A DNA stretch of 64,000 bases from Fibrobacter sp. UWR3. GTDB lineage: Bacteria > Fibrobacterota > Fibrobacteria > Fibrobacterales > Fibrobacteraceae. The position numbers and the translations under genes were made by a program. Each line of letters opens with the position of its first letter. Within the stretch, counting starts at the first letter, position 1. The stretch covers positions 1 through 64,000 of the forward strand of contig NZ_FRCW01000002.1 in the NCBI RefSeq assembly GCF_900143055.1. The letters run 5' to 3'. Positions 1-64,000 of this stretch are shown in pieces. The notes below the pieces were generated by a model. The model made no database searches. It worked only from the letters and a program-made list of their open reading frames with translations, and was not told where the DNA came from.

Positions 1-43
1 CCAAGTAGATAAAGGCTTGCGGACGATTTCAGGTACCCAAATG
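1..43. repeat. Short direct repeat at window edge
   Basis: Two near-identical blocks (TTCAGGTACC followed by 4-5 bases and TGTCATATA/GTCATATA) lie about 45 bp apart between positions 29 and 98. The inner copy lies within the 3' end of the neighbouring lipoprotein gene and supplies its last residues. Function unknown. Confidence 0.4.
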
Positions 44-1129
44 TCATATAATCAAAAAGTACCTGTTTTTCAGGTACCTTTTTGTCATATAGACCTGTTT
101 TTCGATTAGATTTAGACATTCCCAAAAGATATCTTCGTACTTTTCCCGATAGAGTTCGGTCATCTCGGGCGTTCCGTCCGCACAGGTCTTGGTCTTCGCG
201 ATGTATCCGTTAAACCAGCATTCGGAATCGTACTTCAGGCTCACGTATTCCAATCCATAATACTGCCCCCTTTGATAGGGGTACAGATTCCCTCTCAGGG
301 TCTTCTCTTCTCGATTGATGATGCTATCCAGGAACGCCCTTTTCGCTTCGGGCAAGGTATCGTTTTTATCAAGTTCCTTCACTATCTCTTCGTACAGTCC
401 CTTCTGCACATCGGCAAGGACATCTACAAACATGGCGAAGGAATCCCGCGGGCAGTTCGTGACCAAGTCTTCGGGCACGGAGCTAGAAGAACTTTCCGCC
501 ACAGAGCTGGAACTGTGCGTCTCGTAGTATTCCTTTTCTGTAACGTAGGCAACGTCACCCTCTTGCGCATATAAACTGTAATTTTTGCCATCGGAACATT
601 TCAGATACGTGACCTGATAATGGGGGCAGACACGGGACACGATACCGTAAACTGTCACCGGCTCCTGAACGGCGCCGCACGAAAACAGTTTTTCTTCCCA
701 CTTGTTCAAAATCTTTTCCGAGACCGTGGTATCCTTTTTCAGGAACTCCTGCAAATCCATGCAAGAATAGTACGGTTCTGTAGATCCGGAGCAGCGTTCC
801 TCCAAGAACTGGAACGTGGAGCAGGTTATGGATGGGTCCTGCGCCAACCTAAGCTGTTCGCCACTTGAAGAGCTCACCCCGTCAGACGAAGAACTCTGCG
901 CGAGGTCAAGCCCGGACGAAGATTCCGGCACCTGCTCCTCCGAAGAAGAACTTGAAGGTTGCTGGGAATCAGAAGAAACACCCCCTAGGGCATCGGACGA
1001 ACTTTCCGGTTCGAGACCGGGGTTCACTCCCGTCACACCGGTCGAAGAATCAGAATCACTGCCGCAACTTGCCCAAAAAAATCCCATAACGGACAGGCAG
1101 CTCAATCGGATAACTCTACGAATATTCAT
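44..1129 (-). CDS. Ser-rich-linker lipoprotein, unknown function
   Basis: A 361-residue exported protein. The start chosen is the ATG at 1129, which has AGGAGG just upstream and opens a lipoprotein signal peptide ending in WASC (Cys about 22). A long linker follows (residues about 27-95) with runs of Ser and acidic residues, the type seen in Fibrobacter surface lipoproteins. Two Cys-containing segments come next (about 100-200 and 225-345), joined by a second Ser run. Even numbers of Cys suggest disulfides. No catalytic motif was recognised. The C-terminal tail (MTKRYLKNRYFLII) is encoded by a short DNA repeat that continues past the stop, so the natural end may have been altered. It probably sits on the outer membrane; role unknown. 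Confidence 0.7.
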   Translation of the reverse strand: MNIRRVIRLSCLSVMGFFWASCGSDSDSSTGVTGVNPGLEPESSSDALGGVSSDSQQPSSSSSEEQVPESSSGLDLAQSSSSDGVSSSSGEQLRLAQDPSITCSTFQFLEERCSGSTEPYYSCMDLQEFLKKDTTVSEKILNKWEEKLFSCGAVQEPVTVYGIVSRVCPHYQVTYLKCSDGKNYSLYAQEGDVAYVTEKEYYETHSSSSVAESSSSSVPEDLVTNCPRDSFAMFVDVLADVQKGLYEEIVKELDKNDTLPEAKRAFLDSIINREEKTLRGNLYPYQRGQYYGLEYVSLKYDSECWFNGYIAKTKTCADGTPEMTELYREKYEDIFWECLNLIEKQVYMTKRYLKNRYFLII

Positions 1130-1292
1130 ACTTCCTCCTTTTCTCCCATAAATATATTCTTTTTTTCGGCTCGGTAATAATTTATTCAAAAAAATTGTGG
1201 ACAAAATGTAAAAACCGGATGCATACAGCACCCGGCTTTTAAAGTTTCATGGATTCTATCGGGCCTTCGGCCCTCCAGAATGACACACGAGA

Positions 1293-2039
1293 TTACTCAG
1301 CGGCGTCCATGTCGGCTTCGTCGATTTCGGCGTTGTGGTAAACGTCCTGGACGTCGTCGTGGTCTTCGAACTTGTCGATAAGCTTGAGGAGCTTCACGGC
1401 ATCGTCGTGACCGAGCTTCACCGGATCGTTGGCGACGTAGGTGATTTCGGCGCTCATCATTTCGATGTTCGCGGCTTCGAGAGCCTTGGAAACAGCGTCG
1501 AAGGCTTCGGGGCTCGTAGAGATTTCATGCACGCCGTCTTCGGTGCTCATGTCTTCGGCACCCGCTTCAATCACGAGGTCCATGACCTGTTCTTCGGGGT
1601 ACTTCTCGGCATCGACGACAATCACGCCCTTGTAGGTGAAAGCCCAGGACACGGAGCCGGATTCACCCATGGAACCGTTGTTCTTGTTGAAGATGTTGCG
1701 GATTTCGGCAACGGTACGGACCTTGTTGTCGGTCAGGCACTGCACCATGATGGCAACACCTGCCGGACCGCGTCCTTCGTACAGCGGTTCCGTCATTTCG
1801 GTACCGGAGTTGGCACCCGTACCCTTGGCGATGGCGCTCTCGATGTTCTTGGTCGGCAAGCTCTGGCTCTTGGACTTGAGGATTGCCGCACGCAGACGCG
1901 GGTTAGCATCGGGGTTTCCGCCGCCGAGCTTGGCAGCAATGGAGATTTCCTTAATCAACTTGTTCCAAGCCTTCGCGCGAGCGACGTCAGTCTTGGCTTT
2001 CTTGCGTTTGGTGGTGGCCCATTTGGAGTGACCGGACAT
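1293..2039 (-). CDS. yebC: YebC/PmpR-family regulatory protein
   Basis: A 248-residue protein of the YebC/PmpR/TACO1 family. It has the family's N-terminal signature MSGHSKWATTKRKKAKTD and a GRGPAGVAIMVQCLTDNK segment in the middle. Family members bind DNA or the ribosome; recent work on the family points to relief of ribosome stalling, with transcriptional roles reported for PmpR types. The length is normal for the family. AGAGGT precedes the ATG. It is a stand-alone gene, not beside ruvC as in many bacteria. Cytoplasmic. Family assignment is secure; which of the two roles applies cannot be read from the sequence. Confidence 0.95.
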   Translation of the reverse strand: MSGHSKWATTKRKKAKTDVARAKAWNKLIKEISIAAKLGGGNPDANPRLRAAILKSKSQSLPTKNIESAIAKGTGANSGTEMTEPLYEGRGPAGVAIMVQCLTDNKVRTVAEIRNIFNKNNGSMGESGSVSWAFTYKGVIVVDAEKYPEEQVMDLVIEAGAEDMSTEDGVHEISTSPEAFDAVSKALEAANIEMMSAEITYVANDPVKLGHDDAVKLLKLIDKFEDHDDVQDVYHNAEIDEADMDAAE

Positions 2040-2070
2040 AGATTACCTCTAATATACTAGGTTGTGAAAC

Positions 2071-2811
2071 TTACTTTTTCTTTTTCATCATGAGGCAGCG
2101 CTTCTTCTCCTTGGGAGTCAAGCCCGGATCATCGCATTCATCGCCTCTAGATGCCTTTTTCTTCTTTTTCTTCTTCGGCTGATCTTCTTCGTCAGCCATA
2201 TCCTTCATGCGCTGCTTCTTCTTCTCGGAAACAGACACCTCAGATTCCTCCGATGCCGCGCTCTTCTTGCGCTTCAGAGCCTTGAGTTTGCCCTTGTCCA
2301 TCGGGTCGGCAGAAGCCTTCGTGATGGCCTTCTCGTACTTGCCGCCCCAGATATTACCGAGCAGCGAACCCGAAGAGAGCGCATCGTTCAGGCCCGACTT
2401 GGACCAGTCGTCATCGACCGGCGGCAACAGCTTGAACTTGAGATTGCGAATCGTGGTAGGTTCGTCATCATAGTAAAGCATGATGTCGAAAAGGCCCACC
2501 TGGTATTCCTCGCCGTTCACTTCCACCGGGGAATTGTCGATGTAGGCAAGCACCGCATAGAGGTCGCCCTCGAAGAGCGCCTCGCGGATGGATTCCGCAT
2601 CGCCTGTCGGGGAACGGACTTCGCCAATCGCCTGGAATGCCCACGGAGCAACGTCCACCTTCAGGGAGAACTTGAGTGTACCGGGCTTATCGGTATCCTT
2701 CAGTTTCAGGAGCGCTCCGGAGAACGCCTGGAACTTCGGTTTAATCGAACCTTCCTGTGCATAGCCGGCCATGACCAGCGCTAGCACGAGCATCATGATT
2801 ATCTTTTTCAT
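2071..2811 (-). CDS. Secreted protein with Lys-rich tail, unknown
   Basis: A 246-residue protein. The start at 2811 gives a signal peptide (MKKIIMMLVLALVMAGYAQ); in-frame sequence further upstream overlaps the neighbouring mutase gene and is ignored. The mature part (about 20-165) is a predicted beta-rich domain that mentions no known motif. The last 80 residues are highly charged, with blocks of Lys (KKKKKKK, MMKKKK) and acidic stretches. It is probably periplasmic. It lies 29 bp downstream of the phosphohexomutase gene on the same strand, so co-transcription is possible. Not recognised as any known family. Confidence 0.65.
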   Translation of the reverse strand: MKKIIMMLVLALVMAGYAQEGSIKPKFQAFSGALLKLKDTDKPGTLKFSLKVDVAPWAFQAIGEVRSPTGDAESIREALFEGDLYAVLAYIDNSPVEVNGEEYQVGLFDIMLYYDDEPTTIRNLKFKLLPPVDDDWSKSGLNDALSSGSLLGNIWGGKYEKAITKASADPMDKGKLKALKRKKSAASEESEVSVSEKKKQRMKDMADEEDQPKKKKKKKASRGDECDDPGLTPKEKKRCLMMKKKK

Positions 2812-2840
2812 AGAACCTATCCTTTTCCCCAATCCAAAAG

Positions 2841-4454
2841 TTAATTCTTGAAGAACAGAGCCTTGGCAGCCTCGAACATCGGGTCCTTTTCGTCCGGATC
2901 GCGGCATTCGGTGTAAATGCGCACCTTCGGTTCGGTACCCGACGGACGCACGAGCATCCAGGAGTCGTCTTCGAAGATGATCTTCACGCCGTCGAGCGTG
3001 AGGAGCTGCTTCACGGTCTTTTCGTTCTTGCCGACCATGACCTTCGCACCCGGCTTCGCGATCGTTGCGATGGCATCGACCTTGGCCTTGAGCGGGGCAC
3101 CCACGAGGGACTTGTCCACTTCGAAGCCCGAGCGGGTCGGGTAGAAGCGGCCGTACTCTTCGTACAGGGCGTCGAGGTATTCACCAAGGTTCTTGCCAGT
3201 CACCGCCATAATTTCAAGAGCGATGAGGAGGCCGAACTGGGCGTCCTTCTCGAGCGTGTTGTTGAGGCCAGAGATACCGTCGGATTCTTCGAAGGCAACG
3301 AGGGCCTTCTGCTTGGCATTGCGGCTGAGCCACGGGCGGAAGTTCTTGAAGCCCACCGGAGTTTCCATCACGGGTACGCCGAGCTTTTCGGCAATGATGT
3401 TCACGAAGTTGGAGGTCGCGACGGACTTGGCCACGCAGCCCTGTTCCTTGCGCCAGGTTGCCATGTAGTGGAACGCGATGGCACCGAACTGGTTCATGTC
3501 GATTTCGCGCGTACCGTCGTAGAAGCGGATGCGGTCGCCATCCGGGTCAAAGATTGCACCCAGGCGGAATTCGCTCTTGCTTTCGTCCAGCACCTTGCGG
3601 ACCTTCTCGAGGTTCTTGCTGGACGGTTCCGGGGCGATGCCGCCGAACAGGGAGTCATCCTCGTTGCGGAGCGTGATGAGGCATTCCGGATTGTCGAGCA
3701 GCGCAGCCGGACGGCGGCGGGTAGAGCCGTGCACGTGGTCGCACACGAGGGTCAAACGGCCCTTCTTGATGAATTCCTTGATGCGGTCGAACTTGATGGT
3801 GCCCTGCTTGACGAGGAATTCCTTGTAAATCTTGAGGGAGTCGATAATTTCCCAGTCAACCTTGCCCACCGGTTCAAACTTCCAGGTGGCCATCATTTCG
3901 TTGCTGAGCTTGGTAATCACGTTCGTGATTTCCGGACCGGCAGGACCGCCGTCGGCCGGGTTGAACTTGATGCCGTTGTAGTGGCTCGGGTTGTGGCTCG
4001 GGGTCATGTTGATGGAGCAGGCGGCACCGAGCATCTCGATTGCGGCGCTGAATTCCGGAGTCGGCATTTCGCCACCGTAGTAGACCTTCACGCCGGCCTT
4101 CGCGAACTGGTCGGCAACGGCTTCGCAGAATTCGTGACCGAGCAGGCGGTTGTCGTGGCCAACGACCACACCACGCTTCTGGAGTTCGGCAAAATCCTTC
4201 ACGCCGAGAGCTTCGAAAAGTTCCGGAGTAGCTTCCTTATAGAGGCGGACGATTGCCGCACCCACCACCTGCAGATTGCGGAGCGTAAATTCGGAACCAA
4301 TTTCACCGCGCCAGCCGGACGTACCAAAGCTCACCTTAGCGGGCTCCTGGGAGGTCAGAGCGACCTGCTTCACCTGTTCGACCAGGCCCATGTCGGTAGC
4401 CGGGTTGAATTCGGGGGACTGAATCTTTTTCCAAATCTGCGTAATGTTTTCCAT
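2841..4454 (-). CDS. Phosphoglucomutase/phosphomannomutase
   Basis: A 537-residue alpha-D-phosphohexomutase that interconverts hexose 1- and 6-phosphates in the cytoplasm. All four family signatures are visible in order: the catalytic phosphoserine loop TPSHNPSHYNG (about 150), the Mg-binding loop DPDGDR (about 305), the sugar-specificity loop FEESDG (about 390) and the phosphate-binding loop RPSGTEPK (about 510). FGTSGWRGE near residue 43 is also typical. AAGGAA precedes the ATG. In a cellulolytic bacterium that makes glucose 1-phosphate from cellodextrins, a glucomutase role would fit, but glucose versus mannose specificity cannot be settled from sequence alone. Confidence 0.93.
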   Translation of the reverse strand: MENITQIWKKIQSPEFNPATDMGLVEQVKQVALTSQEPAKVSFGTSGWRGEIGSEFTLRNLQVVGAAIVRLYKEATPELFEALGVKDFAELQKRGVVVGHDNRLLGHEFCEAVADQFAKAGVKVYYGGEMPTPEFSAAIEMLGAACSINMTPSHNPSHYNGIKFNPADGGPAGPEITNVITKLSNEMMATWKFEPVGKVDWEIIDSLKIYKEFLVKQGTIKFDRIKEFIKKGRLTLVCDHVHGSTRRRPAALLDNPECLITLRNEDDSLFGGIAPEPSSKNLEKVRKVLDESKSEFRLGAIFDPDGDRIRFYDGTREIDMNQFGAIAFHYMATWRKEQGCVAKSVATSNFVNIIAEKLGVPVMETPVGFKNFRPWLSRNAKQKALVAFEESDGISGLNNTLEKDAQFGLLIALEIMAVTGKNLGEYLDALYEEYGRFYPTRSGFEVDKSLVGAPLKAKVDAIATIAKPGAKVMVGKNEKTVKQLLTLDGVKIIFEDDSWMLVRPSGTEPKVRIYTECRDPDEKDPMFEAAKALFFKN

Positions 4455-4759
4455 AAGGGTTCCTTTTGAGTTTTAACGCGGAAAATTTAGAAAAAAAAGT
4501 GCTTTTGCAGGACACTTCGCGAATGTTTGAGGCACATCAAAACATATTCGAAACGCCCTATTCGACCATTCAACATACTCGTAATCTATTACGTATCAAT
4601 ACTTTACATTTATTGTACAGCAAGCGCCAAGCCGATTTAATTTGCGCCAACGCCCAATCCATAGTTTGTATGTAGTTCCCCGACGGTAGGCCAGTTTCAG
4701 CCAAACTCCCGCCTATAACTCTCTCTTTTTCTTTCGTCTAATGCTATATTTACAGCACT
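4455..4759. other. Intergenic region between divergent genes
   Basis: About 305 bp separate the phosphohexomutase and dapA starts. Short open frames here have no family features. The only signal seen is the TATATTTA box next to dapA. No hairpin terminator or RNA gene was recognised. Confidence 0.5.
4745..4759 (+). promoter_or_regulatory. Bacteroidetes-type -7 box, dapA
   Basis: TATATTTA at 4745-4752 fits the TAnnTTTG -7 consensus at 7 of 8 or better, and only 7 bases separate it from the ATG. No Shine-Dalgarno sequence is present. A leaderless or nearly leaderless mRNA is inferred. Confidence 0.45.
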
Positions 4760-5716
4760 ATGCAGATTACAAAAGCTTCTCAACTTACTGGTGTTTTCCC
4801 CGCGTTGTTCACCCCGCTGATGAACGACGATCCCAAGTGTCTCCGCAACTCCGTCGACTACAAGAAGATGGAAAAGATGATTGACGACCTTATCGCTTCC
4901 GGCGTTTCCGGCATTCTCCCTGTGGGTACCACGGGCCAGAGTGCGACGGTCACCCACAAGCAGCACCTCGACATCATCAAGTTCACGCTCGACTACGTGG
5001 ACGGCCGCGTGCCCGTGATTGCAGGCGCAGGCAGCAACTGCACCCGCGAATCCGTTGAGATGATCGAAGAAGTCCTGAAGATTGCGGAAGTCCCGGTCCT
5101 CTGCGTCACGGGTTACTACAACAACCCCTCGCAGGAAGGCATCGAGAAGCACTTCAAGACGCTCAGCTCCGAAACGGGCGCGAAGATTATCATCTACAAC
5201 GTGCCGGGCCGTACCGCCAGCTACGTCCACCCCGACACCCTCATCGCCCTTTCCGAAGACAAGAACATCATCGGACTCAAGCAGGCGGTCGATTTCCGCA
5301 TTGGCGAAAAGTTCCACGAAGACACGAAGCGCGTGATTAACGAGACGAAGAACAACGACTTTGCCGTTCTGAGCGGCGAAGACGGATTCTTCATCGACAT
5401 GCTCGAGATGGGCGGCACGGGCCTCGTGAGCGCAACGGCGAACATCCCCGAAGCGGCAAAGATTTTCGTAGACCTGTACAAGGCTTTCCAGAAGGGCGAG
5501 TTCCAGAAGTGCGACGACCTGCAGGACGCCGCCCGCGACTACGTGGAAGCGACCTTCTGCCGCAAGAACCCGATTCCGCTCGGAACCATGTTCAACAGCC
5601 CGCTCTTCCAGCCGATGACGAGCGTGAAGGATACCGCCCGCGGTGACGAAGCCGTGGCCCGCATCATGAAGCTCATCAACGAAAAGGCTGAGAGTTTGAA
5701 GAAGTACCACGTTTAG
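4760..5716 (+). CDS. dapA: 4-hydroxy-tetrahydrodipicolinate synthase
   Basis: A 318-residue DHDPS/NAL-superfamily aldolase. It condenses pyruvate with aspartate semialdehyde at the entry to lysine and diaminopimelate synthesis. Visible motifs are GVFPALFTPL near the N terminus, the pyruvate-carboxylate loop GTTGQSAT (about 53-60), YNVPGRT (about 157, containing the catalytic Tyr) and GLKQA (about 185, containing the Schiff-base Lys). The GTTG(Q/E) and YNVPGRT pair favours DHDPS over N-acetylneuraminate lyase. It is slightly longer than typical DapA (about 290-300). It is transcribed alone; the start lies 7 bases from a -7-like box and has no ribosome-binding site. Confidence 0.9.
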   Translation: MQITKASQLTGVFPALFTPLMNDDPKCLRNSVDYKKMEKMIDDLIASGVSGILPVGTTGQSATVTHKQHLDIIKFTLDYVDGRVPVIAGAGSNCTRESVEMIEEVLKIAEVPVLCVTGYYNNPSQEGIEKHFKTLSSETGAKIIIYNVPGRTASYVHPDTLIALSEDKNIIGLKQAVDFRIGEKFHEDTKRVINETKNNDFAVLSGEDGFFIDMLEMGGTGLVSATANIPEAAKIFVDLYKAFQKGEFQKCDDLQDAARDYVEATFCRKNPIPLGTMFNSPLFQPMTSVKDTARGDEAVARIMKLINEKAESLKKYHV

Positions 5717-5816
5717 CTATTAGTCAATAGTTGTTGGTTACTAGTTGAATATTAGGCGCCTGCGGCGCGATTATAAGAACTAACGACCAATGACCAAAGA
5801 CTAATGGCCACTGAAG
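5717..5816. repeat. Intergenic inverted-repeat element (TTAGTCA heptamers), copy 1
   Basis: The left half carries degenerate ATTAGTCAATAG/GGTTACTAGTT heptamers and the right half their complement (AACTAAC, ACCAATGACC, GACTAAT). A GC core, GGCGCCTGCGGCGCG, sits in the middle. Related elements lie at 27880-27973 and 30590-30690. It would fold into a long imperfect hairpin after dapA. Confidence 0.6.
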
Positions 5817-5837
5817 TTTAAAATAGGAGATAATACT

Positions 5838-6539
5838 ATGGCCAAGAAATCCATTATTGACGAAATCTGCGACTACATCAAGAAGCAGAAACTCTCCCCC
5901 ATTCCTGTCCAGACCCTGAACGAGGAAGCTGAATCGACCCGCTACTTCGGCGGCGACCTCAAGGAATTCATTGCCGCGGCCAAGACGCTCGGCGCAAAGG
6001 GAATCTTCGTGGAAGAACTCTACCTCGAAGACGACGAGTTCTACTACGACAGCGGCATGGACGACGACGAGTACATGGCGCTCTACGGCAACGAGAACGT
6101 GGAATGCAAGTGCTGCGGCGAAGACTGCAAGTGCGGTGCTTCGGCAGGCTCAGCAACCGGGAAGAAGAAGGCCAAGGACGACGACAGCGATGTCGACGCC
6201 GTGTACTTTGAACCCGAGGACCTCGACGGCCTCGACCTCACGCTGTTGAAGCCGCAGATGGCGAAGTTCCTCGACCGCATCGGTGAAGCCTGCGGCGCAC
6301 GCCTCACGGTTCCGGGTGTCGACCACCTCGAAGTGGAAATCTTCGCCGACTGGTACGACGAGTTCGCCGAACTCGTGGACGAGGCTTCCGAAGCTATCGA
6401 AATCGACCCGACCGACGCTCTCCGTCAGGCACAGGCCGTTTACGAAGCCGAAGAGAAGGCTGCAAAGGCCGTGAAGAAGATTGCGGCTCATCCGCCGAAG
6501 GGTAATAAGAAGACCGCAAAGTCTAAAGGCAAGAAGTAA
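5838..6539 (+). CDS. Acidic protein with Cys cluster and Lys-rich tail
   Basis: A 233-residue cytoplasmic protein with AGGAGA upstream of its ATG. Residues 1-75 look folded, with a very acidic patch (EDDEFYYDS, DDDEY). Residues about 88-98 hold a tight Cys cluster (CKCCGEDCKCG) that could bind a metal; a short Gly/Ser/Ala-Lys linker follows, partly encoded by a TTCGGCAGGCTCAG repeat. A second acidic helical domain spans about 115-205. The tail is Ala/Lys-rich (KKTAKSKGKK). No family was recognised. Its 3' end is present a second time downstream of a terminator hairpin (see 6600-6640). Confidence 0.65.
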   Translation: MAKKSIIDEICDYIKKQKLSPIPVQTLNEEAESTRYFGGDLKEFIAAAKTLGAKGIFVEELYLEDDEFYYDSGMDDDEYMALYGNENVECKCCGEDCKCGASAGSATGKKKAKDDDSDVDAVYFEPEDLDGLDLTLLKPQMAKFLDRIGEACGARLTVPGVDHLEVEIFADWYDEFAELVDEASEAIEIDPTDALRQAQAVYEAEEKAAKAVKKIAAHPPKGNKKTAKSKGKK

Positions 6540-6570
6540 TACTCCGGTATAGACTTTGCTCTCGCAACCG

Positions 6571-6590
6571 CCCCTAGTTAATACTAGGGG
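6571..6590 (+). terminator. Hairpin after acidic-protein gene
   Basis: A perfect 8-bp stem, CCCCTAGT/ACTAGGGG, with a TAAT loop, followed by CTTTGTTG. The T tract is weak. It lies between the gene and the duplicated gene tail. Confidence 0.6.
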
Positions 6591-6599
6591 CTTTGTTGC

Positions 6600-6640
6600 T
6601 CACAGAAGACCGCAAAGTCCAAAGGCAAGAAAAAGTAACT
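6600..6640 (+). pseudogene. Duplicated 3' tail of acidic-protein gene
   Basis: The sequence AGAAGACCGCAAAGTC plus AAAGGCAAGAA at the end of the acidic-protein gene recurs here with one substitution. It encodes the same KKTAKSKGKK tail plus one extra Lys and a stop. It has no start of its own, so it is a leftover gene end separated from the current end by a hairpin. Confidence 0.7.
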
Positions 6641-6661
6641 TGGTCTAAAAAACTTTGTATT

Positions 6662-6695
6662 AAACGGCCCGCACTGCGGGTCGTTTCTTTTTTTT
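6662..6695 (+). terminator. Strong intrinsic terminator
   Basis: An 11-bp stem, AAACGGCCCGC/GCGGGTCGTTT, with one G-T pair and an ACT loop, followed by C and eight T. It lies directly after the duplicated gene tail and is probably the original terminator of the acidic-protein gene. Confidence 0.8.
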
Positions 6696-6756
6696 GCGAG
6701 CTACGCGCGTTTTTTGGTCAAATTAATGCGGACGAACTGCGGCTTTCGGGCTATCT

Positions 6757-6985
6757 GGCGGTGAAATCAGGATTTTTTCAGTTTTTTCACCGCCGCTTTG
6801 TTACGTTGTTCGCAAAAATTCAACTCAATGAGGATGTTTTTTTGAACATTGTGGCGGTGATTTCTCCATATTTTCTCCAATTTCACCGCCAAAGAAAGCA
6901 TTTCAGCGCAACAATTTCGCACTTTTACTACATACAAAGTAATTTTTGGCAGTGAAATCAGGATATTTTTTGCAATTTCACCGCC
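6757..6985. repeat. Three-hairpin element, copy A
   Basis: Three 38-bp palindromes at 6757-6794, 6853-6890 and 6948-6985, each bounded by GGCGGTGAAA (or a near match) and TTTCACCGCC, with AT-rich centres. They start 96 and 95 bp apart. The spacers share islands with the copy at 48506, such as TTTTGTTA after the first hairpin and ACATACAAA before the third. No coding potential was found. Confidence 0.85.
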
Positions 6986-7000
6986 ACTTTTGCAATTTAG

Positions 7001-7484
7001 AGGTTTCAATGCCCGAGACGACGAACGAGCGGTATCACTGTGAGCCGGAGGCGACTCGTATTGACGAGTCGTCGAAGGCGAGAGCGAGCGAGGTGCCGGA
7101 GGTTTCAATGCCCGAGACGTCGAGCGAGCGGTCTTACTGTGAGCCGTAGGCGACTCGTATTGACGAGTCGTCGAAGGCGAGAGCGAGTGAGGAACCGGAG
7201 GTTTCAATACCCGAGACGACGAACGAGCGGTATCACTGTGAGCCGGAGGCGACTCGTATTGACGAGTCGTCGAAGGCGAGAGCGAGCGAGGTGCCGGAGG
7301 TTTCAATGCCCGAGACGTCGAGCGAGCGGTATCACTGTGAGCCGGGGGCGACTCGTATTGACGAGTCGTCGAAGGCGACCTTTGGACACTTGCGCTTTAG
7401 CGCTTAGTGTACATGGCCACCTTTAGGTGGGAGCGAGCGAGGTGCCGGAGGTTTAAATGCCCGAGACGTCGAGCGAGCGGTCTC
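7001..7484. repeat. 99-bp tandem repeat array
   Basis: Units begin (AGGTTTCAAT) at 7001, 7100, 7199 and 7298, exactly 99 bp apart. A fifth, partial unit begins at 7449 after a 52-bp insert at 7379-7430. Each unit contains the stem CGACTCGT/ACGAGTCG with an ATTG loop. Because 99 is divisible by three, long frames stay open on both strands, but there is no ribosome-binding site or codon bias, so I treat it as non-coding. A diverged relative sits inside hrpB at about 9914-9984. Confidence 0.85.
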
Positions 7485-8832
7485 ATCTACTACGCCAACG
7501 AGATGAAGTCACCTTGTCGAACAGCCCGAAGTAAAACACCGGTTCTCCCCTGTCGGGGCTGTACCCTACCTCGAAGCGAATGCGGTCAAGCGCCGGAATC
7601 ACGAGATGCACTCCGCCATAGACGGCACCCTCGTAGTTATCCCAGCCGGGGCGGCCCTTGTCCCAGAGCAGGCTCCCGTCGAAGCCCGCCACAAGTTGCA
7701 CACCGTAGAAGAAGTTCACACCCATCACGCTTGCGGCCCGGCGCTCCAGCAGTACAAAGCGCTCCTCGAGCGTGAGCAGAGCCTCGTGGGTCCCGAGAGA
7801 GCCCGAGTCGGCCTCGTGCCCGCGAAACGTATTGGCTCCGCCATGGTAGTAATAGTCGTAAAATTTCACGTCTCCCGGGCGGTAACGCACAAGCGCCGTC
7901 GCACCCGTCACAAATCGCCCGAAGGTCTTGTAGGCGCGCGCATCGGTCAGGAGTTCCCAGTAGTTTTCGCCATTATCCGTGTTGCAAAAACGCGATTCCG
8001 TTTCGACCGGTTCGTCCGATTCGATATTGGCGCCGCACGCAACATATTCTTCACCCGCGCCCACGTGCGTAAGCATATATTCGAAATACACGCCATCGCG
8101 CGTGTCGAGCTTGCTGTCACGATAATCGAAAGCAAAGCCAAGCCCCAATTCAGGAAGATTCGCAAAGTCCCTCAACCGACGGTAGGCGGCAGTCCCCAGC
8201 AGCGACAGGTGCGGCAAGAACTTGTATTCCAGATCCAGGTCAAGCAAGATGCTTTTTTCCTGGAAATCGCGGATGTTGTCGTAACTGTCGGTCAAGAGGA
8301 ACTCGAAGTTCCACCCGAGCGGAAGCCCGAACAGGTAGGGGGAACTCGCATAGAAGGCCGCCTCGTTCTTGTCGAAGAACGGGTCCACCGTCGTGCGGTA
8401 CTGCACCTCAAGCCGAATGTCCTCGCCCGCAACATTGATGTTCGCAAGCGCGGCTCCCAACATCAGACCATCGCGGTCGGTCTTCTTGCCCGCGGGTGCC
8501 GGAATCCAGCGGAAGATTTCCTTGAAGGAATATGTGAGTTTTACGAGACCCGGTTCGGCAGGCTCACCGGCCTTTTCGCAGGAAACGGAAACCTCGGTGA
8601 ACAGGTCGAGATCCTGCAGGCGGAGCTTTTCTGCCTCGAACTTTTCGGCAGTGAACGGTTCACCCTCACGGTTCACGAGTTCGCGCTCCACCACGCGGGG
8701 GTTCGTGTGCTTCAGGCCTTCCAGCCGGATAGACTGGACAACGGTGCCGTCGGTACAGGTAGCCTGGGCGGCAAGGCCAAGCGAAGCCAGCAGAAGCGCG
8801 AAGGCCGATATCTTTACATAATTTGTCACCAC
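7483..8832 (-). CDS. Omp85-family outer-membrane protein
   Basis: A 449-residue protein with a signal peptide (about 1-24), one POTRA-like domain (about 30-105; VQSIRLEGLKHTNPRVV) and a beta-barrel with alternating aromatic residues to the end. It matches the bacterial surface antigen (D15/BamA/TamA) superfamily but has a single POTRA, so it is not BamA itself. It probably takes part in outer-membrane protein or polypeptide transport. The start is one of two adjacent GTG codons. Omp85 barrels normally end with an aromatic residue; here FYFGLFDKV is followed by TSSRWRSR, encoded where the 99-bp repeat array begins, so the C terminus may have been extended by the repeat. Confidence 0.8.
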   Translation of the reverse strand: MVTNYVKISAFALLLASLGLAAQATCTDGTVVQSIRLEGLKHTNPRVVERELVNREGEPFTAEKFEAEKLRLQDLDLFTEVSVSCEKAGEPAEPGLVKLTYSFKEIFRWIPAPAGKKTDRDGLMLGAALANINVAGEDIRLEVQYRTTVDPFFDKNEAAFYASSPYLFGLPLGWNFEFLLTDSYDNIRDFQEKSILLDLDLEYKFLPHLSLLGTAAYRRLRDFANLPELGLGFAFDYRDSKLDTRDGVYFEYMLTHVGAGEEYVACGANIESDEPVETESRFCNTDNGENYWELLTDARAYKTFGRFVTGATALVRYRPGDVKFYDYYYHGGANTFRGHEADSGSLGTHEALLTLEERFVLLERRAASVMGVNFFYGVQLVAGFDGSLLWDKGRPGWDNYEGAVYGGVHLVIPALDRIRFEVGYSPDRGEPVFYFGLFDKVTSSRWRSR

Positions 8833-8908
8833 CTATAAAATAGAAAAAACTCGGTACCCACCGGACAGGTACGGGCTGCCAGCGCACAAGGGCTCCTGCG
8901 AAAATTTT

Positions 8909-8916
8909 TATATTTG
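8909..8916 (+). promoter_or_regulatory. TAnnTTTG -7 box
   Basis: TATATTTG is a full match to the Bacteroidetes -7 consensus. It lies 30 bp before the ATG of the following gene, leaving a leader of about 23 bases that contains GAGG. Confidence 0.5.
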
Positions 8917-8946
8917 CAAGCGAAAAATAGACTGTTGAGGTTCCCT

Positions 8947-9414
8947 ATGCTAGATTTTCTTGCCAACTACTGGCCGTGGCTCATCGCCGTTACCGTTGTC
9001 GTCCTCGCCGTATTCGCGTTCCGCGGGCTCCGCAAGGCACTCAAGGAAGGCGGTGGCGCGTTCAACCTTGAAACCATCAAGAGGAACACCGACCCGAACT
9101 TTGCCGCTCTCAAGCAGAAGTCCAAGGCCCTCCTCGCCGATGCCGACATGATTTGCGAAACGAAGGAAGGCAGCAACCTCGTGATGCCCAAGAAGGAAGA
9201 CATGATGTTCTTCCGCCGTGCGGTGAAGCAGAAGTACAAGCTCGCCATGTTCCTCGTGCCGGGCACCAACAAAGTCGTGTACTTCTTCTGCAAGACGGAA
9301 CAGGGCCTGCGCCGCCGTATCGAGAACCTGGTCATCAACCAGAAGTTCCGCGAAGGCAAGCCGCCCTACATGGACGTGACCACCGGCGAAAAGCTGAAGT
9401 ACCCGAGGTCGTAA
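8947..9414 (+). CDS. Single-pass membrane protein, unknown
   Basis: A 155-residue protein. The ATG at 8947 has GAGG upstream and gives a short N terminus, then one hydrophobic segment (about 9-27, WPWLIAVTVVVLAVFAF). The soluble part after it (about 45-155) is basic, with a CRISPR- and phage-unrelated alpha/beta look (YKLAMFLVPGTNKVVYFFC). No signal-peptidase site is obvious, so it is probably anchored in the inner membrane with the C-terminal domain in the cytoplasm. Not recognised as a known family. Confidence 0.7.
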   Translation: MLDFLANYWPWLIAVTVVVLAVFAFRGLRKALKEGGGAFNLETIKRNTDPNFAALKQKSKALLADADMICETKEGSNLVMPKKEDMMFFRRAVKQKYKLAMFLVPGTNKVVYFFCKTEQGLRRRIENLVINQKFREGKPPYMDVTTGEKLKYPRS

Positions 9415-9481
9415 TTAGACAAGAGACCGCTGCGCTGGTAGACGAAAGATTTTCTTTCTCGTCTAGCAAAAGCCCCGCCTC

Positions 9482-12229
9482 ATGACGTATAACGATTTAG
9501 CATTAGCCGAAGAAGAAGGCAAGCTTGAAGCGGCTCTTGCGGAGTCGCGCAACTTGTTGATAGAGGCGCCCACAGGGTCGGGCAAGTCGCTGTTTATCCC
9601 CTACTTTTTAAGCAAGCACTGCAAGGGGCGCGTCGTCGTACTGCAACCGCGCAGGATTGCGGCGCTCTCGCTTGCGCAGTTTTCCGCAAAGTTGCACAAC
9701 GAGCCCTGCGGTAAAACTGTCGGCTACCAGTTCCGGCAGGACAGTTGCAAGAGTACTGGCACGCGCATTTTATTCCAGACGTACGGAAACTTTCTGCAGG
9801 AACTTTTACACGGCAAGTGCGATGCGGAATGGATTGTGTTCGACGAATACCACGAGCGCAAGGCCGACATGGATTTGCTGTTCGCGTATTTTAGGGGAGC
9901 CGAACGGCCTCGTGTGAGCCGTAGCGACCAAGCGCAAGCTGGTCGTGGAGGCGAGAGTGAGGCGATGCCGGAGGTTCTTCTTTACGATAGAGCCGAACGG
10001 CCTCGTATTGCGGTGATGTCGGCGGCGCTGAACCGCTCCGAACTCGAAACGGTTCTCGGCGTCAAGTGCCTAACGCTCGGCCATCCGCTTTACCCCGTAC
10101 AGATTATCAACCAGACTCCCGCCACAGGGAACTCGCTCGTCTCGGGCGTGGGCCTTGACGCCGAAGTGGTGCGGGCGCTAAAGACGCTCTACCGCAACAA
10201 CATCTGGCAGACCACGCTGGTATTTTTACCGGGAAAGGCCGAGATCGCCCGCTGCCACAGCGCCGCCGCCGAAGCGCTCGGGCAAAACTGCGCCGAATTC
10301 CTGGAACTATACGGCGGGCAGGACCGCGAAACACAGGACCGTATTTTTGAAGTCACCGAACGCCCGCGGGTCATTTTCACCACGAATATCGCAGAGACAT
10401 CCATTACCGTCCCGAACGTTACAGGCGTAGTGGATAGCGGCATCGAGCGCGTAAGCATCTACGACGACAGCGAAAAGGTGAGCGTTCTCCGCACGCTCCC
10501 CATCTCGATGCAGAACGCCATCCAACGCTCGGGTCGTAGCGGCCGTACGCAGAACGGCTGCGCCATTCGCCTCTGGAGCGAAGAAAGCGAAAAGCGCATG
10601 CCGCGCGGAATCATTCCCGAAGTCACGCAGATTGAACCCTCGGAACTGTTGCTGCAGAAAGCGGCACTGGAATCCCTGGACCCTATCAGTCGTCCTACGG
10701 ACTCCTTCCAGGGTGACAGGCAAGAGCATCCACGGACTCACTGCAGCGACGTGACAAAGCGAGACGAAGGCATAGTTCTTCCTACGGCGATTCCGGAGGC
10801 ACGCGAGCAGGCCGCCACCAAATTACTTGAGGGTTTCGGAATGCTCAAGGACGGTGCCATTACGGAACTTGGCCTCAGGGCCATCCGCACCCCGGTTTCG
10901 AGCATCCCGCTCGCGCTGCTCCTCGCTACGGCAAACGGCCCGCAGGACCTCCCCGACCTGCTTCTCGCAGCGCTCGCGTGGATTCACTCCGGCACGGAGT
11001 ACCTGCAAAAAACGAAGTACCCGCAAGATGTTTTGACGCTTGCCGCCGACACGCTTTCCAAGACCGTAAGCGCCCCGCGGGAGGTGACGTTTACTCTCCG
11101 GCAGTTGCGGGAATACCGTGACACACTTGCCGCTTCGCGGCTTCGGTGTGACGAAGGCGCGACTTCGCAACAGTGTGACGACCCGAATCGTCATACCGCA
11201 GTCGAGCGCCAGCGAGACAAGGGTATCCAAAGCGCATTTCTCTGCAAGCAGCTTCTCAAGGCATTCCCGGACAGGCTCGCCACCCCGAGCGGCAATGCAT
11301 ATAAACTTGCAAACCAGAACGTTATCCGGTTGCAGGTCAGCGAACCGCCCTACGCGATTCTCGCTCTCAGCATGCTGCGCACCGGCACCACCAAGTCGGA
11401 ACTGAAGGTAAACCTGTTTGCCCCTATCGCGCAAGAAATGCTTGCCGGCAAAAGCGCGCAGGCCCGCTACGAACTGCTGTGGCGTAGCGGACAGGAGCGT
11501 TTCATCGGGGTCGAAGTTAGCGAAGCCGCAAATGCGGACGGGAGCACTACGGAGCTATCGCGTAAGGAAATCCTCACGCAAGAGGCTCCTCCGAAGGTTC
11601 TCGAAGAACTCAAGAAGCTTACCGTCACCGCATGGAAAGAAAAAATCGAGAAGGAAAACTGGAGCGGGCGCTACCTCACCGAATCCGTGCAGACTCTCCT
11701 TACCAAGATGCGGCTCGCCGCCAAGCTATACCCGGAATACGGGCTGCCGGAATTCAACGACGAGGACATGGAAATCATCTTCGATGAATTTGCCGACGGG
11801 AAATTCCTGCTCCGCGACATCAACGAAGACCGTTACAGGAACATCGTCGAAGATTATTTCGGCAAGTCGATGCTCGCCTGGCTCGGGAAGACATTCCCCG
11901 ACCATTTTATGCTCCCCAACGGCAAGCGGGCGCGTTACAGTTACCAGGAGGTCGCCACCGACGAGATGCTCGGCGGGCAGGCGGTAGAAAGTGCCGAGGG
12001 CGTCCTGGTCGAAATTTCCGCCCGCATCGAAGATTTCATGCAGTTGCGCGGCGAGCACAAAATTGCAGACGGCAAACTGAAAGTGCGCTACGATATCCTG
12101 GCACCGAACTTCCGCACCATCCAGAAAACATGGGACCTGACTGGATTCTGGCAGAACACCTACGCCGAAGTGCGCAAGGAACTGCGCGGACGCTACCCGA
12201 AGCACCCCTGGCCCGAAAAAGTTATTTAG
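9482..12229 (+). CDS. hrpB: HrpB-type DEAH-box helicase with repeat insertions
   Basis: A 915-residue ATP-dependent helicase of the HrpB/DEAH group. Motifs in order: Walker A APTGSGKS (about 32), PRRIAA (Ia), the DEYHER box (about 121; HrpB usually has DE-F/Y-HER), SAALN (III), TNIAETSIT (V) and QRSGRSGR (VI). The C-terminal third matches the HrpB-specific region (YPEYGLPEF, HPWPEKV). HrpB is an RNA helicase of poorly known role. Three stretches do not look like helicase and coincide with palindromic DNA repeats: about residues 139-177 (AERPR occurs at both ends), 400-443 and 546-583. All keep the frame. No ribosome-binding site precedes the ATG. Confidence 0.88.
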   Translation: MTYNDLALAEEEGKLEAALAESRNLLIEAPTGSGKSLFIPYFLSKHCKGRVVVLQPRRIAALSLAQFSAKLHNEPCGKTVGYQFRQDSCKSTGTRILFQTYGNFLQELLHGKCDAEWIVFDEYHERKADMDLLFAYFRGAERPRVSRSDQAQAGRGGESEAMPEVLLYDRAERPRIAVMSAALNRSELETVLGVKCLTLGHPLYPVQIINQTPATGNSLVSGVGLDAEVVRALKTLYRNNIWQTTLVFLPGKAEIARCHSAAAEALGQNCAEFLELYGGQDRETQDRIFEVTERPRVIFTTNIAETSITVPNVTGVVDSGIERVSIYDDSEKVSVLRTLPISMQNAIQRSGRSGRTQNGCAIRLWSEESEKRMPRGIIPEVTQIEPSELLLQKAALESLDPISRPTDSFQGDRQEHPRTHCSDVTKRDEGIVLPTAIPEAREQAATKLLEGFGMLKDGAITELGLRAIRTPVSSIPLALLLATANGPQDLPDLLLAALAWIHSGTEYLQKTKYPQDVLTLAADTLSKTVSAPREVTFTLRQLREYRDTLAASRLRCDEGATSQQCDDPNRHTAVERQRDKGIQSAFLCKQLLKAFPDRLATPSGNAYKLANQNVIRLQVSEPPYAILALSMLRTGTTKSELKVNLFAPIAQEMLAGKSAQARYELLWRSGQERFIGVEVSEAANADGSTTELSRKEILTQEAPPKVLEELKKLTVTAWKEKIEKENWSGRYLTESVQTLLTKMRLAAKLYPEYGLPEFNDEDMEIIFDEFADGKFLLRDINEDRYRNIVEDYFGKSMLAWLGKTFPDHFMLPNGKRARYSYQEVATDEMLGGQAVESAEGVLVEISARIEDFMQLRGEHKIADGKLKVRYDILAPNFRTIQKTWDLTGFWQNTYAEVRKELRGRYPKHPWPEKVI
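9897..10010 (+). repeat. In-frame repeat insertion 1 in hrpB
   Basis: GAGCCGAACGGCCTCGT occurs at both ends (9897 and 9990). The middle (about 9914-9984) shares TGTGAGCCG, GGCGAGAG and ATGCCGGAGGTT-like blocks with the 99-bp array at 7001. Its stem has changed to CGACCA/TGGTCG yet still pairs. Confidence 0.7.
10680..10810 (+). repeat. In-frame repeat insertion 2 in hrpB
   Basis: Begins with ACCCTATCAGTCGTCC and then TCCAGGGTGACAG, the same layout as the intergenic repeat at about 1248-1284 (GGATTCTATCGG, a hairpin, CCAGAATGACA). It encodes about 43 polar residues between helicase motif VI and the C-terminal region. Confidence 0.55.
11118..11232 (+). repeat. In-frame repeat insertion 3 in hrpB
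   Basis: GTGACACACTTGCCGC, CTTCGGTGTGACGAAGG and the following Cys/Arg-rich codons look like intergenic palindromic repeat rather than helicase sequence. About 37 residues are added in frame. Confidence 0.5.
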
Positions 12230-12272
12230 AAAAGACAAGGGAGGGGCTCGCACGACGGCCACTCCCTAAAAA

Positions 12273-12296
12273 ACGGCTCCCCTTGCGGGGAACCGT
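12273..12296. terminator. Bidirectional terminator hairpin
   Basis: ACGGCTCCCC, a TTGC loop and GGGGAACCGT form a stem with one mismatch between the convergent hrpB and CotH genes. A-rich sequence on one side and CTTGGGGTTGG on the other; the T tract is better for the minus-strand gene. Confidence 0.6.
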
Positions 12297-12317
12297 CTTG
12301 GGGTTGGTTTGGAGTCT

Positions 12318-15300
12318 TTACTTGAAACTTGCCGTAAGGGTGGTGACCTCGCCCGGATTGAACGTGCGTGTCGCATTCGTATTGCCGTCGCTCCAGCCGG
12401 CAAACACTGCACCCGATTTCGGGACCGCCGTCACTGTCACGGGAACATCCCTGAAGAAGTTCACCGTCATGCTAGCCTTATCGAGCGGCAGGTTGTGTAC
12501 CAGAATTTGGCCAGAACCTTGCACAGACAACGTTGTTTGTGCAGTTTCGCCTAGGTTAAAGTACTGCTTCATCTCGCTCATAATCGTCTGCTGGCGGCTC
12601 TGAGCGAAACTCTTTATCTTCTCCAGATTGCTAGACATCGACGAAGCATCGTAATTCCAGAACGAGGCGTCGCCCGAAATTTCAGCCTGGACCTGCGACT
12701 GCAATTCATCGATTCGCGCCAGGAGCCTGTCGGCAGCAAAGTTCATAGACAGAAGCACGCAGAAACGGTTAATGAAGGCCTTCTTGAAGTTCTCGTTTCC
12801 GAGCAAGCGAATCATGAGAATCGTATGGTCCGAAATCGAGCCGCTCTGCTGGCCACCCTGCTGACCCATGCCCGGCATCATCATGCCACCCATTCCGTTG
12901 GTGCCGTTCGGGTTAGTCACGTAGTTGAACACGTTACCATTCTGCGTATTGTAGCCTACACCAAAACCGAAGTCCACATCGTACAGGAACCATTTCCATT
13001 TTGTCTTCTGGCTTGCCACGCGCCATTTTTTCAGGTTATTGTGCGGCCAGTCTCCATTATTCAGGAACATTTCCGCCTGCATATAGTTCATGTAGTTGTC
13101 GACATCTATCTGGTCGGCAATCTTCTGGTAGTTCGCATCGCTTGTAAGTTCGTTGCTCTGTAGCCAGCTCAGCATATTCTTGTAATCCGTCGCCGAGCCC
13201 GCACCCGCCTCGTTACTGGCGTCAACGAGATCGATGTCGTTCGGGTCGAGCCCGTACTTGGTTTCGTAATAGTATTCGTTGTTGCGTTCACGCAGGTCGT
13301 GCAAGCCGTAGTACTTGCCGTTATAGTACACCACCACGTAGCGCCCACGCTGGTAATCTACGCCGAGCCCTTCCGTCATCGAGGTTCCCAGGCGGTCACG
13401 CACATAGTCGTCGCCGCTGTTGTTGCCAAAATTCCTGAGCGAGAATGCCTTGAATTTCTTGAGTTCCGGATTATCCGGGAACAGCGGGTACTTGAGACGC
13501 TTGCTTCCATACTCCTCGCGGAGCGTCACGGAGAAGGACTTTTTCTCCTTAGCGCGGCTATACTGGCCCGAAATCTTGTAGTCGCCCATCACGCCGAACG
13601 CGGGTGCCTTCGGCGAGCCGGGTTCAAAGAGTTCCACATACACGGGGAGTTCGCGGTTGCTCCAGAAATTCGCACCGTATTGCGGATCCATGCCACTCGC
13701 TCCGTTACCCTTCACGTACAAGCCCGAATCCGCGCTGAACATCGAAAGCGGGTCAGTTGTCACGAACATCGTGGCAATGGACGGCATCTGCCCAAAAACA
13801 TACGTGCGGATAATCTCTTCGCTCGGGTAGCTGCCATCGACATACGTGCGGCAACGCAGCACCGTCGTAGCAGAAACATTCAGGGACTGCACCACGGGCG
13901 AACTCGCCGTCGCTTCGGCACCGCCCTGTTCGCAGCGCGTGCCCGCCGCAAACGTCACGGAAACCGCCGAGGAATAGAACCCGGAAGGAGGAATGTTCAC
14001 CTCGCCAGATTCGGCCTGAGCGGCAAACACCTCGCCCACCGCGTTACCGTACGGGGACGGTGCCGCAAAGCCCCACTTGCCCGCATTGTCGCGCGACCAC
14101 GACGCACCTGTCGGCACGGCGGAATAGCGCACGGAATCCAGCACGCCCGTTTCGCTCACCAGGTACAGCACGCCACCCTGGTCCTCTGCCTTGAACGTCG
14201 TGTGCGGTTCGTGCCCGCGCTTACGCGCGATGTAAGACGTAATCTTGAGCGTCGTAGATTCGCTACCTTCCGTCTCGGTAGCAAACGTCGTGGCAGTCAC
14301 GTTATTGCGCTTGATGTCGCCCGCATTGTCCGCAAGCCTTACGTAATACACCGCCGAGGAATCGCCCGTGCCGCGAAGGTTCTTGCCGGTCCACGCACTA
14401 AGCGCATCGCCCTCCTTGAAGTTCAATCGGATCTTGTGGTTCTTGGTAATGAACCCGCGGACCACGAGCTGGTCGGCATTGCCGGGCTTCGCGCTGGACT
14501 TCATCACCACGCGCGTATAGGAGCCCTTGTTCGGGGAAACCTTCACGACTGCGCCAAGTTCACTTGCACCACCCTCGCTGTAACACAGGGCCGACTTGCC
14601 CGGCAAGTTTTCTGCATTAGAGGTCGCGTTCGCGCCACCGGCACCAACACCGCCACCGATGCCGCCGCCAAAATCGCCCATGCCGCCGCCCCAGTCACCC
14701 ATGCCGGGGAACGCGCCGAACCCGCCCGTAGAGGATTCGGAACTGCAATCCGTTCCCATCATGTTCACGGAATCAGAAGGCGGGATATAGTCCGCATAGT
14801 TCTTGCCCGAAAGGAAGACCACCATGTGGCCCTTCGCGGGTATCGTCGCGTCGCCGAACACCCAGCGACGCGGGAACTTGATGTCGTTACTCAGGGCAAT
14901 ACCCTTGAGGCTCACCGGAGCGTCGCTCGTGTTGTAGAGTTCAAGCCAGCCGGGATCGTTACCGTCGTTGTCCTTGAAGTTTGCGTTCGAAGGGGACACC
15001 TCCGAAAACACGACCGGGAAATTCCCGACAAAGGGTACCGTCGTATCGACAGCGACCATCTGCTGGTCTTCGCCCGGAAGCGGGCCATCGTGAGAACCAT
15101 CAGTTTTTTTTGAGGAAGAAGACGCGGCAACCACACCGGAACTTGCGCCCCCCTGCTGCGGAATTTCGCCAATCGACGAAGAACTCGCAATAACCGGCAG
15201 GCCATCGTCACCGATGACAAAACCGCTGCTAGAAAGGCCTTCGGCACCCGAATCTGGAGAAACCGGGTCCGTCCCGGAATCGTCGGAGCATGCCACCACG

Positions 15301-15353
15301 CATGCCAAGCCAAAACACACCATGCACCAGAAAGAAGAACTCCTGATATGCAT
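12318..15353 (-). CDS. CotH-kinase lipoprotein with lamin-tail domain
   Basis: A 1011-residue surface lipoprotein. A signal peptide ends at VVAC (Cys about 22), followed by a Ser-rich linker to about 100. A lamin-tail domain follows (about 108-185; FSEVSPSNANF, GWLELYNTS, GHMVVFLSG), with a Gly-rich loop nearby. A chitobiase C-terminal-type domain (about 460-530; PSGFYSSAVSVTF) comes next, then the CotH kinase domain (about 555-900; RNFGNNSGDDYVRDRL, NYMNYMQAEMFLNNGD, WKWFLYDVDFGFG). It ends with an InlB B-repeat-like module (VFAGWSDGNTNATRT). CotH domains are protein kinases in spore formers; in Fibrobacter and other polysaccharide degraders the target is unknown. It is divergent from the GH18 gene. 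Confidence 0.85.
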   Translation of the reverse strand: MHIRSSSFWCMVCFGLACVVACSDDSGTDPVSPDSGAEGLSSSGFVIGDDGLPVIASSSSIGEIPQQGGASSGVVAASSSSKKTDGSHDGPLPGEDQQMVAVDTTVPFVGNFPVVFSEVSPSNANFKDNDGNDPGWLELYNTSDAPVSLKGIALSNDIKFPRRWVFGDATIPAKGHMVVFLSGKNYADYIPPSDSVNMMGTDCSSESSTGGFGAFPGMGDWGGGMGDFGGGIGGGVGAGGANATSNAENLPGKSALCYSEGGASELGAVVKVSPNKGSYTRVVMKSSAKPGNADQLVVRGFITKNHKIRLNFKEGDALSAWTGKNLRGTGDSSAVYYVRLADNAGDIKRNNVTATTFATETEGSESTTLKITSYIARKRGHEPHTTFKAEDQGGVLYLVSETGVLDSVRYSAVPTGASWSRDNAGKWGFAAPSPYGNAVGEVFAAQAESGEVNIPPSGFYSSAVSVTFAAGTRCEQGGAEATASSPVVQSLNVSATTVLRCRTYVDGSYPSEEIIRTYVFGQMPSIATMFVTTDPLSMFSADSGLYVKGNGASGMDPQYGANFWSNRELPVYVELFEPGSPKAPAFGVMGDYKISGQYSRAKEKKSFSVTLREEYGSKRLKYPLFPDNPELKKFKAFSLRNFGNNSGDDYVRDRLGTSMTEGLGVDYQRGRYVVVYYNGKYYGLHDLRERNNEYYYETKYGLDPNDIDLVDASNEAGAGSATDYKNMLSWLQSNELTSDANYQKIADQIDVDNYMNYMQAEMFLNNGDWPHNNLKKWRVASQKTKWKWFLYDVDFGFGVGYNTQNGNVFNYVTNPNGTNGMGGMMMPGMGQQGGQQSGSISDHTILMIRLLGNENFKKAFINRFCVLLSMNFAADRLLARIDELQSQVQAEISGDASFWNYDASSMSSNLEKIKSFAQSRQQTIMSEMKQYFNLGETAQTTLSVQGSGQILVHNLPLDKASMTVNFFRDVPVTVTAVPKSGAVFAGWSDGNTNATRTFNPGEVTTLTASFK

Positions 15354-15494
15354 ACCCTAATTATACCCGCAAAAATGTCGTTTTTCAAGAAAAAACGCGG
15401 TTTACAAGCCTTTCGCCGGCCGCAAAAACGGAACATTTTGCCCCTTTTTACGCCACACGGGACTATTCGCCCCAAAAAAGGATATATTAGGAGC

Positions 15495-16694
15495 ATGAAG
15501 GCAATTTTTCTCCTCTTTTTGACAATCGCGGGCGCATGCGTGGCAAGCGCCGAACCGCTGTTCATCGGCTACTACCCCGACTGGGGAAAATGGCACAAGC
15601 CCGCCTACACTGTCGATAAAGTCCCGTACGAAAAGCTGACTCACGTGCTGTGGAGCTTTATCACGCCGGATACCGACGGAAGCTTGCGTGGCGATGCCGC
15701 AGACGACCCGACCGCCCTCGACGAAATGGTCGCACTCGGGCATGCCGCAGGGACGAAAGTCATCGTCTCGCTCGGCGGTGGCGGGCAGAGCGAAAACTTC
15801 GTGCCCGTCGCATCGGACGACGCGCTCCGCCAAAAGTTTGTGACGAACCTCGTGCAGTTTGTCGCCGACCACAACCTGGACGGCCTCGACATGGACTGGG
15901 AATGGGAATACAACCCCGTACCCGATGCAGACACCATCGCCTACAACAAACTGCTCACAGAGCTCCGCGCCGCACTCCCCGAAGGCAAAACGCTCTCGGC
16001 TGCGCTCCCCTGCTCGCAGTATTACGGGAAATACTTCACGCCCGAAGTCCTCGTGAAGAACCTGGACTGGCTCGGGTTCATGACCTACGATATCACCGGC
16101 GACTGGGACGAAAAAGCCATGTTCGATTCGCCGCTCTACCCGCACAGCGGCTACACCACCTGGTCGTGGGAACAGACCCGCGACTACTGGAAAAAACGCG
16201 GCGTCCCCACCGAAAAGATGGTCTTCGGAATCCCCTCGTTCGGATTTGAATTCAAGGGCGCAACGGGCCCCGGCACCGATTTTACCAAGGGTTCAGCCAA
16301 GCAGGTCCCGTACAAGGACATCGTCGCGAATTCCGAATGGGAATTCTTTTTCGACAGCGTCTCCGTGTCACCTTACGGCGTATCTTCGACCGGCTACGTG
16401 ACCTTCGAAGACCCGCATTCCTCTGCCGTCAAGAGCCGCTGGGTCAAGGATAACGGCTACGCGGGCATCATGGTGTGGGAAGTCTCGCACGACTACATCG
16501 AAGGTACAGGCAACCCAATCCTCGACAGCATCGCCGAGGTGTTGCGCGACGGTTCAACCGACGCAATTCCTAACATCCGCAAGGTCCGCACTAGCTCACA
16601 GCCCCGGGCGCAAGGCACCTCGGGCAAGCAGGTGGACGCTCTCGGCAAGAGCGTGAAAGGTAAACCGAAGTTTATCCGTATTTTCGAACCGTAA
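15495..16694 (+). CDS. GH18 chitinase-like glycoside hydrolase
   Basis: A 399-residue secreted enzyme. The ATG at 15495 follows TAGGAG and opens a signal peptide ending ASA (about 18). The catalytic signature of family 18, DxxDxDxE, is intact as DGLDMDWE (about 117-124), with Glu as the acid. SxGG (SLGGGG, about 78) and the substrate-binding MTYD strand (about 176) are also present, as is MVWEVSHD near the end. Chitin or beta-GlcNAc polymers are the usual substrates; endo-GlcNAcase activity is possible. A short basic tail follows the barrel, as often seen in Fibrobacter exported proteins. Confidence 0.92.
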   Translation: MKAIFLLFLTIAGACVASAEPLFIGYYPDWGKWHKPAYTVDKVPYEKLTHVLWSFITPDTDGSLRGDAADDPTALDEMVALGHAAGTKVIVSLGGGGQSENFVPVASDDALRQKFVTNLVQFVADHNLDGLDMDWEWEYNPVPDADTIAYNKLLTELRAALPEGKTLSAALPCSQYYGKYFTPEVLVKNLDWLGFMTYDITGDWDEKAMFDSPLYPHSGYTTWSWEQTRDYWKKRGVPTEKMVFGIPSFGFEFKGATGPGTDFTKGSAKQVPYKDIVANSEWEFFFDSVSVSPYGVSSTGYVTFEDPHSSAVKSRWVKDNGYAGIMVWEVSHDYIEGTGNPILDSIAEVLRDGSTDAIPNIRKVRTSSQPRAQGTSGKQVDALGKSVKGKPKFIRIFEP

Positions 16695-16758
16695 AAGACC
16701 CGTTTTTTTACTTGACTTTACGCATATTCTGTATTAGATTAATAACATCGGGTCTTTT
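16693..16758. promoter_or_regulatory. Promoter flanked by a 10-bp inverted repeat
   Basis: TTGACT (16712-16717), a 17-bp spacer and TAGATT (16735-16740) resemble a sigma70 promoter. AAAAGACCCG (16693-16702) and CGGGTCTTTT (16749-16758) are perfect inverted copies on either side. They could be an operator pair or form a hairpin that ends the GH18 transcript. Confidence 0.45.
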
Positions 16759-16770
16759 CCCGAAAGGTGC

Positions 16771-18336
16771 GTGGATTATATGGTGAAAAAATATCTCGCG
16801 GGCGCCGCCCCCGTTATCACAACTGCGGCATTGGCAACAGGATTGCTTGCCGAAATGTCATTCGCGGCGGACCGTTCCGTCGCCCTCAACAAGGAAATCG
16901 AGACGCTTGAGCCCATGAAGGGCATCGTGTTCTGGCCCGACCAGGCCAAGAGCCAGAAGGATTTGCAAAAATCCATTTCGCTAGAATTCTCGTACTGCCT
17001 CCCCTGCGCCGTGGTGAAGGGCAAGACCGACGACAAGATTGACTACGACTGGAGCAGTTTCGAAAAGATGCTCGACGATATCGCGAGCCGCGGGCACCAG
17101 GCTATCGTGCGGTTCCGCATCGAGTACCCGAGCGCAACCATCACGAACGCATCGGGCTGCACCGAGAAGGTGAAGGGCGCCACCGCAGTCCCCAACTACA
17201 TCAAGGCGAACAAGTCCTACACCGAAACGTATTCCGAAAACCCGGGCGGCGACGGCCCCACGTATTATGCCGACTGGAGCAACAAGGAACTCCTGTGGTT
17301 CTACAAGCAGTTCTACACCGACTTTGCCGCAAAATACGACAAGGATCCGCGCATCGCATTCGTGCAGGCGGGTTTCGGGCACTGGGGCGAATATCATATC
17401 TACGGCACCAAGCTAAACTTTGGAGTCAACTTCGCCACCAAGGATTACCAGGCCGAATTCCTGACGCATCTTGATAGTTTGTTCAAAGAGACCCCATGGA
17501 GCATCTCCATCGATGCGGCAGACAACAACTACACACCCGTCGCAGGCAACAAGACCTTGCTCGGGCTCAATTTCGGGCTGTTCGACGATTCCTTCATGCA
17601 CGCGGAACACGACATTTCGCAGGGCAACGGCGACAACGAGCGTAACTGGCGCGACCTGGGTACGGACCGCTGGAAAACCGCCCCCGGCGGAGGCGAAATC
17701 AGCTACTACACCGAAAAGGACCAGCGCGAGTTCCTGAACCCGGCAGGCCTTTACGGAGTCACCTGGGAAGATGCCGCCGCCAAGTACCACATGACCTACG
17801 TGATAGGCAACGACGCACCCGAAGGCAGCTATGCCACCAAGGAACGCGTGTACGAGGCCAGTTCCTATGCGGGCTACAAGTTCGAAATCACGGGCTATGC
17901 GGTCAACGGAATTTCTGCAGCCGTGCGCGTAAAGAACATCGGCATCGCACCGCTTTACCACAACGCCTACGTGACCGTGAACGGCGTGCGCAGCGACAAA
18001 TCGCTCAAGGGCCTCCTCCCCGGTGAAGAAGCGACCTTCACCGTCGCGGGCCTCACAATCGGCGATAGCGAAACGCCCGAACTCACCATCACCGGCGACA
18101 AGCTCTTGAAGGGCGCGACCATTCCTTACAAGGCAAACCTCAGCGCAAACGCCGAAGTCATCGAGGGCCTGCTAGATGAAAGCGGGACCACCGGCATCGC
18201 GGGCGCGCGCAGTTTAACCCACGACAAAGGCAAGGCCACAGGCAACCTCGGCAAATCCCGCGCCACCGACCTCAAGGGGCGTAATGTTCCGGCCAAGGCT
18301 GCACACGGAGCGTATTACCCCGTTACAAAGCGCTAG
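16771..18336 (+). CDS. DUF4832 secreted protein
   Basis: A 521-residue exported protein. The GTG at 16771 lies 5 bases after AAAGG; an ATG at 16780 is the alternative. The signal peptide ends near residue 33 (SFAA). Residues about 45-330 form a TIM-barrel-like module of the DUF4832 type (MKGIVFWPDQ, QAGFGHWGEYH, DSFMHAEHDIS, LYGVTWEDAA). Residues about 365-440 form the associated beta-sandwich (FEITGYAVNG, VRVKNIGIAPLYHN). DUF4832 proteins resemble glycoside hydrolases and occur beside them, but no activity has been shown to my knowledge. It is downstream of GH18 on the same strand with its own promoter. Its stop codon overlaps that of the convergent gene. Confidence 0.82.
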   Translation: MDYMVKKYLAGAAPVITTAALATGLLAEMSFAADRSVALNKEIETLEPMKGIVFWPDQAKSQKDLQKSISLEFSYCLPCAVVKGKTDDKIDYDWSSFEKMLDDIASRGHQAIVRFRIEYPSATITNASGCTEKVKGATAVPNYIKANKSYTETYSENPGGDGPTYYADWSNKELLWFYKQFYTDFAAKYDKDPRIAFVQAGFGHWGEYHIYGTKLNFGVNFATKDYQAEFLTHLDSLFKETPWSISIDAADNNYTPVAGNKTLLGLNFGLFDDSFMHAEHDISQGNGDNERNWRDLGTDRWKTAPGGGEISYYTEKDQREFLNPAGLYGVTWEDAAAKYHMTYVIGNDAPEGSYATKERVYEASSYAGYKFEITGYAVNGISAAVRVKNIGIAPLYHNAYVTVNGVRSDKSLKGLLPGEEATFTVAGLTIGDSETPELTITGDKLLKGATIPYKANLSANAEVIEGLLDESGTTGIAGARSLTHDKGKATGNLGKSRATDLKGRNVPAKAAHGAYYPVTKR

Positions 18337-19675
18337 TTCTTTGTAATTTGCCAATGACCGCCTTTATCAGGGCCTATCCGACGGATAAGCCCTTTTTGCT
18401 GCAGTTTCTTTATATTCTCTTTCGTTTTTCTAAGCGAAATCCCTAGAATTTTTGCAAGACTTACTGCCGTAATAAAAGAATCTTTCTCCATTTCTCTTAT
18501 TATTATAGCCTGATTTTCAGCGACCTTTTCAGTGACCCTTTCAGTGACCTTTTCAGGCCGTTTATCAGAAGCATCCAATTGAGGAATTTTGAATTCCAGC
18601 ATTACATCGCAAGGATGCACCGTATATTCCGTCTTTACGCCATAATCGGCACAAAGCTTGCACATATTCTCAATTCCGCGACCCCAGGCCTCCACATAGC
18701 CAGCCCTAAAGAACGCATTTGCAATTTTAGGATTGTATTGTTCAGAACGATGTCGTTGCATCAGCGTTTCAGCAGTCCAATTTGCAGGAAAAACACAATC
18801 ATTGCTGATTAGTACGAGATCTTCATGTATTCTTATTTGAATTTGCACCCCAGAATCGTAATTAGAATGCATCAACGCATTGAATACGGCTTCGCGCATG
18901 GCATCCTTAGGAATCGGATAACGCTCCACACGAATCAAGCCATCATAACTGATACGAGCCTTAAAATACTTGAGATATATGAGTTCAACAACCCTGTCTG
19001 CCTGAATAAATAACGACCCGTAAATTTCATCCTGATATTGCAAATCAGGACCATCGCCAAAGAAACCAATTTTCACATAAGCACCGCCAAACCATCTTTC
19101 CGGTTTGCGATGAAAAAGCAAAACCGCAGCCCGAGTCAATTTTCCGTTCACAGTCAAATTCAAATTGTCGAGCAGTTCTTCATTCGTCATCGCCAAATCC
19201 TGCGCAGTCATTCTGCCGGATTTCTTTGCCTCACGACGAAAAATGTCGAAGCTTTCCTTGTCCAAATCCCTAAATTCAACACCATCAACAGGCATAGCAT
19301 CCCATTTTGTCCGGGTCCTGTCCAAAAAAAATGCGCAAGAGCAGGCCCCTGCAAAAGCTGCTTTGTACTTCCGCTTCTATAGTGATATTCTCCCCTGTAA
19401 TTTATGGGTTCAGAACTGGCAGGAACCGATATTTCAATGTATTCCTTTGAATCTGCAGAAAGCAAATTCACATCAACAAGCATGCCTAACGATTCCCTAA
19501 TCTTGTTCGGGATATCTTCCATGAGCCTTTTGGCGTTCAGCACACCGCATACTTGTCCATCGTCGCTGACGCCGATATACAACTTGCCGCCCTGCGCATT
19601 GGCAAAGCCGCAAATCCACTTGAGATATTCATCTCGCCACGACGATTTGTATTCGATATTTTGACTTTCTGGCAT
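18333..19675 (-). pseudogene. AlbA_2/ATP-binding regulator, frameshifted
   Basis: Two overlapping frames together make one protein. The N-terminal frame (19675 down to 19208) starts with AGGAGT before the ATG and encodes an AlbA_2 (Schlafen-type) DNA-binding domain (QNIEYKSSW, WICGFANAQGGKLYIGVSDDG). The C-terminal frame (19325 down to 18333) continues with a divergent GHKL-type ATPase region (REAVFNALMHSNY, YVEAWGRGIENM) and a winged helix. The break is at an 8-nt A run (19324-19331; U run in the mRNA). One more base would restore HFFLDRTRTKW. It may be a true mutation, a sequencing error or slippage. Related proteins (COG2865) are transcriptional regulators, often in mobile or defence regions. 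AT-richer than the flanks. Confidence 0.8.
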
Positions 19676-19817
19676 AGGAACTCCTTGAAAAAAAAGAAAA
19701 ACATTTGATAATCATCAAATGCCTTTCGGAGCCTACACTATTAGGAACCGCAGCTGAAATGTAGATTATGTACTAGAATTGGCAAGGGGCGAAAGGAAAT
19801 TTTACAATCTATTATAA

Positions 19818-21056
19818 TTAAAAACCATACCAACTAGGAGGTATTTTTCCATAGGCTGTATTTCCTAAACGACCCTTTCCATATATATGTTCAAGGACCT
19901 TTTCTGCATTACTTTTAATCGTATTCCTTGGAAAGGTTTCGTAAAAGCGATGATTAGCTAGTTCACTAGATATCCATTGGCAATACAGGACCTCTTTTCC
20001 ACTGCTGAGTTCATACCAGCTAGGCGGCGTCTTTGCCCGCGCAGAGTTAACCAAATGTCCTTTTCCATATTTGTGTTCTAGTGCTTTTTCAGCCACCCAA
20101 TTACTCGTATTCCTTGAAAAGGCTCCGTAAAAGCGCTGATTTACTAGTTCACTAGACACCCATTGGCAGTACAGGGCCTCATTCTCACCACCGAGTTCAT
20201 ACCAGCTGGGCGGCGTCTTTGCCCGCATAGAGCGTCCCAAACGTCCTTTTCCGTATCTATGTTGAAGAGCAATTTCTGCATCCCGGCTGCTAGTATTCCT
20301 TGGAAAGGTTTCATATATACATTGATTTAATTCGCTAGATATCCATTGACAATATAAGAGTTCCCTGTTTTCCGAACCGTTTTCGGTTGTACCAAGCGTT
20401 AGTAAACCCGCTAGTTTAATTACAGAATCTACGATAGATTCTCCTGATTTTTCCCTATTCGATGGCTTACTTCTTCTCGAATCACCAAACGATTCTTTTT
20501 GTTTTCTACTACTTTCATTTCGATCAGACAATTCATTTTTATAGAATCTCTTTGGTAGAAATTTTTTATTTCTCATGAAAATCGCAAGTATCGCTAAGGC
20601 AATGACCAGTATTGCATACCCCGTCCCAACATGAAAAACATCCAATAAAAGCCATAAGCATGATATTGCAACAACTGCCCCCGCTGCAGAAATGCAACCG
20701 ATTTTCTTTCTCAAGCCCAATTCCGTAACACCAAGAGCAAGAACAATGAATAGAACCAAAACACCCCAACCATCGCTAGAGGATTTTTCCGCATCGGCAG
20801 ATGTGCTGGAAACGGGATTCAAAAACTTTTCGCTAACATAGCCTGAAGTTGACCTGGATTCAATTTTGCAAAAGCCACTATTACAAGATTCTACTTGTAC
20901 GACATCCTCTTTTTGAAGCTTTCCAACAACCTTTGAAGTTGCAGTCGGTTTTTCTCTAACATTCAGTGTGTTAGCAACAACAGTCGCTTGATACGAAGAC
21001 ACTGCGTTCACTACCAAAAATATTGTAATGACGAAAATCTGTTTCAACACTTTCAT
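19818..21056 (-). CDS. SH3/membrane protein with triple YCQW repeat
   Basis: A 412-residue protein. A signal peptide (about 1-21) is followed by a bacterial SH3 domain (about 24-82; VVANTLNVREKPTATSKVVG), two or three membrane segments (about 98-165) and a basic cytoplasmic linker. Three tandem copies of a module of about 61 residues follow (about 230-412). Each has YCQW(I/V)SSEL, an aromatic-rich strand, (S/P)RNT, A(E)xxLxHxYGKG and PPSWY. The module does not match a domain I know; alternating conserved Trp, Tyr and Cys suggest a small folded unit. It starts 4 bp after the stop of the gene upstream, so the two form an operon. Confidence 0.7.
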   Translation of the reverse strand: MKVLKQIFVITIFLVVNAVSSYQATVVANTLNVREKPTATSKVVGKLQKEDVVQVESCNSGFCKIESRSTSGYVSEKFLNPVSSTSADAEKSSSDGWGVLVLFIVLALGVTELGLRKKIGCISAAGAVVAISCLWLLLDVFHVGTGYAILVIALAILAIFMRNKKFLPKRFYKNELSDRNESSRKQKESFGDSRRSKPSNREKSGESIVDSVIKLAGLLTLGTTENGSENRELLYCQWISSELNQCIYETFPRNTSSRDAEIALQHRYGKGRLGRSMRAKTPPSWYELGGENEALYCQWVSSELVNQRFYGAFSRNTSNWVAEKALEHKYGKGHLVNSARAKTPPSWYELSSGKEVLYCQWISSELANHRFYETFPRNTIKSNAEKVLEHIYGKGRLGNTAYGKIPPSWYGF

Positions 21057-21060
21057 AAAA

Positions 21061-21927
21061 TCAACCTTCTTGTTTAAAGATATTGTAATAATGAGCCAAA
21101 TACGCTTTCACCCCATCAACTTTACCTTTGTAATCATCTTTTAAAATCCGCGTATAGGAAGAAATAAATTCAGCAACATTTTCATCTAACTTTTGGTATT
21201 CTATCCCCCATTCACCATCAGTATTCAATTTACCCGAGGCTCCGCGTAAAATCCAAGACGGATCATTAACTGAATAGAGTGTATAGCCAAATTCTATAGA
21301 ATAAGACGCCAGCATTCGAAGTTTATAGCCATTAAAAGAAATTACATACTTTGGACTTATTGCGCCGAGTTCCTGACGGACGAGCTTGTCATTAAGCGCC
21401 CAGTATTTATATTGATCTTGATTATTAAAATGAGATATTTTTCCATCGGGATTGATATCCCTAGCCTCAGTATGCAGAGAAAATTTGTAGTAGTTCGTCA
21501 CCCCACAATAATCGAGTATATGTTCGGCAGGAATTTTAGTTCCTGTTTTAGCCATTATAAAAACGGCAATTAATGCAGGAATAACTCCATTCTCAAACGG
21601 AGCTATATCTACATCGCTTATATCAAAATCCGTCTCGCCATAATGGCGATTAAAGTCATCGCCATATTCCAATCGGCAGTTCAACTTTTCAAAATTATCT
21701 GAATACCGTTTTACTAAAGAGTTGTTATGCGGAATATTTTGCGCCGTACAATATACTAGAACACCATATTCATCGAACAATTTTCCTAAAAAGGGAACAT
21801 ATGGAGGGAAAGCCCCTTTTTCACTTTTAGTGGACAAGTAATTCAAGACTTCTCTACTGAAAGCAGCGCTCAAATCCATTTTCCGAAACTCATCCTTCAA
21901 TTTTTCAAATTCGGCCTTATCCATCAA
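21061..21927 (-). CDS. Unknown protein, possible UDG-like fold
   Basis: A 288-residue soluble protein and first gene of a two-gene operon with the SH3/YCQW-repeat protein. Features that recall the uracil-DNA glycosylase superfamily are LVYCTAQNIPHNN (about 57), VTNYYKFSL (about 140), LxxISPKYVISFNG (about 190) and NDPSW (about 223), in the right order and spacing for a UDG-type fold. The catalytic residues are not clearly conserved, so this is a structural guess only. Otherwise unrecognised. The block is AT-richer than neighbouring housekeeping genes, consistent with acquisition. Confidence 0.5.
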   Translation of the reverse strand: MMDKAEFEKLKDEFRKMDLSAAFSREVLNYLSTKSEKGAFPPYVPFLGKLFDEYGVLVYCTAQNIPHNNSLVKRYSDNFEKLNCRLEYGDDFNRHYGETDFDISDVDIAPFENGVIPALIAVFIMAKTGTKIPAEHILDYCGVTNYYKFSLHTEARDINPDGKISHFNNQDQYKYWALNDKLVRQELGAISPKYVISFNGYKLRMLASYSIEFGYTLYSVNDPSWILRGASGKLNTDGEWGIEYQKLDENVAEFISSYTRILKDDYKGKVDGVKAYLAHYYNIFKQEG

Positions 21928-22296
21928 TGTACCACGTTATATCATAAGCATATAAGTCCTCTCAAAATTTAACATAATGTATATAATTTCACAAACGATT
22001 TTAAATTCTACCCCATAATTTCAACAGCAGGAACTTTGCGAGCCAAGGGAAGGCATTCCCCTACCCTTCTTTGGATTGCTTCGCTGCGCTCGCAATGACG
22101 AAATGGGGACTTTTTCTAACTTGGCGCCCCTTTGGGGCGCATTTAGTACGGCTCGGCCATGTCAAAGCAATGAATTGCTTTGACGTCTGCGACGTCCGTG
22201 GCTACGGCTCGAAAATGCAAAAAACAAGTTTTTCGCGCTTTCTCGCCTTGCACACTTTTGCCGCGGCACTCGCCTTTTACTAAATTTGTGCCCACT
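21928..22296. other. valS upstream region with hairpins
   Basis: About 370 bp. It holds a dispersed repeat of the TTCGCTGCGCTCGCAATGACG type (about 22065-22100) and two perfect hairpins: GCGCCCC/GGGGCGC (22124-22140, TTT loop) and GTCAAAGCAA/TTGCTTTGAC (22161-22184, TGAA loop). No open frame with a plausible start, and no T-box signature was seen. Confidence 0.5.
22281..22296 (+). promoter_or_regulatory. TAnnTTTG -7 box, valS
   Basis: TAAATTTG is a full match to the consensus and lies 8 bases before the valS ATG. No Shine-Dalgarno sequence precedes the ATG; a leaderless transcript is inferred. Confidence 0.5.
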
Positions 22297-25044
22297 ATGG
22301 AAACTCGTTACAATTCTAAAGATGTGGAAGCCCGGTGGCATAAGACCTGGGCTGAGAATAACAGTTTTGCACCCAGCGGAAAGGGCGAACCGTTCTCGGT
22401 CGTGATTCCGCCCCCGAACGTTACCGGCGCGCTCCATCTGGGACACGCGCTCAACGATACGCTCCAGGACATTTTGGTACGCTACCGCCGTAAGACGGGC
22501 CGCGACACGCTGTGGATTCCGGGTACGGACCATGCGGGTATCGCCACGCAGGCCGTGGTCGAAAAGCGCCTTTTCCAGGACGAACACAAGACCCGCCACG
22601 ACATCGGCCGCGACGCATTGGTGGAACGCATCTGGAAATGGAAGGACGAATACGAAGCCCGCATCACCAAACAGCTCAAGAGCCTGGGCGTCAGCTGCGA
22701 CTGGAGCCGTCAGCGCTTCACGCTGGACCCGGTCTGCGCAAAGGCCGTGCGTCACGCCTTCTTCAACCTGTTCAAGAAGGGCCTGATTTACCGCGGCAAG
22801 CGCCTGGTGAACTGGGATACCAAGCTCCAGACCGCCGTCGCCGACGACGAAATCTATTACGAACACGTGAAGGGCCACTTCTGGACGTTCAAGTACCCCC
22901 TGGCCGACGGTTCGGGATTTATCCCCGTTTCGACTACCCGTCCGGAAACCATCATGGGCGATACCGCCCTCGCCGTGCACCCCAACGACGAACGCTACGC
23001 GCAGTTCATCGGCAAGATGCTCAAGGTGCCCTTCGTTGACCGCGAAATTCCGGTGATTGCCGACGCAATCCTCGTGGACAAGGACTTCGGTACGGGTTCC
23101 GTGAAGGTGACGCCCGCACACGACCCGAACGACTATGCGACGGGCCTGCGCCACAAGCTCCCGATGATCAACATCATGAACGATGACGGCAGCCTGAACG
23201 AGAACGCCGGCAAGTTTCAAGGTCTGAAGGGCCAGGCCGCACGCGACGCCGTGGTGGCAGGTCTCGAAGAACTCGGACTTTTGATCAAGGTGGAAGACCA
23301 CGAAATGGACGTGGGCCACTCTGACCGTTCCAAAACTGTGATCGAGCCGTACCTCAGCGACCAGTGGTTCGTGAAGATGGATGTGCTCGCCGAAAACGCG
23401 ATGAACGCCGTGAAGTCGGGCGAGATCAAGATTATCCCCGAACGTTACGCCAACAAGTATCTGGACTGGCTCGCTGAAAAGCGCGACTGGTGCATCAGCC
23501 GTCAGCTCTGGTGGGGCCACCGCATTCCTATCTGGCACACGGACGCTAGCGAAGACGAACTGAAGGCCGCATTTGCTGGCCGCGACGACATCTACTTCTA
23601 CAAGGCCGAAAACGGCGGCTACCTAGTGTGCAGCCAGGAAGAAGACCTCAAGCCCGACGCGGTGCCGGGTCACGAACTCAAGCAGGAAGAAGACGTGCTC
23701 GACACGTGGTTCTCCAGTGGACTCTGGCCGCATTCTACCATGGGCTGGCCGGAAAACACCGACACGCTCAAGCGCTACTACCCCACCAGCGTGCTCGTGA
23801 CTAGCCGCGACATCATTACGCTGTGGGTCGCCCGCATGGTGCTGTTTAGCCAGGAAAACATGGGCACGGTTCCGTTCCACACGGTGTACATCCACCCGAA
23901 GATTCTGGACGGCAATGGCCAGACCATGAGCAAGTCCAAGGGCAACGGCGTGGACCCGATGGATATCGAAGAAAAGTACGGTACCGACGCTCTACGTTTT
24001 GTGATGGCAAGCCTCTGCACCGACAACCAGGACGTGCGCCTGCCGGTGAAGAAGGAAAAGCAGCCGGACGGCCGCGAAATCAACACCAGCGAAAAGTTCG
24101 AAATCGGCCGTAACTTCAGCAACAAGCTGTGGAACGCCTGCCGCTTCCTTTACCCGCAGCTCGAACAGGCCGGCGCACTTGACAACCAGCTCCCGATGGA
24201 CAAGAGCTTGTTCGCACTGGAAGACAAGTGGATTTTGAGCCGCCTGCAGACGACCATCAAGGACGCCACCCGCATGCTCGAAGAATACCACTTCGCCGAG
24301 CTCGCCGGGTTCCTGTACCGCTTCGTGTGGGACGACGTGTGCTCCAGCTACTTGGAAATCAAGAAGTCCGTGATCAACAGCGAAACGCTCACCGCCGAAA
24401 AGAAGAACGCCATGGCCATTCTCAGCTACGTGCTGAAGAACGTGCTCGACCTGCTCCACCCAGTGATGCCGTTCATTACCGAAGAACTGAACAGCATCCT
24501 GTTCCAGGGCAGCGAAATGGTCATCAGCCGCGCCTGGCCCAAGGCCGACGAATCTCTCATCGACGCAAAAATCGAAGCCGCATTTGACCAGGCTTTCGCC
24601 GTGGTGGAAAGCGTGCGTGGCGTGCGTGGCCGCTACAACGTGAGCCCCGCCACCAAGCTTAGCGCCGTGGTAAGCGTCGACGACGCCGCGACGGAAGCAA
24701 GCGTGAAAGACTGCATGGCAATCATCACCGAACTTTCGGGTCTCTCTGACCTGAGCGTCGCCGTGAAGGCCGCCAAGCCGAAGTTCAGCGCTAGCGCCGT
24801 GGTGCCCGGTGGCGAACTCTACATCCCGCTGGAAGGTATCCTCGACCCGGCTGCAGAAATCGCCCGCTTGGAAAAGGAAATCGAGAAGGCCAAGGCATTC
24901 GCCGCTTCGATTGAACGCAAACTCTCGAACGAAAAGTTCGTGAGCGGCGCCCCCGAAGCAGTCGTGAACGCCGAACGCACCAAACTCGCTACGCAGATGG
25001 ATATTATATCCAAAAATGAGGCTGCGCTGAAGGAACTGAAGTAA
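22297..25044 (+). CDS. valS: Valyl-tRNA synthetase
   Basis: A 915-residue class I synthetase that charges tRNA-Val. The HIGH box appears as HLGHA (about 48) in PNVTGALHLGHALN, and the KMSKS loop as TMSKSKG (about 545). The editing (CP1) domain lies between them, with TTRPETIMGDTA. The C terminus is the coiled-coil tRNA-binding arm typical of ValRS. The length is close to normal. The start was set at METRYNSKD because upstream frame lacks family similarity. The last 54 codons occur a second time 2.3 kb downstream, with only silent differences, which marks this 3' end as one boundary of an insertion. Confidence 0.97.
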   Translation: METRYNSKDVEARWHKTWAENNSFAPSGKGEPFSVVIPPPNVTGALHLGHALNDTLQDILVRYRRKTGRDTLWIPGTDHAGIATQAVVEKRLFQDEHKTRHDIGRDALVERIWKWKDEYEARITKQLKSLGVSCDWSRQRFTLDPVCAKAVRHAFFNLFKKGLIYRGKRLVNWDTKLQTAVADDEIYYEHVKGHFWTFKYPLADGSGFIPVSTTRPETIMGDTALAVHPNDERYAQFIGKMLKVPFVDREIPVIADAILVDKDFGTGSVKVTPAHDPNDYATGLRHKLPMINIMNDDGSLNENAGKFQGLKGQAARDAVVAGLEELGLLIKVEDHEMDVGHSDRSKTVIEPYLSDQWFVKMDVLAENAMNAVKSGEIKIIPERYANKYLDWLAEKRDWCISRQLWWGHRIPIWHTDASEDELKAAFAGRDDIYFYKAENGGYLVCSQEEDLKPDAVPGHELKQEEDVLDTWFSSGLWPHSTMGWPENTDTLKRYYPTSVLVTSRDIITLWVARMVLFSQENMGTVPFHTVYIHPKILDGNGQTMSKSKGNGVDPMDIEEKYGTDALRFVMASLCTDNQDVRLPVKKEKQPDGREINTSEKFEIGRNFSNKLWNACRFLYPQLEQAGALDNQLPMDKSLFALEDKWILSRLQTTIKDATRMLEEYHFAELAGFLYRFVWDDVCSSYLEIKKSVINSETLTAEKKNAMAILSYVLKNVLDLLHPVMPFITEELNSILFQGSEMVISRAWPKADESLIDAKIEAAFDQAFAVVESVRGVRGRYNVSPATKLSAVVSVDDAATEASVKDCMAIITELSGLSDLSVAVKAAKPKFSASAVVPGGELYIPLEGILDPAAEIARLEKEIEKAKAFAASIERKLSNEKFVSGAPEAVVNAERTKLATQMDIISKNEAALKELK

Positions 25045-25078
25045 GCCTCCACTCGTCATCCCCGCGAAGGCGGGAATC
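25045..25078. repeat. Dispersed CCCGCGAAGGCGGG repeat after valS
   Basis: GTCATCCCCGCGAAGGCGGGAATCTC, a common intergenic palindrome type, directly follows the valS stop. Related copies follow the epmB and thioesterase stops. Confidence 0.55.
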
Positions 25079-25091
25079 TCCCAAGCAATTT

Positions 25092-25127
25092 AAAAGAGGT
25101 GTTCCTAACGGAACACCTCTTTTTTAT
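25092..25127 (+). terminator. valS terminator
   Basis: A perfect 14-bp stem, AAAAGAGGTGTTCC/GGAACACCTCTTTT, with a TAAC loop, ending in a T run. Confidence 0.88.
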
Positions 25128-25143
25128 CCCCCACATTGGTCTA

Positions 25144-25172
25144 TTGACTATCGTTGTCAAAAAATATATATT
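25144..25172 (+). promoter_or_regulatory. Toxin-antitoxin promoter and possible operator
   Basis: TTGACT (25144-25149), a 17-bp spacer and TATATT (25167-25172) make a good sigma70-like promoter. TTGAC and GTCAA form an inverted repeat with a 7-bp spacer (25144-25160) overlapping the -35 box, a natural site for autoregulation by the antitoxin complex. Confidence 0.5.
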
Positions 25173-25195
25173 GGTAATGTAAATGGAGGTTTCCT

Positions 25196-25414
25196 ATGTC
25201 CGAAGCCATGGTTGCAGAATTCACAAAACGAGCAGCGTCCCTTTCTAACGAAGAGACGATTTTCGTCATTTCCATTCTTTTGGAAAAGCTGAAAGCACCT
25301 GCAACCGCAACTACGAAAAACGGCTCTTTGGACAGTCTTTTCAACTTGGCTGACAAGCTCCACTTAAACTCTGCCGGAAAGTCCTGGACACGCGAGGAGC
25401 TTTATGACCGCTAG
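25196..25414 (+). CDS. VapB-like antitoxin
   Basis: A 72-residue protein with GGAGG before its ATG. It overlaps the following PIN-domain gene by 11 bp, the arrangement of type II toxin-antitoxin pairs with antitoxin first. The N-terminal half is helical (EAMVAEFTKRAASLSNEETIFVISILLEKL). The C-terminal part (SWTREELYDR) is the kind of tail that fills the PIN active site. No standard DNA-binding motif (AbrB or RHH) is obvious. The call rests mainly on position and size. Confidence 0.7.
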   Translation: MSEAMVAEFTKRAASLSNEETIFVISILLEKLKAPATATTKNGSLDSLFNLADKLHLNSAGKSWTREELYDR

Positions 25415-25781
25415 TTGTTTTCTGGATACAAACATTCTTATATATTCAGTTGACGAAAAGGACAAAGTCAAGCAACGCACCGCCAGAGATTTGATCGCCA
25501 CCTTGGTCCAAAATGATGACGCAATTATTTCCACGCAAACCTTGCAGGAATTTTATAACGCAGCAACCAAGAAACTGATTGCATCAAAGAAAGATGCCGG
25601 AACATTTGTCAAGCAATTCTCCGACATCATTCCAGTCCATAGCAACACCGTAAACGATGTGTTGGCGGCGATAGACATTAGTGAAGCGTCTCAGCTTTCC
25701 TTTTGGGATTCTCTTATTTTGGCATCCGCAAAGGCATGCGGTTGCACAACGATTTATTCAGAAGATCTGAACGACGGGTAA
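25404..25781 (+). CDS. PIN-domain toxin (VapC-like), C-terminally truncated
   Basis: A 125-residue PIN ribonuclease. Acidic active-site residues are visible: Asp in FLDTNILIY (about 8), Glu in TLQEFYN (about 47), Asp in SFWDSLIL (about 96) and Asp in YSEDLNDG (about 122). VapC proteins cleave tRNA or rRNA and are inhibited by the partner encoded just upstream. The frame stops at TAA (25779-25781) right after EDLNDG. Directly after that stop the same frame reads TINGIKVVNPFK and a second stop at 25818-25820, the usual end of such toxins (QxxNGxxxxNPF). One CAA-to-TAA change would explain it. The toxin may be weakened or dead. Confidence 0.88.
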   Translation: MTASCFLDTNILIYSVDEKDKVKQRTARDLIATLVQNDDAIISTQTLQEFYNAATKKLIASKKDAGTFVKQFSDIIPVHSNTVNDVLAAIDISEASQLSFWDSLILASAKACGCTTIYSEDLNDG

Positions 25782-25867
25782 ACGATTAACGGCATAAAAG
25801 TCGTGAATCCGTTTAAGTAAAAGCGAAATTCTGTCGAGGCACGCTACACAAAATGTAGCGGGATTTT

Positions 25868-26464
25868 TTAATAACTAGGTTCCTTAAATTTTTCAGTTTC
25901 ACGGCACTTGGGGTCGTCGTAAAAAATCGCGTATCGGATCGCCCAGGGTCGTCGTTCATCCTCTGGCGTTCGATAGTCTGGCATATGAATAAACTTCCTT
26001 CCATCGAAATCCAAGTAAGCGTTCATACAAAGTCTTCGTTCTCCATTCCAAAGAGCCTGAATGGAAACAATTTCACCATGCTTTATCGTATATTCAATTT
26101 TCAAGGTTTGATAAGCAATTCCCTTATTATACCAAACAATTTCATCAGCTGGTGTATATTCTTCAACAGATACTCGATAATAAAAATGCGGCTCGTTTAA
26201 ATCTGGTTCTCCATTTTTCCTTTCATATCCATAGTCCATCTGCAATAGGTATGGTGCAATTTTTTTGTCTAGACGTGTCTGATACGCAACAATCTGAATA
26301 TCCTTGGGTGAAGTCCCTTCTGGCAGTTCTCCAACGACCACAAAAAGAGTATCCGCCAAAGCAATTCTTTGCGGAACCTTGCTAGAATAGTTCGATGTTA
26401 CATGACTGGACGAACCCGTGCAGGCAACAAGAATTGACACCAACAGTAAAAAAAGAAATCTCAT
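25868..26464 (-). CDS. Small lipoprotein, paralogue pair member 2
   Basis: A 198-residue lipoprotein. The signal peptide ends at LVAC (Cys about 15) and Ser-rich residues follow. The mature protein carries IVWYNKGIAYQTLKIEY (about 112), which matches VVWYKEGVPYRTLMIS in the gene upstream, so the two are diverged paralogues. Its ATG overlaps the stop of that gene by 4 bp (ATGA), implying translational coupling. No known family recognised. It lies inside the insert bounded by the two valS 3' ends. Confidence 0.68.
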   Translation of the reverse strand: MRFLFLLLVSILVACTGSSSHVTSNYSSKVPQRIALADTLFVVVGELPEGTSPKDIQIVAYQTRLDKKIAPYLLQMDYGYERKNGEPDLNEPHFYYRVSVEEYTPADEIVWYNKGIAYQTLKIEYTIKHGEIVSIQALWNGERRLCMNAYLDFDGRKFIHMPDYRTPEDERRPWAIRYAIFYDDPKCRETEKFKEPSY

Positions 26465-26925
26465 TTTACCTCAACCACCAAGTCAGCAAATTCATCATCA
26501 GAAGTTCTCAAAACAGACGCCTCTCTGGATTCATCACCGGACAGGAAGACAGCCTTTAAAACTCGGGTTGAATCGTCACAAGATATCATCAAAGTTCGGT
26601 ACGGAACGCCCTCTTTGTACCAAACCACAAAATACCTATCACGACTACGGTCGCCCCAAAGTCTGCTAGGTTCACAAGACTTTGGTCCATACCGATAAAA
26701 CTCTATTTGACGAGTATCTCCATCATAATTCAGAGCATACCAATGAACATTTTTATTTTCTAAAGGACAATCTCCACTAGAACAATCTCCTTGAGCATAG
26801 GCAACAATAGTTTCTTTTTCAACAGGGGCATTTTTAGGCAAAGATTCATTAACACGTATTAAATGGCTTGGATAAGGACAAGCCGTAAAAAACAAAGCAA
26901 TAGGAACTGTTAGTATAAATTTCAT
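26461..26925 (-). CDS. Small lipoprotein, paralogue pair member 1
   Basis: A 154-residue lipoprotein. The signal peptide ends at FTAC (Cys about 16). Four further Cys (CSSGDC, KSCEPS, ISCDDS) suggest disulfides. A shared motif with the next gene (VWYKEGVPYRTL) shows duplication. It is first of a coupled two-gene operon. Function unknown; could be a surface or immunity-like factor carried by the insert, but nothing in the sequence decides this. Confidence 0.68.
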   Translation of the reverse strand: MKFILTVPIALFFTACPYPSHLIRVNESLPKNAPVEKETIVAYAQGDCSSGDCPLENKNVHWYALNYDGDTRQIEFYRYGPKSCEPSRLWGDRSRDRYFVVWYKEGVPYRTLMISCDDSTRVLKAVFLSGDESREASVLRTSDDEFADLVVEVK

Positions 26926-26965
26926 TATGATTTAAAATAATAACTTTTTTGAGAAGTTCTTTTGC

Positions 26966-27082
26966 GTTAGGGATAGTGACCCCTTGGGGCGGAGACCTGC
27001 GTAGCAGGACTCCGTTTTAGGAGGCGGGCGACGAGCGAAGCGACGGCGGCAGCCCCTAAAATATAGCCCGACCCGCACGGGC
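26966..27082. other. Possible structured RNA or palindromic element
   Basis: TTAGGG (26967-26972) can pair with CCCTAA (27053-27058) and encloses the stem CGGAG-A-CCTGC, a GTA loop and GCAGG-A-CTCCG (26990-27014). A further hairpin, GCCCG/CGGGC, follows at 27066-27082. GC-rich, unlike the AT-rich lipoprotein genes beside it. It may be an RNA or a repeat; function unknown. Confidence 0.35.
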
Positions 27083-27113
27083 AGTGCGGAGAACGCCTTG
27101 AATTACATTTTTC

Positions 27114-27384
27114 CCGGCTGCAGAAATCGCCCGCCTCAAAAAGGACAAATGCGTAAGCCGAGAGGCGCGGGCAAATTTATTTGCCCATGACCGAGGCAAG
27201 CATTTGGCACGAAGTGCAAATCGAGAAGGCCAAGGCATTCGCCGCCAGCATCGAACGCAAGCTTTCGAACGAAAAATTCGTGAGCGGCGCCCCCGAAGCC
27301 GTCGTGAACGCCGAACGCACCAAGCTCGCAACGCAGATGGATATTATATCCAAGAACGAGGCGGCGCTGAAGGAACTTAAGTGA
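27114..27384 (+). pseudogene. Displaced 3' end of valS
   Basis: Positions 27114-27145 match the valS codons for PAAEIARL, then about 75 foreign bases intervene, including GGGCAAAT/ATTTGCCC. From about 27220 to 27384 the last 54 valS codons return (IEKAKAFAASIERKLSNEK and onward to the stop). The encoded protein is identical to the ValS C terminus, yet 16 bases differ, all silent including TAA to TGA. No start codon context, so it is a remnant. Confidence 0.88.
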
Positions 27385-27425
27385 CAAAAGCCGCAAAAGC
27401 GGAGTCGAAAGATCAAATAAGATTT

Positions 27426-27454
27426 AAGCCTCGGCCATGCGCCGAGGCTTTTTT
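27426..27454 (+). terminator. Terminator after the displaced valS end
   Basis: A perfect 10-bp stem, AAGCCTCGGC/GCCGAGGCTT, with a CATGC loop and TTTT. Probably the original valS terminator. Confidence 0.85.
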
Positions 27455-27516
27455 ATATAAAAGACGCCCGCCGGAGCCAGTCCTGAGCAAGCCGATAGGA
27501 CGGGCATGACAAAGCG

Positions 27517-27852
27517 CTATTCTGCGTCAGTCTTCTTGCTGAACTTGTTCACCACGTCGGGGACGATGTCCATGACCTTCGACACAAGCGAGCTATCCTT
27601 GCTGATGGGCATGATGCGCACGTCGTCGCCCTTGATGACGAGGAACGCTACCGGTTCGACCGAGGCGCCACCACCGGAAGCGGAGGTGTCACCCTTGGAC
27701 TGGTGGCCGCCAAAGCCGAAGCCGACAGACACGCGGCTCACAGGCACGACCGTAGATTCACCGGCCTGGATAGGTTTTCCGATAACAGTCTCCGCCTGCG
27801 TGATGAAACGGAGCTTTTCCAAAAGAGTTTCTGCAAGTTTTTCGATAGCCAT
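27517..27852 (-). CDS. GerW/YtfJ-family protein
   Basis: A 111-residue cytoplasmic protein. It carries the family core GKPIQAGESTVVPVSRVSVGFGFGG followed by a Gly-rich loop, then FLVIKGDDVRIMPI. GerW (YtfJ) is needed for spore germination in Bacillus, but family members are widespread in non-sporulating bacteria, where the role is unknown. The start is at MAIEKLAE; the frame further upstream is intergenic repeat. Length is typical. Confidence 0.85.
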   Translation of the reverse strand: MAIEKLAETLLEKLRFITQAETVIGKPIQAGESTVVPVSRVSVGFGFGGHQSKGDTSASGGGASVEPVAFLVIKGDDVRIMPISKDSSLVSKVMDIVPDVVNKFSKKTDAE

Positions 27853-27879
27853 GATTTTAATATAACAAATAAAAAGGTT

Positions 27880-27973
27880 ATTGGTCACTGGTCATTAGTC
27901 ATTAGTTTAAATCAAATCGGGCAAACTTTCTTTTTTCTAATGACTATTGACTAAAAACTAATGACCAAGTATT
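27880..27973. repeat. Intergenic inverted-repeat element (TTAGTCA heptamers), copy 2
   Basis: TTGGTCACTGGTCATTAGTCATTAGTTT on the left is mirrored by TAATGACTATTGACTAAAAACTAATGACCAA on the right. Related to 5717-5816 and 30590-30690. Confidence 0.6.
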
Positions 27974-28853
27974 AATAGCGGGCCTCGTAAACGCGGTCGC
28001 TTGCGGTAAAAAAGCGGCGTTCCAGGTCAAACCAGCTGAGGTACCCCCAAACAACCACCACTCGACCGCCCGGCAGGTGCGTCGCCATCCCGTTTACGCC
28101 CTCACCCACGTTAAAGTACGAGACCTCGACATCCCGTGCGATTCCCTGCGGCGTAACCGGCTTCAACTGGGCTGCCCACTGGCGGTAGACATCGTCTTCC
28201 ACCTGCTCCCAACTGCGGGCCACGCTCCACTGCAGGTTCGCATCGCGGTAGCTTTGCACCAGCACGGGGAAAAACGACTTGAGCCCGAGAAAATTCTGCG
28301 TCTGGATAGACGTGCGGTTCGCATCGCGGTGCTCGAATGGCAAACTCAGGAATTCCTGCGGGAAGCCCCCGTGATAGCCCGGGAAACCGCGCACGTAGTT
28401 TTCCAGGTCTATGCGTTCGTACCTGCGGAAACTGTCATGCGTGAAGATGAATATGCGGGCATCGGAACGGATACTTTGTTCAAGATGTTCCCCGCGGAGA
28501 ATCGGGGTTATACCCTGGAAGCGCCCGCTGTTGATGTAGTAATCCATCGCGTACACGTCGCTCTTGAACTCGAGAATCGTCACGTCGAGCGTATCGCCCA
28601 CCATCATGGGGTAGCGCATATCGATACGCTTCTGCAGTGCCGCGATATGTTCGCCCGCCGGAGTTTCGTTCTCGCGGACCTCAATCGGGCGCACGCCCTT
28701 GTAGAGAATTGCCGTATGGTCCACGGGCGGTTCGGGTTCCTTTTCACACCCGAGCAGCCCGAACGTTACCGCGCTCAAGGCGAGCGTGGCGGCTATGCGG
28801 GCAACCCCCGCAATATGGCAAAAACGTTCCGGCATACTCCCTAAATTTAGCAT
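27972..28853 (-). CDS. Lipoprotein, unknown function
   Basis: A 293-residue lipoprotein with signal peptide ending FGLLGC (Cys about 36). The start at 28853 has AAGGT five bases upstream; a second ATG at 28835 is possible but its GGGAG is only one base away. The mature protein is alpha/beta with no catalytic motif I recognise. Residues about 245-285 (GMATHLPGGRVVVVWGYLSWFDLERRFF) look conserved in character. It begins 3 bp after the stop of the EndoIII-like gene and is probably co-transcribed with it. Confidence 0.7.
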   Translation of the reverse strand: MLNLGSMPERFCHIAGVARIAATLALSAVTFGLLGCEKEPEPPVDHTAILYKGVRPIEVRENETPAGEHIAALQKRIDMRYPMMVGDTLDVTILEFKSDVYAMDYYINSGRFQGITPILRGEHLEQSIRSDARIFIFTHDSFRRYERIDLENYVRGFPGYHGGFPQEFLSLPFEHRDANRTSIQTQNFLGLKSFFPVLVQSYRDANLQWSVARSWEQVEDDVYRQWAAQLKPVTPQGIARDVEVSYFNVGEGVNGMATHLPGGRVVVVWGYLSWFDLERRFFTASDRVYEARY

Positions 28854-28856
28854 TGA

Positions 28857-29708
28857 TTACCTTGAACGTCGGGTGGCATAATCGCAATATTCATAGAGCG
28901 GGCACTTGGCACAGCGCTTGGTGCGCTCGCGACAGACAAAATCATCTGCCCCCGCCTCCAGGAAAAACTGCAGGGAATGAGCCACCGTGTACGGGACCTC
29001 GGGGCAAAGCGCCTTGCCGTACACATCCATGAGTTTCTGTTTCTGTGCAGGAGCGAGGTCGGCAAACCCTTCTTCGCGGGCGGGGCTGAACATGGCAAGG
29101 AACCGGCGGGCACCCATCGTCAAGGGAAGCGGGGGGAGCCCATGCAAGGCCTTCCTCGCGCTGCCTTCCGGCATGCGACACTGCACGCCAAGCCCGAGCG
29201 GTTCTGCCGACACGATGCGGTAAATCGCGGCACAGGCCTTCGGGCGGACGGCCGCCTTCCCCATGAAGTAAATTTCACCGAGGTCGCGCCACATTTCTTC
29301 GGGAGAGCGTTCGCGCGCCCAGGCAACCAGGTCCGGATGGTGCCGCACAAACAGACCCACGCTCCAGAAGATTCCCGCGACATGCTCGAACATGCTCCAG
29401 TTCCGGCCTTCGAACGTACGTTCGACCACATCGTTTATCGCCCCCGCCGCAGGTACCGGGAGAGTCCAGAGTTTTTCTTCCGGGAAGGCTTCGTAGAAGG
29501 CGGAAAGCAGCCTCATGATTTCGGGAATGTCCCTGTCCTGGTAAATCGCCGTCCCGAATAGCACCCAAGCGACTTGCGCCGTCTTGCTTTGGGCGCGCGA
29601 GGCAACAGCGACAACCGGGTCGGGCAAGTGCGAAAAACCGCAGATAAACTTGCGGGTTGCATCGACCAACGCAGGTTCATCCTGCATGAATCGCTTTACC
29701 GAAACCAT
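28857..29708 (-). CDS. EndoIII-like Fe-S protein
   Basis: A 283-residue protein that ends with four Cys at about 259, 266, 269 and 275. The spacing C-X6-C-X2-C-X5-C is exactly that of the [4Fe-4S] loop of endonuclease III and MutY. The upstream part is helical, as in HhH-GPD glycosylases, but I cannot find a clear helix-hairpin-helix nor the Lys/Asp catalytic pair. It may therefore be a diverged DNA glycosylase or a non-catalytic relative. It lies between psd and a lipoprotein gene on the same strand. Confidence 0.55.
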   Translation of the reverse strand: MVSVKRFMQDEPALVDATRKFICGFSHLPDPVVAVASRAQSKTAQVAWVLFGTAIYQDRDIPEIMRLLSAFYEAFPEEKLWTLPVPAAGAINDVVERTFEGRNWSMFEHVAGIFWSVGLFVRHHPDLVAWARERSPEEMWRDLGEIYFMGKAAVRPKACAAIYRIVSAEPLGLGVQCRMPEGSARKALHGLPPLPLTMGARRFLAMFSPAREEGFADLAPAQKQKLMDVYGKALCPEVPYTVAHSLQFFLEAGADDFVCRERTKRCAKCPLYEYCDYATRRSR

Positions 29709-29727
29709 CTACCCCACCGCAATATCG

Positions 29728-30579
29728 CTAAAGGGACTCGCCCACCTTGACCGCCTGGCCAAGCCGCGAAGTAAACAGTTCCGGGTGACGTTCATGGATC
29801 TTCTTGTCGACAACGAGAATCACGGTGCTGCCCATCTCGAAGCGGCCCAGTTCACCGCCCTTCTCGAAGGTAACCTTCGTGCTCGGGACCCAGTCAAATC
29901 GCTTGCAATCCCTGGGAAGCCTGCCCGCATTCACAAGCAGTTCATCGCTATAAACGACACCGATGCGGCCCACGTTCGTAGCCCCCACCTTCACCACGAG
30001 AATCTCGGAACCATCCTCAAGGCGGATACGGCTCGTAAGACGCTCGTTAATGCAGAAGAGCCCTTCCACGCGTTCGACACTCCCCACATTCACCGGCCAG
30101 AGCGTGCCCGGGCAGTAGGCGGCATCCACGAGTTCACCCTTCACGGGACTATGGATGCGGTGGTAGTTGAACGGGGCAAGGTAGATTGTCGCGAAAGCGC
30201 CACCCTCGAAACGCTTTGCCATTTCCTCGTTGCGGAGCAGGTCCTTGAGCGTGTAGTACTTGCCCTTCGCCTGGATGAGTTTCTGGTTCTCGTCGAACAC
30301 GCCTGTCTGCGATAGCACGCCATCGACCGGAGAGACAATCTCGCTATCGGCAATCGGGCGCGCACCGGGCTTGAGCCTGCGGATAAAAAGTTCACCGATG
30401 TTGCGGTAATGGGAAAGCGGATACTCCGACTCTTCCATGTTCAGCTTGTAGTAGTTGGCAAAAACGTTGCGCAGGGCCTTGGACACAAAGGGAATGCGGA
30501 GGCGCGTGACAATACCGAAGGCACGGCTCGCGGCGTTCTTCGGCAGGAGTTTCATAAAGACGTAGAAGGGAGTATTCAT
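29728..30579 (-). CDS. psd: Phosphatidylserine decarboxylase
   Basis: A 283-residue membrane-associated enzyme that makes phosphatidylethanolamine. The family core is present: SPVDGVLSQTG (about 93), FNYHRIHSPVKG (about 137), VGATNVGRI (about 200) and the self-cleavage site FEMGST (about 250). The serine becomes the pyruvoyl group of the alpha chain. The site is GST as in all Psd; the preceding residue is Met where Leu is usual. Length matches the bacterial E. coli-type group. It lies upstream of the EndoIII-like gene with a 19-bp gap. Confidence 0.95.
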   Translation of the reverse strand: MNTPFYVFMKLLPKNAASRAFGIVTRLRIPFVSKALRNVFANYYKLNMEESEYPLSHYRNIGELFIRRLKPGARPIADSEIVSPVDGVLSQTGVFDENQKLIQAKGKYYTLKDLLRNEEMAKRFEGGAFATIYLAPFNYHRIHSPVKGELVDAAYCPGTLWPVNVGSVERVEGLFCINERLTSRIRLEDGSEILVVKVGATNVGRIGVVYSDELLVNAGRLPRDCKRFDWVPSTKVTFEKGGELGRFEMGSTVILVVDKKIHERHPELFTSRLGQAVKVGESL

Positions 30580-30589
30580 GTTTTAAAAT

Positions 30590-30690
30590 TAGTAATTAGT
30601 CATTAGTCAATGGTCAGTAGTTTCTTATAAACGCGCCGAAGGCGCCATATCTTAATCTAAGAGCCAATGACTAGGAACCAGTAACTATAT
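30590..30690. repeat. Intergenic inverted-repeat element (TTAGTCA heptamers), copy 3
   Basis: TTAGTCATTAGTCAATGGTCAGTAGTTT on the left, a GCGCCGAAGGCGCC core, and CCAATGACTAGGAACCAGTAACTA on the right. Same layout as at 5717 and 27880. Confidence 0.6.
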
Positions 30691-31535
30691 TAGTGGTTTT
30701 CCAGTTTGTTCACGTCGGTGCTGAACATTTTCCAGAGGCGCGAAGCAAACGGGGACGCCCATTCCTTTTCGGGAGCGACACGGCTTGTCGTTTCGGCGGT
30801 AAATTCAGAATACACGAGGAACACAAGTTCACCATAGCGGGCATCCCACATGCACCAGAGAATCTTCCAGGTGAATCCGCCGCTCTTGCCCAGGTCAGGG
30901 AGCATTTCCACATCAAGACTTACGGGCATCGTGATGTAGCGCAGTTCGTACCGGGCGGCGACATCGTTCAGCAAGTTCTTGAATGCGGCGGGCAGTTCGC
31001 GGGTCAGCGTCTGTTCCACCCCGTCACGGGAAACCCACGGTTCCAAATTCGAAAGCGCCTTCCCCTCGACAAACTCGCTCTTCAGGAACTTGACCGACAG
31101 CGTATCGATGTAAAGGGAGTCCGCTTCGGGGAGCCGCATGCCGGGCAATAGCAGTTCGCGGCGCATTTTCGGGAAGGCCTTCATGAACAGGGAATCCTCG
31201 ACGCGCGCGAGGTCAAAATCAAGGGCGTCCGCGCTGAAGCTATGGCACATGCGGCACTTTTCGGGTTGAAGCGCCTTCACCCTGAGCGTCGGGAGCACGC
31301 CCACCACCGCAGAAGAATCCAGGCGGGAATACGCCTCGCGGTTCCATTCCCGGTACGACTTTTCGTCGCTTATCTTGAGTTCAATTTCGCCGCGGGCACC
31401 GCATTCCTCGCACGGAGCGTCGCGCATGCCGGAATCCCCGCCCGCAGAGCCCTCGCGGGCATCATCGCGCAGGCCGGCACAGGAAACAAGCCATGCGGCA
31501 AGGAACAGGAAGGAAATTTTCAAGAATGCTTTCAC
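30690..31535 (-). CDS. Lipoprotein, unknown function
   Basis: About 281 residues if the GTG near 31535 is used; this start gives a lipoprotein signal peptide VKAFLKISFLFLAAWLVSCAG and leaves a 32-bp gap after the asparaginase gene. The mature part has two CxxC-like pairs, CEECG (about 33) and CRMCH (about 92), which might bind metal or haem (CRMCH fits CxxCH). The rest is alpha/beta with no recognised family. Start uncertain because no good ribosome-binding site is visible. Confidence 0.6.
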   Translation of the reverse strand: MKAFLKISFLFLAAWLVSCAGLRDDAREGSAGGDSGMRDAPCEECGARGEIELKISDEKSYREWNREAYSRLDSSAVVGVLPTLRVKALQPEKCRMCHSFSADALDFDLARVEDSLFMKAFPKMRRELLLPGMRLPEADSLYIDTLSVKFLKSEFVEGKALSNLEPWVSRDGVEQTLTRELPAAFKNLLNDVAARYELRYITMPVSLDVEMLPDLGKSGGFTWKILWCMWDARYGELVFLVYSEFTAETTSRVAPEKEWASPFASRLWKMFSTDVNKLENH

Positions 31536-31567
31536 GTTCTGCAATCTAAAAAAATATCTCGACACAT

Positions 31568-32509
31568 TCAAACAAAGAACTTCTGGATGACCGCATTCTT
31601 GTGCGTCACCGTGAGGGCCAGCCGCAGAAGCACCGCCGCCTTCTGCGGCGGGAGCGTCCCTGCACAGATGCATCCGGGAGCAAGACGTTCGTTGAGCGTC
31701 ACTACCCCATGATGCGTGCGGCTCGCAATCACGACAGGAATATCAATCTCCCTGAGGGCTTCTGCCCAGGAGAGGCTGAATTCGCCCGAGCCCGCACCCG
31801 CAATCACGAGCCCGTTGGAGACACAGGCGGCATACTTGAGCACCTTCGGGTTCGCATCTACGTTAAAGTACACGATATTCACCTGCGGGAGGCTTTCCTG
31901 GCGCGAGATATCGAAGAAGTTCCTTTCGGCAGGGGCGTTCAGGACTGCGCCAACTCCCGGAGCATCCACCCCCATGGCGTTCAGCGCGTTGGCGCTGCAC
32001 TTCTGCACACCACGCGCATCGAAGAGTTCCCCTGCAAAATAGACCCACACCTTGTTGGCCGGCTTGTCGTCATCGACGGCGAAACCCACCGCCACGCGCA
32101 CCGCCCCGAGCAGGTTTGCAGGCCCGTCCGGGTTCTTCGCCGTCGCGGGCTTCATCGAGCCCGTAAAGATTACAGCCTTCTCGCACCTCACAGTAAGGCT
32201 CACGAAGTACGCGGTCTCGTCCATCGTGTCTGTCCCGTGGGTAACGACAATCCCGTCTACGGTGTCATCTTCCTGCAGTTCAGCAATGCGCCGGGAAAGC
32301 GCAATCCATATTTTGTCTGTAATGTCGTCGGAATTCACGTTACAGACCTGCTCGGCAACCACGTCGGCATATTCCGCAAGTTCCGGAACCGAGGCAACAA
32401 GCGCCTCGCCCGAAATCTGGCCCGACACGTAGCCCGAATCCTTGCCCGCCTCGCCCACGCCGGCAATCGTGCCGCCCGTGGCAAGTACCACAATACGTTT
32501 TTTCGCCAT
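31568..32509 (-). CDS. L-asparaginase
   Basis: A 313-residue asparaginase/glutaminase. The first catalytic Thr lies in VVLATGGTIAG (about 12) and the second in VVTHGTDTMDETA (about 88-100). The SGYVSGQ segment and FTGSMKPATA also match. No signal peptide is seen, so it is cytoplasmic although its N-terminal motif resembles type II enzymes. It hydrolyses asparagine to aspartate and ammonia. The ATG at 32509 overlaps the stop of the upstream gene (TGATG), so translation is coupled to the peptidase-MA gene. Confidence 0.93.
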   Translation of the reverse strand: MAKKRIVVLATGGTIAGVGEAGKDSGYVSGQISGEALVASVPELAEYADVVAEQVCNVNSDDITDKIWIALSRRIAELQEDDTVDGIVVTHGTDTMDETAYFVSLTVRCEKAVIFTGSMKPATAKNPDGPANLLGAVRVAVGFAVDDDKPANKVWVYFAGELFDARGVQKCSANALNAMGVDAPGVGAVLNAPAERNFFDISRQESLPQVNIVYFNVDANPKVLKYAACVSNGLVIAGAGSGEFSLSWAEALREIDIPVVIASRTHHGVVTLNERLAPGCICAGTLPPQKAAVLLRLALTVTHKNAVIQKFFV

Positions 32510-33495
32510 CACCTTACCTCGTCGAGCAGTTGCGCCGTCTTTACCCCGTAGTAACTTTCGAGAGCATCGTCTGTTTCCATTTTACGCATGCTCTGCACAA
32601 ATTCCCTGAAATGCACAAAACTCGGGTTCCTCGCAAGCATGCGTTCCACCATTTTCTGCGAATACCAATATAGCCGGACGGCAACATCGGCGGAGGGCTC
32701 CTTCACGAACGGCTCCGTCAGCGCATTCATCGAGGGAACCTGACCTTCTGGGCGCGGATTCCCCGTTCGCGAGCCGTCGATGACCTGCGCAATGCCTTCG
32801 TTAATCCAGAGAGGCACCTTGGCGTGTGTCATCGCCCGCACAAACGAATGCGTGAGTTCGTGAAAAAGAACAGGACGGTATATTTCGCGGTAACGCATCA
32901 TTTCCACGGGGACGCGGAGCTTTCCGTCGTAAACCGCCCCAACCCACTCGGGTCTAGGCCCCATGCCCTGGTATTCGTTCGACCTGTAAAGCACGAGGCT
33001 CATCTTGTTCTTGGGCCTAAAATCAAACAGGCGGCAGAGGGAATCATAGGCCACCTCGAGAACCGCAAGCGCTTCCATCACGTCGCTTTTCGAAGGGTGC
33101 CCCTCGAATTCTACGCGAAAATGCATCGAGCGCTCTATTCCGAGTTCCTCCATCTCGCGTATGAGCTGCTCTGACTTTTTTCTCAGGAACTCAAAATCGG
33201 GAGTTTTTACCCCGATACTGTCGATATAGCGAATACATTCCTCGTACCTTTCCTGCTCGTACAGGATGCCCGCCAGGTGTAGTTGCAGGTTCGAATCGTG
33301 AGGAGCATCACACAAAAGGTCCCGGACGCTCTTCTCCGCACATTCCCAATTCCCCGATTCCAAGCATTCCGTGGCATTACGAACGAGAGCTTCCCTACGC
33401 TCGAACTCGAATTTCTCGGCCCTCTGCGCCTCAAAAAACTGCCAGCCCGCATAGAGCAAAAGCATTGACAAAAAGATAACGATATAATTCTTCAT
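32509..33495 (-). CDS. Membrane-anchored peptidase-MA-like protein
   Basis: A 328-residue protein. An N-terminal anchor (about 3-20) is followed by a TPR-like helical region (about 35-110), then a gluzincin metallopeptidase domain. HELTH (about 215) supplies two zinc ligands and the catalytic Glu; LWINEGIAQ about 20 residues later supplies the third. This fits the peptidase MA superfamily used by many exported bacterial proteins. The active site therefore looks intact. It probably faces the periplasm. Coupled to the asparaginase gene downstream by TGATG. Substrate unknown. Confidence 0.8.
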   Translation of the reverse strand: MKNYIVIFLSMLLLYAGWQFFEAQRAEKFEFERREALVRNATECLESGNWECAEKSVRDLLCDAPHDSNLQLHLAGILYEQERYEECIRYIDSIGVKTPDFEFLRKKSEQLIREMEELGIERSMHFRVEFEGHPSKSDVMEALAVLEVAYDSLCRLFDFRPKNKMSLVLYRSNEYQGMGPRPEWVGAVYDGKLRVPVEMMRYREIYRPVLFHELTHSFVRAMTHAKVPLWINEGIAQVIDGSRTGNPRPEGQVPSMNALTEPFVKEPSADVAVRLYWYSQKMVERMLARNPSFVHFREFVQSMRKMETDDALESYYGVKTAQLLDEVR

Positions 33496-33553
33496 AACCG
33501 GGAATCCGCCCATATCAAATTATATATTTTTTTACAAATACGGGGCAAGAACA

Positions 33554-34375
33554 ATGCCAACTATATACGATTATACAGACTACCGCGACGCCATTCGGGA
33601 CTTCTACCTCGAAAAGAAGAAGAGTAACAGCAAGTACTCCTATAGCGTGCTCGGGCTTGCCATTGGCTTGAACGCAAGCCATGTGTTCTGCGTCGTGGAA
33701 AAGAAGCGGAACCTGCCCGTCCGTTGCGTCCCCGCCATCAAGAAGCTCCTCGGCCTCACGGGCCGCGCAGCGCAGTACTTTGACCTGCTGCTCGCCGCCA
33801 CCCGCACCAAGTCCGAAAAGACCCGCGAAGAAATCCTCGCGAAGGCAAGCCTGCTGCGCGACGTGAAGAAGCATTACCTGCAAGAGAAGGAACAAAAGTA
33901 CCTCAGCGACTGGTGGACCCCCGTCATTCGCGCCCTGATCGAAGTCAACCAGGGCAGAATCAACGCCCAGGAAATTGCAGAGACTCTCGAGCCCAACATC
34001 GGCGTCGAAAGCGTACAGGAAAGCATAGACCTCTTGAAGGACCTCGGCTTTATCCAGCCGCTCGGAAACGGTCTCGTGAAGCTTGCCGACGCCCATATCA
34101 ACATTTCGGGCGAGGAACGTGCCCAGGCCATCCGGAATTTCCAAGCAAATGTCATGCAAATCGGCGCCCGTTCCTTGAACGCGATACCCCCTGCGGACAG
34201 AGATATTTCTACACTTACAATGGCAGTTGACCAAAAGGGATTTGAAGATATCAAGAATATGATCCAGGAATTCCGGAAGGAAGTGCAGGTACGGGTGGAC
34301 AAGTGCGGCAAGCCGACACGCGTCCTGCAAATGAACCTTGCGTTATTCCCGGTCGCATTCAACAAGAAGAAATAG
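33554..34375 (+). CDS. TIGR02147-family protein
   Basis: A 273-residue cytoplasmic protein of the Fibrobacter paralogous family TIGR02147 (DUF4423 region). It opens with the family-like IYDYTDYRDAIRDFYLEKK, followed by a helix-turn-helix-like segment (about 30-60; SVLGLAIGLNASHVFCVVEKKR) and the KKHYLQEKEQKYLSDWW region (about 107). A C-terminal alpha/beta domain follows (RDISTLTMAVDQKGFEDI). Members are thought to be regulators, typically encoded beside one exported protein. Here a lipoprotein gene follows after 5 bp, in keeping with that pattern. Confidence 0.9.
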   Translation: MPTIYDYTDYRDAIRDFYLEKKKSNSKYSYSVLGLAIGLNASHVFCVVEKKRNLPVRCVPAIKKLLGLTGRAAQYFDLLLAATRTKSEKTREEILAKASLLRDVKKHYLQEKEQKYLSDWWTPVIRALIEVNQGRINAQEIAETLEPNIGVESVQESIDLLKDLGFIQPLGNGLVKLADAHINISGEERAQAIRNFQANVMQIGARSLNAIPPADRDISTLTMAVDQKGFEDIKNMIQEFRKEVQVRVDKCGKPTRVLQMNLALFPVAFNKKK

Positions 34376-34380
34376 TAACC

Positions 34381-35928
34381 ATGAACGCCTTGTATAAAAC
34401 ATTTGTACTTGCTCCGTTCGCGCTGTTCTGTGCGTGCACCAATTCCGGTACCGCCGGCAGCACCACCGAAACGGAAAACGCCATCGCACGCGGTGACGGT
34501 ACGGTTACTATTCGCCTGAACGATGCCGCCAGGGCTGCATACAGGGTTCTCCCCAACAGTTTTGTCGCCGATACGGCCGGGACCCCCGTCCCCGACAGCG
34601 CCTATACCTACATGGGCGAAACCGACTCCGCCGGGAGCATCCTTATCAAGGACCACCTCGAAGGCTCGTTCACCATAGAGATTGAAAAAGGCGATTCCGC
34701 CATTGCGTTCCAGTACACGCTGAGCAAGGAAAACAAGGAATTCGCCGTCAAGAGCGCGAAACTTACCGCAAGGGGCGCCGTAATGGGAGCCGTTTCCGTT
34801 CCTGAAAATGCTCCGCACGCCTGGGTACATGTGCCGGGTGTCGGCAGGGTCGTCAAGACCGACACGCTCGGGAACTTCCTCATCGAAGGCCTCCCCACGG
34901 GCAAGCTCTCGATTGTCTCCTGGAACGTGCAGACGCAAGACACGATTGCGGAAACCTCCGTCGAGGTTCCGGCGAAGGACACCCTCGACCTGGGGCATAT
35001 CCTCGCCCCGGGCGAAACAATCAACAAGCAATCCATGTCCGTGACGGCAAGCGACATTATCTCCAGCTGGATGAAGCCGGTGAGCATCCCCTCCGTGATG
35101 ACCCTCAGGCTCGACTCCGCGAATTTCGACTTTGCAAGCGCGAAGGGCGACGGGAGCGACGTGCACCTGCTAGACAAGGACGGCAACGAAGTGCCGATGC
35201 AGGTTGACTTCTGGGATTCCACTCGCCAGAGCGCGGCTATTTTCGTGCGGCTCGAAAGCCAGAAGGATACATCTGCCACATGGACTCTGGAATGGGGCGA
35301 CCCGTATGCCAAGCCGCAGAAGCAGGCTGACGTGTGGGATTCCATCAGCGACACGCTCAAGTACGCCCTCAATTCCGTAGAATTTTTCAACTTCGACAGC
35401 AAGGCCATCGTAAACGACCTGCCCTCCCCGCTCAAGAAGTACGACTGGTACGTGCAGTTGCACACGGTTGACACGCTTTCTGACTCGGTGACGGTCAAGA
35501 CCCTCTCGCCCGCAAGTTTCTTGCAGGCCGATACCAAGGGGCGTCCGGGAACGGTAGCACATATCGAGTACACTGCCGACTATCCAGACTACATCGTGTT
35601 CGGGACCCGCGTTGCACAGCACACGCACGACTGGGGCCGCATGGATTCGCTGGTCGTATGGCTCCGCGGGGACGGCGACTACGAGATTATTCTCGAAAAC
35701 CTTCTCGACAGCCTGAACTACAAGGCGTCGCACAAGGGCAAGTTGAGCAGCAGTTGGGAACGCATCACGCTCAAGCCTGAAGATTTCGACTATGTCCAGC
35801 GCGATTACCACGGATGGGAAGCGGCCCGCGACAAGATAACGAACTTCACGATTTTCGCCTACAATGGCTCGGAAATCTGGATTGACAACGTGCGCGCCTA
35901 CGGGATAAACGTCGACGAATTCAAGTAA
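34381..35928 (+). CDS. DUF2341-type lipoprotein
   Basis: A 515-residue lipoprotein, signal peptide ending FCAC (Cys about 19). Residues about 35-200 form beta domains resembling carboxypeptidase-regulatory repeats (GAVMGAVSVPENAPHAWVHVPG, DTLGNFLIEGLPTGKLSI). A DUF2341-like module follows (about 225-310; VHLLDKDGNEVPMQVDFWD, TWTLEWGDPYA). The last 160 residues look like a carbohydrate-binding beta-sandwich (SLVVWLRGDGDYEIILENL, WIDNVRAYG). Encoded 5 bp after the TIGR02147 gene, so the two form an operon; the lipoprotein is the likely effector, perhaps binding plant polysaccharide. Confidence 0.78.
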   Translation: MNALYKTFVLAPFALFCACTNSGTAGSTTETENAIARGDGTVTIRLNDAARAAYRVLPNSFVADTAGTPVPDSAYTYMGETDSAGSILIKDHLEGSFTIEIEKGDSAIAFQYTLSKENKEFAVKSAKLTARGAVMGAVSVPENAPHAWVHVPGVGRVVKTDTLGNFLIEGLPTGKLSIVSWNVQTQDTIAETSVEVPAKDTLDLGHILAPGETINKQSMSVTASDIISSWMKPVSIPSVMTLRLDSANFDFASAKGDGSDVHLLDKDGNEVPMQVDFWDSTRQSAAIFVRLESQKDTSATWTLEWGDPYAKPQKQADVWDSISDTLKYALNSVEFFNFDSKAIVNDLPSPLKKYDWYVQLHTVDTLSDSVTVKTLSPASFLQADTKGRPGTVAHIEYTADYPDYIVFGTRVAQHTHDWGRMDSLVVWLRGDGDYEIILENLLDSLNYKASHKGKLSSSWERITLKPEDFDYVQRDYHGWEAARDKITNFTIFAYNGSEIWIDNVRAYGINVDEFK

Positions 35929-36153
35929 GATTCGCGGCTTTTACTACAAACAAGTTAACAAAATACAGACAAGAACCGCATCTTTGCGAGCATTTAGTGC
36001 GTATCCAGCGCGATTCCAGCGTGCATTTGCGGCAATTCGCCGATTTCAAGTCCCCATTCACCGCGATTTCAAAAAAATCCAGCCACATTTTTGCACAAAG
36101 AATTATATTATGCAGAGAAATTCAAAAGAGCTACACTCAAAAGGATTTTGATA

Positions 36154-36921
36154 ATGAAAAAGATTTTCCTCACTATGGCAACAGCCCTCGTCTTTTTCGG
36201 TTGCGCACAGATTGACGAAACGGAACGCGGCGTTGTTCTCCAGTTTGGCAAGTACAGCGAGACGTTCGAACCCGGCCTCAACTTCTACAACATCATCACC
36301 AAGGAAGTCGTCCGCATCCCGGTCAGCACGCAGCTCGAAACCGTCAAGATTGAATCCGGTTCGAAGGACCTGCAGACCGTCTACGTAGGCACGAACGTGA
36401 ACTACCACGTTGACCCGCTGAACGTCGACAAGATTTACTCCAAGTACGGCACGCGCTACGTATCTACCGTGCTCCAGCCCAAGATCAAGGAAACCATCAC
36501 AGGCATCACGCCGCAGTACGTTCCCGAAGAAATGCTCCAGAAGCGCGAAGAAATCCGCAGCCGCATGGAAGCGGCGCTCAAGGCAAAACTCGATTCCGCG
36601 GGCGCACATATCGTGATTGACGGCTTCACCATCACCGAATTCCAGTTCAGCCGCGCATTCAACGAGGCCATCGAGGCCAAGCAGGTACAGGAGCAGGAAG
36701 CCCTCAAGGAAAAGAACATCAAGATCAAGATGGACTACCAGAACGAGCAGCGCGTCGCGAAGGCCAAGGCCGATTCCGCCGTCATCGCGCTCCAGATGGA
36801 AGCCCTCAAGAAGCAGAATGGCAAGGAATACCTGATGCTCAAGTGGATTGAGAAATGGGACGGCAAGCTCCCGCAGGTAAACGGGAACGATAAAGTCATC
36901 CCGATGATCAACATGCAATAA
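36154..36921 (+). CDS. Prohibitin/SPFH-domain lipoprotein
   Basis: A 255-residue protein. The start at 36154 has AAGGA upstream and opens a lipoprotein signal peptide ending FFGC (Cys about 15). The SPFH domain (about 17-190) has ETERGVVLQFGKYSETFEPGLNF and VTYVGTNVNYHVDP-like strands, followed by a long helical region (KQVQEQEALKEKNIKIKMDYQNEQ) typical of prohibitins and HflK/HflC. Most bacterial prohibitins use a transmembrane anchor; this one appears to be lipidated. SPFH proteins form ring or cage scaffolds that control proteases and membrane domains. Confidence 0.88.
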   Translation: MKKIFLTMATALVFFGCAQIDETERGVVLQFGKYSETFEPGLNFYNIITKEVVRIPVSTQLETVKIESGSKDLQTVYVGTNVNYHVDPLNVDKIYSKYGTRYVSTVLQPKIKETITGITPQYVPEEMLQKREEIRSRMEAALKAKLDSAGAHIVIDGFTITEFQFSRAFNEAIEAKQVQEQEALKEKNIKIKMDYQNEQRVAKAKADSAVIALQMEALKKQNGKEYLMLKWIEKWDGKLPQVNGNDKVIPMINMQ

Positions 36922-36929
36922 AAAAAGGT

Positions 36930-36937
36930 TATATTTA
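36930..36937 (+). promoter_or_regulatory. TAnnTTT-type -7 box
   Basis: TATATTTA, 25 bases before the FISUMP gene ATG; the short leader includes AGGAG. Suggests this gene has its own promoter. Confidence 0.4.
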
Positions 36938-36962
36938 CAGACAACCTGCACCAGGAGTCCAT

Positions 36963-37718
36963 ATGAGTACATCGTTTATCGTTTTCGTAGTCCTCGCCAT
37001 AGTCATTGTCGCCTTCTCGGCATACCGTCTAGGCGTCAGGGTCAGCAGGGCCGCAAAACAGGAGGCCCCCGAGGCCCAGAACAAGATTCCGTACGAAAAG
37101 TGCGTCGAGAAAAACACGAAGGCGTTCAAGTACGGCACCTTCACCGATGCCCGCGATGGCGAAACCTACCGCACCGTAAAGATTGGCGGACAGACCTGGA
37201 TGGCAGAGAACCTGCGTTTCAAGACCGAGGGGACATTCGCCCCGAACGACGAGGAATCCAACGTGAAGCAGTTCGGCCGCCTCTACACGTGGGCGACCGC
37301 ACTCAACATTCCGGCGGAATACACCGAAGAGTCTACGGCAAACGACAGCGAACTGCACAGCAAAATCAAGGACAAGAACTTCCAGGGAATCGCGCCGGAA
37401 GGTTGGCACATCCCGAGCAACCAGGAATGGGAACAACTCCTTGCCAATATCGACCCCAAATCGGACGGCAGCGAGTTCCGCAGCGCATGCTCTTGGCAAA
37501 AACCGGGCAAGGATACCTTCGGGTTCTTCGCCCTGCCGGCAGGCTACCGCTTCAACAACGGCACGTACCACCACTTCGGCAGGCGCGCACGCTTCTGGAG
37601 CAAGGACGAATACGGCAAGGCGAACGCCTTCCGCCTGAGCATCACGGACAACTCCATCGACATCGAGGGTGTATACCGGTCCGACGCCGTTTCCATCCGA
37701 TGCGTAAAGAACGCCTAA
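36963..37718 (+). CDS. Membrane-anchored FISUMP-domain protein
   Basis: A 251-residue protein with one N-terminal membrane anchor (about 4-22) and a single FISUMP domain (TIGR02145, about 55-250). Domain landmarks are FTDARDGETYRTVKIGGQTWMAENL, FGRLYTWATAL, GIAPEGWHIPSNQEWEQLL, FGFFALPAGYR and SIRCVKNA. Unlike the other FISUMP genes in this window it has no Ser-rich linker and no lipobox. AGGAG precedes the ATG. FISUMP domains are abundant surface modules in Fibrobacter, with C-type-lectin-like character suggested; exact ligand unknown. Confidence 0.9.
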   Translation: MSTSFIVFVVLAIVIVAFSAYRLGVRVSRAAKQEAPEAQNKIPYEKCVEKNTKAFKYGTFTDARDGETYRTVKIGGQTWMAENLRFKTEGTFAPNDEESNVKQFGRLYTWATALNIPAEYTEESTANDSELHSKIKDKNFQGIAPEGWHIPSNQEWEQLLANIDPKSDGSEFRSACSWQKPGKDTFGFFALPAGYRFNNGTYHHFGRRARFWSKDEYGKANAFRLSITDNSIDIEGVYRSDAVSIRCVKNA

Positions 37719-37785
37719 TGCAACAATCCATAGCGAGGCACCGAGCCCCGCTATTTTTTTACCCTCTTCGCCAGGAACTCTCAAG

Positions 37786-38808
37786 ATGATTCTGCGGAAG
37801 CCTGATTTCTACGACACTTTCAAGTGCATCGCCTCGCAGTGTACCGACACATGCTGCGTCGGCTGGGAAATCGATGTGGACAGGAACTCGCAGGAAGTTT
37901 ACAACAAAGTAGCAGGAACGTTTGGCGAGAAGTTGCGCGCGAACATCGAGGACGGGCATTTCAAGCTGCTCCCCCACGACCGCTGCCCGTTCCTTACCGG
38001 CGGGAACCTCTGTGAAATCTACACGAACCTGGGAGAGGGCGCGTTGTGCGACATCTGTCGCGAGCACCCGCGATTCGTGGAGGTCTACGGCAACGTTATG
38101 GAGCGGGGGCTCGGCCTCTGCTGCGAAGAGGCAACGCGCCTGCTGCTTGCGGGGAACGGCCCGCTTGCATTCGTGAGCGAGGAAAGCGACGAGCCCGAAG
38201 ACGAACTGAGCGAAGATGACCGCGAGATATGCAACGAGGTGCTGTACGAGCGGGAATACATTTTCAGGACTCTTGCCGATTTCGACAAGCCTTTTGGCAA
38301 CCGGCTATACGACGCCTTCGGGTACACAGGAGACAAGCCATTCGCCCCGCTGAACGATGCCCGCGGGCTATATGAATTGCTCGCCAAGACGGAAAGTTTT
38401 GGCCCCGCGTGGGACGAAGCGCTTACTCGTATCAAGGAAAGTATTGAAAATGCCGCAGGGCTCCAGGACGAGGGCTACTTCTCGGAAACAGAAAGTGCAC
38501 GCCTCCTCGCCTACCTCGTGTACCGTCACTACGCCAAATGCCTCTTTGAGGGGCGCGAAGAAGGCAAGCGCAACTTTGCCCTCTTCTTCTGGAATGCTGT
38601 CCGGTTCTTTACCCGCGAACTCGCGGGCATCCCGGCATTCGAAACAAACAAAGCATCAGAAATAAACGGCATCGCAGAATTAAACAGCGCCGCGCCCGAG
38701 GGGCAGACCGCACAGCGCGTAAAAATCAACGCCATCAAGATTCTCTCCCGGCAGCTGGAATACTCCGAGGAGAACATGGAACTCATCGAAAAAGAACTGG
38801 ACGGCTAG
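37786..38808 (+). CDS. fliB: FliB-like lysine N-methylase
   Basis: A 340-residue protein of the flagellin lysine-N-methylase (FliB) family. The N-terminal Cys-rich region is intact: FKCIASQCTDTCCVGWEI (about 12-28), CPFL...CEIY and CDICREHPRF (about 85-95). These likely bind a metal cluster needed for methyl transfer. FliB methylates flagellin lysines in Salmonella. No flagellar gene is in this window and Fibrobacter is generally non-flagellated, so the substrate here should be another protein. Its TAG stop shares CTAG with the stop of the convergent MATE gene. Confidence 0.85.
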   Translation: MILRKPDFYDTFKCIASQCTDTCCVGWEIDVDRNSQEVYNKVAGTFGEKLRANIEDGHFKLLPHDRCPFLTGGNLCEIYTNLGEGALCDICREHPRFVEVYGNVMERGLGLCCEEATRLLLAGNGPLAFVSEESDEPEDELSEDDREICNEVLYEREYIFRTLADFDKPFGNRLYDAFGYTGDKPFAPLNDARGLYELLAKTESFGPAWDEALTRIKESIENAAGLQDEGYFSETESARLLAYLVYRHYAKCLFEGREEGKRNFALFFWNAVRFFTRELAGIPAFETNKASEINGIAELNSAAPEGQTAQRVKINAIKILSRQLEYSEENMELIEKELDG

Positions 38809-40223
38809 TTGCCCTTTTCCAGCACGTGCCTGCGCCACTTGCCGCTTTTCCACCGCATCCAGAAAATTATCGGGGCTGTCCCGTACACGGCAACGACGGC
38901 AATCCATGCGTAATGCGCCGGCAGGTGGAACACGTATGCGGCAACGTAGAGCGCACCCGCAACACACCAGTTCATTATGGCACAAGTAAACATCACCCAC
39001 ACCGTATCGCCCGCGCCGCGCAACGCCCCCGCATACACCACAAGCAGGACTTCCACAAAAATGTAGAGCGTAGCAATCTGCAGCATGAATATGCTCATGG
39101 GGCGCGCCGCATCGAAAATCGCAATCGCTTCCGCAGTCGCCTCGGCCACATCGGGCTTGAAGATATCCGTCAATACGCCCGGCAAGAACACGAAGAAAAT
39201 TCCCATGATGAGCGAGTAGCCCCACCCAAGCTTGAGCCCCGAATAAGTGGAGCGGCTTGCGGCAGCGCCATCCCTTGCCCCCACATAGCGCCCCACCAGG
39301 CTAGTAGACGCAATTTCCAATCCCATCAGGGGCACGTACGCCACCATGTCCCAGTTGAACATCACCGAAGATGCTGTCGCCGCCTCGGGCCCGAGGGCAT
39401 GGAACATGAGGATAAGCAACTGGAATGCGGTCATGTTCAGGAACATCTCGACACCCGAGGGGATCCCCTTCTTCAACAACTCGCGGGTAAGCGGCGCGCT
39501 AAATGCAAAAGACTTGCGGGAGCTGAACCGTTCGCTGCAATCGCGCCCGAAGAACTTTGCAAACAGGATGACGGTCGATACCAGGTTCCCGATGAGCGTC
39601 CCGTACGCGGCACCCGCGACACCCAGCGCGGGGATTGGCCCCAGGCCGTATATCAGCACGAAGTTACAGACAACGTTCACAATCATGCCCACGAACGCAG
39701 CCTTCATCACAATCTTGGTCTCACCGATGCCGCTAAAGAAGCAGGGAGCCGCGTTCCTTACCAGGGTAATGACCCCACCGAACATCAGGATATTGAAATA
39801 CGTTTTCTGGTATTCCAGCTGGTCGGCAGGCAGGTGTTCGAGCCCGAAGGCAAAATGCCCCACGGGAATAGTCAGGTACAGGAGCGGCACGCAGACAAGC
39901 GACAGGTACACCGCCTGCATAAAGACCTTCGCGCAGTCGCCCCGCTGCTTTGCACCCAGGCGCTGCGCCACCATCGCAGTCGTATAGCTGATGGCGCCGG
40001 TGAAAAACATCGTGAGAGCAAGCTGCACCGCACCCGCGCCAAGCGCGGCATTCATTTCGGCGGGGCCGAGCTTCGAAAGAAACAGGCGGTCGATAAACGT
40101 CATGATGGTATCGAAACTCATCGACAAAAGCATCGGAAGTGCCACTACGAGCACATCCTTTACGTCCCCGTTCTTCTTGAATTTCGACGGCCTGTAGAAC
40201 CTGTTCAATATCGCATCGACCAT
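38805..40223 (-). CDS. MATE-family efflux transporter
   Basis: A 472-residue inner-membrane protein with about 12 hydrophobic segments in two pseudo-repeats (MatE domains about 15-175 and 240-400). Visible family features include KDVLVVALPMLLSMSFDTIMTFIDRLFLSKLG and QRLGAKQRGDC. MATE proteins export drugs or metabolites against Na+ or H+. The ATG at 40223 is preferred over in-frame TTG at 40253; it lies 9 bases after a TATATTTG box and lacks a ribosome-binding site. Confidence 0.92.
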   Translation of the reverse strand: MVDAILNRFYRPSKFKKNGDVKDVLVVALPMLLSMSFDTIMTFIDRLFLSKLGPAEMNAALGAGAVQLALTMFFTGAISYTTAMVAQRLGAKQRGDCAKVFMQAVYLSLVCVPLLYLTIPVGHFAFGLEHLPADQLEYQKTYFNILMFGGVITLVRNAAPCFFSGIGETKIVMKAAFVGMIVNVVCNFVLIYGLGPIPALGVAGAAYGTLIGNLVSTVILFAKFFGRDCSERFSSRKSFAFSAPLTRELLKKGIPSGVEMFLNMTAFQLLILMFHALGPEAATASSVMFNWDMVAYVPLMGLEIASTSLVGRYVGARDGAAASRSTYSGLKLGWGYSLIMGIFFVFLPGVLTDIFKPDVAEATAEAIAIFDAARPMSIFMLQIATLYIFVEVLLVVYAGALRGAGDTVWVMFTCAIMNWCVAGALYVAAYVFHLPAHYAWIAVVAVYGTAPIIFWMRWKSGKWRRHVLEKGN

Positions 40224-40240
40224 ATTGGGCGGCAAATATA
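40224..40240 (-). promoter_or_regulatory. TAnnTTTG -7 box, MATE gene
   Basis: TATATTTG (minus strand, 40240-40233) lies 9 bases before the ATG. A very short leader is inferred. Confidence 0.45.
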
Positions 40241-40253
40241 GAAAAAAAGACAA

Positions 40254-40363
40254 GGGAGGGCATCAGCCCTCCCTAAGACCCTCCCGACACTTAATAATCC
40301 GCGACATTCTTGTCACTAGATTATGGTACTGCGGATTATTTGCGTGGGCACCTTACGGTGCCC
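40254..40363. other. Hairpin cluster between MATE and GspE genes
   Basis: Three inverted repeats: GGGAGGGC/GCCCTCCC (40254-40273, ATCA loop), AATAATCCGC/GCGGATTATT (40293-40340) and GGGCACC/GGTGCCC (40346-40363, TTAC loop). The last lies just 3' of the GspE-like gene and may help end its transcript, although no T tract follows. Confidence 0.5.
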
Positions 40364-40385
40364 TGTACTTCAACAGAATTATTTA

Positions 40386-42320
40386 TCAATCATCCGGTGC
40401 AGAAGCACCCACGGCCTGTTCGAGAGTCGTAAGCCCCTGCAGCGCCTTATTGATACCGTCCATACGCAGCGTAATCATGTCGCATTCCTTCATGGCGCAA
40501 CGCTTGATTTCGTCGCCGGATGCGCGCTTGATAACCAGGTTACGTACGGATTCGTTCGGCACGAGGAACTCGTAGATACCGCAACGGCCCTTGTAGCCCG
40601 AGCCATCGCACTTGTCGCAGCCCTTGCCATGGTAGAACTGCATATCCGGAGACAGGTGCAGTTCTTCGCGCAGGGAGTCCGAAATTTCCACCGGCTCCTT
40701 GCAGTACTTGCAAATGCGGCGCACAAGACGCTGGGCCAAAATGCCCTTGATAGCGGTAGAAACAAGGAACGGTTCCAGGCCCATTTCCAGCAAGCGCGGG
40801 AACGAACCAGCAGCATCGTTTGTATGCAACGTACTGAAGACCAAGTGACCCGTCAATGCGGCTTCAATAGCCATGGACGACGTCTCCTGGTCACGCATTT
40901 CACCGATCATGATAACATCCGGGTCCTGACGGAGCAGGGCGCGAATGCCCGCCGCGAAGGTAAAGCCTGCGGCGTTGTTAATTTGTCCTTGGTTAACGCC
41001 ATCGATGTTCAATTCCACCGGGTCTTCCATGGTAGAAATGTTAATCGTGGAATCAAGAATCTCGCGAATGGAGGCATAAAGCGTAGTAGACTTACCGGAA
41101 CCCGTCGGGCCGGTCACCAGCACAATTCCGTTAGGAGCATTAATCGCATCGATAAACTGCTTGAACACGCGCGGGTCGAAGCCCATGTCCTTCAGCGGGA
41201 ACTGACCCGAGTTCGGGTCCAAGATACGCATAACGATCTTTTCGCACACGCCGCGCTTACGCAGAGAAATCGGGAACGAGCTCACACGAAGGTCAACTTC
41301 GGAACCCTTGTAGCGCACCGTGAAACGTCCGTCCAAAGGTTTACGCTTTTCAGCAATATCCATCTTGGAAAGGAGCTTGATACGCGAAAGGATCTGCGGC
41401 ATCAGTCGCGCCGGAATCGGGGCCATCACCTGCAGGTCACCGTCAATACGGTAACGCAGCTTGAGGAAGGTCTCCTGCGGTTCCAGGTGAATATCAGATG
41501 CGTGGCGCGCAATGGCTTCGTGGATAAGCGTCGTCACAATCTTCACGACCGCGCGGCCTTCTTCGTCAGTCAGTTCCGGTTCGTCGCTGCCGCCCTGACC
41601 GCGTTCCACGGTCTCAAGTTCTTCGCCATCCTTGCTTTCGCTGATAAGTTCGGCAAGCGATTCCTCTTGCGGGCCGTGACCCGCAAACACTCGTTCGATG
41701 GTCTTCTGCACGTCGACTTCGGATGCCATCACGACATCCACTTCCATCTTGACCTTGAACTTCACAATCTGGATGACGCGCATGTTCGTGGGGTCGGTCA
41801 TCGCAAGCGTCAAGGCCTCGCGGACGGCCTTGCGGTCGTCATCGTTCTTCGAAACGAACAGCGGTACAATCTTGTACTGCTTGCACATGTCCTCGGGCAG
41901 GTACGTGTAGGCATCCGGGTCGATATTGAAGTTCTCGAGTTTCACGTACGGGACTTCGAACTGCCTCGAGAGAATCTCGACAAGCCTCTCTTCGGGCATG
42001 TAGCCCAGTTCCACGAGCGTGCGTCCCAGGCGCTTGCCCGTCGACTTCTGCGTTTCGAGAGCCTTCTCCAGCTGTTCGGGCTTGATGTAGCCCTGCGCGA
42101 GGAGCATCTCGCCGATACGCATCTTGGTCGTGGACTGCATCTGCACGCCAAGGATGCTCGTGAGCGTATCTTCCGACACCATGCCCAAGCGCACAAGGAT
42201 TCGCGCGAGGGGAATGCCGGTACGCTTGTGTTCGGATGTAGCGTGAGCCAGCTGGTCTTCGTCGAGCACGCGCTGACGGAGCAACAACTCACCGAGGTTC
42301 ATTTTCACGTTACTAATCAT
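40386..42320 (-). CDS. GspE/PilB-type secretion ATPase
   Basis: A 644-residue cytoplasmic ATPase of type II secretion or type IV pili. Two N-terminal MshEN/T2SSE_N repeats (about 5-60 and 65-130; RIGEMLLAQGYIKPEQLEKAL, KRLGRTLVELGY) are of the kind that bind c-di-GMP in related proteins. The motor domain has Walker A GPTGSGKST (about 405), Walker B with Glu in GEMRD (about 470) and the zinc tetra-Cys CKYC...CDKC (about 575-605). The ATG at 42320 overlaps the thiL stop (ATGA). Alternative ATG at 42302. No other pilus or secretion gene is adjacent. Confidence 0.92.
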   Translation of the reverse strand: MISNVKMNLGELLLRQRVLDEDQLAHATSEHKRTGIPLARILVRLGMVSEDTLTSILGVQMQSTTKMRIGEMLLAQGYIKPEQLEKALETQKSTGKRLGRTLVELGYMPEERLVEILSRQFEVPYVKLENFNIDPDAYTYLPEDMCKQYKIVPLFVSKNDDDRKAVREALTLAMTDPTNMRVIQIVKFKVKMEVDVVMASEVDVQKTIERVFAGHGPQEESLAELISESKDGEELETVERGQGGSDEPELTDEEGRAVVKIVTTLIHEAIARHASDIHLEPQETFLKLRYRIDGDLQVMAPIPARLMPQILSRIKLLSKMDIAEKRKPLDGRFTVRYKGSEVDLRVSSFPISLRKRGVCEKIVMRILDPNSGQFPLKDMGFDPRVFKQFIDAINAPNGIVLVTGPTGSGKSTTLYASIREILDSTINISTMEDPVELNIDGVNQGQINNAAGFTFAAGIRALLRQDPDVIMIGEMRDQETSSMAIEAALTGHLVFSTLHTNDAAGSFPRLLEMGLEPFLVSTAIKGILAQRLVRRICKYCKEPVEISDSLREELHLSPDMQFYHGKGCDKCDGSGYKGRCGIYEFLVPNESVRNLVIKRASGDEIKRCAMKECDMITLRMDGINKALQGLTTLEQAVGASAPDD

Positions 42321-43300
42321 AAATGTGACCAAGCCTGTGCTTTAACAATCGAAACCTTCCCGTCCAAGCCCCGCATGCGGACTTCCGTACCTTCTACGAC
42401 AGTCCCAATTCTGTAGGCTCCGCCCGGGATGGCCCCTTTTTCAAGAAATATATCATTTTTGAAAGATTCGGTGAACAGGAGTTCGTACTCTTCGCCACCA
42501 TTTAACGCAAAATCAAGAGGGTCAAGGCCATAGCGCTCTGCCATACGCAAGACTTCGGGGTCTACCGGCAACTTTTCGCAGTCAATCTCGATACCCACGT
42601 GCGACGCTCCTGCCAGGTGGTTCAGTTCCGAGGAAAGCCCGTCGCTTATGTCCATGCAGGCACCCGAGACGCCAAGTTCCACAAGGCGTGCCCCGCAGCG
42701 TTCGTCTATTACGGGAGCGAGATGATAATTTACCAGCGTCGGGAACTCATCGCGCGCTTCCGGGTGGTTCAACAATAACCAGAGTCCAGCAGCGGACTTG
42801 CCGAGGGTGCCTGCGACATACACGCCGTCACCCGGCCTTGCACCGGAGCGTACCAGAGGTTTTTCACCCACGCAAGTTCCTAACAACGTTGTACTGAACA
42901 TACCGCATTCGCCCGCAACCGTATCACCGCCAATCAGCGCTATTCCGCGCCTGGCGAAGCCTTCGGCAAGGGCCTTGCCCACGCGGGTACGCACCTCATC
43001 GCTCCAGCCCCTGTTCACGCAGAGCCCGCAAACGGCAAACCTGGGCACGCCACCCATCGAAGAAATGTCCGACACGTTAGAAACGATATGCTTCTCTACC
43101 GCCTGCTCAGGGCTCGACCAGTCCATGCGGAAATGCGTCCCTTCCACGGAAAGGTCCTTCGTCACGAGCCAGCCGTCGAACATGGCGCAGTCATCGCCCA
43201 CGGGGAGCCAGCCCCTCCTTTCGGGAGCAAATTCACCCATCGGGAGCGACTTTTTTAGCACGGAATCGATAAACTTGAACTCACCCAAATCAACAGACAT
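42317..43300 (-). CDS. thiL: Thiamine-monophosphate kinase
   Basis: A 327-residue PurM/ThiL-fold kinase that converts thiamine phosphate to the diphosphate. Key metal- and nucleotide-binding segments are intact: VGDDCAMF (about 32), VSNVSDISSMGG (about 75, with the ThiL-type ND/SD), GGDTVAG (about 120), MDISDGLSSEL (about 217) and GGEEYELLFT (about 270). Length is normal. The ATG is 4 bases after a TAAATTTG box, so the mRNA is probably leaderless. It is translationally coupled to the secretion ATPase that follows, an unrelated function. Confidence 0.95.
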   Translation of the reverse strand: MSVDLGEFKFIDSVLKKSLPMGEFAPERRGWLPVGDDCAMFDGWLVTKDLSVEGTHFRMDWSSPEQAVEKHIVSNVSDISSMGGVPRFAVCGLCVNRGWSDEVRTRVGKALAEGFARRGIALIGGDTVAGECGMFSTTLLGTCVGEKPLVRSGARPGDGVYVAGTLGKSAAGLWLLLNHPEARDEFPTLVNYHLAPVIDERCGARLVELGVSGACMDISDGLSSELNHLAGASHVGIEIDCEKLPVDPEVLRMAERYGLDPLDFALNGGEEYELLFTESFKNDIFLEKGAIPGGAYRIGTVVEGTEVRMRGLDGKVSIVKAQAWSHL

Positions 43301-43312
43301 ACCGCAAATTTA
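43301..43312 (-). promoter_or_regulatory. TAnnTTTG -7 box, thiL
   Basis: TAAATTTG (minus strand, 43312-43305), then CGGT and the ATG. With a start site 4-8 bases after the box, transcription would begin at or within the start codon. Confidence 0.5.
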
Positions 43313-43453
43313 AATAAGTCTTGGAACCGCGCAAAAAACATCTTGGCGACAAATGGTGGATAAGTTGGCAATATTCGTGGGGTAAAAAATAAATTTTGAA
43401 AATACCCCTAAAAATCTATCCACAATCCGCAATAAATACCTATCTTTTAGGCC

Positions 43454-43876
43454 ATGGGACACATCTTCTTCATATCGCCGTCCGCCCCCGGCAGTCTCGA
43501 CAAGATGAGCCAGTGGACTCTCCGCTGGCTGCTCGAGAACGACATGGCGGAAGACTGCACGATGTACACCTGCAATTCCGTGGAAGAAGCCACCGGAATC
43601 CTCGAAACGGCGCTCATCGTCGGCGAATCCCCGTCCCTCATCATCTTCGACCATGCCGACCGCCCCACTGACGTGAACATCGCGTTCAGCAAGACGCTCC
43701 ACAGCAGCATCCCCGAATCGTGGATTGTGGAGATTGTCCCGGACTCCATGCCCATCCAGAAAAGCGACGACAGCAGCCTCTACTGGGTACGCAGGCCGCT
43801 CGACGAGGACGAATGGCGCGAGACGCTCGAGCAGGTGCTCCGCAGGACCCCCACTCCGCAGTGGGCGAATGATTAA
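43454..43876 (+). CDS. Small protein with receiver-like pattern
   Basis: A 140-residue soluble protein. The strand pattern resembles a response-regulator receiver: HIFFISP (beta 1), LIIFDHAD (beta 3, Asp present), WIVEIVP (beta 4) and a C-terminal VRRPLDEDEWRETLEQVL helix like the KP loop and alpha 5. The acidic pair after beta 1 is missing, so phosphorylation is doubtful. The assignment is a pattern match only; it could be an unrelated alpha/beta protein. Single gene with a weak TATCTTTT box upstream. Confidence 0.5.
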   Translation: MGHIFFISPSAPGSLDKMSQWTLRWLLENDMAEDCTMYTCNSVEEATGILETALIVGESPSLIIFDHADRPTDVNIAFSKTLHSSIPESWIVEIVPDSMPIQKSDDSSLYWVRRPLDEDEWRETLEQVLRRTPTPQWAND

Positions 43877-43939
43877 TGTGAGATGTGAAGTGTGAAATGA
43901 ATTATTTCACACTTTATTTTTAAATACTAAATTCTACAC

Positions 43940-44917
43940 ATGATTAAAGGTGTAAGTTATTTTGGCGTGCGCTCGCCCAAGCACGTACTTGCCGACATGG
44001 CCGACATCAAGGCGGCGGGTTTCAACGCAGTACTCCACACCTGGAGCGAAGAAGACCAGCAGTATTACTACGGAACGATGAAGGACATCGTGGACGGGAG
44101 CGCCGGAATGGGCCTCAAGGTCTACGTGAACCCGTGGGGAGTGGGCCGCGTATTTGGCGGCGAAGCGTATTCGGAACTCACCGCAAGGAACCACGACATG
44201 TGCCAGGTGGCGCTCGACGGCAAGCCCAAGGTGGCCGCCTGCCCGAACCATCCGGAATTCCGCGCCTACATGCACAAGTGGATTGAATCCGTTTGCGCGA
44301 CGAAGGTCGACACGATTTTCTGGGACGAGCCGCACTTCTATTTCGAGAAGGGCGGACTTAGCAACTGGAGCTGCAGGTGTGAAAAGTGCTGCGCGCTGTT
44401 CAAGGCGCGTTTCGGGTACGAGATGCCCGCAGAACTTACCGACGACGTGAAGAAATTCCGCGAAGACAGCCTTATTGACTTCTTGAAAGAAATGACCGAG
44501 GACGTTCACGCCCGCGGGAAGCGGAACTGCGTGTGCATGCTCCCGCCGTGGTTTCCCGCGGGGCTCGATGACTGGGGCCGCGTCGCAGGCCTTGCGAGCG
44601 TAGACGAGGTGGCCAGTGACCCGTACTGGGAACGCGGCGCCACCGAGGAATGGGTGCGCGAAAAGTACGCCGAGACTGCTCGCAAGCTGACCGAAGTCGC
44701 CGCCAAGTACGGCAAGGCCGTGCAGATGTGGGTGAAGGCGTACCAGATTGAAGCGGGCCGCGAAAACGACCTCGCCATCGCTGTTTCCGAGAGTCGCGCC
44801 GCAGGTATCGACAACATCTTCGCGTGGAGTTACCGCGGCACCGAGACGCTCACCTGGCTCAAAAGCGACAACCCGGACGAAGTCGCCCGGGTGTTCAGGA
44901 AATCGCTCGATCTCTAA
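43940..44917 (+). CDS. TIM-barrel glycosidase-like cytoplasmic protein
   Basis: A 325-residue protein without signal peptide. Strand-helix alternation fits a TIM barrel, beginning IKGVSYFGVRSPKHVL. Acidic residues sit at strand ends: DTIFWDEPHFYF (about 120-132) and DEVASDPYWERG (about 225-236). A CRCEKCC cluster (about 145) may hold a metal. The overall look is of a glycoside-hydrolase-like protein, but I cannot place it in a family. Its ATG is 4 bases after TAAATTCT and lacks a ribosome-binding site. Confidence 0.6.
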   Translation: MIKGVSYFGVRSPKHVLADMADIKAAGFNAVLHTWSEEDQQYYYGTMKDIVDGSAGMGLKVYVNPWGVGRVFGGEAYSELTARNHDMCQVALDGKPKVAACPNHPEFRAYMHKWIESVCATKVDTIFWDEPHFYFEKGGLSNWSCRCEKCCALFKARFGYEMPAELTDDVKKFREDSLIDFLKEMTEDVHARGKRNCVCMLPPWFPAGLDDWGRVAGLASVDEVASDPYWERGATEEWVREKYAETARKLTEVAAKYGKAVQMWVKAYQIEAGRENDLAIAVSESRAAGIDNIFAWSYRGTETLTWLKSDNPDEVARVFRKSLDL

Positions 44918-44936
44918 CGGAGCGCGCGAACGCTAA

Positions 44937-46517
44937 TTACTTCATCACGCGTACTGTCGTGGAGCCTGCGCGGGATTTTGCGATGAACGTGCCGCCGGTC
45001 TTCACGAGGGTTTTCGCGCTGGCACGGAGTTCCTGCATTCCAGAGGCCCGCACCGTTCCAAGATAGTTGCCATTCATGTCGAACATGCGGTAGCTTTCGG
45101 TTCCGGTCGCATGCGATAGCGCAGGCCTTACAAAGTCTGTGCATCCGTCAACGCAAACGATTTCGTCTTCTCCGAACACAAAGTAATCCACATCCATCCA
45201 GGAACCGGTTACCGTAAAGCGCAATATGTGTTCGCCCGCAGGGAGGTTCACCGTCGAGCGCACCTTGCTATAATCGTCGTAGTTGTCCTCGCCTTCGTTT
45301 TTCGGGACAGAGATTACGTCCGTGATGTTCTTGCCGTCAAGCGACATCTGAAAGTTTGAGGTCTCGTTTGCGGATGCAACCGCCGCCAAGAAAGCGTACT
45401 CGCCCGCTTCCTTGACTTTCACGCTGTATTCGAGCCATTCGCCTTCCTGGTTGTAGCCCACGATGTAGCCCGTCGCCTTCTTGTAAATATCGACGCCCGT
45501 ACCTTCGCGGTAATTGCTGCCGCCGTGGTCTTCGGAATCGTTTTCCTTGTAGGAGTCGTTGCCCGAGCCGACACCCGGGATGTCGAAGTCTTCGGCCTCG
45601 ATCTTGCCCGGAATTTCAAACGGCTTACCCTTGAAAGGCTTTTGCGGTTCGGGAACCACCGGAGCGCGGTTTATTGCCTTGAGCATCTGCTCTGCATAGC
45701 GCTTGCCAAATGTCACGTAGGCATCGTGACCGAAGTGGTAGCGGTCCACGCCGTTGCCGTCAAGGCCTTCGGAAGAAGCGTAATAGGTATTATCCATCGT
45801 GTTCGGGAGTTTAGACACGCGGTCGGAATAGCAGCAGCCCGAACGCAGGAGTTCGCCTGCCACGAACGGCACCGTGTCGGAACTCATGTCGAGCGCCTTG
45901 AGGATATCGTCGCGGGTCTTCTTCACGATTTTCGGCCAGTCCGGGTAGCCGCCGTCGGTTTCGCCCTGGTGGAAGATGAACCCCTTGATGACACCCACCT
46001 GTTGCGCCTTCTTCGCGATATCGATAATCGTCTTGGTGACGTTGCCGTCACTCGCGTATTCCTTCGCGTAATTCTGGAGCCAGCTTTCGGCAGTCGAGAG
46101 GTAACTCGCATATTGGTCCTGGTCGAAGAGTTTGATGCTCGCGCCGCCTACCGCGACCGGGATAATCCCGATGGTCACGTCCGGCATGCTGTCGGCCATC
46201 GTGCGCCCGAACCAGTCGGCGATGGAAATCGTATTACCGCAGTTGAAGAGCGATGGCACCGCCGGGTAGACCTCGCCGATGGTGTTGCGGCCCTTGCCGC
46301 TGCACTTTTGCGAGGCGAAAATCTTGAAACGCGGATTTTCGACCTTGTCGGCGTTTTCGGCATTGGCCGTGCCGCCCATGTTGGACTGGCCGTACGCGAT
46401 GTAGATGTGGAAATTCGGGTCCGGAGCGGCACCAGCAGGCGCGGTTCCGAACGCAAAGAAGCCCGCGGCAAAACACGCCACGGACGCAAACCGTGAGAGT
46501 TGTTTAAACATTCCCAT
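44937..46517 (-). CDS. CE6-like acetylxylan esterase with CBM6
   Basis: A 526-residue secreted esterase. The ATG at 46517 follows AAAGGAG; the signal peptide ends near AGAA (about 31). The esterase domain (about 35-290) has the nucleophile Ser in YGQSNMGG (about 42), FIFHQGETDGG (about 183) and the catalytic Asp/His region DRYHFGHDAYVTFGKRYAEQM (split here; about 255). A CBM6 follows (about 305-455; IEAEDF, GEWLEYSVKV, DVDYFVFG). A Fibrobacter-type basic C-terminal region ends the protein (SYRMFDMNGNYLG). It should remove acetyl groups from xylan, with the CBM binding the polysaccharide. Confidence 0.88.
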   Translation of the reverse strand: MGMFKQLSRFASVACFAAGFFAFGTAPAGAAPDPNFHIYIAYGQSNMGGTANAENADKVENPRFKIFASQKCSGKGRNTIGEVYPAVPSLFNCGNTISIADWFGRTMADSMPDVTIGIIPVAVGGASIKLFDQDQYASYLSTAESWLQNYAKEYASDGNVTKTIIDIAKKAQQVGVIKGFIFHQGETDGGYPDWPKIVKKTRDDILKALDMSSDTVPFVAGELLRSGCCYSDRVSKLPNTMDNTYYASSEGLDGNGVDRYHFGHDAYVTFGKRYAEQMLKAINRAPVVPEPQKPFKGKPFEIPGKIEAEDFDIPGVGSGNDSYKENDSEDHGGSNYREGTGVDIYKKATGYIVGYNQEGEWLEYSVKVKEAGEYAFLAAVASANETSNFQMSLDGKNITDVISVPKNEGEDNYDDYSKVRSTVNLPAGEHILRFTVTGSWMDVDYFVFGEDEIVCVDGCTDFVRPALSHATGTESYRMFDMNGNYLGTVRASGMQELRASAKTLVKTGGTFIAKSRAGSTTVRVMK

Positions 46518-46628
46518 ACATACTCCTTTCAAACAACACTCTAAATTTAGCCTCCAAAATGTGAAAAAGGCGCCCGAAGCGCCCTTATTCCATAGACAGA
46601 TTGTCAATGCGTAAACTTTTTGAAAGGG

Positions 46629-48458
46629 TTAGGAATCGTCCTGGAGGCAACGAACTGAAACCCCGTTGATCTTGTTAAAGTTGTACAGGCCCGCACTCTC
46701 GTCGTCATAGTAAAAGCACATTCTGTAGGCAAAGTTGTCTTTGAACTCAACGGTACTCCAAAAGTTGGCGTAGATGCCATCGTCGCGGAAAATGCCATTG
46801 ATGTCCCTGTAGCCGACAGACAGCGCGAAAAAGCCCACGCCATCCGTACCACTGCCTTTATTGTACCAACCCGTCTGCGACTTGAGGACCTTGCCCGCTG
46901 TCAAGCCTCCACCCACTTCGGCAAACAGGGTGTTCCATTCTGCTCGTGTCGGCAAGTGCCAGCCTTCAGGGCAAATGCCCTGCACCTTTGCCGGGAGCGT
47001 ACAGATCTTGCCATAGCCGCAATCCTGCGGATTGTCTGCATCGGTCGCAAGTTTCACCGAGTCAATCGCCGCCGCCCAGGTGTAAAGGCGTCCCGCCACG
47101 GCACAATTTTCAACATTGTTATTATAGCACCAGCTGCGCTTCAACAGGCTCGGGGTCTTCGTGCTGTCGGCGTAGTTCAAGTTTTCGGCCATCCAGGTCT
47201 GCTCACCAATCTTTACGGTCTTGTAGGTTTGTCCGTCACGGGAGTCGGCCATGGTGCCGTAGGTGATGTCTGGGTTGAAGCGACATTCCTTAGGAATATC
47301 CCAGCTCCAGCCGTCTGTTCCTTCTAAAAGCGCAGAACAATTCAGTTCAACAGATGAACTGCTAGAAGCTGCCTCTCCAGCGCTGCTACTGGATTTCTCA
47401 CTATCGCTGGAAGATGAATTCGACGAATCTTCGCTACTACTAGATTCTTCAACAACGCTTATGTCAGAGGACGAAGAACTCAGAGTGACGGAAGAGGAGG
47501 ATTCGTTCTTGACGCTGGACGAAGACTCGTCATCATAGTCCTTGAGGCAACGAACCGAGAACCCGTAGTTTTTACCGTCGATGTTCAGGTCCGCAGGGTC
47601 GTAGCTGTAGTACAAGCCCATGTAATACGCGCCATTGCTATTGAACTCCGTAGAACTCCAGAAGTACGCGCCGCGGCCCTCGTAGTTGTAATACCCATAG
47701 TAGTGCCTGTAGCCAGCAGGGGGCGCCGAGAACCCGAAATCATCCGTGCCGTTGCCACTATTATACCACCCGGACATGAACTTGAGTTTTGTTCCGGCAA
47801 TCGATGAACCGCCGACTGCGTTGAACAGGGTATTCCATTCTGTTGTGTCGGGCAAATGCCAGCCGCTGGGACATACGCCACGCACTGGGTAGGTCGGCGA
47901 GCATGTCTTGTTGTATCCGCAACCCATGCCGTTTGCGCTCCACGTCCCTGCGCTGTCCATGGCTACCGCCCAGGTGTAAAGGCGACCGTACTTCTCACAA
48001 TATTCGACAGAATCGTTGTAGCAGAAACTGGAGTCCGTTTTGTAGTTGAGGTTCTCCGCCATCCATACCTGATCGCCGATCTTTACGGTCTTGTAGGTCT
48101 GGCCGTCGCGAGCGTCTTCAAAGCAGTTCTCATCTGTTTCGACATCACATGGCACCCTTGTATATTCCGAGCGGCTGCTAGACTTAGTACTGCTACTGGA
48201 CCCTTCGGCAGGCTCAGGAACCTTTGAAGAACTGCTCGACTTCGGTGTGACACTCGAAGACGAATCGTCCGAAGGACGAGTCGCGAAATCGCTGTCGTCG
48301 TCACCGCAGGCGACAAGAACAAGAAGCAGGAAAGAGATTGCCGCGGTCACTATGTTCCCTCGCAATGACATACAAGGCGAATGCCGCGACAGTCTGTTTA
48401 CAAGACTGGCATGGCTGAGCCGCCGTGTCATGCACTTGTGCAATGACATTCTAAGCAT
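46629..48458 (-). CDS. Lipoprotein with two FISUMP domains
   Basis: A 609-residue surface lipoprotein. The ATG at 48458 follows GGAGG. The N terminus is unusually long before the lipobox LVLVAC (Cys about 50); an internal ATG at MSLRGN (about 31) would give a normal signal peptide. Linker 1 is Ser-rich with a repeat-encoded VPEPAEGSSSS. FISUMP 1 spans about 105-305 (FEDARDGQTYKTVKIGDQVW to SVRCLKD), linker 2 is Ser/Glu-rich, and FISUMP 2 spans about 400-607. Both domains have CPSGWHLP/CPEGWHLP-type landmarks. A three-hairpin element lies 47 bp upstream of the start. Confidence 0.9.
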   Translation of the reverse strand: MLRMSLHKCMTRRLSHASLVNRLSRHSPCMSLRGNIVTAAISFLLLVLVACGDDDSDFATRPSDDSSSSVTPKSSSSSKVPEPAEGSSSSTKSSSRSEYTRVPCDVETDENCFEDARDGQTYKTVKIGDQVWMAENLNYKTDSSFCYNDSVEYCEKYGRLYTWAVAMDSAGTWSANGMGCGYNKTCSPTYPVRGVCPSGWHLPDTTEWNTLFNAVGGSSIAGTKLKFMSGWYNSGNGTDDFGFSAPPAGYRHYYGYYNYEGRGAYFWSSTEFNSNGAYYMGLYYSYDPADLNIDGKNYGFSVRCLKDYDDESSSSVKNESSSSVTLSSSSSDISVVEESSSSEDSSNSSSSDSEKSSSSAGEAASSSSSVELNCSALLEGTDGWSWDIPKECRFNPDITYGTMADSRDGQTYKTVKIGEQTWMAENLNYADSTKTPSLLKRSWCYNNNVENCAVAGRLYTWAAAIDSVKLATDADNPQDCGYGKICTLPAKVQGICPEGWHLPTRAEWNTLFAEVGGGLTAGKVLKSQTGWYNKGSGTDGVGFFALSVGYRDINGIFRDDGIYANFWSTVEFKDNFAYRMCFYYDDESAGLYNFNKINGVSVRCLQDDS

Positions 48459-48505
48459 ATTTCCTCCAAATTATGGTTCGTTAAATAATAGAATTTTTTC
48501 ATTCT

Positions 48506-48733
48506 GGCGGTGAAATCAAGATTTTTTTATCATTTTCACCGCCGTTTTGTTAGTTTATCTGCACTATTTCTCTCGTTTTTGGTCAACAAAGGCAACATGT
48601 GGCGGTGTTTTTCTTTATTTTCACCCAATTTCACCGCCAACAGAGGCATCAATCAGCGTCTATCGCTCCATTTTTATACATACAAAATAATTTTCGGCGG
48701 TGAAAACAGCAATTTTTCTTCCATTTCACCGCC
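48506..48733. repeat. Three-hairpin element, copy B
   Basis: Palindromes at 48506-48543, 48601-48638 and 48696-48733, each 38 bp and exactly 95 bp apart, bounded by GGCGGTG(AAA) and TTTCACCGCC. It lies directly upstream of the double-FISUMP gene. Confidence 0.88.
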
Positions 48734-48760
48734 ACTTTTGCATTTTCAAGCATTCTAGCA

Positions 48761-48792
48761 ATAAAAAAAAGACCCCCGAACGAGTCGGGGGT
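48761..48792 (-). terminator. efp: efp terminator
   Basis: On the minus strand, ACCCCCGA, a five-base loop and TCGGGGGT are followed by eight T. It lies 78 bp after the efp stop. Confidence 0.8.
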
Positions 48793-48869
48793 GACAAAGC
48801 GTCATTTTCGCGCAGGCGAAAGGGAGATGCCCGCCTTCGCGGGCATGACAAAACGACGAACGAGCGGTC

Positions 48870-49454
48870 TTATTTGGCGCGTTCGAGGTAAGAACCGTCG
48901 CGGGTATCCACGCGGATCTTGGTGTTGTTCTCGATGAACAGCGGGATCATCACCTTGGCGCCAGTTTCGAGAGTGGCTTCACGCATCACGTTACCGCTGG
49001 TGTTGCCCTGCACTGCCGGAGGAGCTTCCACGATCATCAGGTCGACAAAGGTCGGCGGGATGACTTCGATGGGGAGCGTAGACCCCGTCTTCGGGTCCTT
49101 CCACCACGTGACCTCGACGGTAGCACCGTCAAGCAGCCACACTTCGCAGCCGTTGAGGGCTTCCTTCGCGATTTCCATGGTTTCCTGAGTGGTATTGTCG
49201 AGGAAGTACCAGGTGGAACCGTCGTTGTAGAGGTAAGTCATTTCGGTGTAGGTCACGTCGGCTTCTTCGACAGTGTCGCCGCTCTTCCAAGTACGTTCGA
49301 GAGTACGACCAGTAACCAGGTTCTTGATGCGAACGCGGTTGAATGCCTGGCCCTTGCCCGGCTTCACGAACTGGTTCTCGATGATTTCGTACGGCTGACC
49401 GTCAACCATGATCTTGAGTTTCTTGCGGAATTCGTTGGTGCTTACAGTACCCAT
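48870..49454 (-). CDS. efp: Elongation factor P
   Basis: A 194-residue translation factor that relieves stalling at polyproline. Three beta-barrel domains are recognisable. The modification loop has Lys in KPGKGQAF (about 34), the residue that is beta-lysylated in bacteria using EpmA/EpmB. The divergent neighbour is an EpmB-like enzyme, supporting that chemistry. AGAGGAT precedes the ATG. The C-terminal signature IPLFIENNTKIRVDTRDGSY is typical. Confidence 0.97.
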   Translation of the reverse strand: MGTVSTNEFRKKLKIMVDGQPYEIIENQFVKPGKGQAFNRVRIKNLVTGRTLERTWKSGDTVEEADVTYTEMTYLYNDGSTWYFLDNTTQETMEIAKEALNGCEVWLLDGATVEVTWWKDPKTGSTLPIEVIPPTFVDLMIVEAPPAVQGNTSGNVMREATLETGAKVMIPLFIENNTKIRVDTRDGSYLERAK

Positions 49455-49479
49455 ATTATCCTCTTGTTGATTTTGATGC

Positions 49480-49495
49480 TAAATTTAGCAATATA
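49480..49495 (+). promoter_or_regulatory. -7-like box, epmB
   Basis: TAAATTTA is 8 bases before the epmB ATG; no ribosome-binding site is seen. Confidence 0.42.
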
Positions 49496-50470
49496 ATGGA
49501 CGATGCCACAAAAGTTTTCACGCAAATTTCCGCTTTTTTAGAATATCTGGGCCCGGAATGCGCGGCTACAATCGCAAATGTGACCCCGCAAGGCGAATTG
49601 GACCATAGCCCCAAGTTCCCGTTTTTGTGTTCGAGGCACTATGCCGACCTAATCAGGAAGGCCACTGAGCCCGAGGCGCTTTTGCGCGAAATATTGCCGC
49701 ATATCGCCGAGCGCGAGAATGTCGCCGGATTCGTGGACGACCCGGTAGGCGACCTGCCCGCGGGCAAGGCGGACTGCGTCATCCAGAAATACGACCGGAG
49801 GGCATTGATTGTCTCGACCGCCACCTGCGGTGCGCGTTGCCGGTTCTGTTTCCGCAAGAACTACCCCTTCCAGAACATTCCCGATGTGGCACGGCAGGTG
49901 AGCGACTGGCTCGACATGCACAGCGACATCTGGGAAGTCATACTTTCGGGAGGCGACCCGCTCATGCTGGGGCCCGGTGAATTCCGCGACCTGGTGGAGG
50001 CGATAGCCATGCACGGTTCTGTCACCACACTGCGCATCCACACGCGACTCCCCGTAATGCGGCCCGATGTGGCGATGCAGCACTTCGAACTGCTACGCGA
50101 ACTGCCCGCGCGCTTTGACTGCGTGCTTACGGCACACGTAGACCACCCGGACGAACTCGACGAGGAATCGCAGATGATTTTCGGGCAACTGAAGTATTCC
50201 GGCTGGACACTCCTGAACCAGAGCGTGCTTTTGATGGGAATAAATGACAGCGCCGAGACTCTCGAGAAACTAAGCCGCAAACTGTTCACGCAGGGAGTAC
50301 TCCCCTACTACCTGCACCAGCTGGACCACGCAAACGGCGTCGCGCATTTTGAAGTGAGCGACGAGAACGCACGTGCGCTTATTGAAGAAATCCGCAAGCG
50401 CCTGCCCGGCTACCTCGTGCCGAAGCTGGTGAGAGAAATTGCGGGCGAAAAGAGCAAGACGCCTGTGTAA
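49496..50470 (+). CDS. epmB: EF-P beta-lysylation protein (lysine 2,3-aminomutase)
   Basis: A 324-residue radical SAM enzyme. The cluster-binding motif is CGARCRFCF (about 110-118; CxxxCxxC), followed by SGGDPLML (about 150, SAM/PLP contacts) and a C-terminal PYYLHQLDHANG. It converts lysine to beta-lysine, which EpmA joins to EF-P Lys34. It lacks the extra C-terminal multimerisation region of clostridial lysine 2,3-aminomutases and so fits the short EpmB group. It is divergent from efp across 41 bp. epmA is not in this window. Confidence 0.92.
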   Translation: MDDATKVFTQISAFLEYLGPECAATIANVTPQGELDHSPKFPFLCSRHYADLIRKATEPEALLREILPHIAERENVAGFVDDPVGDLPAGKADCVIQKYDRRALIVSTATCGARCRFCFRKNYPFQNIPDVARQVSDWLDMHSDIWEVILSGGDPLMLGPGEFRDLVEAIAMHGSVTTLRIHTRLPVMRPDVAMQHFELLRELPARFDCVLTAHVDHPDELDEESQMIFGQLKYSGWTLLNQSVLLMGINDSAETLEKLSRKLFTQGVLPYYLHQLDHANGVAHFEVSDENARALIEEIRKRLPGYLVPKLVREIAGEKSKTPV

Positions 50471-50562
50471 AAGATGCTCGCCTTCGCGAGCATGACGAAG
50501 GAAAGGTTCGCGAGAAACGCGCGGGTTTAAAAGATGCTCGCCTTCGCGAGCATGACGAAGGA
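50468..50562. repeat. Duplicated 35-bp hairpin repeat after epmB
   Basis: Two identical 35-bp copies (50468-50502 and 50528-50562, 60 bp apart) contain GATGCTCGCCTTCGCGAGCATGAC. The first begins exactly with the TAA stop of epmB. A near copy begins with the stop of the thioesterase gene at 59629. Confidence 0.75.
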
Positions 50563-50589
50563 ATGTGTCGCGAGCATGACGAATTCCAT

Positions 50590-52263
50590 CTAGAACAGCG
50601 TCTTGACGCCGAAGCCGATGATACCGTCGAGATAATCGCAGCCGTTGCGGAGCGCATAATACAGGTTCACACTCCAGTTGTTGCGGTACTGCGTAAACCC
50701 GATGCCGTAGCCCTGCTCGCGTGCCCAGCCGTGGCCGGGTGCGAGCCTGCGGTACAGTCCCGGCTGGTAGAACGCCTCGATGCTCAGGTCATAACCGTCC
50801 TGCCACAGGAGGGCAAATTCCGAAAGCCCGTAGGCGCGACTGCGGAGCATGCGGTACTGCATTCCCTTGAAATCGCCCGGGCCGCCAAGCGCAAACAAAT
50901 CGCTGCGCCGGAGCGTCGCCCCACTCGGGAAAATTCCGCCCGCCATGCCGGCAAAGCGCGCAATGAAGTTGCCGTACAGCGGGTAATACGCCATTACGTT
51001 CGCCTTCGCCGCGAGGTAGTTGTCGAGCGAATCGGGCCGGGCCATCTTCCATGTGGCAGAAGCATCCATTCGCCAACCACTGCGGGGTAATACAAACCGG
51101 TCAAGCGACACGTAAGACATTTCAAAAGAAGTGTGCTTGTCGTCTTCGCTTATACCGAAGAACACGCCGATGCTGAAATCGAACCCGATATCGCGCGTGA
51201 TTCCCGCCTCGCCCACGATAACCCTCTCGACCGTTTCCTGCGTAGCACCGGACGTGTCGGCGACATCGGCAATGTCGCCAGCATCGGCTGTACCGCCGTT
51301 CATGCCGTCTGCGGGTGCATCAAGCGTCTCTTCGTCAAAGTTCCCGCGCACCACTACGTTCCAGGCGGTCCCTAGAATCCAGGGCTCCTTGTAGCTGCCC
51401 GAAAGGTGCCGCGTATTTTCGCCCGTAAAGCCTTCCAACTGCAGGTCGCGCGCAGTTCCCGCGATGTTGTACAAGTTCACGTCCAGCTTGCCTTCCCACA
51501 CGTTGTCCTCGCTGGAATAGGTCAGCACGCCTTCCGCTTCCGACACGTTCGCCTTTCGCATACTGAACACGGGTACAATCCTGTTTCTTGCGGGGTCGCG
51601 GAAGAGGCGCGTAGGAGCCGTGCGGTTGTAGTACCCGATGCGCGAAAGCCTGCGCTCGCTGCGTTCCAGGTCCGTGAGAGACACAGCCTCTCCCGCCTCG
51701 ATGCCGGAGAGTTTCGCGAACACCTCGCGTTTTGTCCCGCTGGAATCGAGATTCTCGGGCGGAGCCCACACGTAACCCGCGCCCCGCTGGATTTCAATTT
51801 CCAGCACATTCCTTTCGCGCAATTCGCCCGCGGGCGATTCCGAGCCCGCAGCAACACCCGAATCCGCGGGCACGCTCGTTCCCGCAACAATGCCCGAACC
51901 CGCGGGCACGCTCGTTCCCGCAACATCACCCGAATCCGCAGGCATTCCCGAACCCGCAATTACCTCTGAACCCGCGGGCGTCCCTAAACCCGAAATTTCT
52001 TCCGAATCCGCACCCACAGCCACGTGCCGGACTTCGCCCCGCACGTGCGCCGCGATGAACCCCTGGTCCTCGTAGTAGCGCGTAAGCTTGGCGGCGGCAG
52101 CCTTCCACGCGTCGCAAGGCTGCCCGAGGGCGCCCTTCATCAGTGTCTCGTCAAAAGCGGTATGTTCGCCCTTCCATGCAATGCTGTCGACGGTACACGC
52201 GCCCTCGCCCTTCGCAAATGCGAAGGCCGCCAAGAGCAATATGCATACCATCAACTGTCTCAT
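50590..52263 (-). CDS. Omp85-family outer-membrane protein with minisatellite
   Basis: A 557-residue protein. The ATG at 52263 opens a signal peptide (about 1-18). A POTRA-like region begins CTVDSIAWKG. It is interrupted (about 70-140) by short repeats of the type SVPAxSGxVAGT, coded by a degenerate DNA repeat, after which POTRA sequence resumes (RNVLEIEIQRGAGYVW). The C-terminal barrel (about 220-557) ends GVKTLF, with the final Phe expected of Omp85 barrels. It resembles TamA/BamA relatives with few POTRAs. It lies 254 bp downstream of the MglAB-OMP operon. Confidence 0.78.
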   Translation of the reverse strand: MRQLMVCILLLAAFAFAKGEGACTVDSIAWKGEHTAFDETLMKGALGQPCDAWKAAAAKLTRYYEDQGFIAAHVRGEVRHVAVGADSEEISGLGTPAGSEVIAGSGMPADSGDVAGTSVPAGSGIVAGTSVPADSGVAAGSESPAGELRERNVLEIEIQRGAGYVWAPPENLDSSGTKREVFAKLSGIEAGEAVSLTDLERSERRLSRIGYYNRTAPTRLFRDPARNRIVPVFSMRKANVSEAEGVLTYSSEDNVWEGKLDVNLYNIAGTARDLQLEGFTGENTRHLSGSYKEPWILGTAWNVVVRGNFDEETLDAPADGMNGGTADAGDIADVADTSGATQETVERVIVGEAGITRDIGFDFSIGVFFGISEDDKHTSFEMSYVSLDRFVLPRSGWRMDASATWKMARPDSLDNYLAAKANVMAYYPLYGNFIARFAGMAGGIFPSGATLRRSDLFALGGPGDFKGMQYRMLRSRAYGLSEFALLWQDGYDLSIEAFYQPGLYRRLAPGHGWAREQGYGIGFTQYRNNWSVNLYYALRNGCDYLDGIIGFGVKTLF

Positions 52264-52517
52264 ACCATATCCTAAACTACAATTTCCTTCAATCACTTTT
52301 CAACTAGATCCTGCTCCTTCGAACCTAACTCAACTAAGTCAACAAGTTGACTAGTTTCGTATATCGACTCCGCAACTACGTTGCTCCGCTCAGGATGACA
52401 CACCCCACACTTCACATTCCACATTACACATCATTCATTCTCCATCATCCATCATCCATCATCCATCATCCATCATCCATCATCAATTATCAATCATCCA
52501 TCATCAATCATCAATTA
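52264..52517. repeat. Intergenic region with TCCATCA heptamer repeat
   Basis: Six perfect TCCATCA heptamers (52441-52482) are followed by degenerate copies to about 52520. Upstream of them is a dispersed repeat fragment (TACGTTGCTCCGCTCAGGATGACA). No gene is seen. Confidence 0.8.
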
Positions 52518-55391
52518 TCAAAACATCGCCCTCGCTTCCATCGAAAGTTTCTGGAAAATATTCTCTTCCGCATCACCGAAGCGCAAAACATAATGCAGTC
52601 CAAAAGAAATGTTCTGGTTCACCGACAACTGCGCCGAAGCCTCCAGGCGGTACGTCATGCCCGCGCTGTAGCCCGACATCATCTGGTATGGGATATTATC
52701 GTCGGTTTCTACCCGCACCGTCGAGAATCGCGCAAATCCGTCGAACAACTTGGTTCTCGTATAGCCGAACCGCAGGCTCGCCTCCCAGAGATACGCGTCA
52801 AATTCATTGCCAGCAATTTCTTCGCCGGAGCCGTAACGGTAGCGGCCACCAGGTTCAATACTGAATCCATCCAAGAAACTGAAACGGTAACGGCCGGCGA
52901 CACTCTTGATATTCCATTCCAAGTCCTGCAACGCCTGCAGTTCCACGTTTTCCGTAAACGCTTCCGCCCCCACATAATGGTTATCGTTTATCCTGAATCC
53001 GCCCACAATTTCGTGATGGAAAACCGACTCGTAGTATTCGATAAACGAAAGCTTCTTGTCAAACGCGGCAGAAGGCTTGTACGCGAGCGTCGCTCCCGAA
53101 GGGTGCGCCCATTCCACATTGCCCGTCCACTGTATGGAACCCGAAGAAAAATCACTGAGCGTAGACGGCAATACCATCGGGAAGTAGATTATCTTGCCCG
53201 ACGTATCTTCGGTAACCAGGCTGAGCGTACCGCCTAGCTTTATATCGCGAAGGATTCCGTAATCAATGCCGAACGCACGACCGGGAGACCACTCGAGACT
53301 CGCGTTAAAACTCGCGTTCGAAGCAAGCACCGCCCCGATGGAATCGTTACGGCCCATGCCCTCGTACACGAAGTCGCCGTTGTCCACGCCCTCGATAAAC
53401 GCGCCCGTCAAACTGTCGTACCGCACATCGCCCGTGCCCTTCGCCACCGCCTTGTATATCGCCGTGTAGGTCTGTTCCTCGGTAAGCCCCAGTTTGTACG
53501 AAACATTCCCTTGTATTCCGGTACGCTCGTTGCCGAATTTTGCGTTCAGGTCGCCCGCCCAGGCGTGTTCCTCGCCCGAAGCCTCCAGGTCGCGGTGCTC
53601 GTACTGCAAAAAGTGCGAAAGATCAAAATCCTTGAAGTGCATTTCCGCCGACTGCGTCCACCTTATCTGCCTCAGGGAATCGACCCAGTCGTCGAAAGTT
53701 TCTTCTCCGGGCTCAAAGTAGGAATCACCGCCGTGGCTTATTTTCCATACTTCGACAACCTCGCGCACATTCCAGGAACTTGCGGCAAGCACGGTACCCA
53801 CATTGCCCCGTAGCGAAAGTTCAGCATCGTCAAGCGATGCGCTATCACGTTCGGTATAGCGGATATCCGCCCCGACAAGGGGCTGCACCAGGCCGCGGAT
53901 CCACTTCTCGGAGAACATGCCCTGGAAACGCCGGCGCTCCGCCTCCGCCTCGCTCTGCACATGCACGAGGGAAATTTCCCCCACGCGGTTTTCTTGCTTG
54001 TGAAGCAGCGTTCCCTTTATGCGCGAGGAATTCCAGTTCATGTCATCGCCCTGGCGGTAACCCCACGACAAGTTGCCCGACCATTCCGGCCCCAAGCGGA
54101 CACGCATCGCGAATTCATCGTGCCTGTAATTCCCGCGGGAAAGCAAGGAACTGTCCAGGTCCCACTCATCTTTTAACTTGTACGAACTCCAGTCGTCATC
54201 GCTCCCCTTGAAGCCTGTAACATCAAAGCCGTTCTCGACATAATTGCCATACACGGAAAAAGCCACCGGGAAGCGTTTCATCGCCGCAGAAGAATCCGTT
54301 GTCAAGAACCAGCGGAAGGCGCGGCCCTCGGGCCCACCGATGTTTTCCGAAACCGTATTGGAATCACGCCGCGACATGGCCAGTTCAAGGTCAATAAAAT
54401 AGCGGTGCCTCCCCTGGAATCGCAATCTTGCTGCAGCCGCATCTACCTTCGACGGGCGGGATAGGCTCCCGAGCGAATCGTCTCGAACAAGTTCACTTCC
54501 GTCATCATTTTTCAACTGCGCATAGTCTTCGTCGGTCCATACGCCCTTCTTTAAGCGGCTCACATCATTTTCCAGGCGGAAACCCGATACGTCCAGGTAT
54601 AAATTCGGATGTCGGAACTTACCCGTAGCCGCATACAGGTTCTCGATTTGGTCTTCATCGTAAGCATCGTACTCCACGCGGATTTCATCTTCGATACCTG
54701 GCATGCGGAGTCCCTTGAAATTCAGGAGGCCGCCCGCATAGTTCACCTCGTAATCGGTACCCCTCTGCAACTTTTCGCCATTCAGCCATACGGATTCGGA
54801 ACCGGGAACCACCGAGATGTATTCACCGAACCCGCTAAGCGCATACCCTTCGCGCTGTCCGCTCACTCCGTTGAACGTACGCACAATGCGGTTTGCCTCA
54901 CCCGTACCTGCCGCCGCCCGCACTTCAGACAAATTTGTCTTAAACCCAACCATTGCCCCCAGTGTACTCCGTTCTATCGACATGAGTCCCAGGTCAAAGT
55001 CAGTCCAGGTAAGGTCACCCAGGTGTAGCATCCAATGCCTCGAAGTGGCGCGGAAATACACCTGGTCCACTTCCTGCAGTGTCGCCGTGGTCTGGTCGCC
55101 CGCCTTGCGGTCCACGTCGCTGAGCAATGCGTCGATATACACGCTATCGCCCACATAGCCCATTATGGAAAGCTTGAGCATCTGGTCGACCTGCGTATCG
55201 CCGTCGCCCACCGTCACCTGCATGGTCTTGATTCCGTGCGTCTCCAGGTGTGACTGCGTACCCGCCGAATCCTGCGCAACAGGCTCAACACCTCGCACGA
55301 GAATCTCGGGGTTCCACACCGGGAGCGAATCAATATCGAGAGCGAAGGCCTCTACCGCCACAAAGGCGCCCACAAGAAGCATTCGCCACAT
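52518..55391 (-). CDS. Large outer-membrane beta-barrel protein
   Basis: A 957-residue protein with signal peptide (about 1-17, AFA). Residues about 50-230 resemble an N-terminal beta domain found before barrels (MLHLGDLTWTDFDLG, VWLNGEKLQRGTDYEVNYAGG). The rest shows alternating hydrophobic strands and aromatic girdles and ends with Phe (SMEARAMF), as outer-membrane barrels do. No TonB box or plug was found. It is the last gene of a tight operon with mglA, mglB and a DUF2914 gene (4-bp gap), suggesting that it works with that GTPase module. Family not recognised. Confidence 0.75.
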   Translation of the reverse strand: MWRMLLVGAFVAVEAFALDIDSLPVWNPEILVRGVEPVAQDSAGTQSHLETHGIKTMQVTVGDGDTQVDQMLKLSIMGYVGDSVYIDALLSDVDRKAGDQTTATLQEVDQVYFRATSRHWMLHLGDLTWTDFDLGLMSIERSTLGAMVGFKTNLSEVRAAAGTGEANRIVRTFNGVSGQREGYALSGFGEYISVVPGSESVWLNGEKLQRGTDYEVNYAGGLLNFKGLRMPGIEDEIRVEYDAYDEDQIENLYAATGKFRHPNLYLDVSGFRLENDVSRLKKGVWTDEDYAQLKNDDGSELVRDDSLGSLSRPSKVDAAAARLRFQGRHRYFIDLELAMSRRDSNTVSENIGGPEGRAFRWFLTTDSSAAMKRFPVAFSVYGNYVENGFDVTGFKGSDDDWSSYKLKDEWDLDSSLLSRGNYRHDEFAMRVRLGPEWSGNLSWGYRQGDDMNWNSSRIKGTLLHKQENRVGEISLVHVQSEAEAERRRFQGMFSEKWIRGLVQPLVGADIRYTERDSASLDDAELSLRGNVGTVLAASSWNVREVVEVWKISHGGDSYFEPGEETFDDWVDSLRQIRWTQSAEMHFKDFDLSHFLQYEHRDLEASGEEHAWAGDLNAKFGNERTGIQGNVSYKLGLTEEQTYTAIYKAVAKGTGDVRYDSLTGAFIEGVDNGDFVYEGMGRNDSIGAVLASNASFNASLEWSPGRAFGIDYGILRDIKLGGTLSLVTEDTSGKIIYFPMVLPSTLSDFSSGSIQWTGNVEWAHPSGATLAYKPSAAFDKKLSFIEYYESVFHHEIVGGFRINDNHYVGAEAFTENVELQALQDLEWNIKSVAGRYRFSFLDGFSIEPGGRYRYGSGEEIAGNEFDAYLWEASLRFGYTRTKLFDGFARFSTVRVETDDNIPYQMMSGYSAGMTYRLEASAQLSVNQNISFGLHYVLRFGDAEENIFQKLSMEARAMF

Positions 55392-55395
55392 AAGG

Positions 55396-55905
55396 CTACC
55401 TATCGGATTCTATCCGGAATTGCTTGCTAGATAAAAGCTTACGCCCGGCAACCAGGTCAACGCTCCACTCTCCGGGCTTGAGCAACTTGGGGGCGATTTC
55501 GGTATGGCACACGCTAAGGGTCGACTGCGACTGTCCGCGTGGATCCATGCCCTTGCGGGTTTCCTCGGTCTTCAGGATGCAGGGCACCTTCTGGATGGTA
55601 TCCGTGCCCCAGAACCAGATATGCAGGAGCGTATCGCCGGAATAGCTCACGGCGTTCGAGATCGTGGAGTAGAAATACAGGCGCGTCGTTTCTTCAAAAA
55701 CAGTATCTACGCCGAAGGGAGTGCCGCGCACCACGTCACGGCATACCACGCTCTGCGCAGGGGAAAGTTCCGCTCCGTAGAAATTCTGGTACGAGGAGTC
55801 CTCCATCCAGAAGTTGACGAACCGGTGAACGAAAAAAGCAAAAAAGACAAGCGCCACGACGACGGTCGTCTTTCTCAAGTTGCGAAGTGGCGGAAGGCCT
55901 GCCAC
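55396..55905 (-). CDS. DUF2914-like membrane-anchored protein
   Basis: A 169-residue protein starting at GTG (55905), 8 bases after AGGAG. One membrane segment (about 14-30) is followed by a periplasmic beta domain. The pattern LYFYSTISNA...LLHIWFWGTDTIQKVP...GEWSVDLVAGRKLLSSKQFRI is that of DUF2914 proteins. Function unknown. It sits between mglB (11-bp gap) and the large barrel gene (4-bp gap), so it could physically link the inner-membrane side to the outer-membrane protein. Confidence 0.75.
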   Translation of the reverse strand: MAGLPPLRNLRKTTVVVALVFFAFFVHRFVNFWMEDSSYQNFYGAELSPAQSVVCRDVVRGTPFGVDTVFEETTRLYFYSTISNAVSYSGDTLLHIWFWGTDTIQKVPCILKTEETRKGMDPRGQSQSTLSVCHTEIAPKLLKPGEWSVDLVAGRKLLSSKQFRIESDR

Positions 55906-55916
55906 GGGAAGGGCTC

Positions 55917-56333
55917 CTACCTGAGTTTACTCGTGTTCTGCGTGAACGCGGGAACGGCATCCACAAGTTTTTCGACCAACAGGCGGTTGAAGTCGTCGAT
56001 GCGGTTCGGGAGCCTGGAGCCCGGGAAGACCTGCACCAGCAGTAGCGCCTCGTCGACCGGGGAAATGTAGATGGAGCGGTTTTCGCCCGAATAGGATACG
56101 GACTGGAACGTTTCGCCGCCAAGCATAAGTCCGACCTGCTTTGCAGAGTCGAATGACGCGGTGCTGAGCACGGCAAGCGGAGTCGCATCGATACCGAGAG
56201 AGCCAACTTCGGCGATAATGGAACCATCACGATGGCAGAGTACGATATAGTCAGCCTTGACGCTCGCCTGGTAAGCGAGCATGAGCCTGCGAACCTTACC
56301 TACGTCATCAGAATAAATCGTAAAATCACTCAT
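55917..56333 (-). CDS. mglB: MglB-like roadblock/LC7 protein
   Basis: A 138-residue roadblock/LC7-domain protein. The fold pattern is ADYIVLCHRDGSIIAEVGS, then a helix beginning APLAVL-like residues, then SIYISPVDEALLLVQVFP. MglB is the GTPase-activating partner of MglA in Myxococcus and Thermus, where the pair sets cell polarity and directs gliding or pilus switching. It lies 25 bp after mglA, confirming the pairing. Confidence 0.85.
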   Translation of the reverse strand: MSDFTIYSDDVGKVRRLMLAYQASVKADYIVLCHRDGSIIAEVGSLGIDATPLAVLSTASFDSAKQVGLMLGGETFQSVSYSGENRSIYISPVDEALLLVQVFPGSRLPNRIDDFNRLLVEKLVDAVPAFTQNTSKLR

Positions 56334-56358
56334 TCAAACCTGCTACGATAGTCGTAAA

Positions 56359-57300
56359 CTACTTCTTTTTCGGCACGTACGGGCGCAGTTCGATTTCATC
56401 GTCCGACACCTCCGCATTGCCCTTGTCCACTACGCGGCCAAACGTCGGCATGCGCGGGGGTTGCGGCACGGCACGGGGCCTGCCAAACGGGGACGACACC
56501 GGTTTCTGGAACGGACTGCCACCGCTAGACGGCATTGCGCCGACAGGGGGCTTGGCTGCGAACGAGGGCATCTTGAACGGGGTCGCTGCCGCGGGAGCGG
56601 CGGGAGCGGCGGGCTGTGCAGGTGCCGCCTGCGATACGGAAACGCCTTCCTTGGTGAGGTTCACGTCGTGCACGCCCGTGTTGTTCACGCTTTCGGCCGC
56701 CTTGCGGAGGAACCCTTGCTTCACGTTGAACTTTTCAATCACGAGCATCGCTATAGTCTTGAGGGTCGTAACCACGCCCTTGCCGTTGTGGGCCGTAGCC
56801 GGGAAGAACGGCACGTTGCGCGGGTTGAGTTCCGCGTTCATCTCTTCGAGGGTGAACACGTTCTCCATATCGCGCTTGTTGTACTGGAGCACGAACGGCA
56901 TATCGTCGAGGTCCATGCCGTAGTCCTGCAGGTTCTGGCGCAGGTTCTGGAGGCTTTCGAGGTTTTCGGCCTGGCGGGAGCGCTGCGAGTCAGCGACAAA
57001 CACGATACCGTCTACACCGCGGAGCACGAGCTTTCGTGTACTGTTGTAATAAACCTGGCCGGGGACCGTGTATAACTGGAAACGGGTCTTGAAGCCTTTA
57101 ATATCACCAAGATTCAGCGGAAGGAAGTCAAAAAACAGCGTGCGGTCACCTTCGGTAGCCAACGACACCATGTCCGTGCGCTTGTCCGAAGGCATCTTCT
57201 GGTGGATTACCTGCAGGTTCGTGGTCTTGCCACTAAGACCCGGTCCGTAATACACCACCTTACAACTGATTTCGCGTGTTGCAAAATTGATTGAAGACAT
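56359..57300 (-). CDS. mglA: MglA-like GTPase with Pro-rich tail
   Basis: A 313-residue small Ras-like GTPase. The P loop is [10 protein letters not shown] (about 19-28), switch II is TVPGQVYYN (about 77), and the base-specificity NKRD is at about 141. PGLSGKT and the following long TxxFDF segment are MglA traits. Typical MglA is about 195 residues; here residues about 200-313 are an added Ala/Pro-rich, disordered tail with charged end ([10 protein letters not shown]). AAGGA precedes the ATG. First gene of the mglA-mglB-DUF2914-OMP operon. Confidence 0.92.
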
Positions 57301-57444
57301 TTCTAATCCTTGATACTTGTCCGTAATCTAGTAAATTATCAATCAATGATTTAGCGATATTGTCAAAAAGGGCGTTTTTTCGGAATTTTCGCCACTTTTG
57401 AGAAGTTCATCACATATTTATGCACATCTCAAAAAACACAAAAC

Positions 57445-57468
57445 ACCGGTGCAGGGGTATGCACCGGT
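57445..57468 (-). terminator. rpsT terminator
   Basis: ACCGGTGCA/TGCACCGGT, a perfect 9-bp stem, lies 32 bp after the rpsT stop; on the minus strand it is followed by GTTTTGTGTTTTTTG. Confidence 0.7.
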
Positions 57469-57499
57469 ATTAAACCGGACTAAGCCGTTTGCCTAACGA

Positions 57500-57760
57500 T
57501 TAGGCGAAGCCGTTAACGAGCTTTGCGACCTTGGCCTTGTAGTTGGCGGCACGGTTCGCATTGAAGCCAGCGCGGCTCTTGTTGGCAGCAACGTCCAACA
57601 GACGGAAAAGCTTCGGCATTTCGGCAAGGGCGGCATCCTTAGAGGTAGCAGTACGGATGACCTTGAGGCTTGCGCGAATTTCTGCGCGGGCAGCACGGTT
57701 CATGGCATTGGCCTTTTCGGCCTGACGCAAACGCTTTTTGCAAGATTGATGTTGAGGCAC
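57500..57760 (-). CDS. rpsT: 30S ribosomal protein S20
   Basis: An 86-residue basic protein of the S20 family: SCKKRLRQAEKANAMNRAAR at the start and ANKSRAGFNANRAANYKAKVAKL near the end, all-helical and Lys/Ala-rich as expected. It begins with GTG, GGAG upstream. Binds 16S rRNA. Usual length is 85-90. Confidence 0.93.
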   Translation of the reverse strand: MPQHQSCKKRLRQAEKANAMNRAARAEIRASLKVIRTATSKDAALAEMPKLFRLLDVAANKSRAGFNANRAANYKAKVAKLVNGFA

Positions 57761-57856
57761 CTTATATCTCCGGGTAAAACCTACTTAAAATTTTTTGTAG
57801 GGACAAAGATAGTAAAGAATGGGAATTTGTCAAGCCCCCAAATTGGGCGAATTTGC

Positions 57857-57871
57857 TAAATTTTAGCCATT
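57857..57871 (+). promoter_or_regulatory. -7-like box, aminotransferase gene
   Basis: TAAATTTT lies 7 bases before the ATG at 57872, and no ribosome-binding site is present. Confidence 0.4.
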
Positions 57872-59122
57872 ATGATGCCATTCGTGAACCTGACAGCGCA
57901 AAGAGAGGCCTATCGAGAAGAACTCGAGACCGCAGAACGCGCCGTTCTGGACAGCGGATGCTACATCGGCGGGCCGGAAGTGGCAGCCCTCGAGAAGGAA
58001 CTTGCGGATTATTGCAATTCCGGGAATTCGGACGCCGGAAGTGACGGCGCGAAACCCGGAAAGCAAGGCTTTTTTGGCGGAAAGGAAAAACATTTTACGG
58101 GAAAAGACCACGCGGAACCCGAAACCAGGGCCATCGCATGCGCAAGCGGCACCGACGCCCTCACCATCGCGCTCATGGCCCTCGGGATTAAACCAGGGGA
58201 CGAGGTCATCGTACCCGACTTCACGTTCATTGCGCCGGCGGAATGCGTCGCTTTTTTGGGCGGCACACCGCGTTTCGCGGACATCGACCCCGAAACGCTC
58301 CTGATCGACCCGGAAAGCGTAAAGGCGCTGATCGGCCCCAAGACGCGCGGGATTATCGCCGTGGACCTGTTCGGGCAAGTTGCGGATTTCAACGAGCTAT
58401 GGGAAATCGCCGTCGCGAACGACCTCTGGCTTTTAGAAGATGCAGCACAGGCATTCGGGGCGACATTCGCTCCGTGGGAAGGCATATCCCCAAACAAGCC
58501 CTGGCGCGCCGGCACCATCGGCAGCATCTCGATCACGAGTTTCTATCCCTCGAAGCCGCTGGGTTGCTACGGCGACGGCGGTGCGCTGTTCACCAGCGAC
58601 CCGAAGTTGGAAGCAAAAATCCGGCAAATCGCGAACCACGGGAGCAGGGAACGCTACCTGCACGAGACCGTGGGCATGAACAGCAGGCTCGACGCATTGC
58701 AGGCCGCCATCTTGCGGGTCAAGCTCCGCCACCTCGAAGAAGAACTGAAGGTGCGCCGTGAGAATGCCCGCAAGTACGGCGAGTTTTTTGCGGAATACAA
58801 TGCGGGTCTTCGCGCTTCCGGCGACATTGACGGCGCAAAGGTCGTGCCGCAGAAAATCGAATACGGATGCACGAGCACCTACGCACAGTACACCGTGCTG
58901 GCCGACGACCGCAAAGCATTTATCAAGAAGCTGGACAAAGCGGGAATCCCGCACTGTATCCACTACCCCATGCCGCTGCACAAACAGCCCTGCTTCAGGG
59001 GGCTCGCACAGGGCAGCGAAAACAGGAACGCCATCATGGCGAGCCAGAAGGCAGTAAGCCTCCCCGTCTGCGCCTTTACCGATGTAGATTTCATCATAAA
59101 CAAGCTGAGGTCCGTCCTATGA
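57872..59122 (+). CDS. DegT/DnrJ/EryC1-type sugar aminotransferase
   Basis: A 416-residue PLP enzyme that aminates keto sugars for cell-surface glycans. Landmarks are MPFVNLTAQ at the start, CASGTDALTIALMALGIKPGDEV (about 90), LLEDAAQAFGA (about 190), the Schiff-base Lys in SFYPSKPLG (about 227) and NSRLDALQAA (about 268). Between residues about 49 and 84 there is an extra polar, Lys/Gly-rich segment (DAGSDGAKPGKQGFFGG and onward) where family members have only a short turn. ATG at 57872 or 57875. Its stop overlaps the start of the thioesterase gene (ATGA). Confidence 0.92.
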   Translation: MMPFVNLTAQREAYREELETAERAVLDSGCYIGGPEVAALEKELADYCNSGNSDAGSDGAKPGKQGFFGGKEKHFTGKDHAEPETRAIACASGTDALTIALMALGIKPGDEVIVPDFTFIAPAECVAFLGGTPRFADIDPETLLIDPESVKALIGPKTRGIIAVDLFGQVADFNELWEIAVANDLWLLEDAAQAFGATFAPWEGISPNKPWRAGTIGSISITSFYPSKPLGCYGDGGALFTSDPKLEAKIRQIANHGSRERYLHETVGMNSRLDALQAAILRVKLRHLEEELKVRRENARKYGEFFAEYNAGLRASGDIDGAKVVPQKIEYGCTSTYAQYTVLADDRKAFIKKLDKAGIPHCIHYPMPLHKQPCFRGLAQGSENRNAIMASQKAVSLPVCAFTDVDFIINKLRSVL

Positions 59123-59631
59123 GAAACACAGGCCTGATACCCGGAATCGCCAACGACAAGACTCCCCGCAAGGTCTCTGAGTCCGCGCTGGAATCGCACG
59201 CCATCGTGCACCCCGTCGACACGAACGCGCTGAACAACGCCTTCGGGGGCTACCTGATGAGCCTCATGGACGAAGCCGCCTGCATCGTCGCCTTCAAGCA
59301 CGCAGGCCGCAAGGTGAACACCGTCTCCATCGACGGCGTGCGGTTCTTCCGCCCGACGGCGGTCGGCACCATCCTCAATATCCACGCGAGCATGAACCGC
59401 GTGTTCAACACCTCCATGGAAATCGGGCTCAAGATAACCGAAACCGACCCCGAGAACGGAGCCGAACTCCCGGTCGCGCACGCCTACTTCACGTTCGTCG
59501 CCATCGACGACAACGGCAGGCCCACCGCCACTGCCCCCGTGGAACCCGATTCCGACGAAGCCCGCCGCCGCTACGAACAGGCGCTTGTCCGCCGCGAAGC
59601 AAGGATTGAATTGGGGAAGAAACTCCAGTAA
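59119..59631 (+). CDS. Acyl-CoA thioesterase (hotdog fold)
   Basis: A 170-residue hotdog-fold protein of the YciA/BFIT-type acyl-CoA hydrolase group. Key segments are HPVDTNALNNAFGGYLMSLMDEAA (about 30-53), with the family's N...GG...D/E arrangement, VSIDGVRFFRPTAVGTIL (about 70-87) and AHAYFTFVAID near the end. It hydrolyses acyl-CoA to fatty acid and CoA in the cytoplasm. Translationally coupled to the aminotransferase gene; a shared pathway is not obvious. Confidence 0.88.
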   Translation: MRNTGLIPGIANDKTPRKVSESALESHAIVHPVDTNALNNAFGGYLMSLMDEAACIVAFKHAGRKVNTVSIDGVRFFRPTAVGTILNIHASMNRVFNTSMEIGLKITETDPENGAELPVAHAYFTFVAIDDNGRPTATAPVEPDSDEARRRYEQALVRREARIELGKKLQ

Positions 59632-59680
59632 AAGATCCTCGCCTTCGCGAGGATGACATTCCAGTGAGCGAGGATGACGT
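59629..59680. repeat. Hairpin repeat at thioesterase stop
   Basis: TAAAAGATCCTCGCCTTCGCGAGGATGAC starts exactly at the stop codon and matches the repeat after epmB apart from G/C swaps that keep pairing (CTCGC/GCGAG). A second partial copy (GCGAGGATGAC) follows. Confidence 0.7.
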
Positions 59681-59747
59681 TTTAAACTGTATACAGGCGG
59701 AACCATTATTTATGTTCGGGGCTCTTTCGCGGGCCCCTTCCCATTTC

Positions 59748-59759
59748 TAAAATTGTGCC
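59748..59759 (+). promoter_or_regulatory. -7-like box, second MATE gene
   Basis: TAAAATTG, then TGCC, then the ATG. Full match to TAnnTTTG except one T position; leaderless start inferred. Confidence 0.4.
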
Positions 59760-61100
59760 ATGCGCGGACCCCAAAAAGACGTCAAAGACCGCTCCCTGAT
59801 AAGCCTTTCCTGGCCGCTTATCCTCACGTTCGCCGTGGGCATGATCCAGCCCATGATGGACAGCTGGTTCCTCTCGCGCACTTCCGAAACTGCAGCCGCC
59901 GGCGTCGGCGCCATGCTCCCGATTCTCGGGGCGCTCTTTACCGCACTCCACGCCTTCGCGCAGTCCGGCGCAAGCATCGTCTCGCAGTACATCGGCGCAA
60001 AGCAGAATAGCCACGCAAACAGCACGCAGACGATGGTCCTCTTCGGGAGCATCTTGCTCGGGGTCGCGCTCACGCTCGTCATCTTCCCGCTTTCGGGCCA
60101 TATCCCGCAATGGATGGGCCTCACCGAGGAACCCGCGAAATACGCGATGATGTTCCTGAGCGTCGTCTCGTTCGGGTTCGCCTTCCGTGCATTGCAGACA
60201 ATCCTCACCGCGCTCATCGCTACGCACGGCCTTACCGTATGGAACCTCGTGGGCAACACGCTCACCATCGCGAGTAACGCCGGCCTGAACGTCGTGTTCC
60301 TCGAAGGGTATTTCGGGCTTCCCAAGATGGGTGTTTACGGCGTGGCCCTCGCGACAGCGCTCTCGTGGCTGATATCTTCGGGCATCTTGTGGATGGTGCT
60401 CAAGTTCAAGGTAAAGCACCAGAGCAGGGCCCGCGACTGGAAGCGCTCCCGCATACTCCTCCCCGACTGGATCCGCATCGGCCTCCCCGCCGCCGCGGAG
60501 CCCATCAGTTTCCAGCTTTTCCAGGTATTCATCACCGCGATGGTCGTGTACGTGGGCACCACCGCGATGACTGCCCGCGTGTTCGCGGGTAACTTCGCCG
60601 CCCTTTCCGTGATTCTCGGGGTTGGCCTCGGCAGCGGAAACCAGATTCTCGTGGCGCATCTCGTGGGCGCGCACGATTTTGTGAAGGCGAACCGCCGCGT
60701 TTACCAGACGCTCGCCGTGGGCATCACAAGCGGGCTCTTGCTCTCGATAATCGTCGCGCTTTTGGGCGAACACCTGCTACGGCTCTACACCGACAATCCC
60801 GAAGTTCTCAGGCTCGGCAAGATTTGCCTCTGGTGCGACGTGGCCGTACAGCCGTTCAAGGCGGTGAACTTCATCCTCACCACATCGCTGCGTGCCGCGG
60901 GCGATTCCAAGTTCCCCGCAATTGTCGGAAGCGGCATGATGTGGACGCTCGGGCTTGCGACTTCGCTTATCCTCGCGTTTGTCGTGGGGCTAGGCCTCCC
61001 CGGCCTCTGGCTCGGCATGGCGAGCGACGAATTCTACCGCTCGTTTGCCAACATCTGGCGCTGGCGCAGCGGCCGCTGGAAAAGCAAGGCCGTGGTTTAG
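59760..61100 (+). CDS. MATE-family efflux transporter
   Basis: A 446-residue inner-membrane protein with about 12 hydrophobic segments and two MatE repeats. Visible family traits are LISLSWPLILTFAVGMIQPMMDSWFLSR, GASIVSQYIGAKQ (about 75) and GLGSGNQILVAHLVGAHDF (about 288). It is not closely similar to the MATE protein at 38805-40223, so the two probably move different compounds. No ribosome-binding site. The stop overlaps that of the convergent FISUMP gene. Confidence 0.93.
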   Translation: MRGPQKDVKDRSLISLSWPLILTFAVGMIQPMMDSWFLSRTSETAAAGVGAMLPILGALFTALHAFAQSGASIVSQYIGAKQNSHANSTQTMVLFGSILLGVALTLVIFPLSGHIPQWMGLTEEPAKYAMMFLSVVSFGFAFRALQTILTALIATHGLTVWNLVGNTLTIASNAGLNVVFLEGYFGLPKMGVYGVALATALSWLISSGILWMVLKFKVKHQSRARDWKRSRILLPDWIRIGLPAAAEPISFQLFQVFITAMVVYVGTTAMTARVFAGNFAALSVILGVGLGSGNQILVAHLVGAHDFVKANRRVYQTLAVGITSGLLLSIIVALLGEHLLRLYTDNPEVLRLGKICLWCDVAVQPFKAVNFILTTSLRAAGDSKFPAIVGSGMMWTLGLATSLILAFVVGLGLPGLWLGMASDEFYRSFANIWRWRSGRWKSKAVV

Positions 61101-62107
61101 TCCCTTACGCAGCGGACAGACATTGCACCGCTTTTATAATAATCGCTCCTTTGCGCGCCCATATAATTAAAGCCCAATTCAATATTATATGCGTCAGTAC
61201 GCAAGATAGCAATATCTCCCAAGACTTCAGAAGCACTCCAATAAAAGGCAAAGCGCCCCACCCCATCAAATTTATCAAAGTTATCCCTTCTACCCGAAGG
61301 CCATCCTGAAAAGGCATAGGCATCTATACCAACTATGTTATCATCGTAAACAAACCATTCTGTAGTGGTCTTTAGCATTCGACCCGCATAATAGTCACCA
61401 CCGACATAAGCAACCATATCGTCCCATTCACCTATACTAGGCAGGTGCCAGCCTTTGGGGCAAACGCCTCGCACGGGATATGTCGATGAACAAATACTCT
61501 TATAGCCACATTCAGCCCCATCTGCACTAAATACCGCAACACTATCCATTGCAGCACTCCATATGTACAGCCGACCATATCTTTCACAATACTCGGCAGA
61601 ATCGTTATAGCAAAAACTACTTGAATCCAGCTCAGTTGTTGGTTGCAAATATGCGTAATTCAAGTTCTCCGCCATCCACCACTGGTCACCAATTTTTACC
61701 GTCTTGTATGTCTGACCATCACGGTCATCCACCAACTCGCCGTATTCGCAGTTGTCTTCCGTTTCTGTTTTGCAGCCTATTCGTGAACTAGACGAAGACT
61801 CCACAGAACTGCTGCTGGATTTAGTACTGCTACTGGACCCTTCGACAGGCTCAGGGACCTTTGAGGAACTGCTCGACTTCGGTGTGACGCTGGACGAAGA
61901 CCCGTCATCGCAGTCCTCGCACACGCTCGACGACGACCCGTCCGAAGGCCGAGTCGCGAAACTGCTATCGTCGTCGCCACAGGCGACAAAGAAAAGCGCC
62001 AAGAAAAGCGCAAATACAAGATGCATGGATCCTCGCCGGAGCCTGTCCTGAGCTTGCCGAACGGGCGAGGATGACCGCAATCCAGGATGACACCACAAAT
62101 TCTTCAT
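61097..62107 (-). CDS. FISUMP-domain lipoprotein
   Basis: A 336-residue lipoprotein. The ATG at 62107 follows AGGAG. Residues about 6-27 (HPGLRSSSPVRQAQDRLRRG) are encoded by a 44-bp palindromic repeat (62029-62072), before a hydrophobic core and lipobox FFVAC. Linkers are rich in Ser and include repeat-coded VPEPVEGSSSS. One FISUMP domain (about 130-335; DDRDGQTYKTVKIGDQWW, CPKGWHLPSIGEWDDM, SVRCVRD) follows. It lies 8 bp downstream of a paralogue with the same odd N terminus, so the pair arose by tandem duplication. Confidence 0.9.
   Translation of the reverse strand: MKNLWCHPGLRSSSPVRQAQDRLRRGSMHLVFALFLALFFVACGDDDSSFATRPSDGSSSSVCEDCDDGSSSSVTPKSSSSSKVPEPVEGSSSSTKSSSSSVESSSSSRIGCKTETEDNCEYGELVDDRDGQTYKTVKIGDQWWMAENLNYAYLQPTTELDSSSFCYNDSAEYCERYGRLYIWSAAMDSVAVFSADGAECGYKSICSSTYPVRGVCPKGWHLPSIGEWDDMVAYVGGDYYAGRMLKTTTEWFVYDDNIVGIDAYAFSGWPSGRRDNFDKFDGVGRFAFYWSASEVLGDIAILRTDAYNIELGFNYMGAQRSDYYKSGAMSVRCVRD
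62029..62072. repeat. Palindromic repeat inside signal-peptide coding region 1
   Basis: ATCCTCGCC (62029-62037) and GGCGAGGAT (62064-62072) enclose GAGCCTGTCCTGAGCTTGCC. Read in frame on the minus strand it gives part of PVRQAQDRLRRG. Identical layout at 63684-63727. Confidence 0.8.
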
Positions 62108-62115
62108 AATTTCTC

Positions 62116-63762
62116 CTAATCCTTGACGCAACGGACCGCAACCCCGAAGCTCTTAAAGTGGCTGTTCAGGTCCGCAATGTCTTTGTCGTAAAGCAAGCTC
62201 ATAAACAACGCATTGTTGGGGTCGTTTTCAGAAGAACTCCAAAAAAATGCGTTATTGCCCTCACGAAAGTGGTAATTCATATCGTAGTCCATGATGCCAG
62301 TAGAGATTGCAGAAAACCCGAAATCATCCGTGCCGTTGCCACCATCATACCAACTGGACGTAGCCTTTAATTTCAAGCCTCCAGTTGAAGAACCCCCGAC
62401 CGCCGTGAACAGGTTTTCGAATTCGGTTACACTAGGCAAGTGCCAGCCACTAGGGCAAGCGGATGACGCCGCAGCCCAAGTGTAGAGGCGACCATACATG
62501 GTACAATTGCGTTCCTCATGGTCGAAGCAAAAACTAGAGTCCGTTCTGAAGTTGAGATTCTCTGCCATCCACCACTGGTCACCAATTTTCACTGTCTTGT
62601 AAGCCTGACCATCGCGCACATCCACCAACTCGCCGTATTCGCAAGTGTCCGTGCTATCGGTTTTGCATGGAGTCGCCAAAATGACCGAACTAGACGAAGA
62701 CGGCTCCACCAGACTGCTGCTGGACTCTTCGACAGGCTCAGGGACCTTTGAGGAACTGCTTGACTGCGGGGTAACGCTAGACGAAGACTTTGAAGCATCG
62801 TCCTTGATACAACGGACCGAAACAGGATAGTCCTTACTGCCGGTAAACTTGGACATTTCCGCCTTGTCCCATTGGTTGCACAAGAACACTTCATACGCAT
62901 CAAGGCTCCTGCGCTGTACAGAACTCCAGAAATACGCGGCTTCGCCTTCGTCGTAATACCCATCGTCACCCAAAAGGCCTGCAGGGAGCGCCGAGAACCC
63001 AAAATCATCCGTGCCGCCGCCTTTTTCACCTTTGTAATCATACCAACCAGACATGGACTTGAGTTTTTTACCAGCGATTTCTCTACCGCCAACCGCGGCA
63101 AGTAAGGTTCCCCATTCCGTTGTGTCCGGCAGGTGCCAACCGTTAGGGCATATCCCGCGCACGGGATAAATCGGCGAGCAATCCTTCCCAAAACGGCCAC
63201 AACCCTTGCCGTTCGTGCTCCATGTCCCTGCACTATCCATTGCATCACCCCAAGCATAAAGGCGCCCGTACTTGACGCAATTGGGATTTCCATAACTGAA
63301 GCAATCGCTACTTCCAGTTTCGTAGTTCAAGTTCTCCGCCATCCACCACTGGTCACCAATCTTTACCGTCTTGTATTTTTTGCCATCGCGGTCGTCAGTT
63401 AATTCGCCGTATTCGCAGTTGTCTTCTGTCTCTGTTTTGCAGGGCGTTGCCAAAGTGACCGAACTGCTGCTGGATATAGTACTGCTACTGGACCCTTCGA
63501 CAGGCTCAGGGACCTTTGAGGAACTGCTCGACTGCGGTGTAACGCTGGACGAGGAACCATCTTCGCAGTCATTGCACACGCTCGATGAAGAATCGCCCGA
63601 AGGCGGGGTCGTAACATCGCTATCGTTGTCGCTACAGGCGACAAAGAATGCAGCCAAGATAAGCGAAAGTACAAGATGTATGGATCCTCGCCAGAGCCTG
63701 TCCTGAGCTTGCCGAACGGGCGAGGATGACCGCAATCCAGGATGATACCACAAATTCGTCAT
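62116..63762 (-). CDS. Lipoprotein with two FISUMP domains
   Basis: A 548-residue lipoprotein. The ATG at 63762 has AAGGAGG upstream. As in the neighbouring paralogue, residues about 6-27 (HPGLRSSSPVRQAQDRLWRG) come from a 44-bp palindrome. Here the codon matching the internal Met of the paralogue is Ile, so translation must start upstream and include the repeat. Lipobox FFVAC (Cys about 43). FISUMP 1 is at about 125-325 and FISUMP 2 at about 375-547, each joined by Ser-rich linkers containing VPEPVEGSSSS or VPEPVEESSSS. A three-hairpin element begins 66 bp upstream. Confidence 0.9.
   Translation of the reverse strand: MTNLWYHPGLRSSSPVRQAQDRLWRGSIHLVLSLILAAFFVACSDNDSDVTTPPSGDSSSSVCNDCEDGSSSSVTPQSSSSSKVPEPVEGSSSSTISSSSSVTLATPCKTETEDNCEYGELTDDRDGKKYKTVKIGDQWWMAENLNYETGSSDCFSYGNPNCVKYGRLYAWGDAMDSAGTWSTNGKGCGRFGKDCSPIYPVRGICPNGWHLPDTTEWGTLLAAVGGREIAGKKLKSMSGWYDYKGEKGGGTDDFGFSALPAGLLGDDGYYDEGEAAYFWSSVQRRSLDAYEVFLCNQWDKAEMSKFTGSKDYPVSVRCIKDDASKSSSSVTPQSSSSSKVPEPVEESSSSLVEPSSSSSVILATPCKTDSTDTCEYGELVDVRDGQAYKTVKIGDQWWMAENLNFRTDSSFCFDHEERNCTMYGRLYTWAAASSACPSGWHLPSVTEFENLFTAVGGSSTGGLKLKATSSWYDGGNGTDDFGFSAISTGIMDYDMNYHFREGNNAFFWSSSENDPNNALFMSLLYDKDIADLNSHFKSFGVAVRCVKD
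63684..63727. repeat. Palindromic repeat inside signal-peptide coding region 2
   Basis: ATCCTCGCC (63684-63692) and GGCGAGGAT (63719-63727) with the same core as 62029-62072, one base different (A for G near the left arm). Confidence 0.8.
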
Positions 63763-63828
63763 ATTTCCTCCTTTTTCCATTATCTGCATAAAATATAAGA
63801 TATCCTTTTACGCTCAAAATACCGAAGT

Positions 63829-64000
63829 GGCGGTGAAATCGGAACTTTTTTGCTATTTTCACCGCCATTTTGTTAGTTTATTTGCAAACATTCGGCAAAA
63901 AATGAAGTTCTTCCGCAAATATTGGCGGTGAAATTCGCATTTTCTACCCCATTTCACCGCCGTCAACACCCTCCGCGACAAGAAAAAGATACATTTCAAT
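63829..64000. repeat. Three-hairpin element, copy C (cut by window end)
   Basis: Palindromes at 63829-63866 and 63924-63961, each 38 bp and 95 bp apart, with the same GGCGGTGAAA/TTTCACCGCC arms. A third hairpin is predicted at about 64019-64056, beyond the window. Upstream of the double-FISUMP gene at 62116-63762. Confidence 0.85.

Follow-up and report, generated by a model that had tools for sequence, protein, structure and literature searches.

Dispersed arrays of helically phased palindromes in Fibrobacter chromosomes as candidate protein-binding sites

The dependence of looping operators on the helical phase of their sites is known from work on LacR (PMC1762422), and REP, BIME and REPIN sequences with their RAYT transposase are described (PMC3116915, PMC3733652) as short extragenic palindromes in composite units. 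The elements reported here share features with both. They were followed up from a 64,000-nucleotide stretch of Fibrobacter sp. UWR3 (contig 2, 1-64000; hereafter the window) into the whole 3.55-Mb genome (20 contigs) and other genomes of the genus. Their palindrome sequence varies by family while the layout stays constant, pointing away from an RNA structure or an ordinary repeat and towards an undescribed DNA-binding system; a partial literature search found no paper describing such elements.

Anatomy and census of the family-1 elements

The preliminary description of the window had reported eight palindromes in three elements, and all eight are present. Each measures 38 bp, and the re-measured start-to-start distances are 95 or 96 bp. 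The third element is indeed cut by the window end, and its missing palindrome was found just beyond. The features are as follows.

6757..6794, plus strand: palindrome 1 of element A (family 1), arms GGCGGTGAAA-N18-TTTCACCGCC
6801..6814, plus strand: box B of element A (TTACGTTGTTCGCA), 6 bp past palindrome 1, recognised by box profile and fixed offset
6853..6890, plus strand: palindrome 2 of element A, left arm GGCGGTGATTT
6929..6942, minus strand: box B' of element A (TTACTTTGTATGTA), 5 bp ahead of palindrome 3
6948..6985, plus strand: palindrome 3 of element A, left arm GGCAGTGAAA
46629..48458, minus strand: lipoprotein gene of the FISUMP type, its start codon 48 bp away from element B (palindrome 1); the TIGR02145 domain was matched over 46638-47255 and 47538-48122
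48506..48543, plus strand: palindrome 1 of element B
48550..48563, plus strand: box B of element B (TTAGTTTATCTGCA)
48601..48638, plus strand: palindrome 2 of element B, degenerate left arm GGCGGTGTTTT
48677..48690, minus strand: box B' of element B (TTATTTTGTATGTA)
48696..48733, plus strand: palindrome 3 of element B
48870..49454, minus strand: elongation factor P gene (efp), named by sequence inspection; anchor gene for comparing the element B locus between genomes
62116..63789, minus strand: FISUMP lipoprotein gene (open reading frame with TIGR02145 matches), its start codon 40 bp away from element C (palindrome 1)
63829..63866, plus strand: palindrome 1 of element C
63873..63886, plus strand: box B of element C (TTAGTTTATTTGCA)
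63924..63961, plus strand: palindrome 2 of element C; palindrome 3 lies beyond the window at contig position 64019-64056

The order in family 1 is palindrome 1, a 6-bp gap, box B (TTANTTTRTNTGTA), palindrome 2, box B' (an inverted copy of box B), a 5-bp gap, palindrome 3 and ACTTTTGCATTTT, forming a non-coding unit of roughly 240 bp whose ends, palindrome plus box B, are in inverted arrangement. In almost every family-1 element, the distance between box and outer palindrome is 5-6 bp. The left arm of palindrome 2 is often imperfect, usually reading GGCGGTGATTT, and palindrome 3 of the first copy carries one arm mismatch. The hairpin centres vary in sequence, as had been noted, yet the 18-bp centre retains a T-run at positions 18-22 (about 75-100% T) that is always on the same strand. 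Across 21-23 family-1 elements, the arms of palindromes 1 and 3 are near-invariant and the positions of centres and spacers mostly variable; one palindrome per locus was ascertained through an exact arm match, and the fair measure of conservation is the remaining palindromes.

Whole-genome searching with the pattern GGCGGTGA-N16..24-TCACCGCC recovered 19 palindromes (21 when arm mismatches were permitted), and the reversed control pattern recovered none. Six exact matches in the real window compare with none after dinucleotide shuffling. As the preliminary description had anticipated, the grouped triplets recur: the genome holds seven complete three-palindrome elements with GGCGGTGAAA-N18-TTTCACCGCC arms, on contig 2 (6757, 48506, 63829 and 229704), contig 4 (408212, minus strand), contig 7 (166072) and contig 8 (111576, minus strand), as well as one solitary palindrome (contig 9, 41617), where chance would give zero. 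The same arms were also found in several other Fibrobacter assemblies.

Helical phase, arm families and half-sites

The spacings of the palindromes follow the pitch of the double helix. For each family group, only distinct spacing classes were counted, which keeps a spacing shared by descent from entering more than once, and periods from 5 to 20 bp were tried. The 16 distinct classes, from 62 to 179 bp, fit best to a period of 10.45 bp (R=0.905), and none of 20,000 random sets reached an equal fit in the 10-11 bp range. Fifteen of them fall within about 1 bp of a common phase, the exception being a 108-bp class from a single locus, 2.5 bp away. The earlier proposal of selection on a multi-site structure, with 95 bp corresponding to nine turns, is thereby strongly supported, as spacings other than 95 bp (62-64, 74, 85, 105-106, 115-116, 136.5, 168 and 179 bp) are also near whole turns. 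Where palindrome 2 is displaced, it moves by whole turns (85+115, 116+74, 105+74), and box B keeps phase as well, lying in family 2 either 5-6 or 29-31 bp after the palindrome, two turns apart. Because the 10.45-bp period is common to the spacing classes, the palindromes lie on one face of B-DNA. Such phasing obeys the geometry of double-stranded DNA, and no other single finding argues as strongly against an RNA.

An arm-agnostic scan, accepting any two similar-armed palindromes 50-215 bp apart whatever the arm sequence, revealed at least four more arm families with the same layout in this genome (GGGCRTATAAA, GGCAGACYAAA, TGGGTACCAAA and TAGGACTAAA), and returned zero arrays from 137 kb of shuffled and 400 kb of block-shuffled DNA. 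All five families share an inner AAA/TTT, and the palindromes measure 38-42 bp with an 18-bp centre. Family 2, (G)GGGCRTATAAA-N18-TTTATAYGCCC(C), was first seen downstream of efp in two other genomes (G029, G033) when this region was compared among 30 genomes; it occurs in 13 of 80 genomes and is represented here by four palindromes on contig 4 (7772-8062). Family 3 (GGCAGACYAAA) lies on contigs 7, 8 and 3 of this genome, family 4 (TGGGTACCAAA) on contig 8, and family 6 (TAGGACTAAA) on contigs 2, 4 and 5. A two-palindrome array in RUG14562 (L051) with ACGAAAT/ATTTCGT arms may be another family. Box B was read in families 1, 2, 3, 4 and 6, if not in every array; in family 2 the box has a single orientation with 2-4 palindromes. 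Evenly spaced samples of this genome, 400 kb together, contained four arrays, which suggests by extrapolation a total of about 35, and some Fibrobacter chromosomes carry dozens of these small intergenic elements with two to five palindromes each. Two arrays have grown by tandem duplication, one of family 3 with five palindromes at 85 bp (L021, 14671-15047) and one of family 6 with three repeats of a roughly 200-bp unit (L167, 15069-15572).

The two arms of a palindrome vary almost separately. At the variable arm base of family 2 (G or A), 29 of 68 distinct palindromes are asymmetric versus 32 expected, which is near independence overall; on the box-B strand, symmetric pairs are in mild excess (38/55), with true A-C mismatches in 6/55. 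The corresponding base in family 3 is asymmetric in most palindromes seen. Such asymmetry would match two protein half-sites, unlike a stem selected for pairing. A structured leader or small RNA with three hairpins, the former among the readings first proposed, is very unlikely. Predicted folding is strong on both strands (z = -7.5 and -6.1), though palindromes guarantee that, and FISUMP genes start 40-94 bp from elements at several loci. Set against this are the 10.45-bp phase, the near-independent arms of family 2, the degenerate left arms of palindrome 2 and the location of some elements between convergent genes; no Rfam family matched at either of two thresholds, and the alignments contain almost no compensatory changes in stems, the family-1 arms being nearly invariant.

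Gene context and distribution among genomes

All elements examined lie outside long open reading frames. Their neighbours, named by inspecting translations, include FISUMP lipoproteins, gmk, tmk/secA, polA, dnaG, mutS, ahcY and purA; several elements sit between convergent genes, and a same-facing downstream gene start is not present at all loci. Two of the three window copies begin 40-48 bp from a FISUMP start codon, as had been noted, and FISUMP genes start 40-94 bp from elements at some five distinct loci. The proposed link stands for three of the seven complete family-1 elements and for several family-2 loci, but the majority of elements lie elsewhere. Among roughly 100 FISUMP genes (141 TIGR02145 domain matches, with two or three in many genes), most have no element in the regions examined. 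FISUMP adjacency is real but not general, and a general role as FISUMP operator was rejected. At FISUMP-adjacent loci, family-2 box B is directed at the FISUMP gene, elsewhere towards a gene 3' end. A general promoter function of box B was also rejected, since box-B-like sites upstream of other genes show no strand enrichment, as was a role as replication-strand marker, the orientation against GC skew being only mildly biased (about 11 to 5 loci). Two of the FISUMP domain matches contain an in-frame stop. Separately, window positions 7020-7470 hold a non-coding repeat of roughly 120 bp (GACGACGAACGAGCGGTATCACTGTGAGCCGGAGGCGACTCGTATTGACGAGTCGTCGAAGGCGAGAGCGAGCGAGG) in near-identical tandem copies; pieces resembling it recur between genes elsewhere in this genome and in further Fibrobacter genomes (for example L023 near 8200-8900, and downstream of efp in L065, L066 and L069).

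The distribution is patchy. Related Fibrobacter genomes carry from 1 to about 12 family-1 elements and many others none; family-1 arms occur in the Fibrobacter assemblies RUG14562, RUG10790, RUG12208, RUG11683, RGIG5926, RGIG10017 and UBA4375, and in only a few of the searchable genomes of the genus. Genomes with arrays include G000, G006, G018, G029, G033 and G097. The paralogous elements of the metagenome-assembled genome RUG14562 (G097) were not treated as independent, since that assembly resembles a mixture of strains. Matches in Desulfovibrio, Clostridium, G050 and G057 are single palindromes and look like chance. The arm-agnostic scan found zero arrays in 380 kb from two other genomes (G081 and G005), which suggests that the elements are not essential to the genus. 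A viral or plasmid origin was rejected: viral contigs lack the arm pattern, and BLASTN with element B matched nothing in plasmids.

Some element loci are common to more than one species, and the same locus can carry different families. At efp and dnaG, family 1 in this genome stands opposite family 2 in G029/G033 and G069, and a glycosyltransferase neighbourhood has family 1 here versus family 2 in G029 and G091. The interiors of the efp elements of different families have no obvious homology; such differences may reflect either sequence change in place or separate insertion at favoured sites. Intergenic alleles at efp and secA-tmk are replaced across genomes rather than being clean empty sites. 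The secA-tmk gap is a hot spot of intergenic turnover, filled in different genomes (L234, L235, L249) by terminator hairpins, AACCACTAACCACT-type direct repeats or a family-1 element. At a DksA-like/serine-hydrolase locus, one genome has a single palindrome (L055) where its relative has three (L048), the outer flank of palindrome 1 being fused straight to palindrome 3. In RUG10790, the left flank of one locus runs, at palindrome 1, into an element interior resembling that of a second locus (L043, L035, L051), a rearrangement or conversion with its breakpoint within the element. At polA, flanks and arms are near-identical between L040 (2109-2146) and L056 (2035-2072), and the 18-bp centre of palindrome 3 is wholly different, as if exchanged as a block.

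A proposed binding-site array, its rivals and known systems

The elements act as duplex DNA, and we consider it somewhat more probable than an even chance that each is a cooperative DNA-binding array, a candidate looped complex formed by family-specific palindrome-binding proteins. We propose the following hypothetical scheme in which (i) a dimeric or higher-order protein would recognise the outer 6-8 bp of each arm together with the common inner AAA/TTT, as two half-sites about 28 bp apart across the centre, which in family 1 holds the T-run; (ii) two to five sites at whole-turn distances would place the bound proteins on one side of the helix, where they could join in a looped or wrapped nucleoprotein complex; (iii) box B (TTANTTTRTNTGTA) would be a second, constant site in phase with the palindromes, probably the target of a partner that most families share; (iv) the arm families would represent different binding specificities, probably of paralogous proteins; and (v) copying would have carried the roughly 240-bp unit through chromosomes, with arms, box and phase kept by strong selection. 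Binding of this kind might affect neighbouring transcription or local chromosome structure. The sequences themselves show the sites with their phase and conservation, the arm families, the constant box, the patchy occurrence and the family differences at shared loci, whereas binding, cooperativity, looping and any effect are inferred. The scheme is favoured by the 10.45-bp spacing, the whole-turn shifts of palindrome 2, the near-invariant arms, the constant box offset, the near-independent arms of family 2, the recovery of families with the same geometry by a scan blind to arm sequence, and the position of the elements examined outside long genes. Counting against it are the boxes not directed at a gene start and the excess of pairing-compatible arms on the box-B strand. 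The binding protein was not found: the TIGR02147 helix-turn-helix paralogs (29 matches in this genome), rejected as linked regulators, have an array in the fetched flanks at only one of 29 loci. Gene contexts are mixed and often convergent, so the loci cannot all be explained by a simple promoter-operator role.

The most serious rival is a MITE-like, non-autonomous element, in which palindromes and box B would be the binding sites of a trans-acting transposase or recombinase responsible for copying the unit, the arm families being separate mobile families without host function. Whole elements from unrelated loci align at about 70% (BLASTN); spacer interiors have weak but significant identity (0.34 and 0.32 versus 0.26 shuffled), flanks hardly any (left 0.27 versus 0.26, right 0.28 versus 0.25), so the unit was likely copied between sites. 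The inverted family-1 ends, several families per genome, patchy presence down to none in the 380 kb of two other genomes, the one-palindrome derivative and the breakpoint at palindrome 1 are likewise consistent with mobility. Neither a target-site duplication nor an autonomous copy with the same ends was found, the latter in fetched loci, viral contigs and plasmids; the secA-tmk alleles are replaced, family 2 has no fixed ends, and arms and phase are retained in nearly every copy, even at species-shared loci, whereas dead copies would not retain them. We regard this reading as possible but doubtful; it is compatible with the binding array, since an element that arose by mobility and was later used by the host would look no different. 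Mobilisation of REP/BIME/REPIN elements by a Y1 (RAYT) transposase is already contradicted and barely credible. The dispersed, extragenic and genome-specific palindromes fit the earlier label 'REP-like', but membership fails: Y1_Tnp (PF01797), which does match in other Fibrobacter genomes, has no match in this genome (G000) or in the element-rich G097 and G006, palindrome flanks carry no GTAG or CGTC tag, and geometry and phase are unlike those of REPs. Chromosome-organising or segregation sites (parS-, matS- or SMC-loading-like) with dedicated proteins and no direct role in expression would explain several strongly conserved, dispersed, mostly intergenic copies per chromosome that are indifferent to gene direction; multiple families within a single genome, patchiness across the genus and the mild skew bias make them improbable.

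The spacing rule gives a concrete prediction, on 5-bp against 10-bp insertions, about a system not yet characterised, in a phylum where genetic tools are scarce. The different arm families on one layout within a genome, together with the family differences at shared loci of related genomes, offer a natural experiment on how DNA-binding specificity and dispersed sites change together. More tentatively, a new chromosomal nucleoprotein system is conceivable, though we would not expect it: paralogous palindrome-specific proteins would each have genome-wide phased arrays and share a box B partner, positions would be fixed while the recognition sequence switches between genomes, and the address sequences at dispersed loci would thereby evolve in concert. 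Should the protein be found, the arrays could explain the regulation of some FISUMP surface lipoproteins in rumen cellulose degraders.

Compared with REP/BIME/REPIN sequences, the Fibrobacter elements are alike in their several copies per genome, genome- or clade-specific sequence and grouping in units. In contrast to them, they have palindromes of 38-42 bp around an 18-bp centre, set at fixed whole-turn distances, a constant box B, several arm families per genome and no Y1 transposase in the element-rich genomes tested. Like bacterial MITEs, they are roughly 240-bp non-coding units, copy-spread and patchy, with inverted ends in family 1; they differ in lacking a detected target-site duplication or autonomous partner, in retaining arms, phase and box in old copies, and in that other families have two to five palindromes and no fixed ends. 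Resolvase res sites, with three dimer sites, also combine three palindromic sites in a compact element, whereas the Fibrobacter elements have 2-5 sites at equal whole-turn spacing scattered chromosome-wide, and no recombinase gene was recognised beside them in the gene contexts read. The multi-operator looping arrays of the lac, gal and ara type are likewise built of palindromic protein sites, and their effect varies with the helical phase of those sites. Unlike those arrays, the Fibrobacter elements occur at dozens of dispersed loci, often between convergent genes and outside any single regulon, and combine several specificities on one layout with one common extra box.
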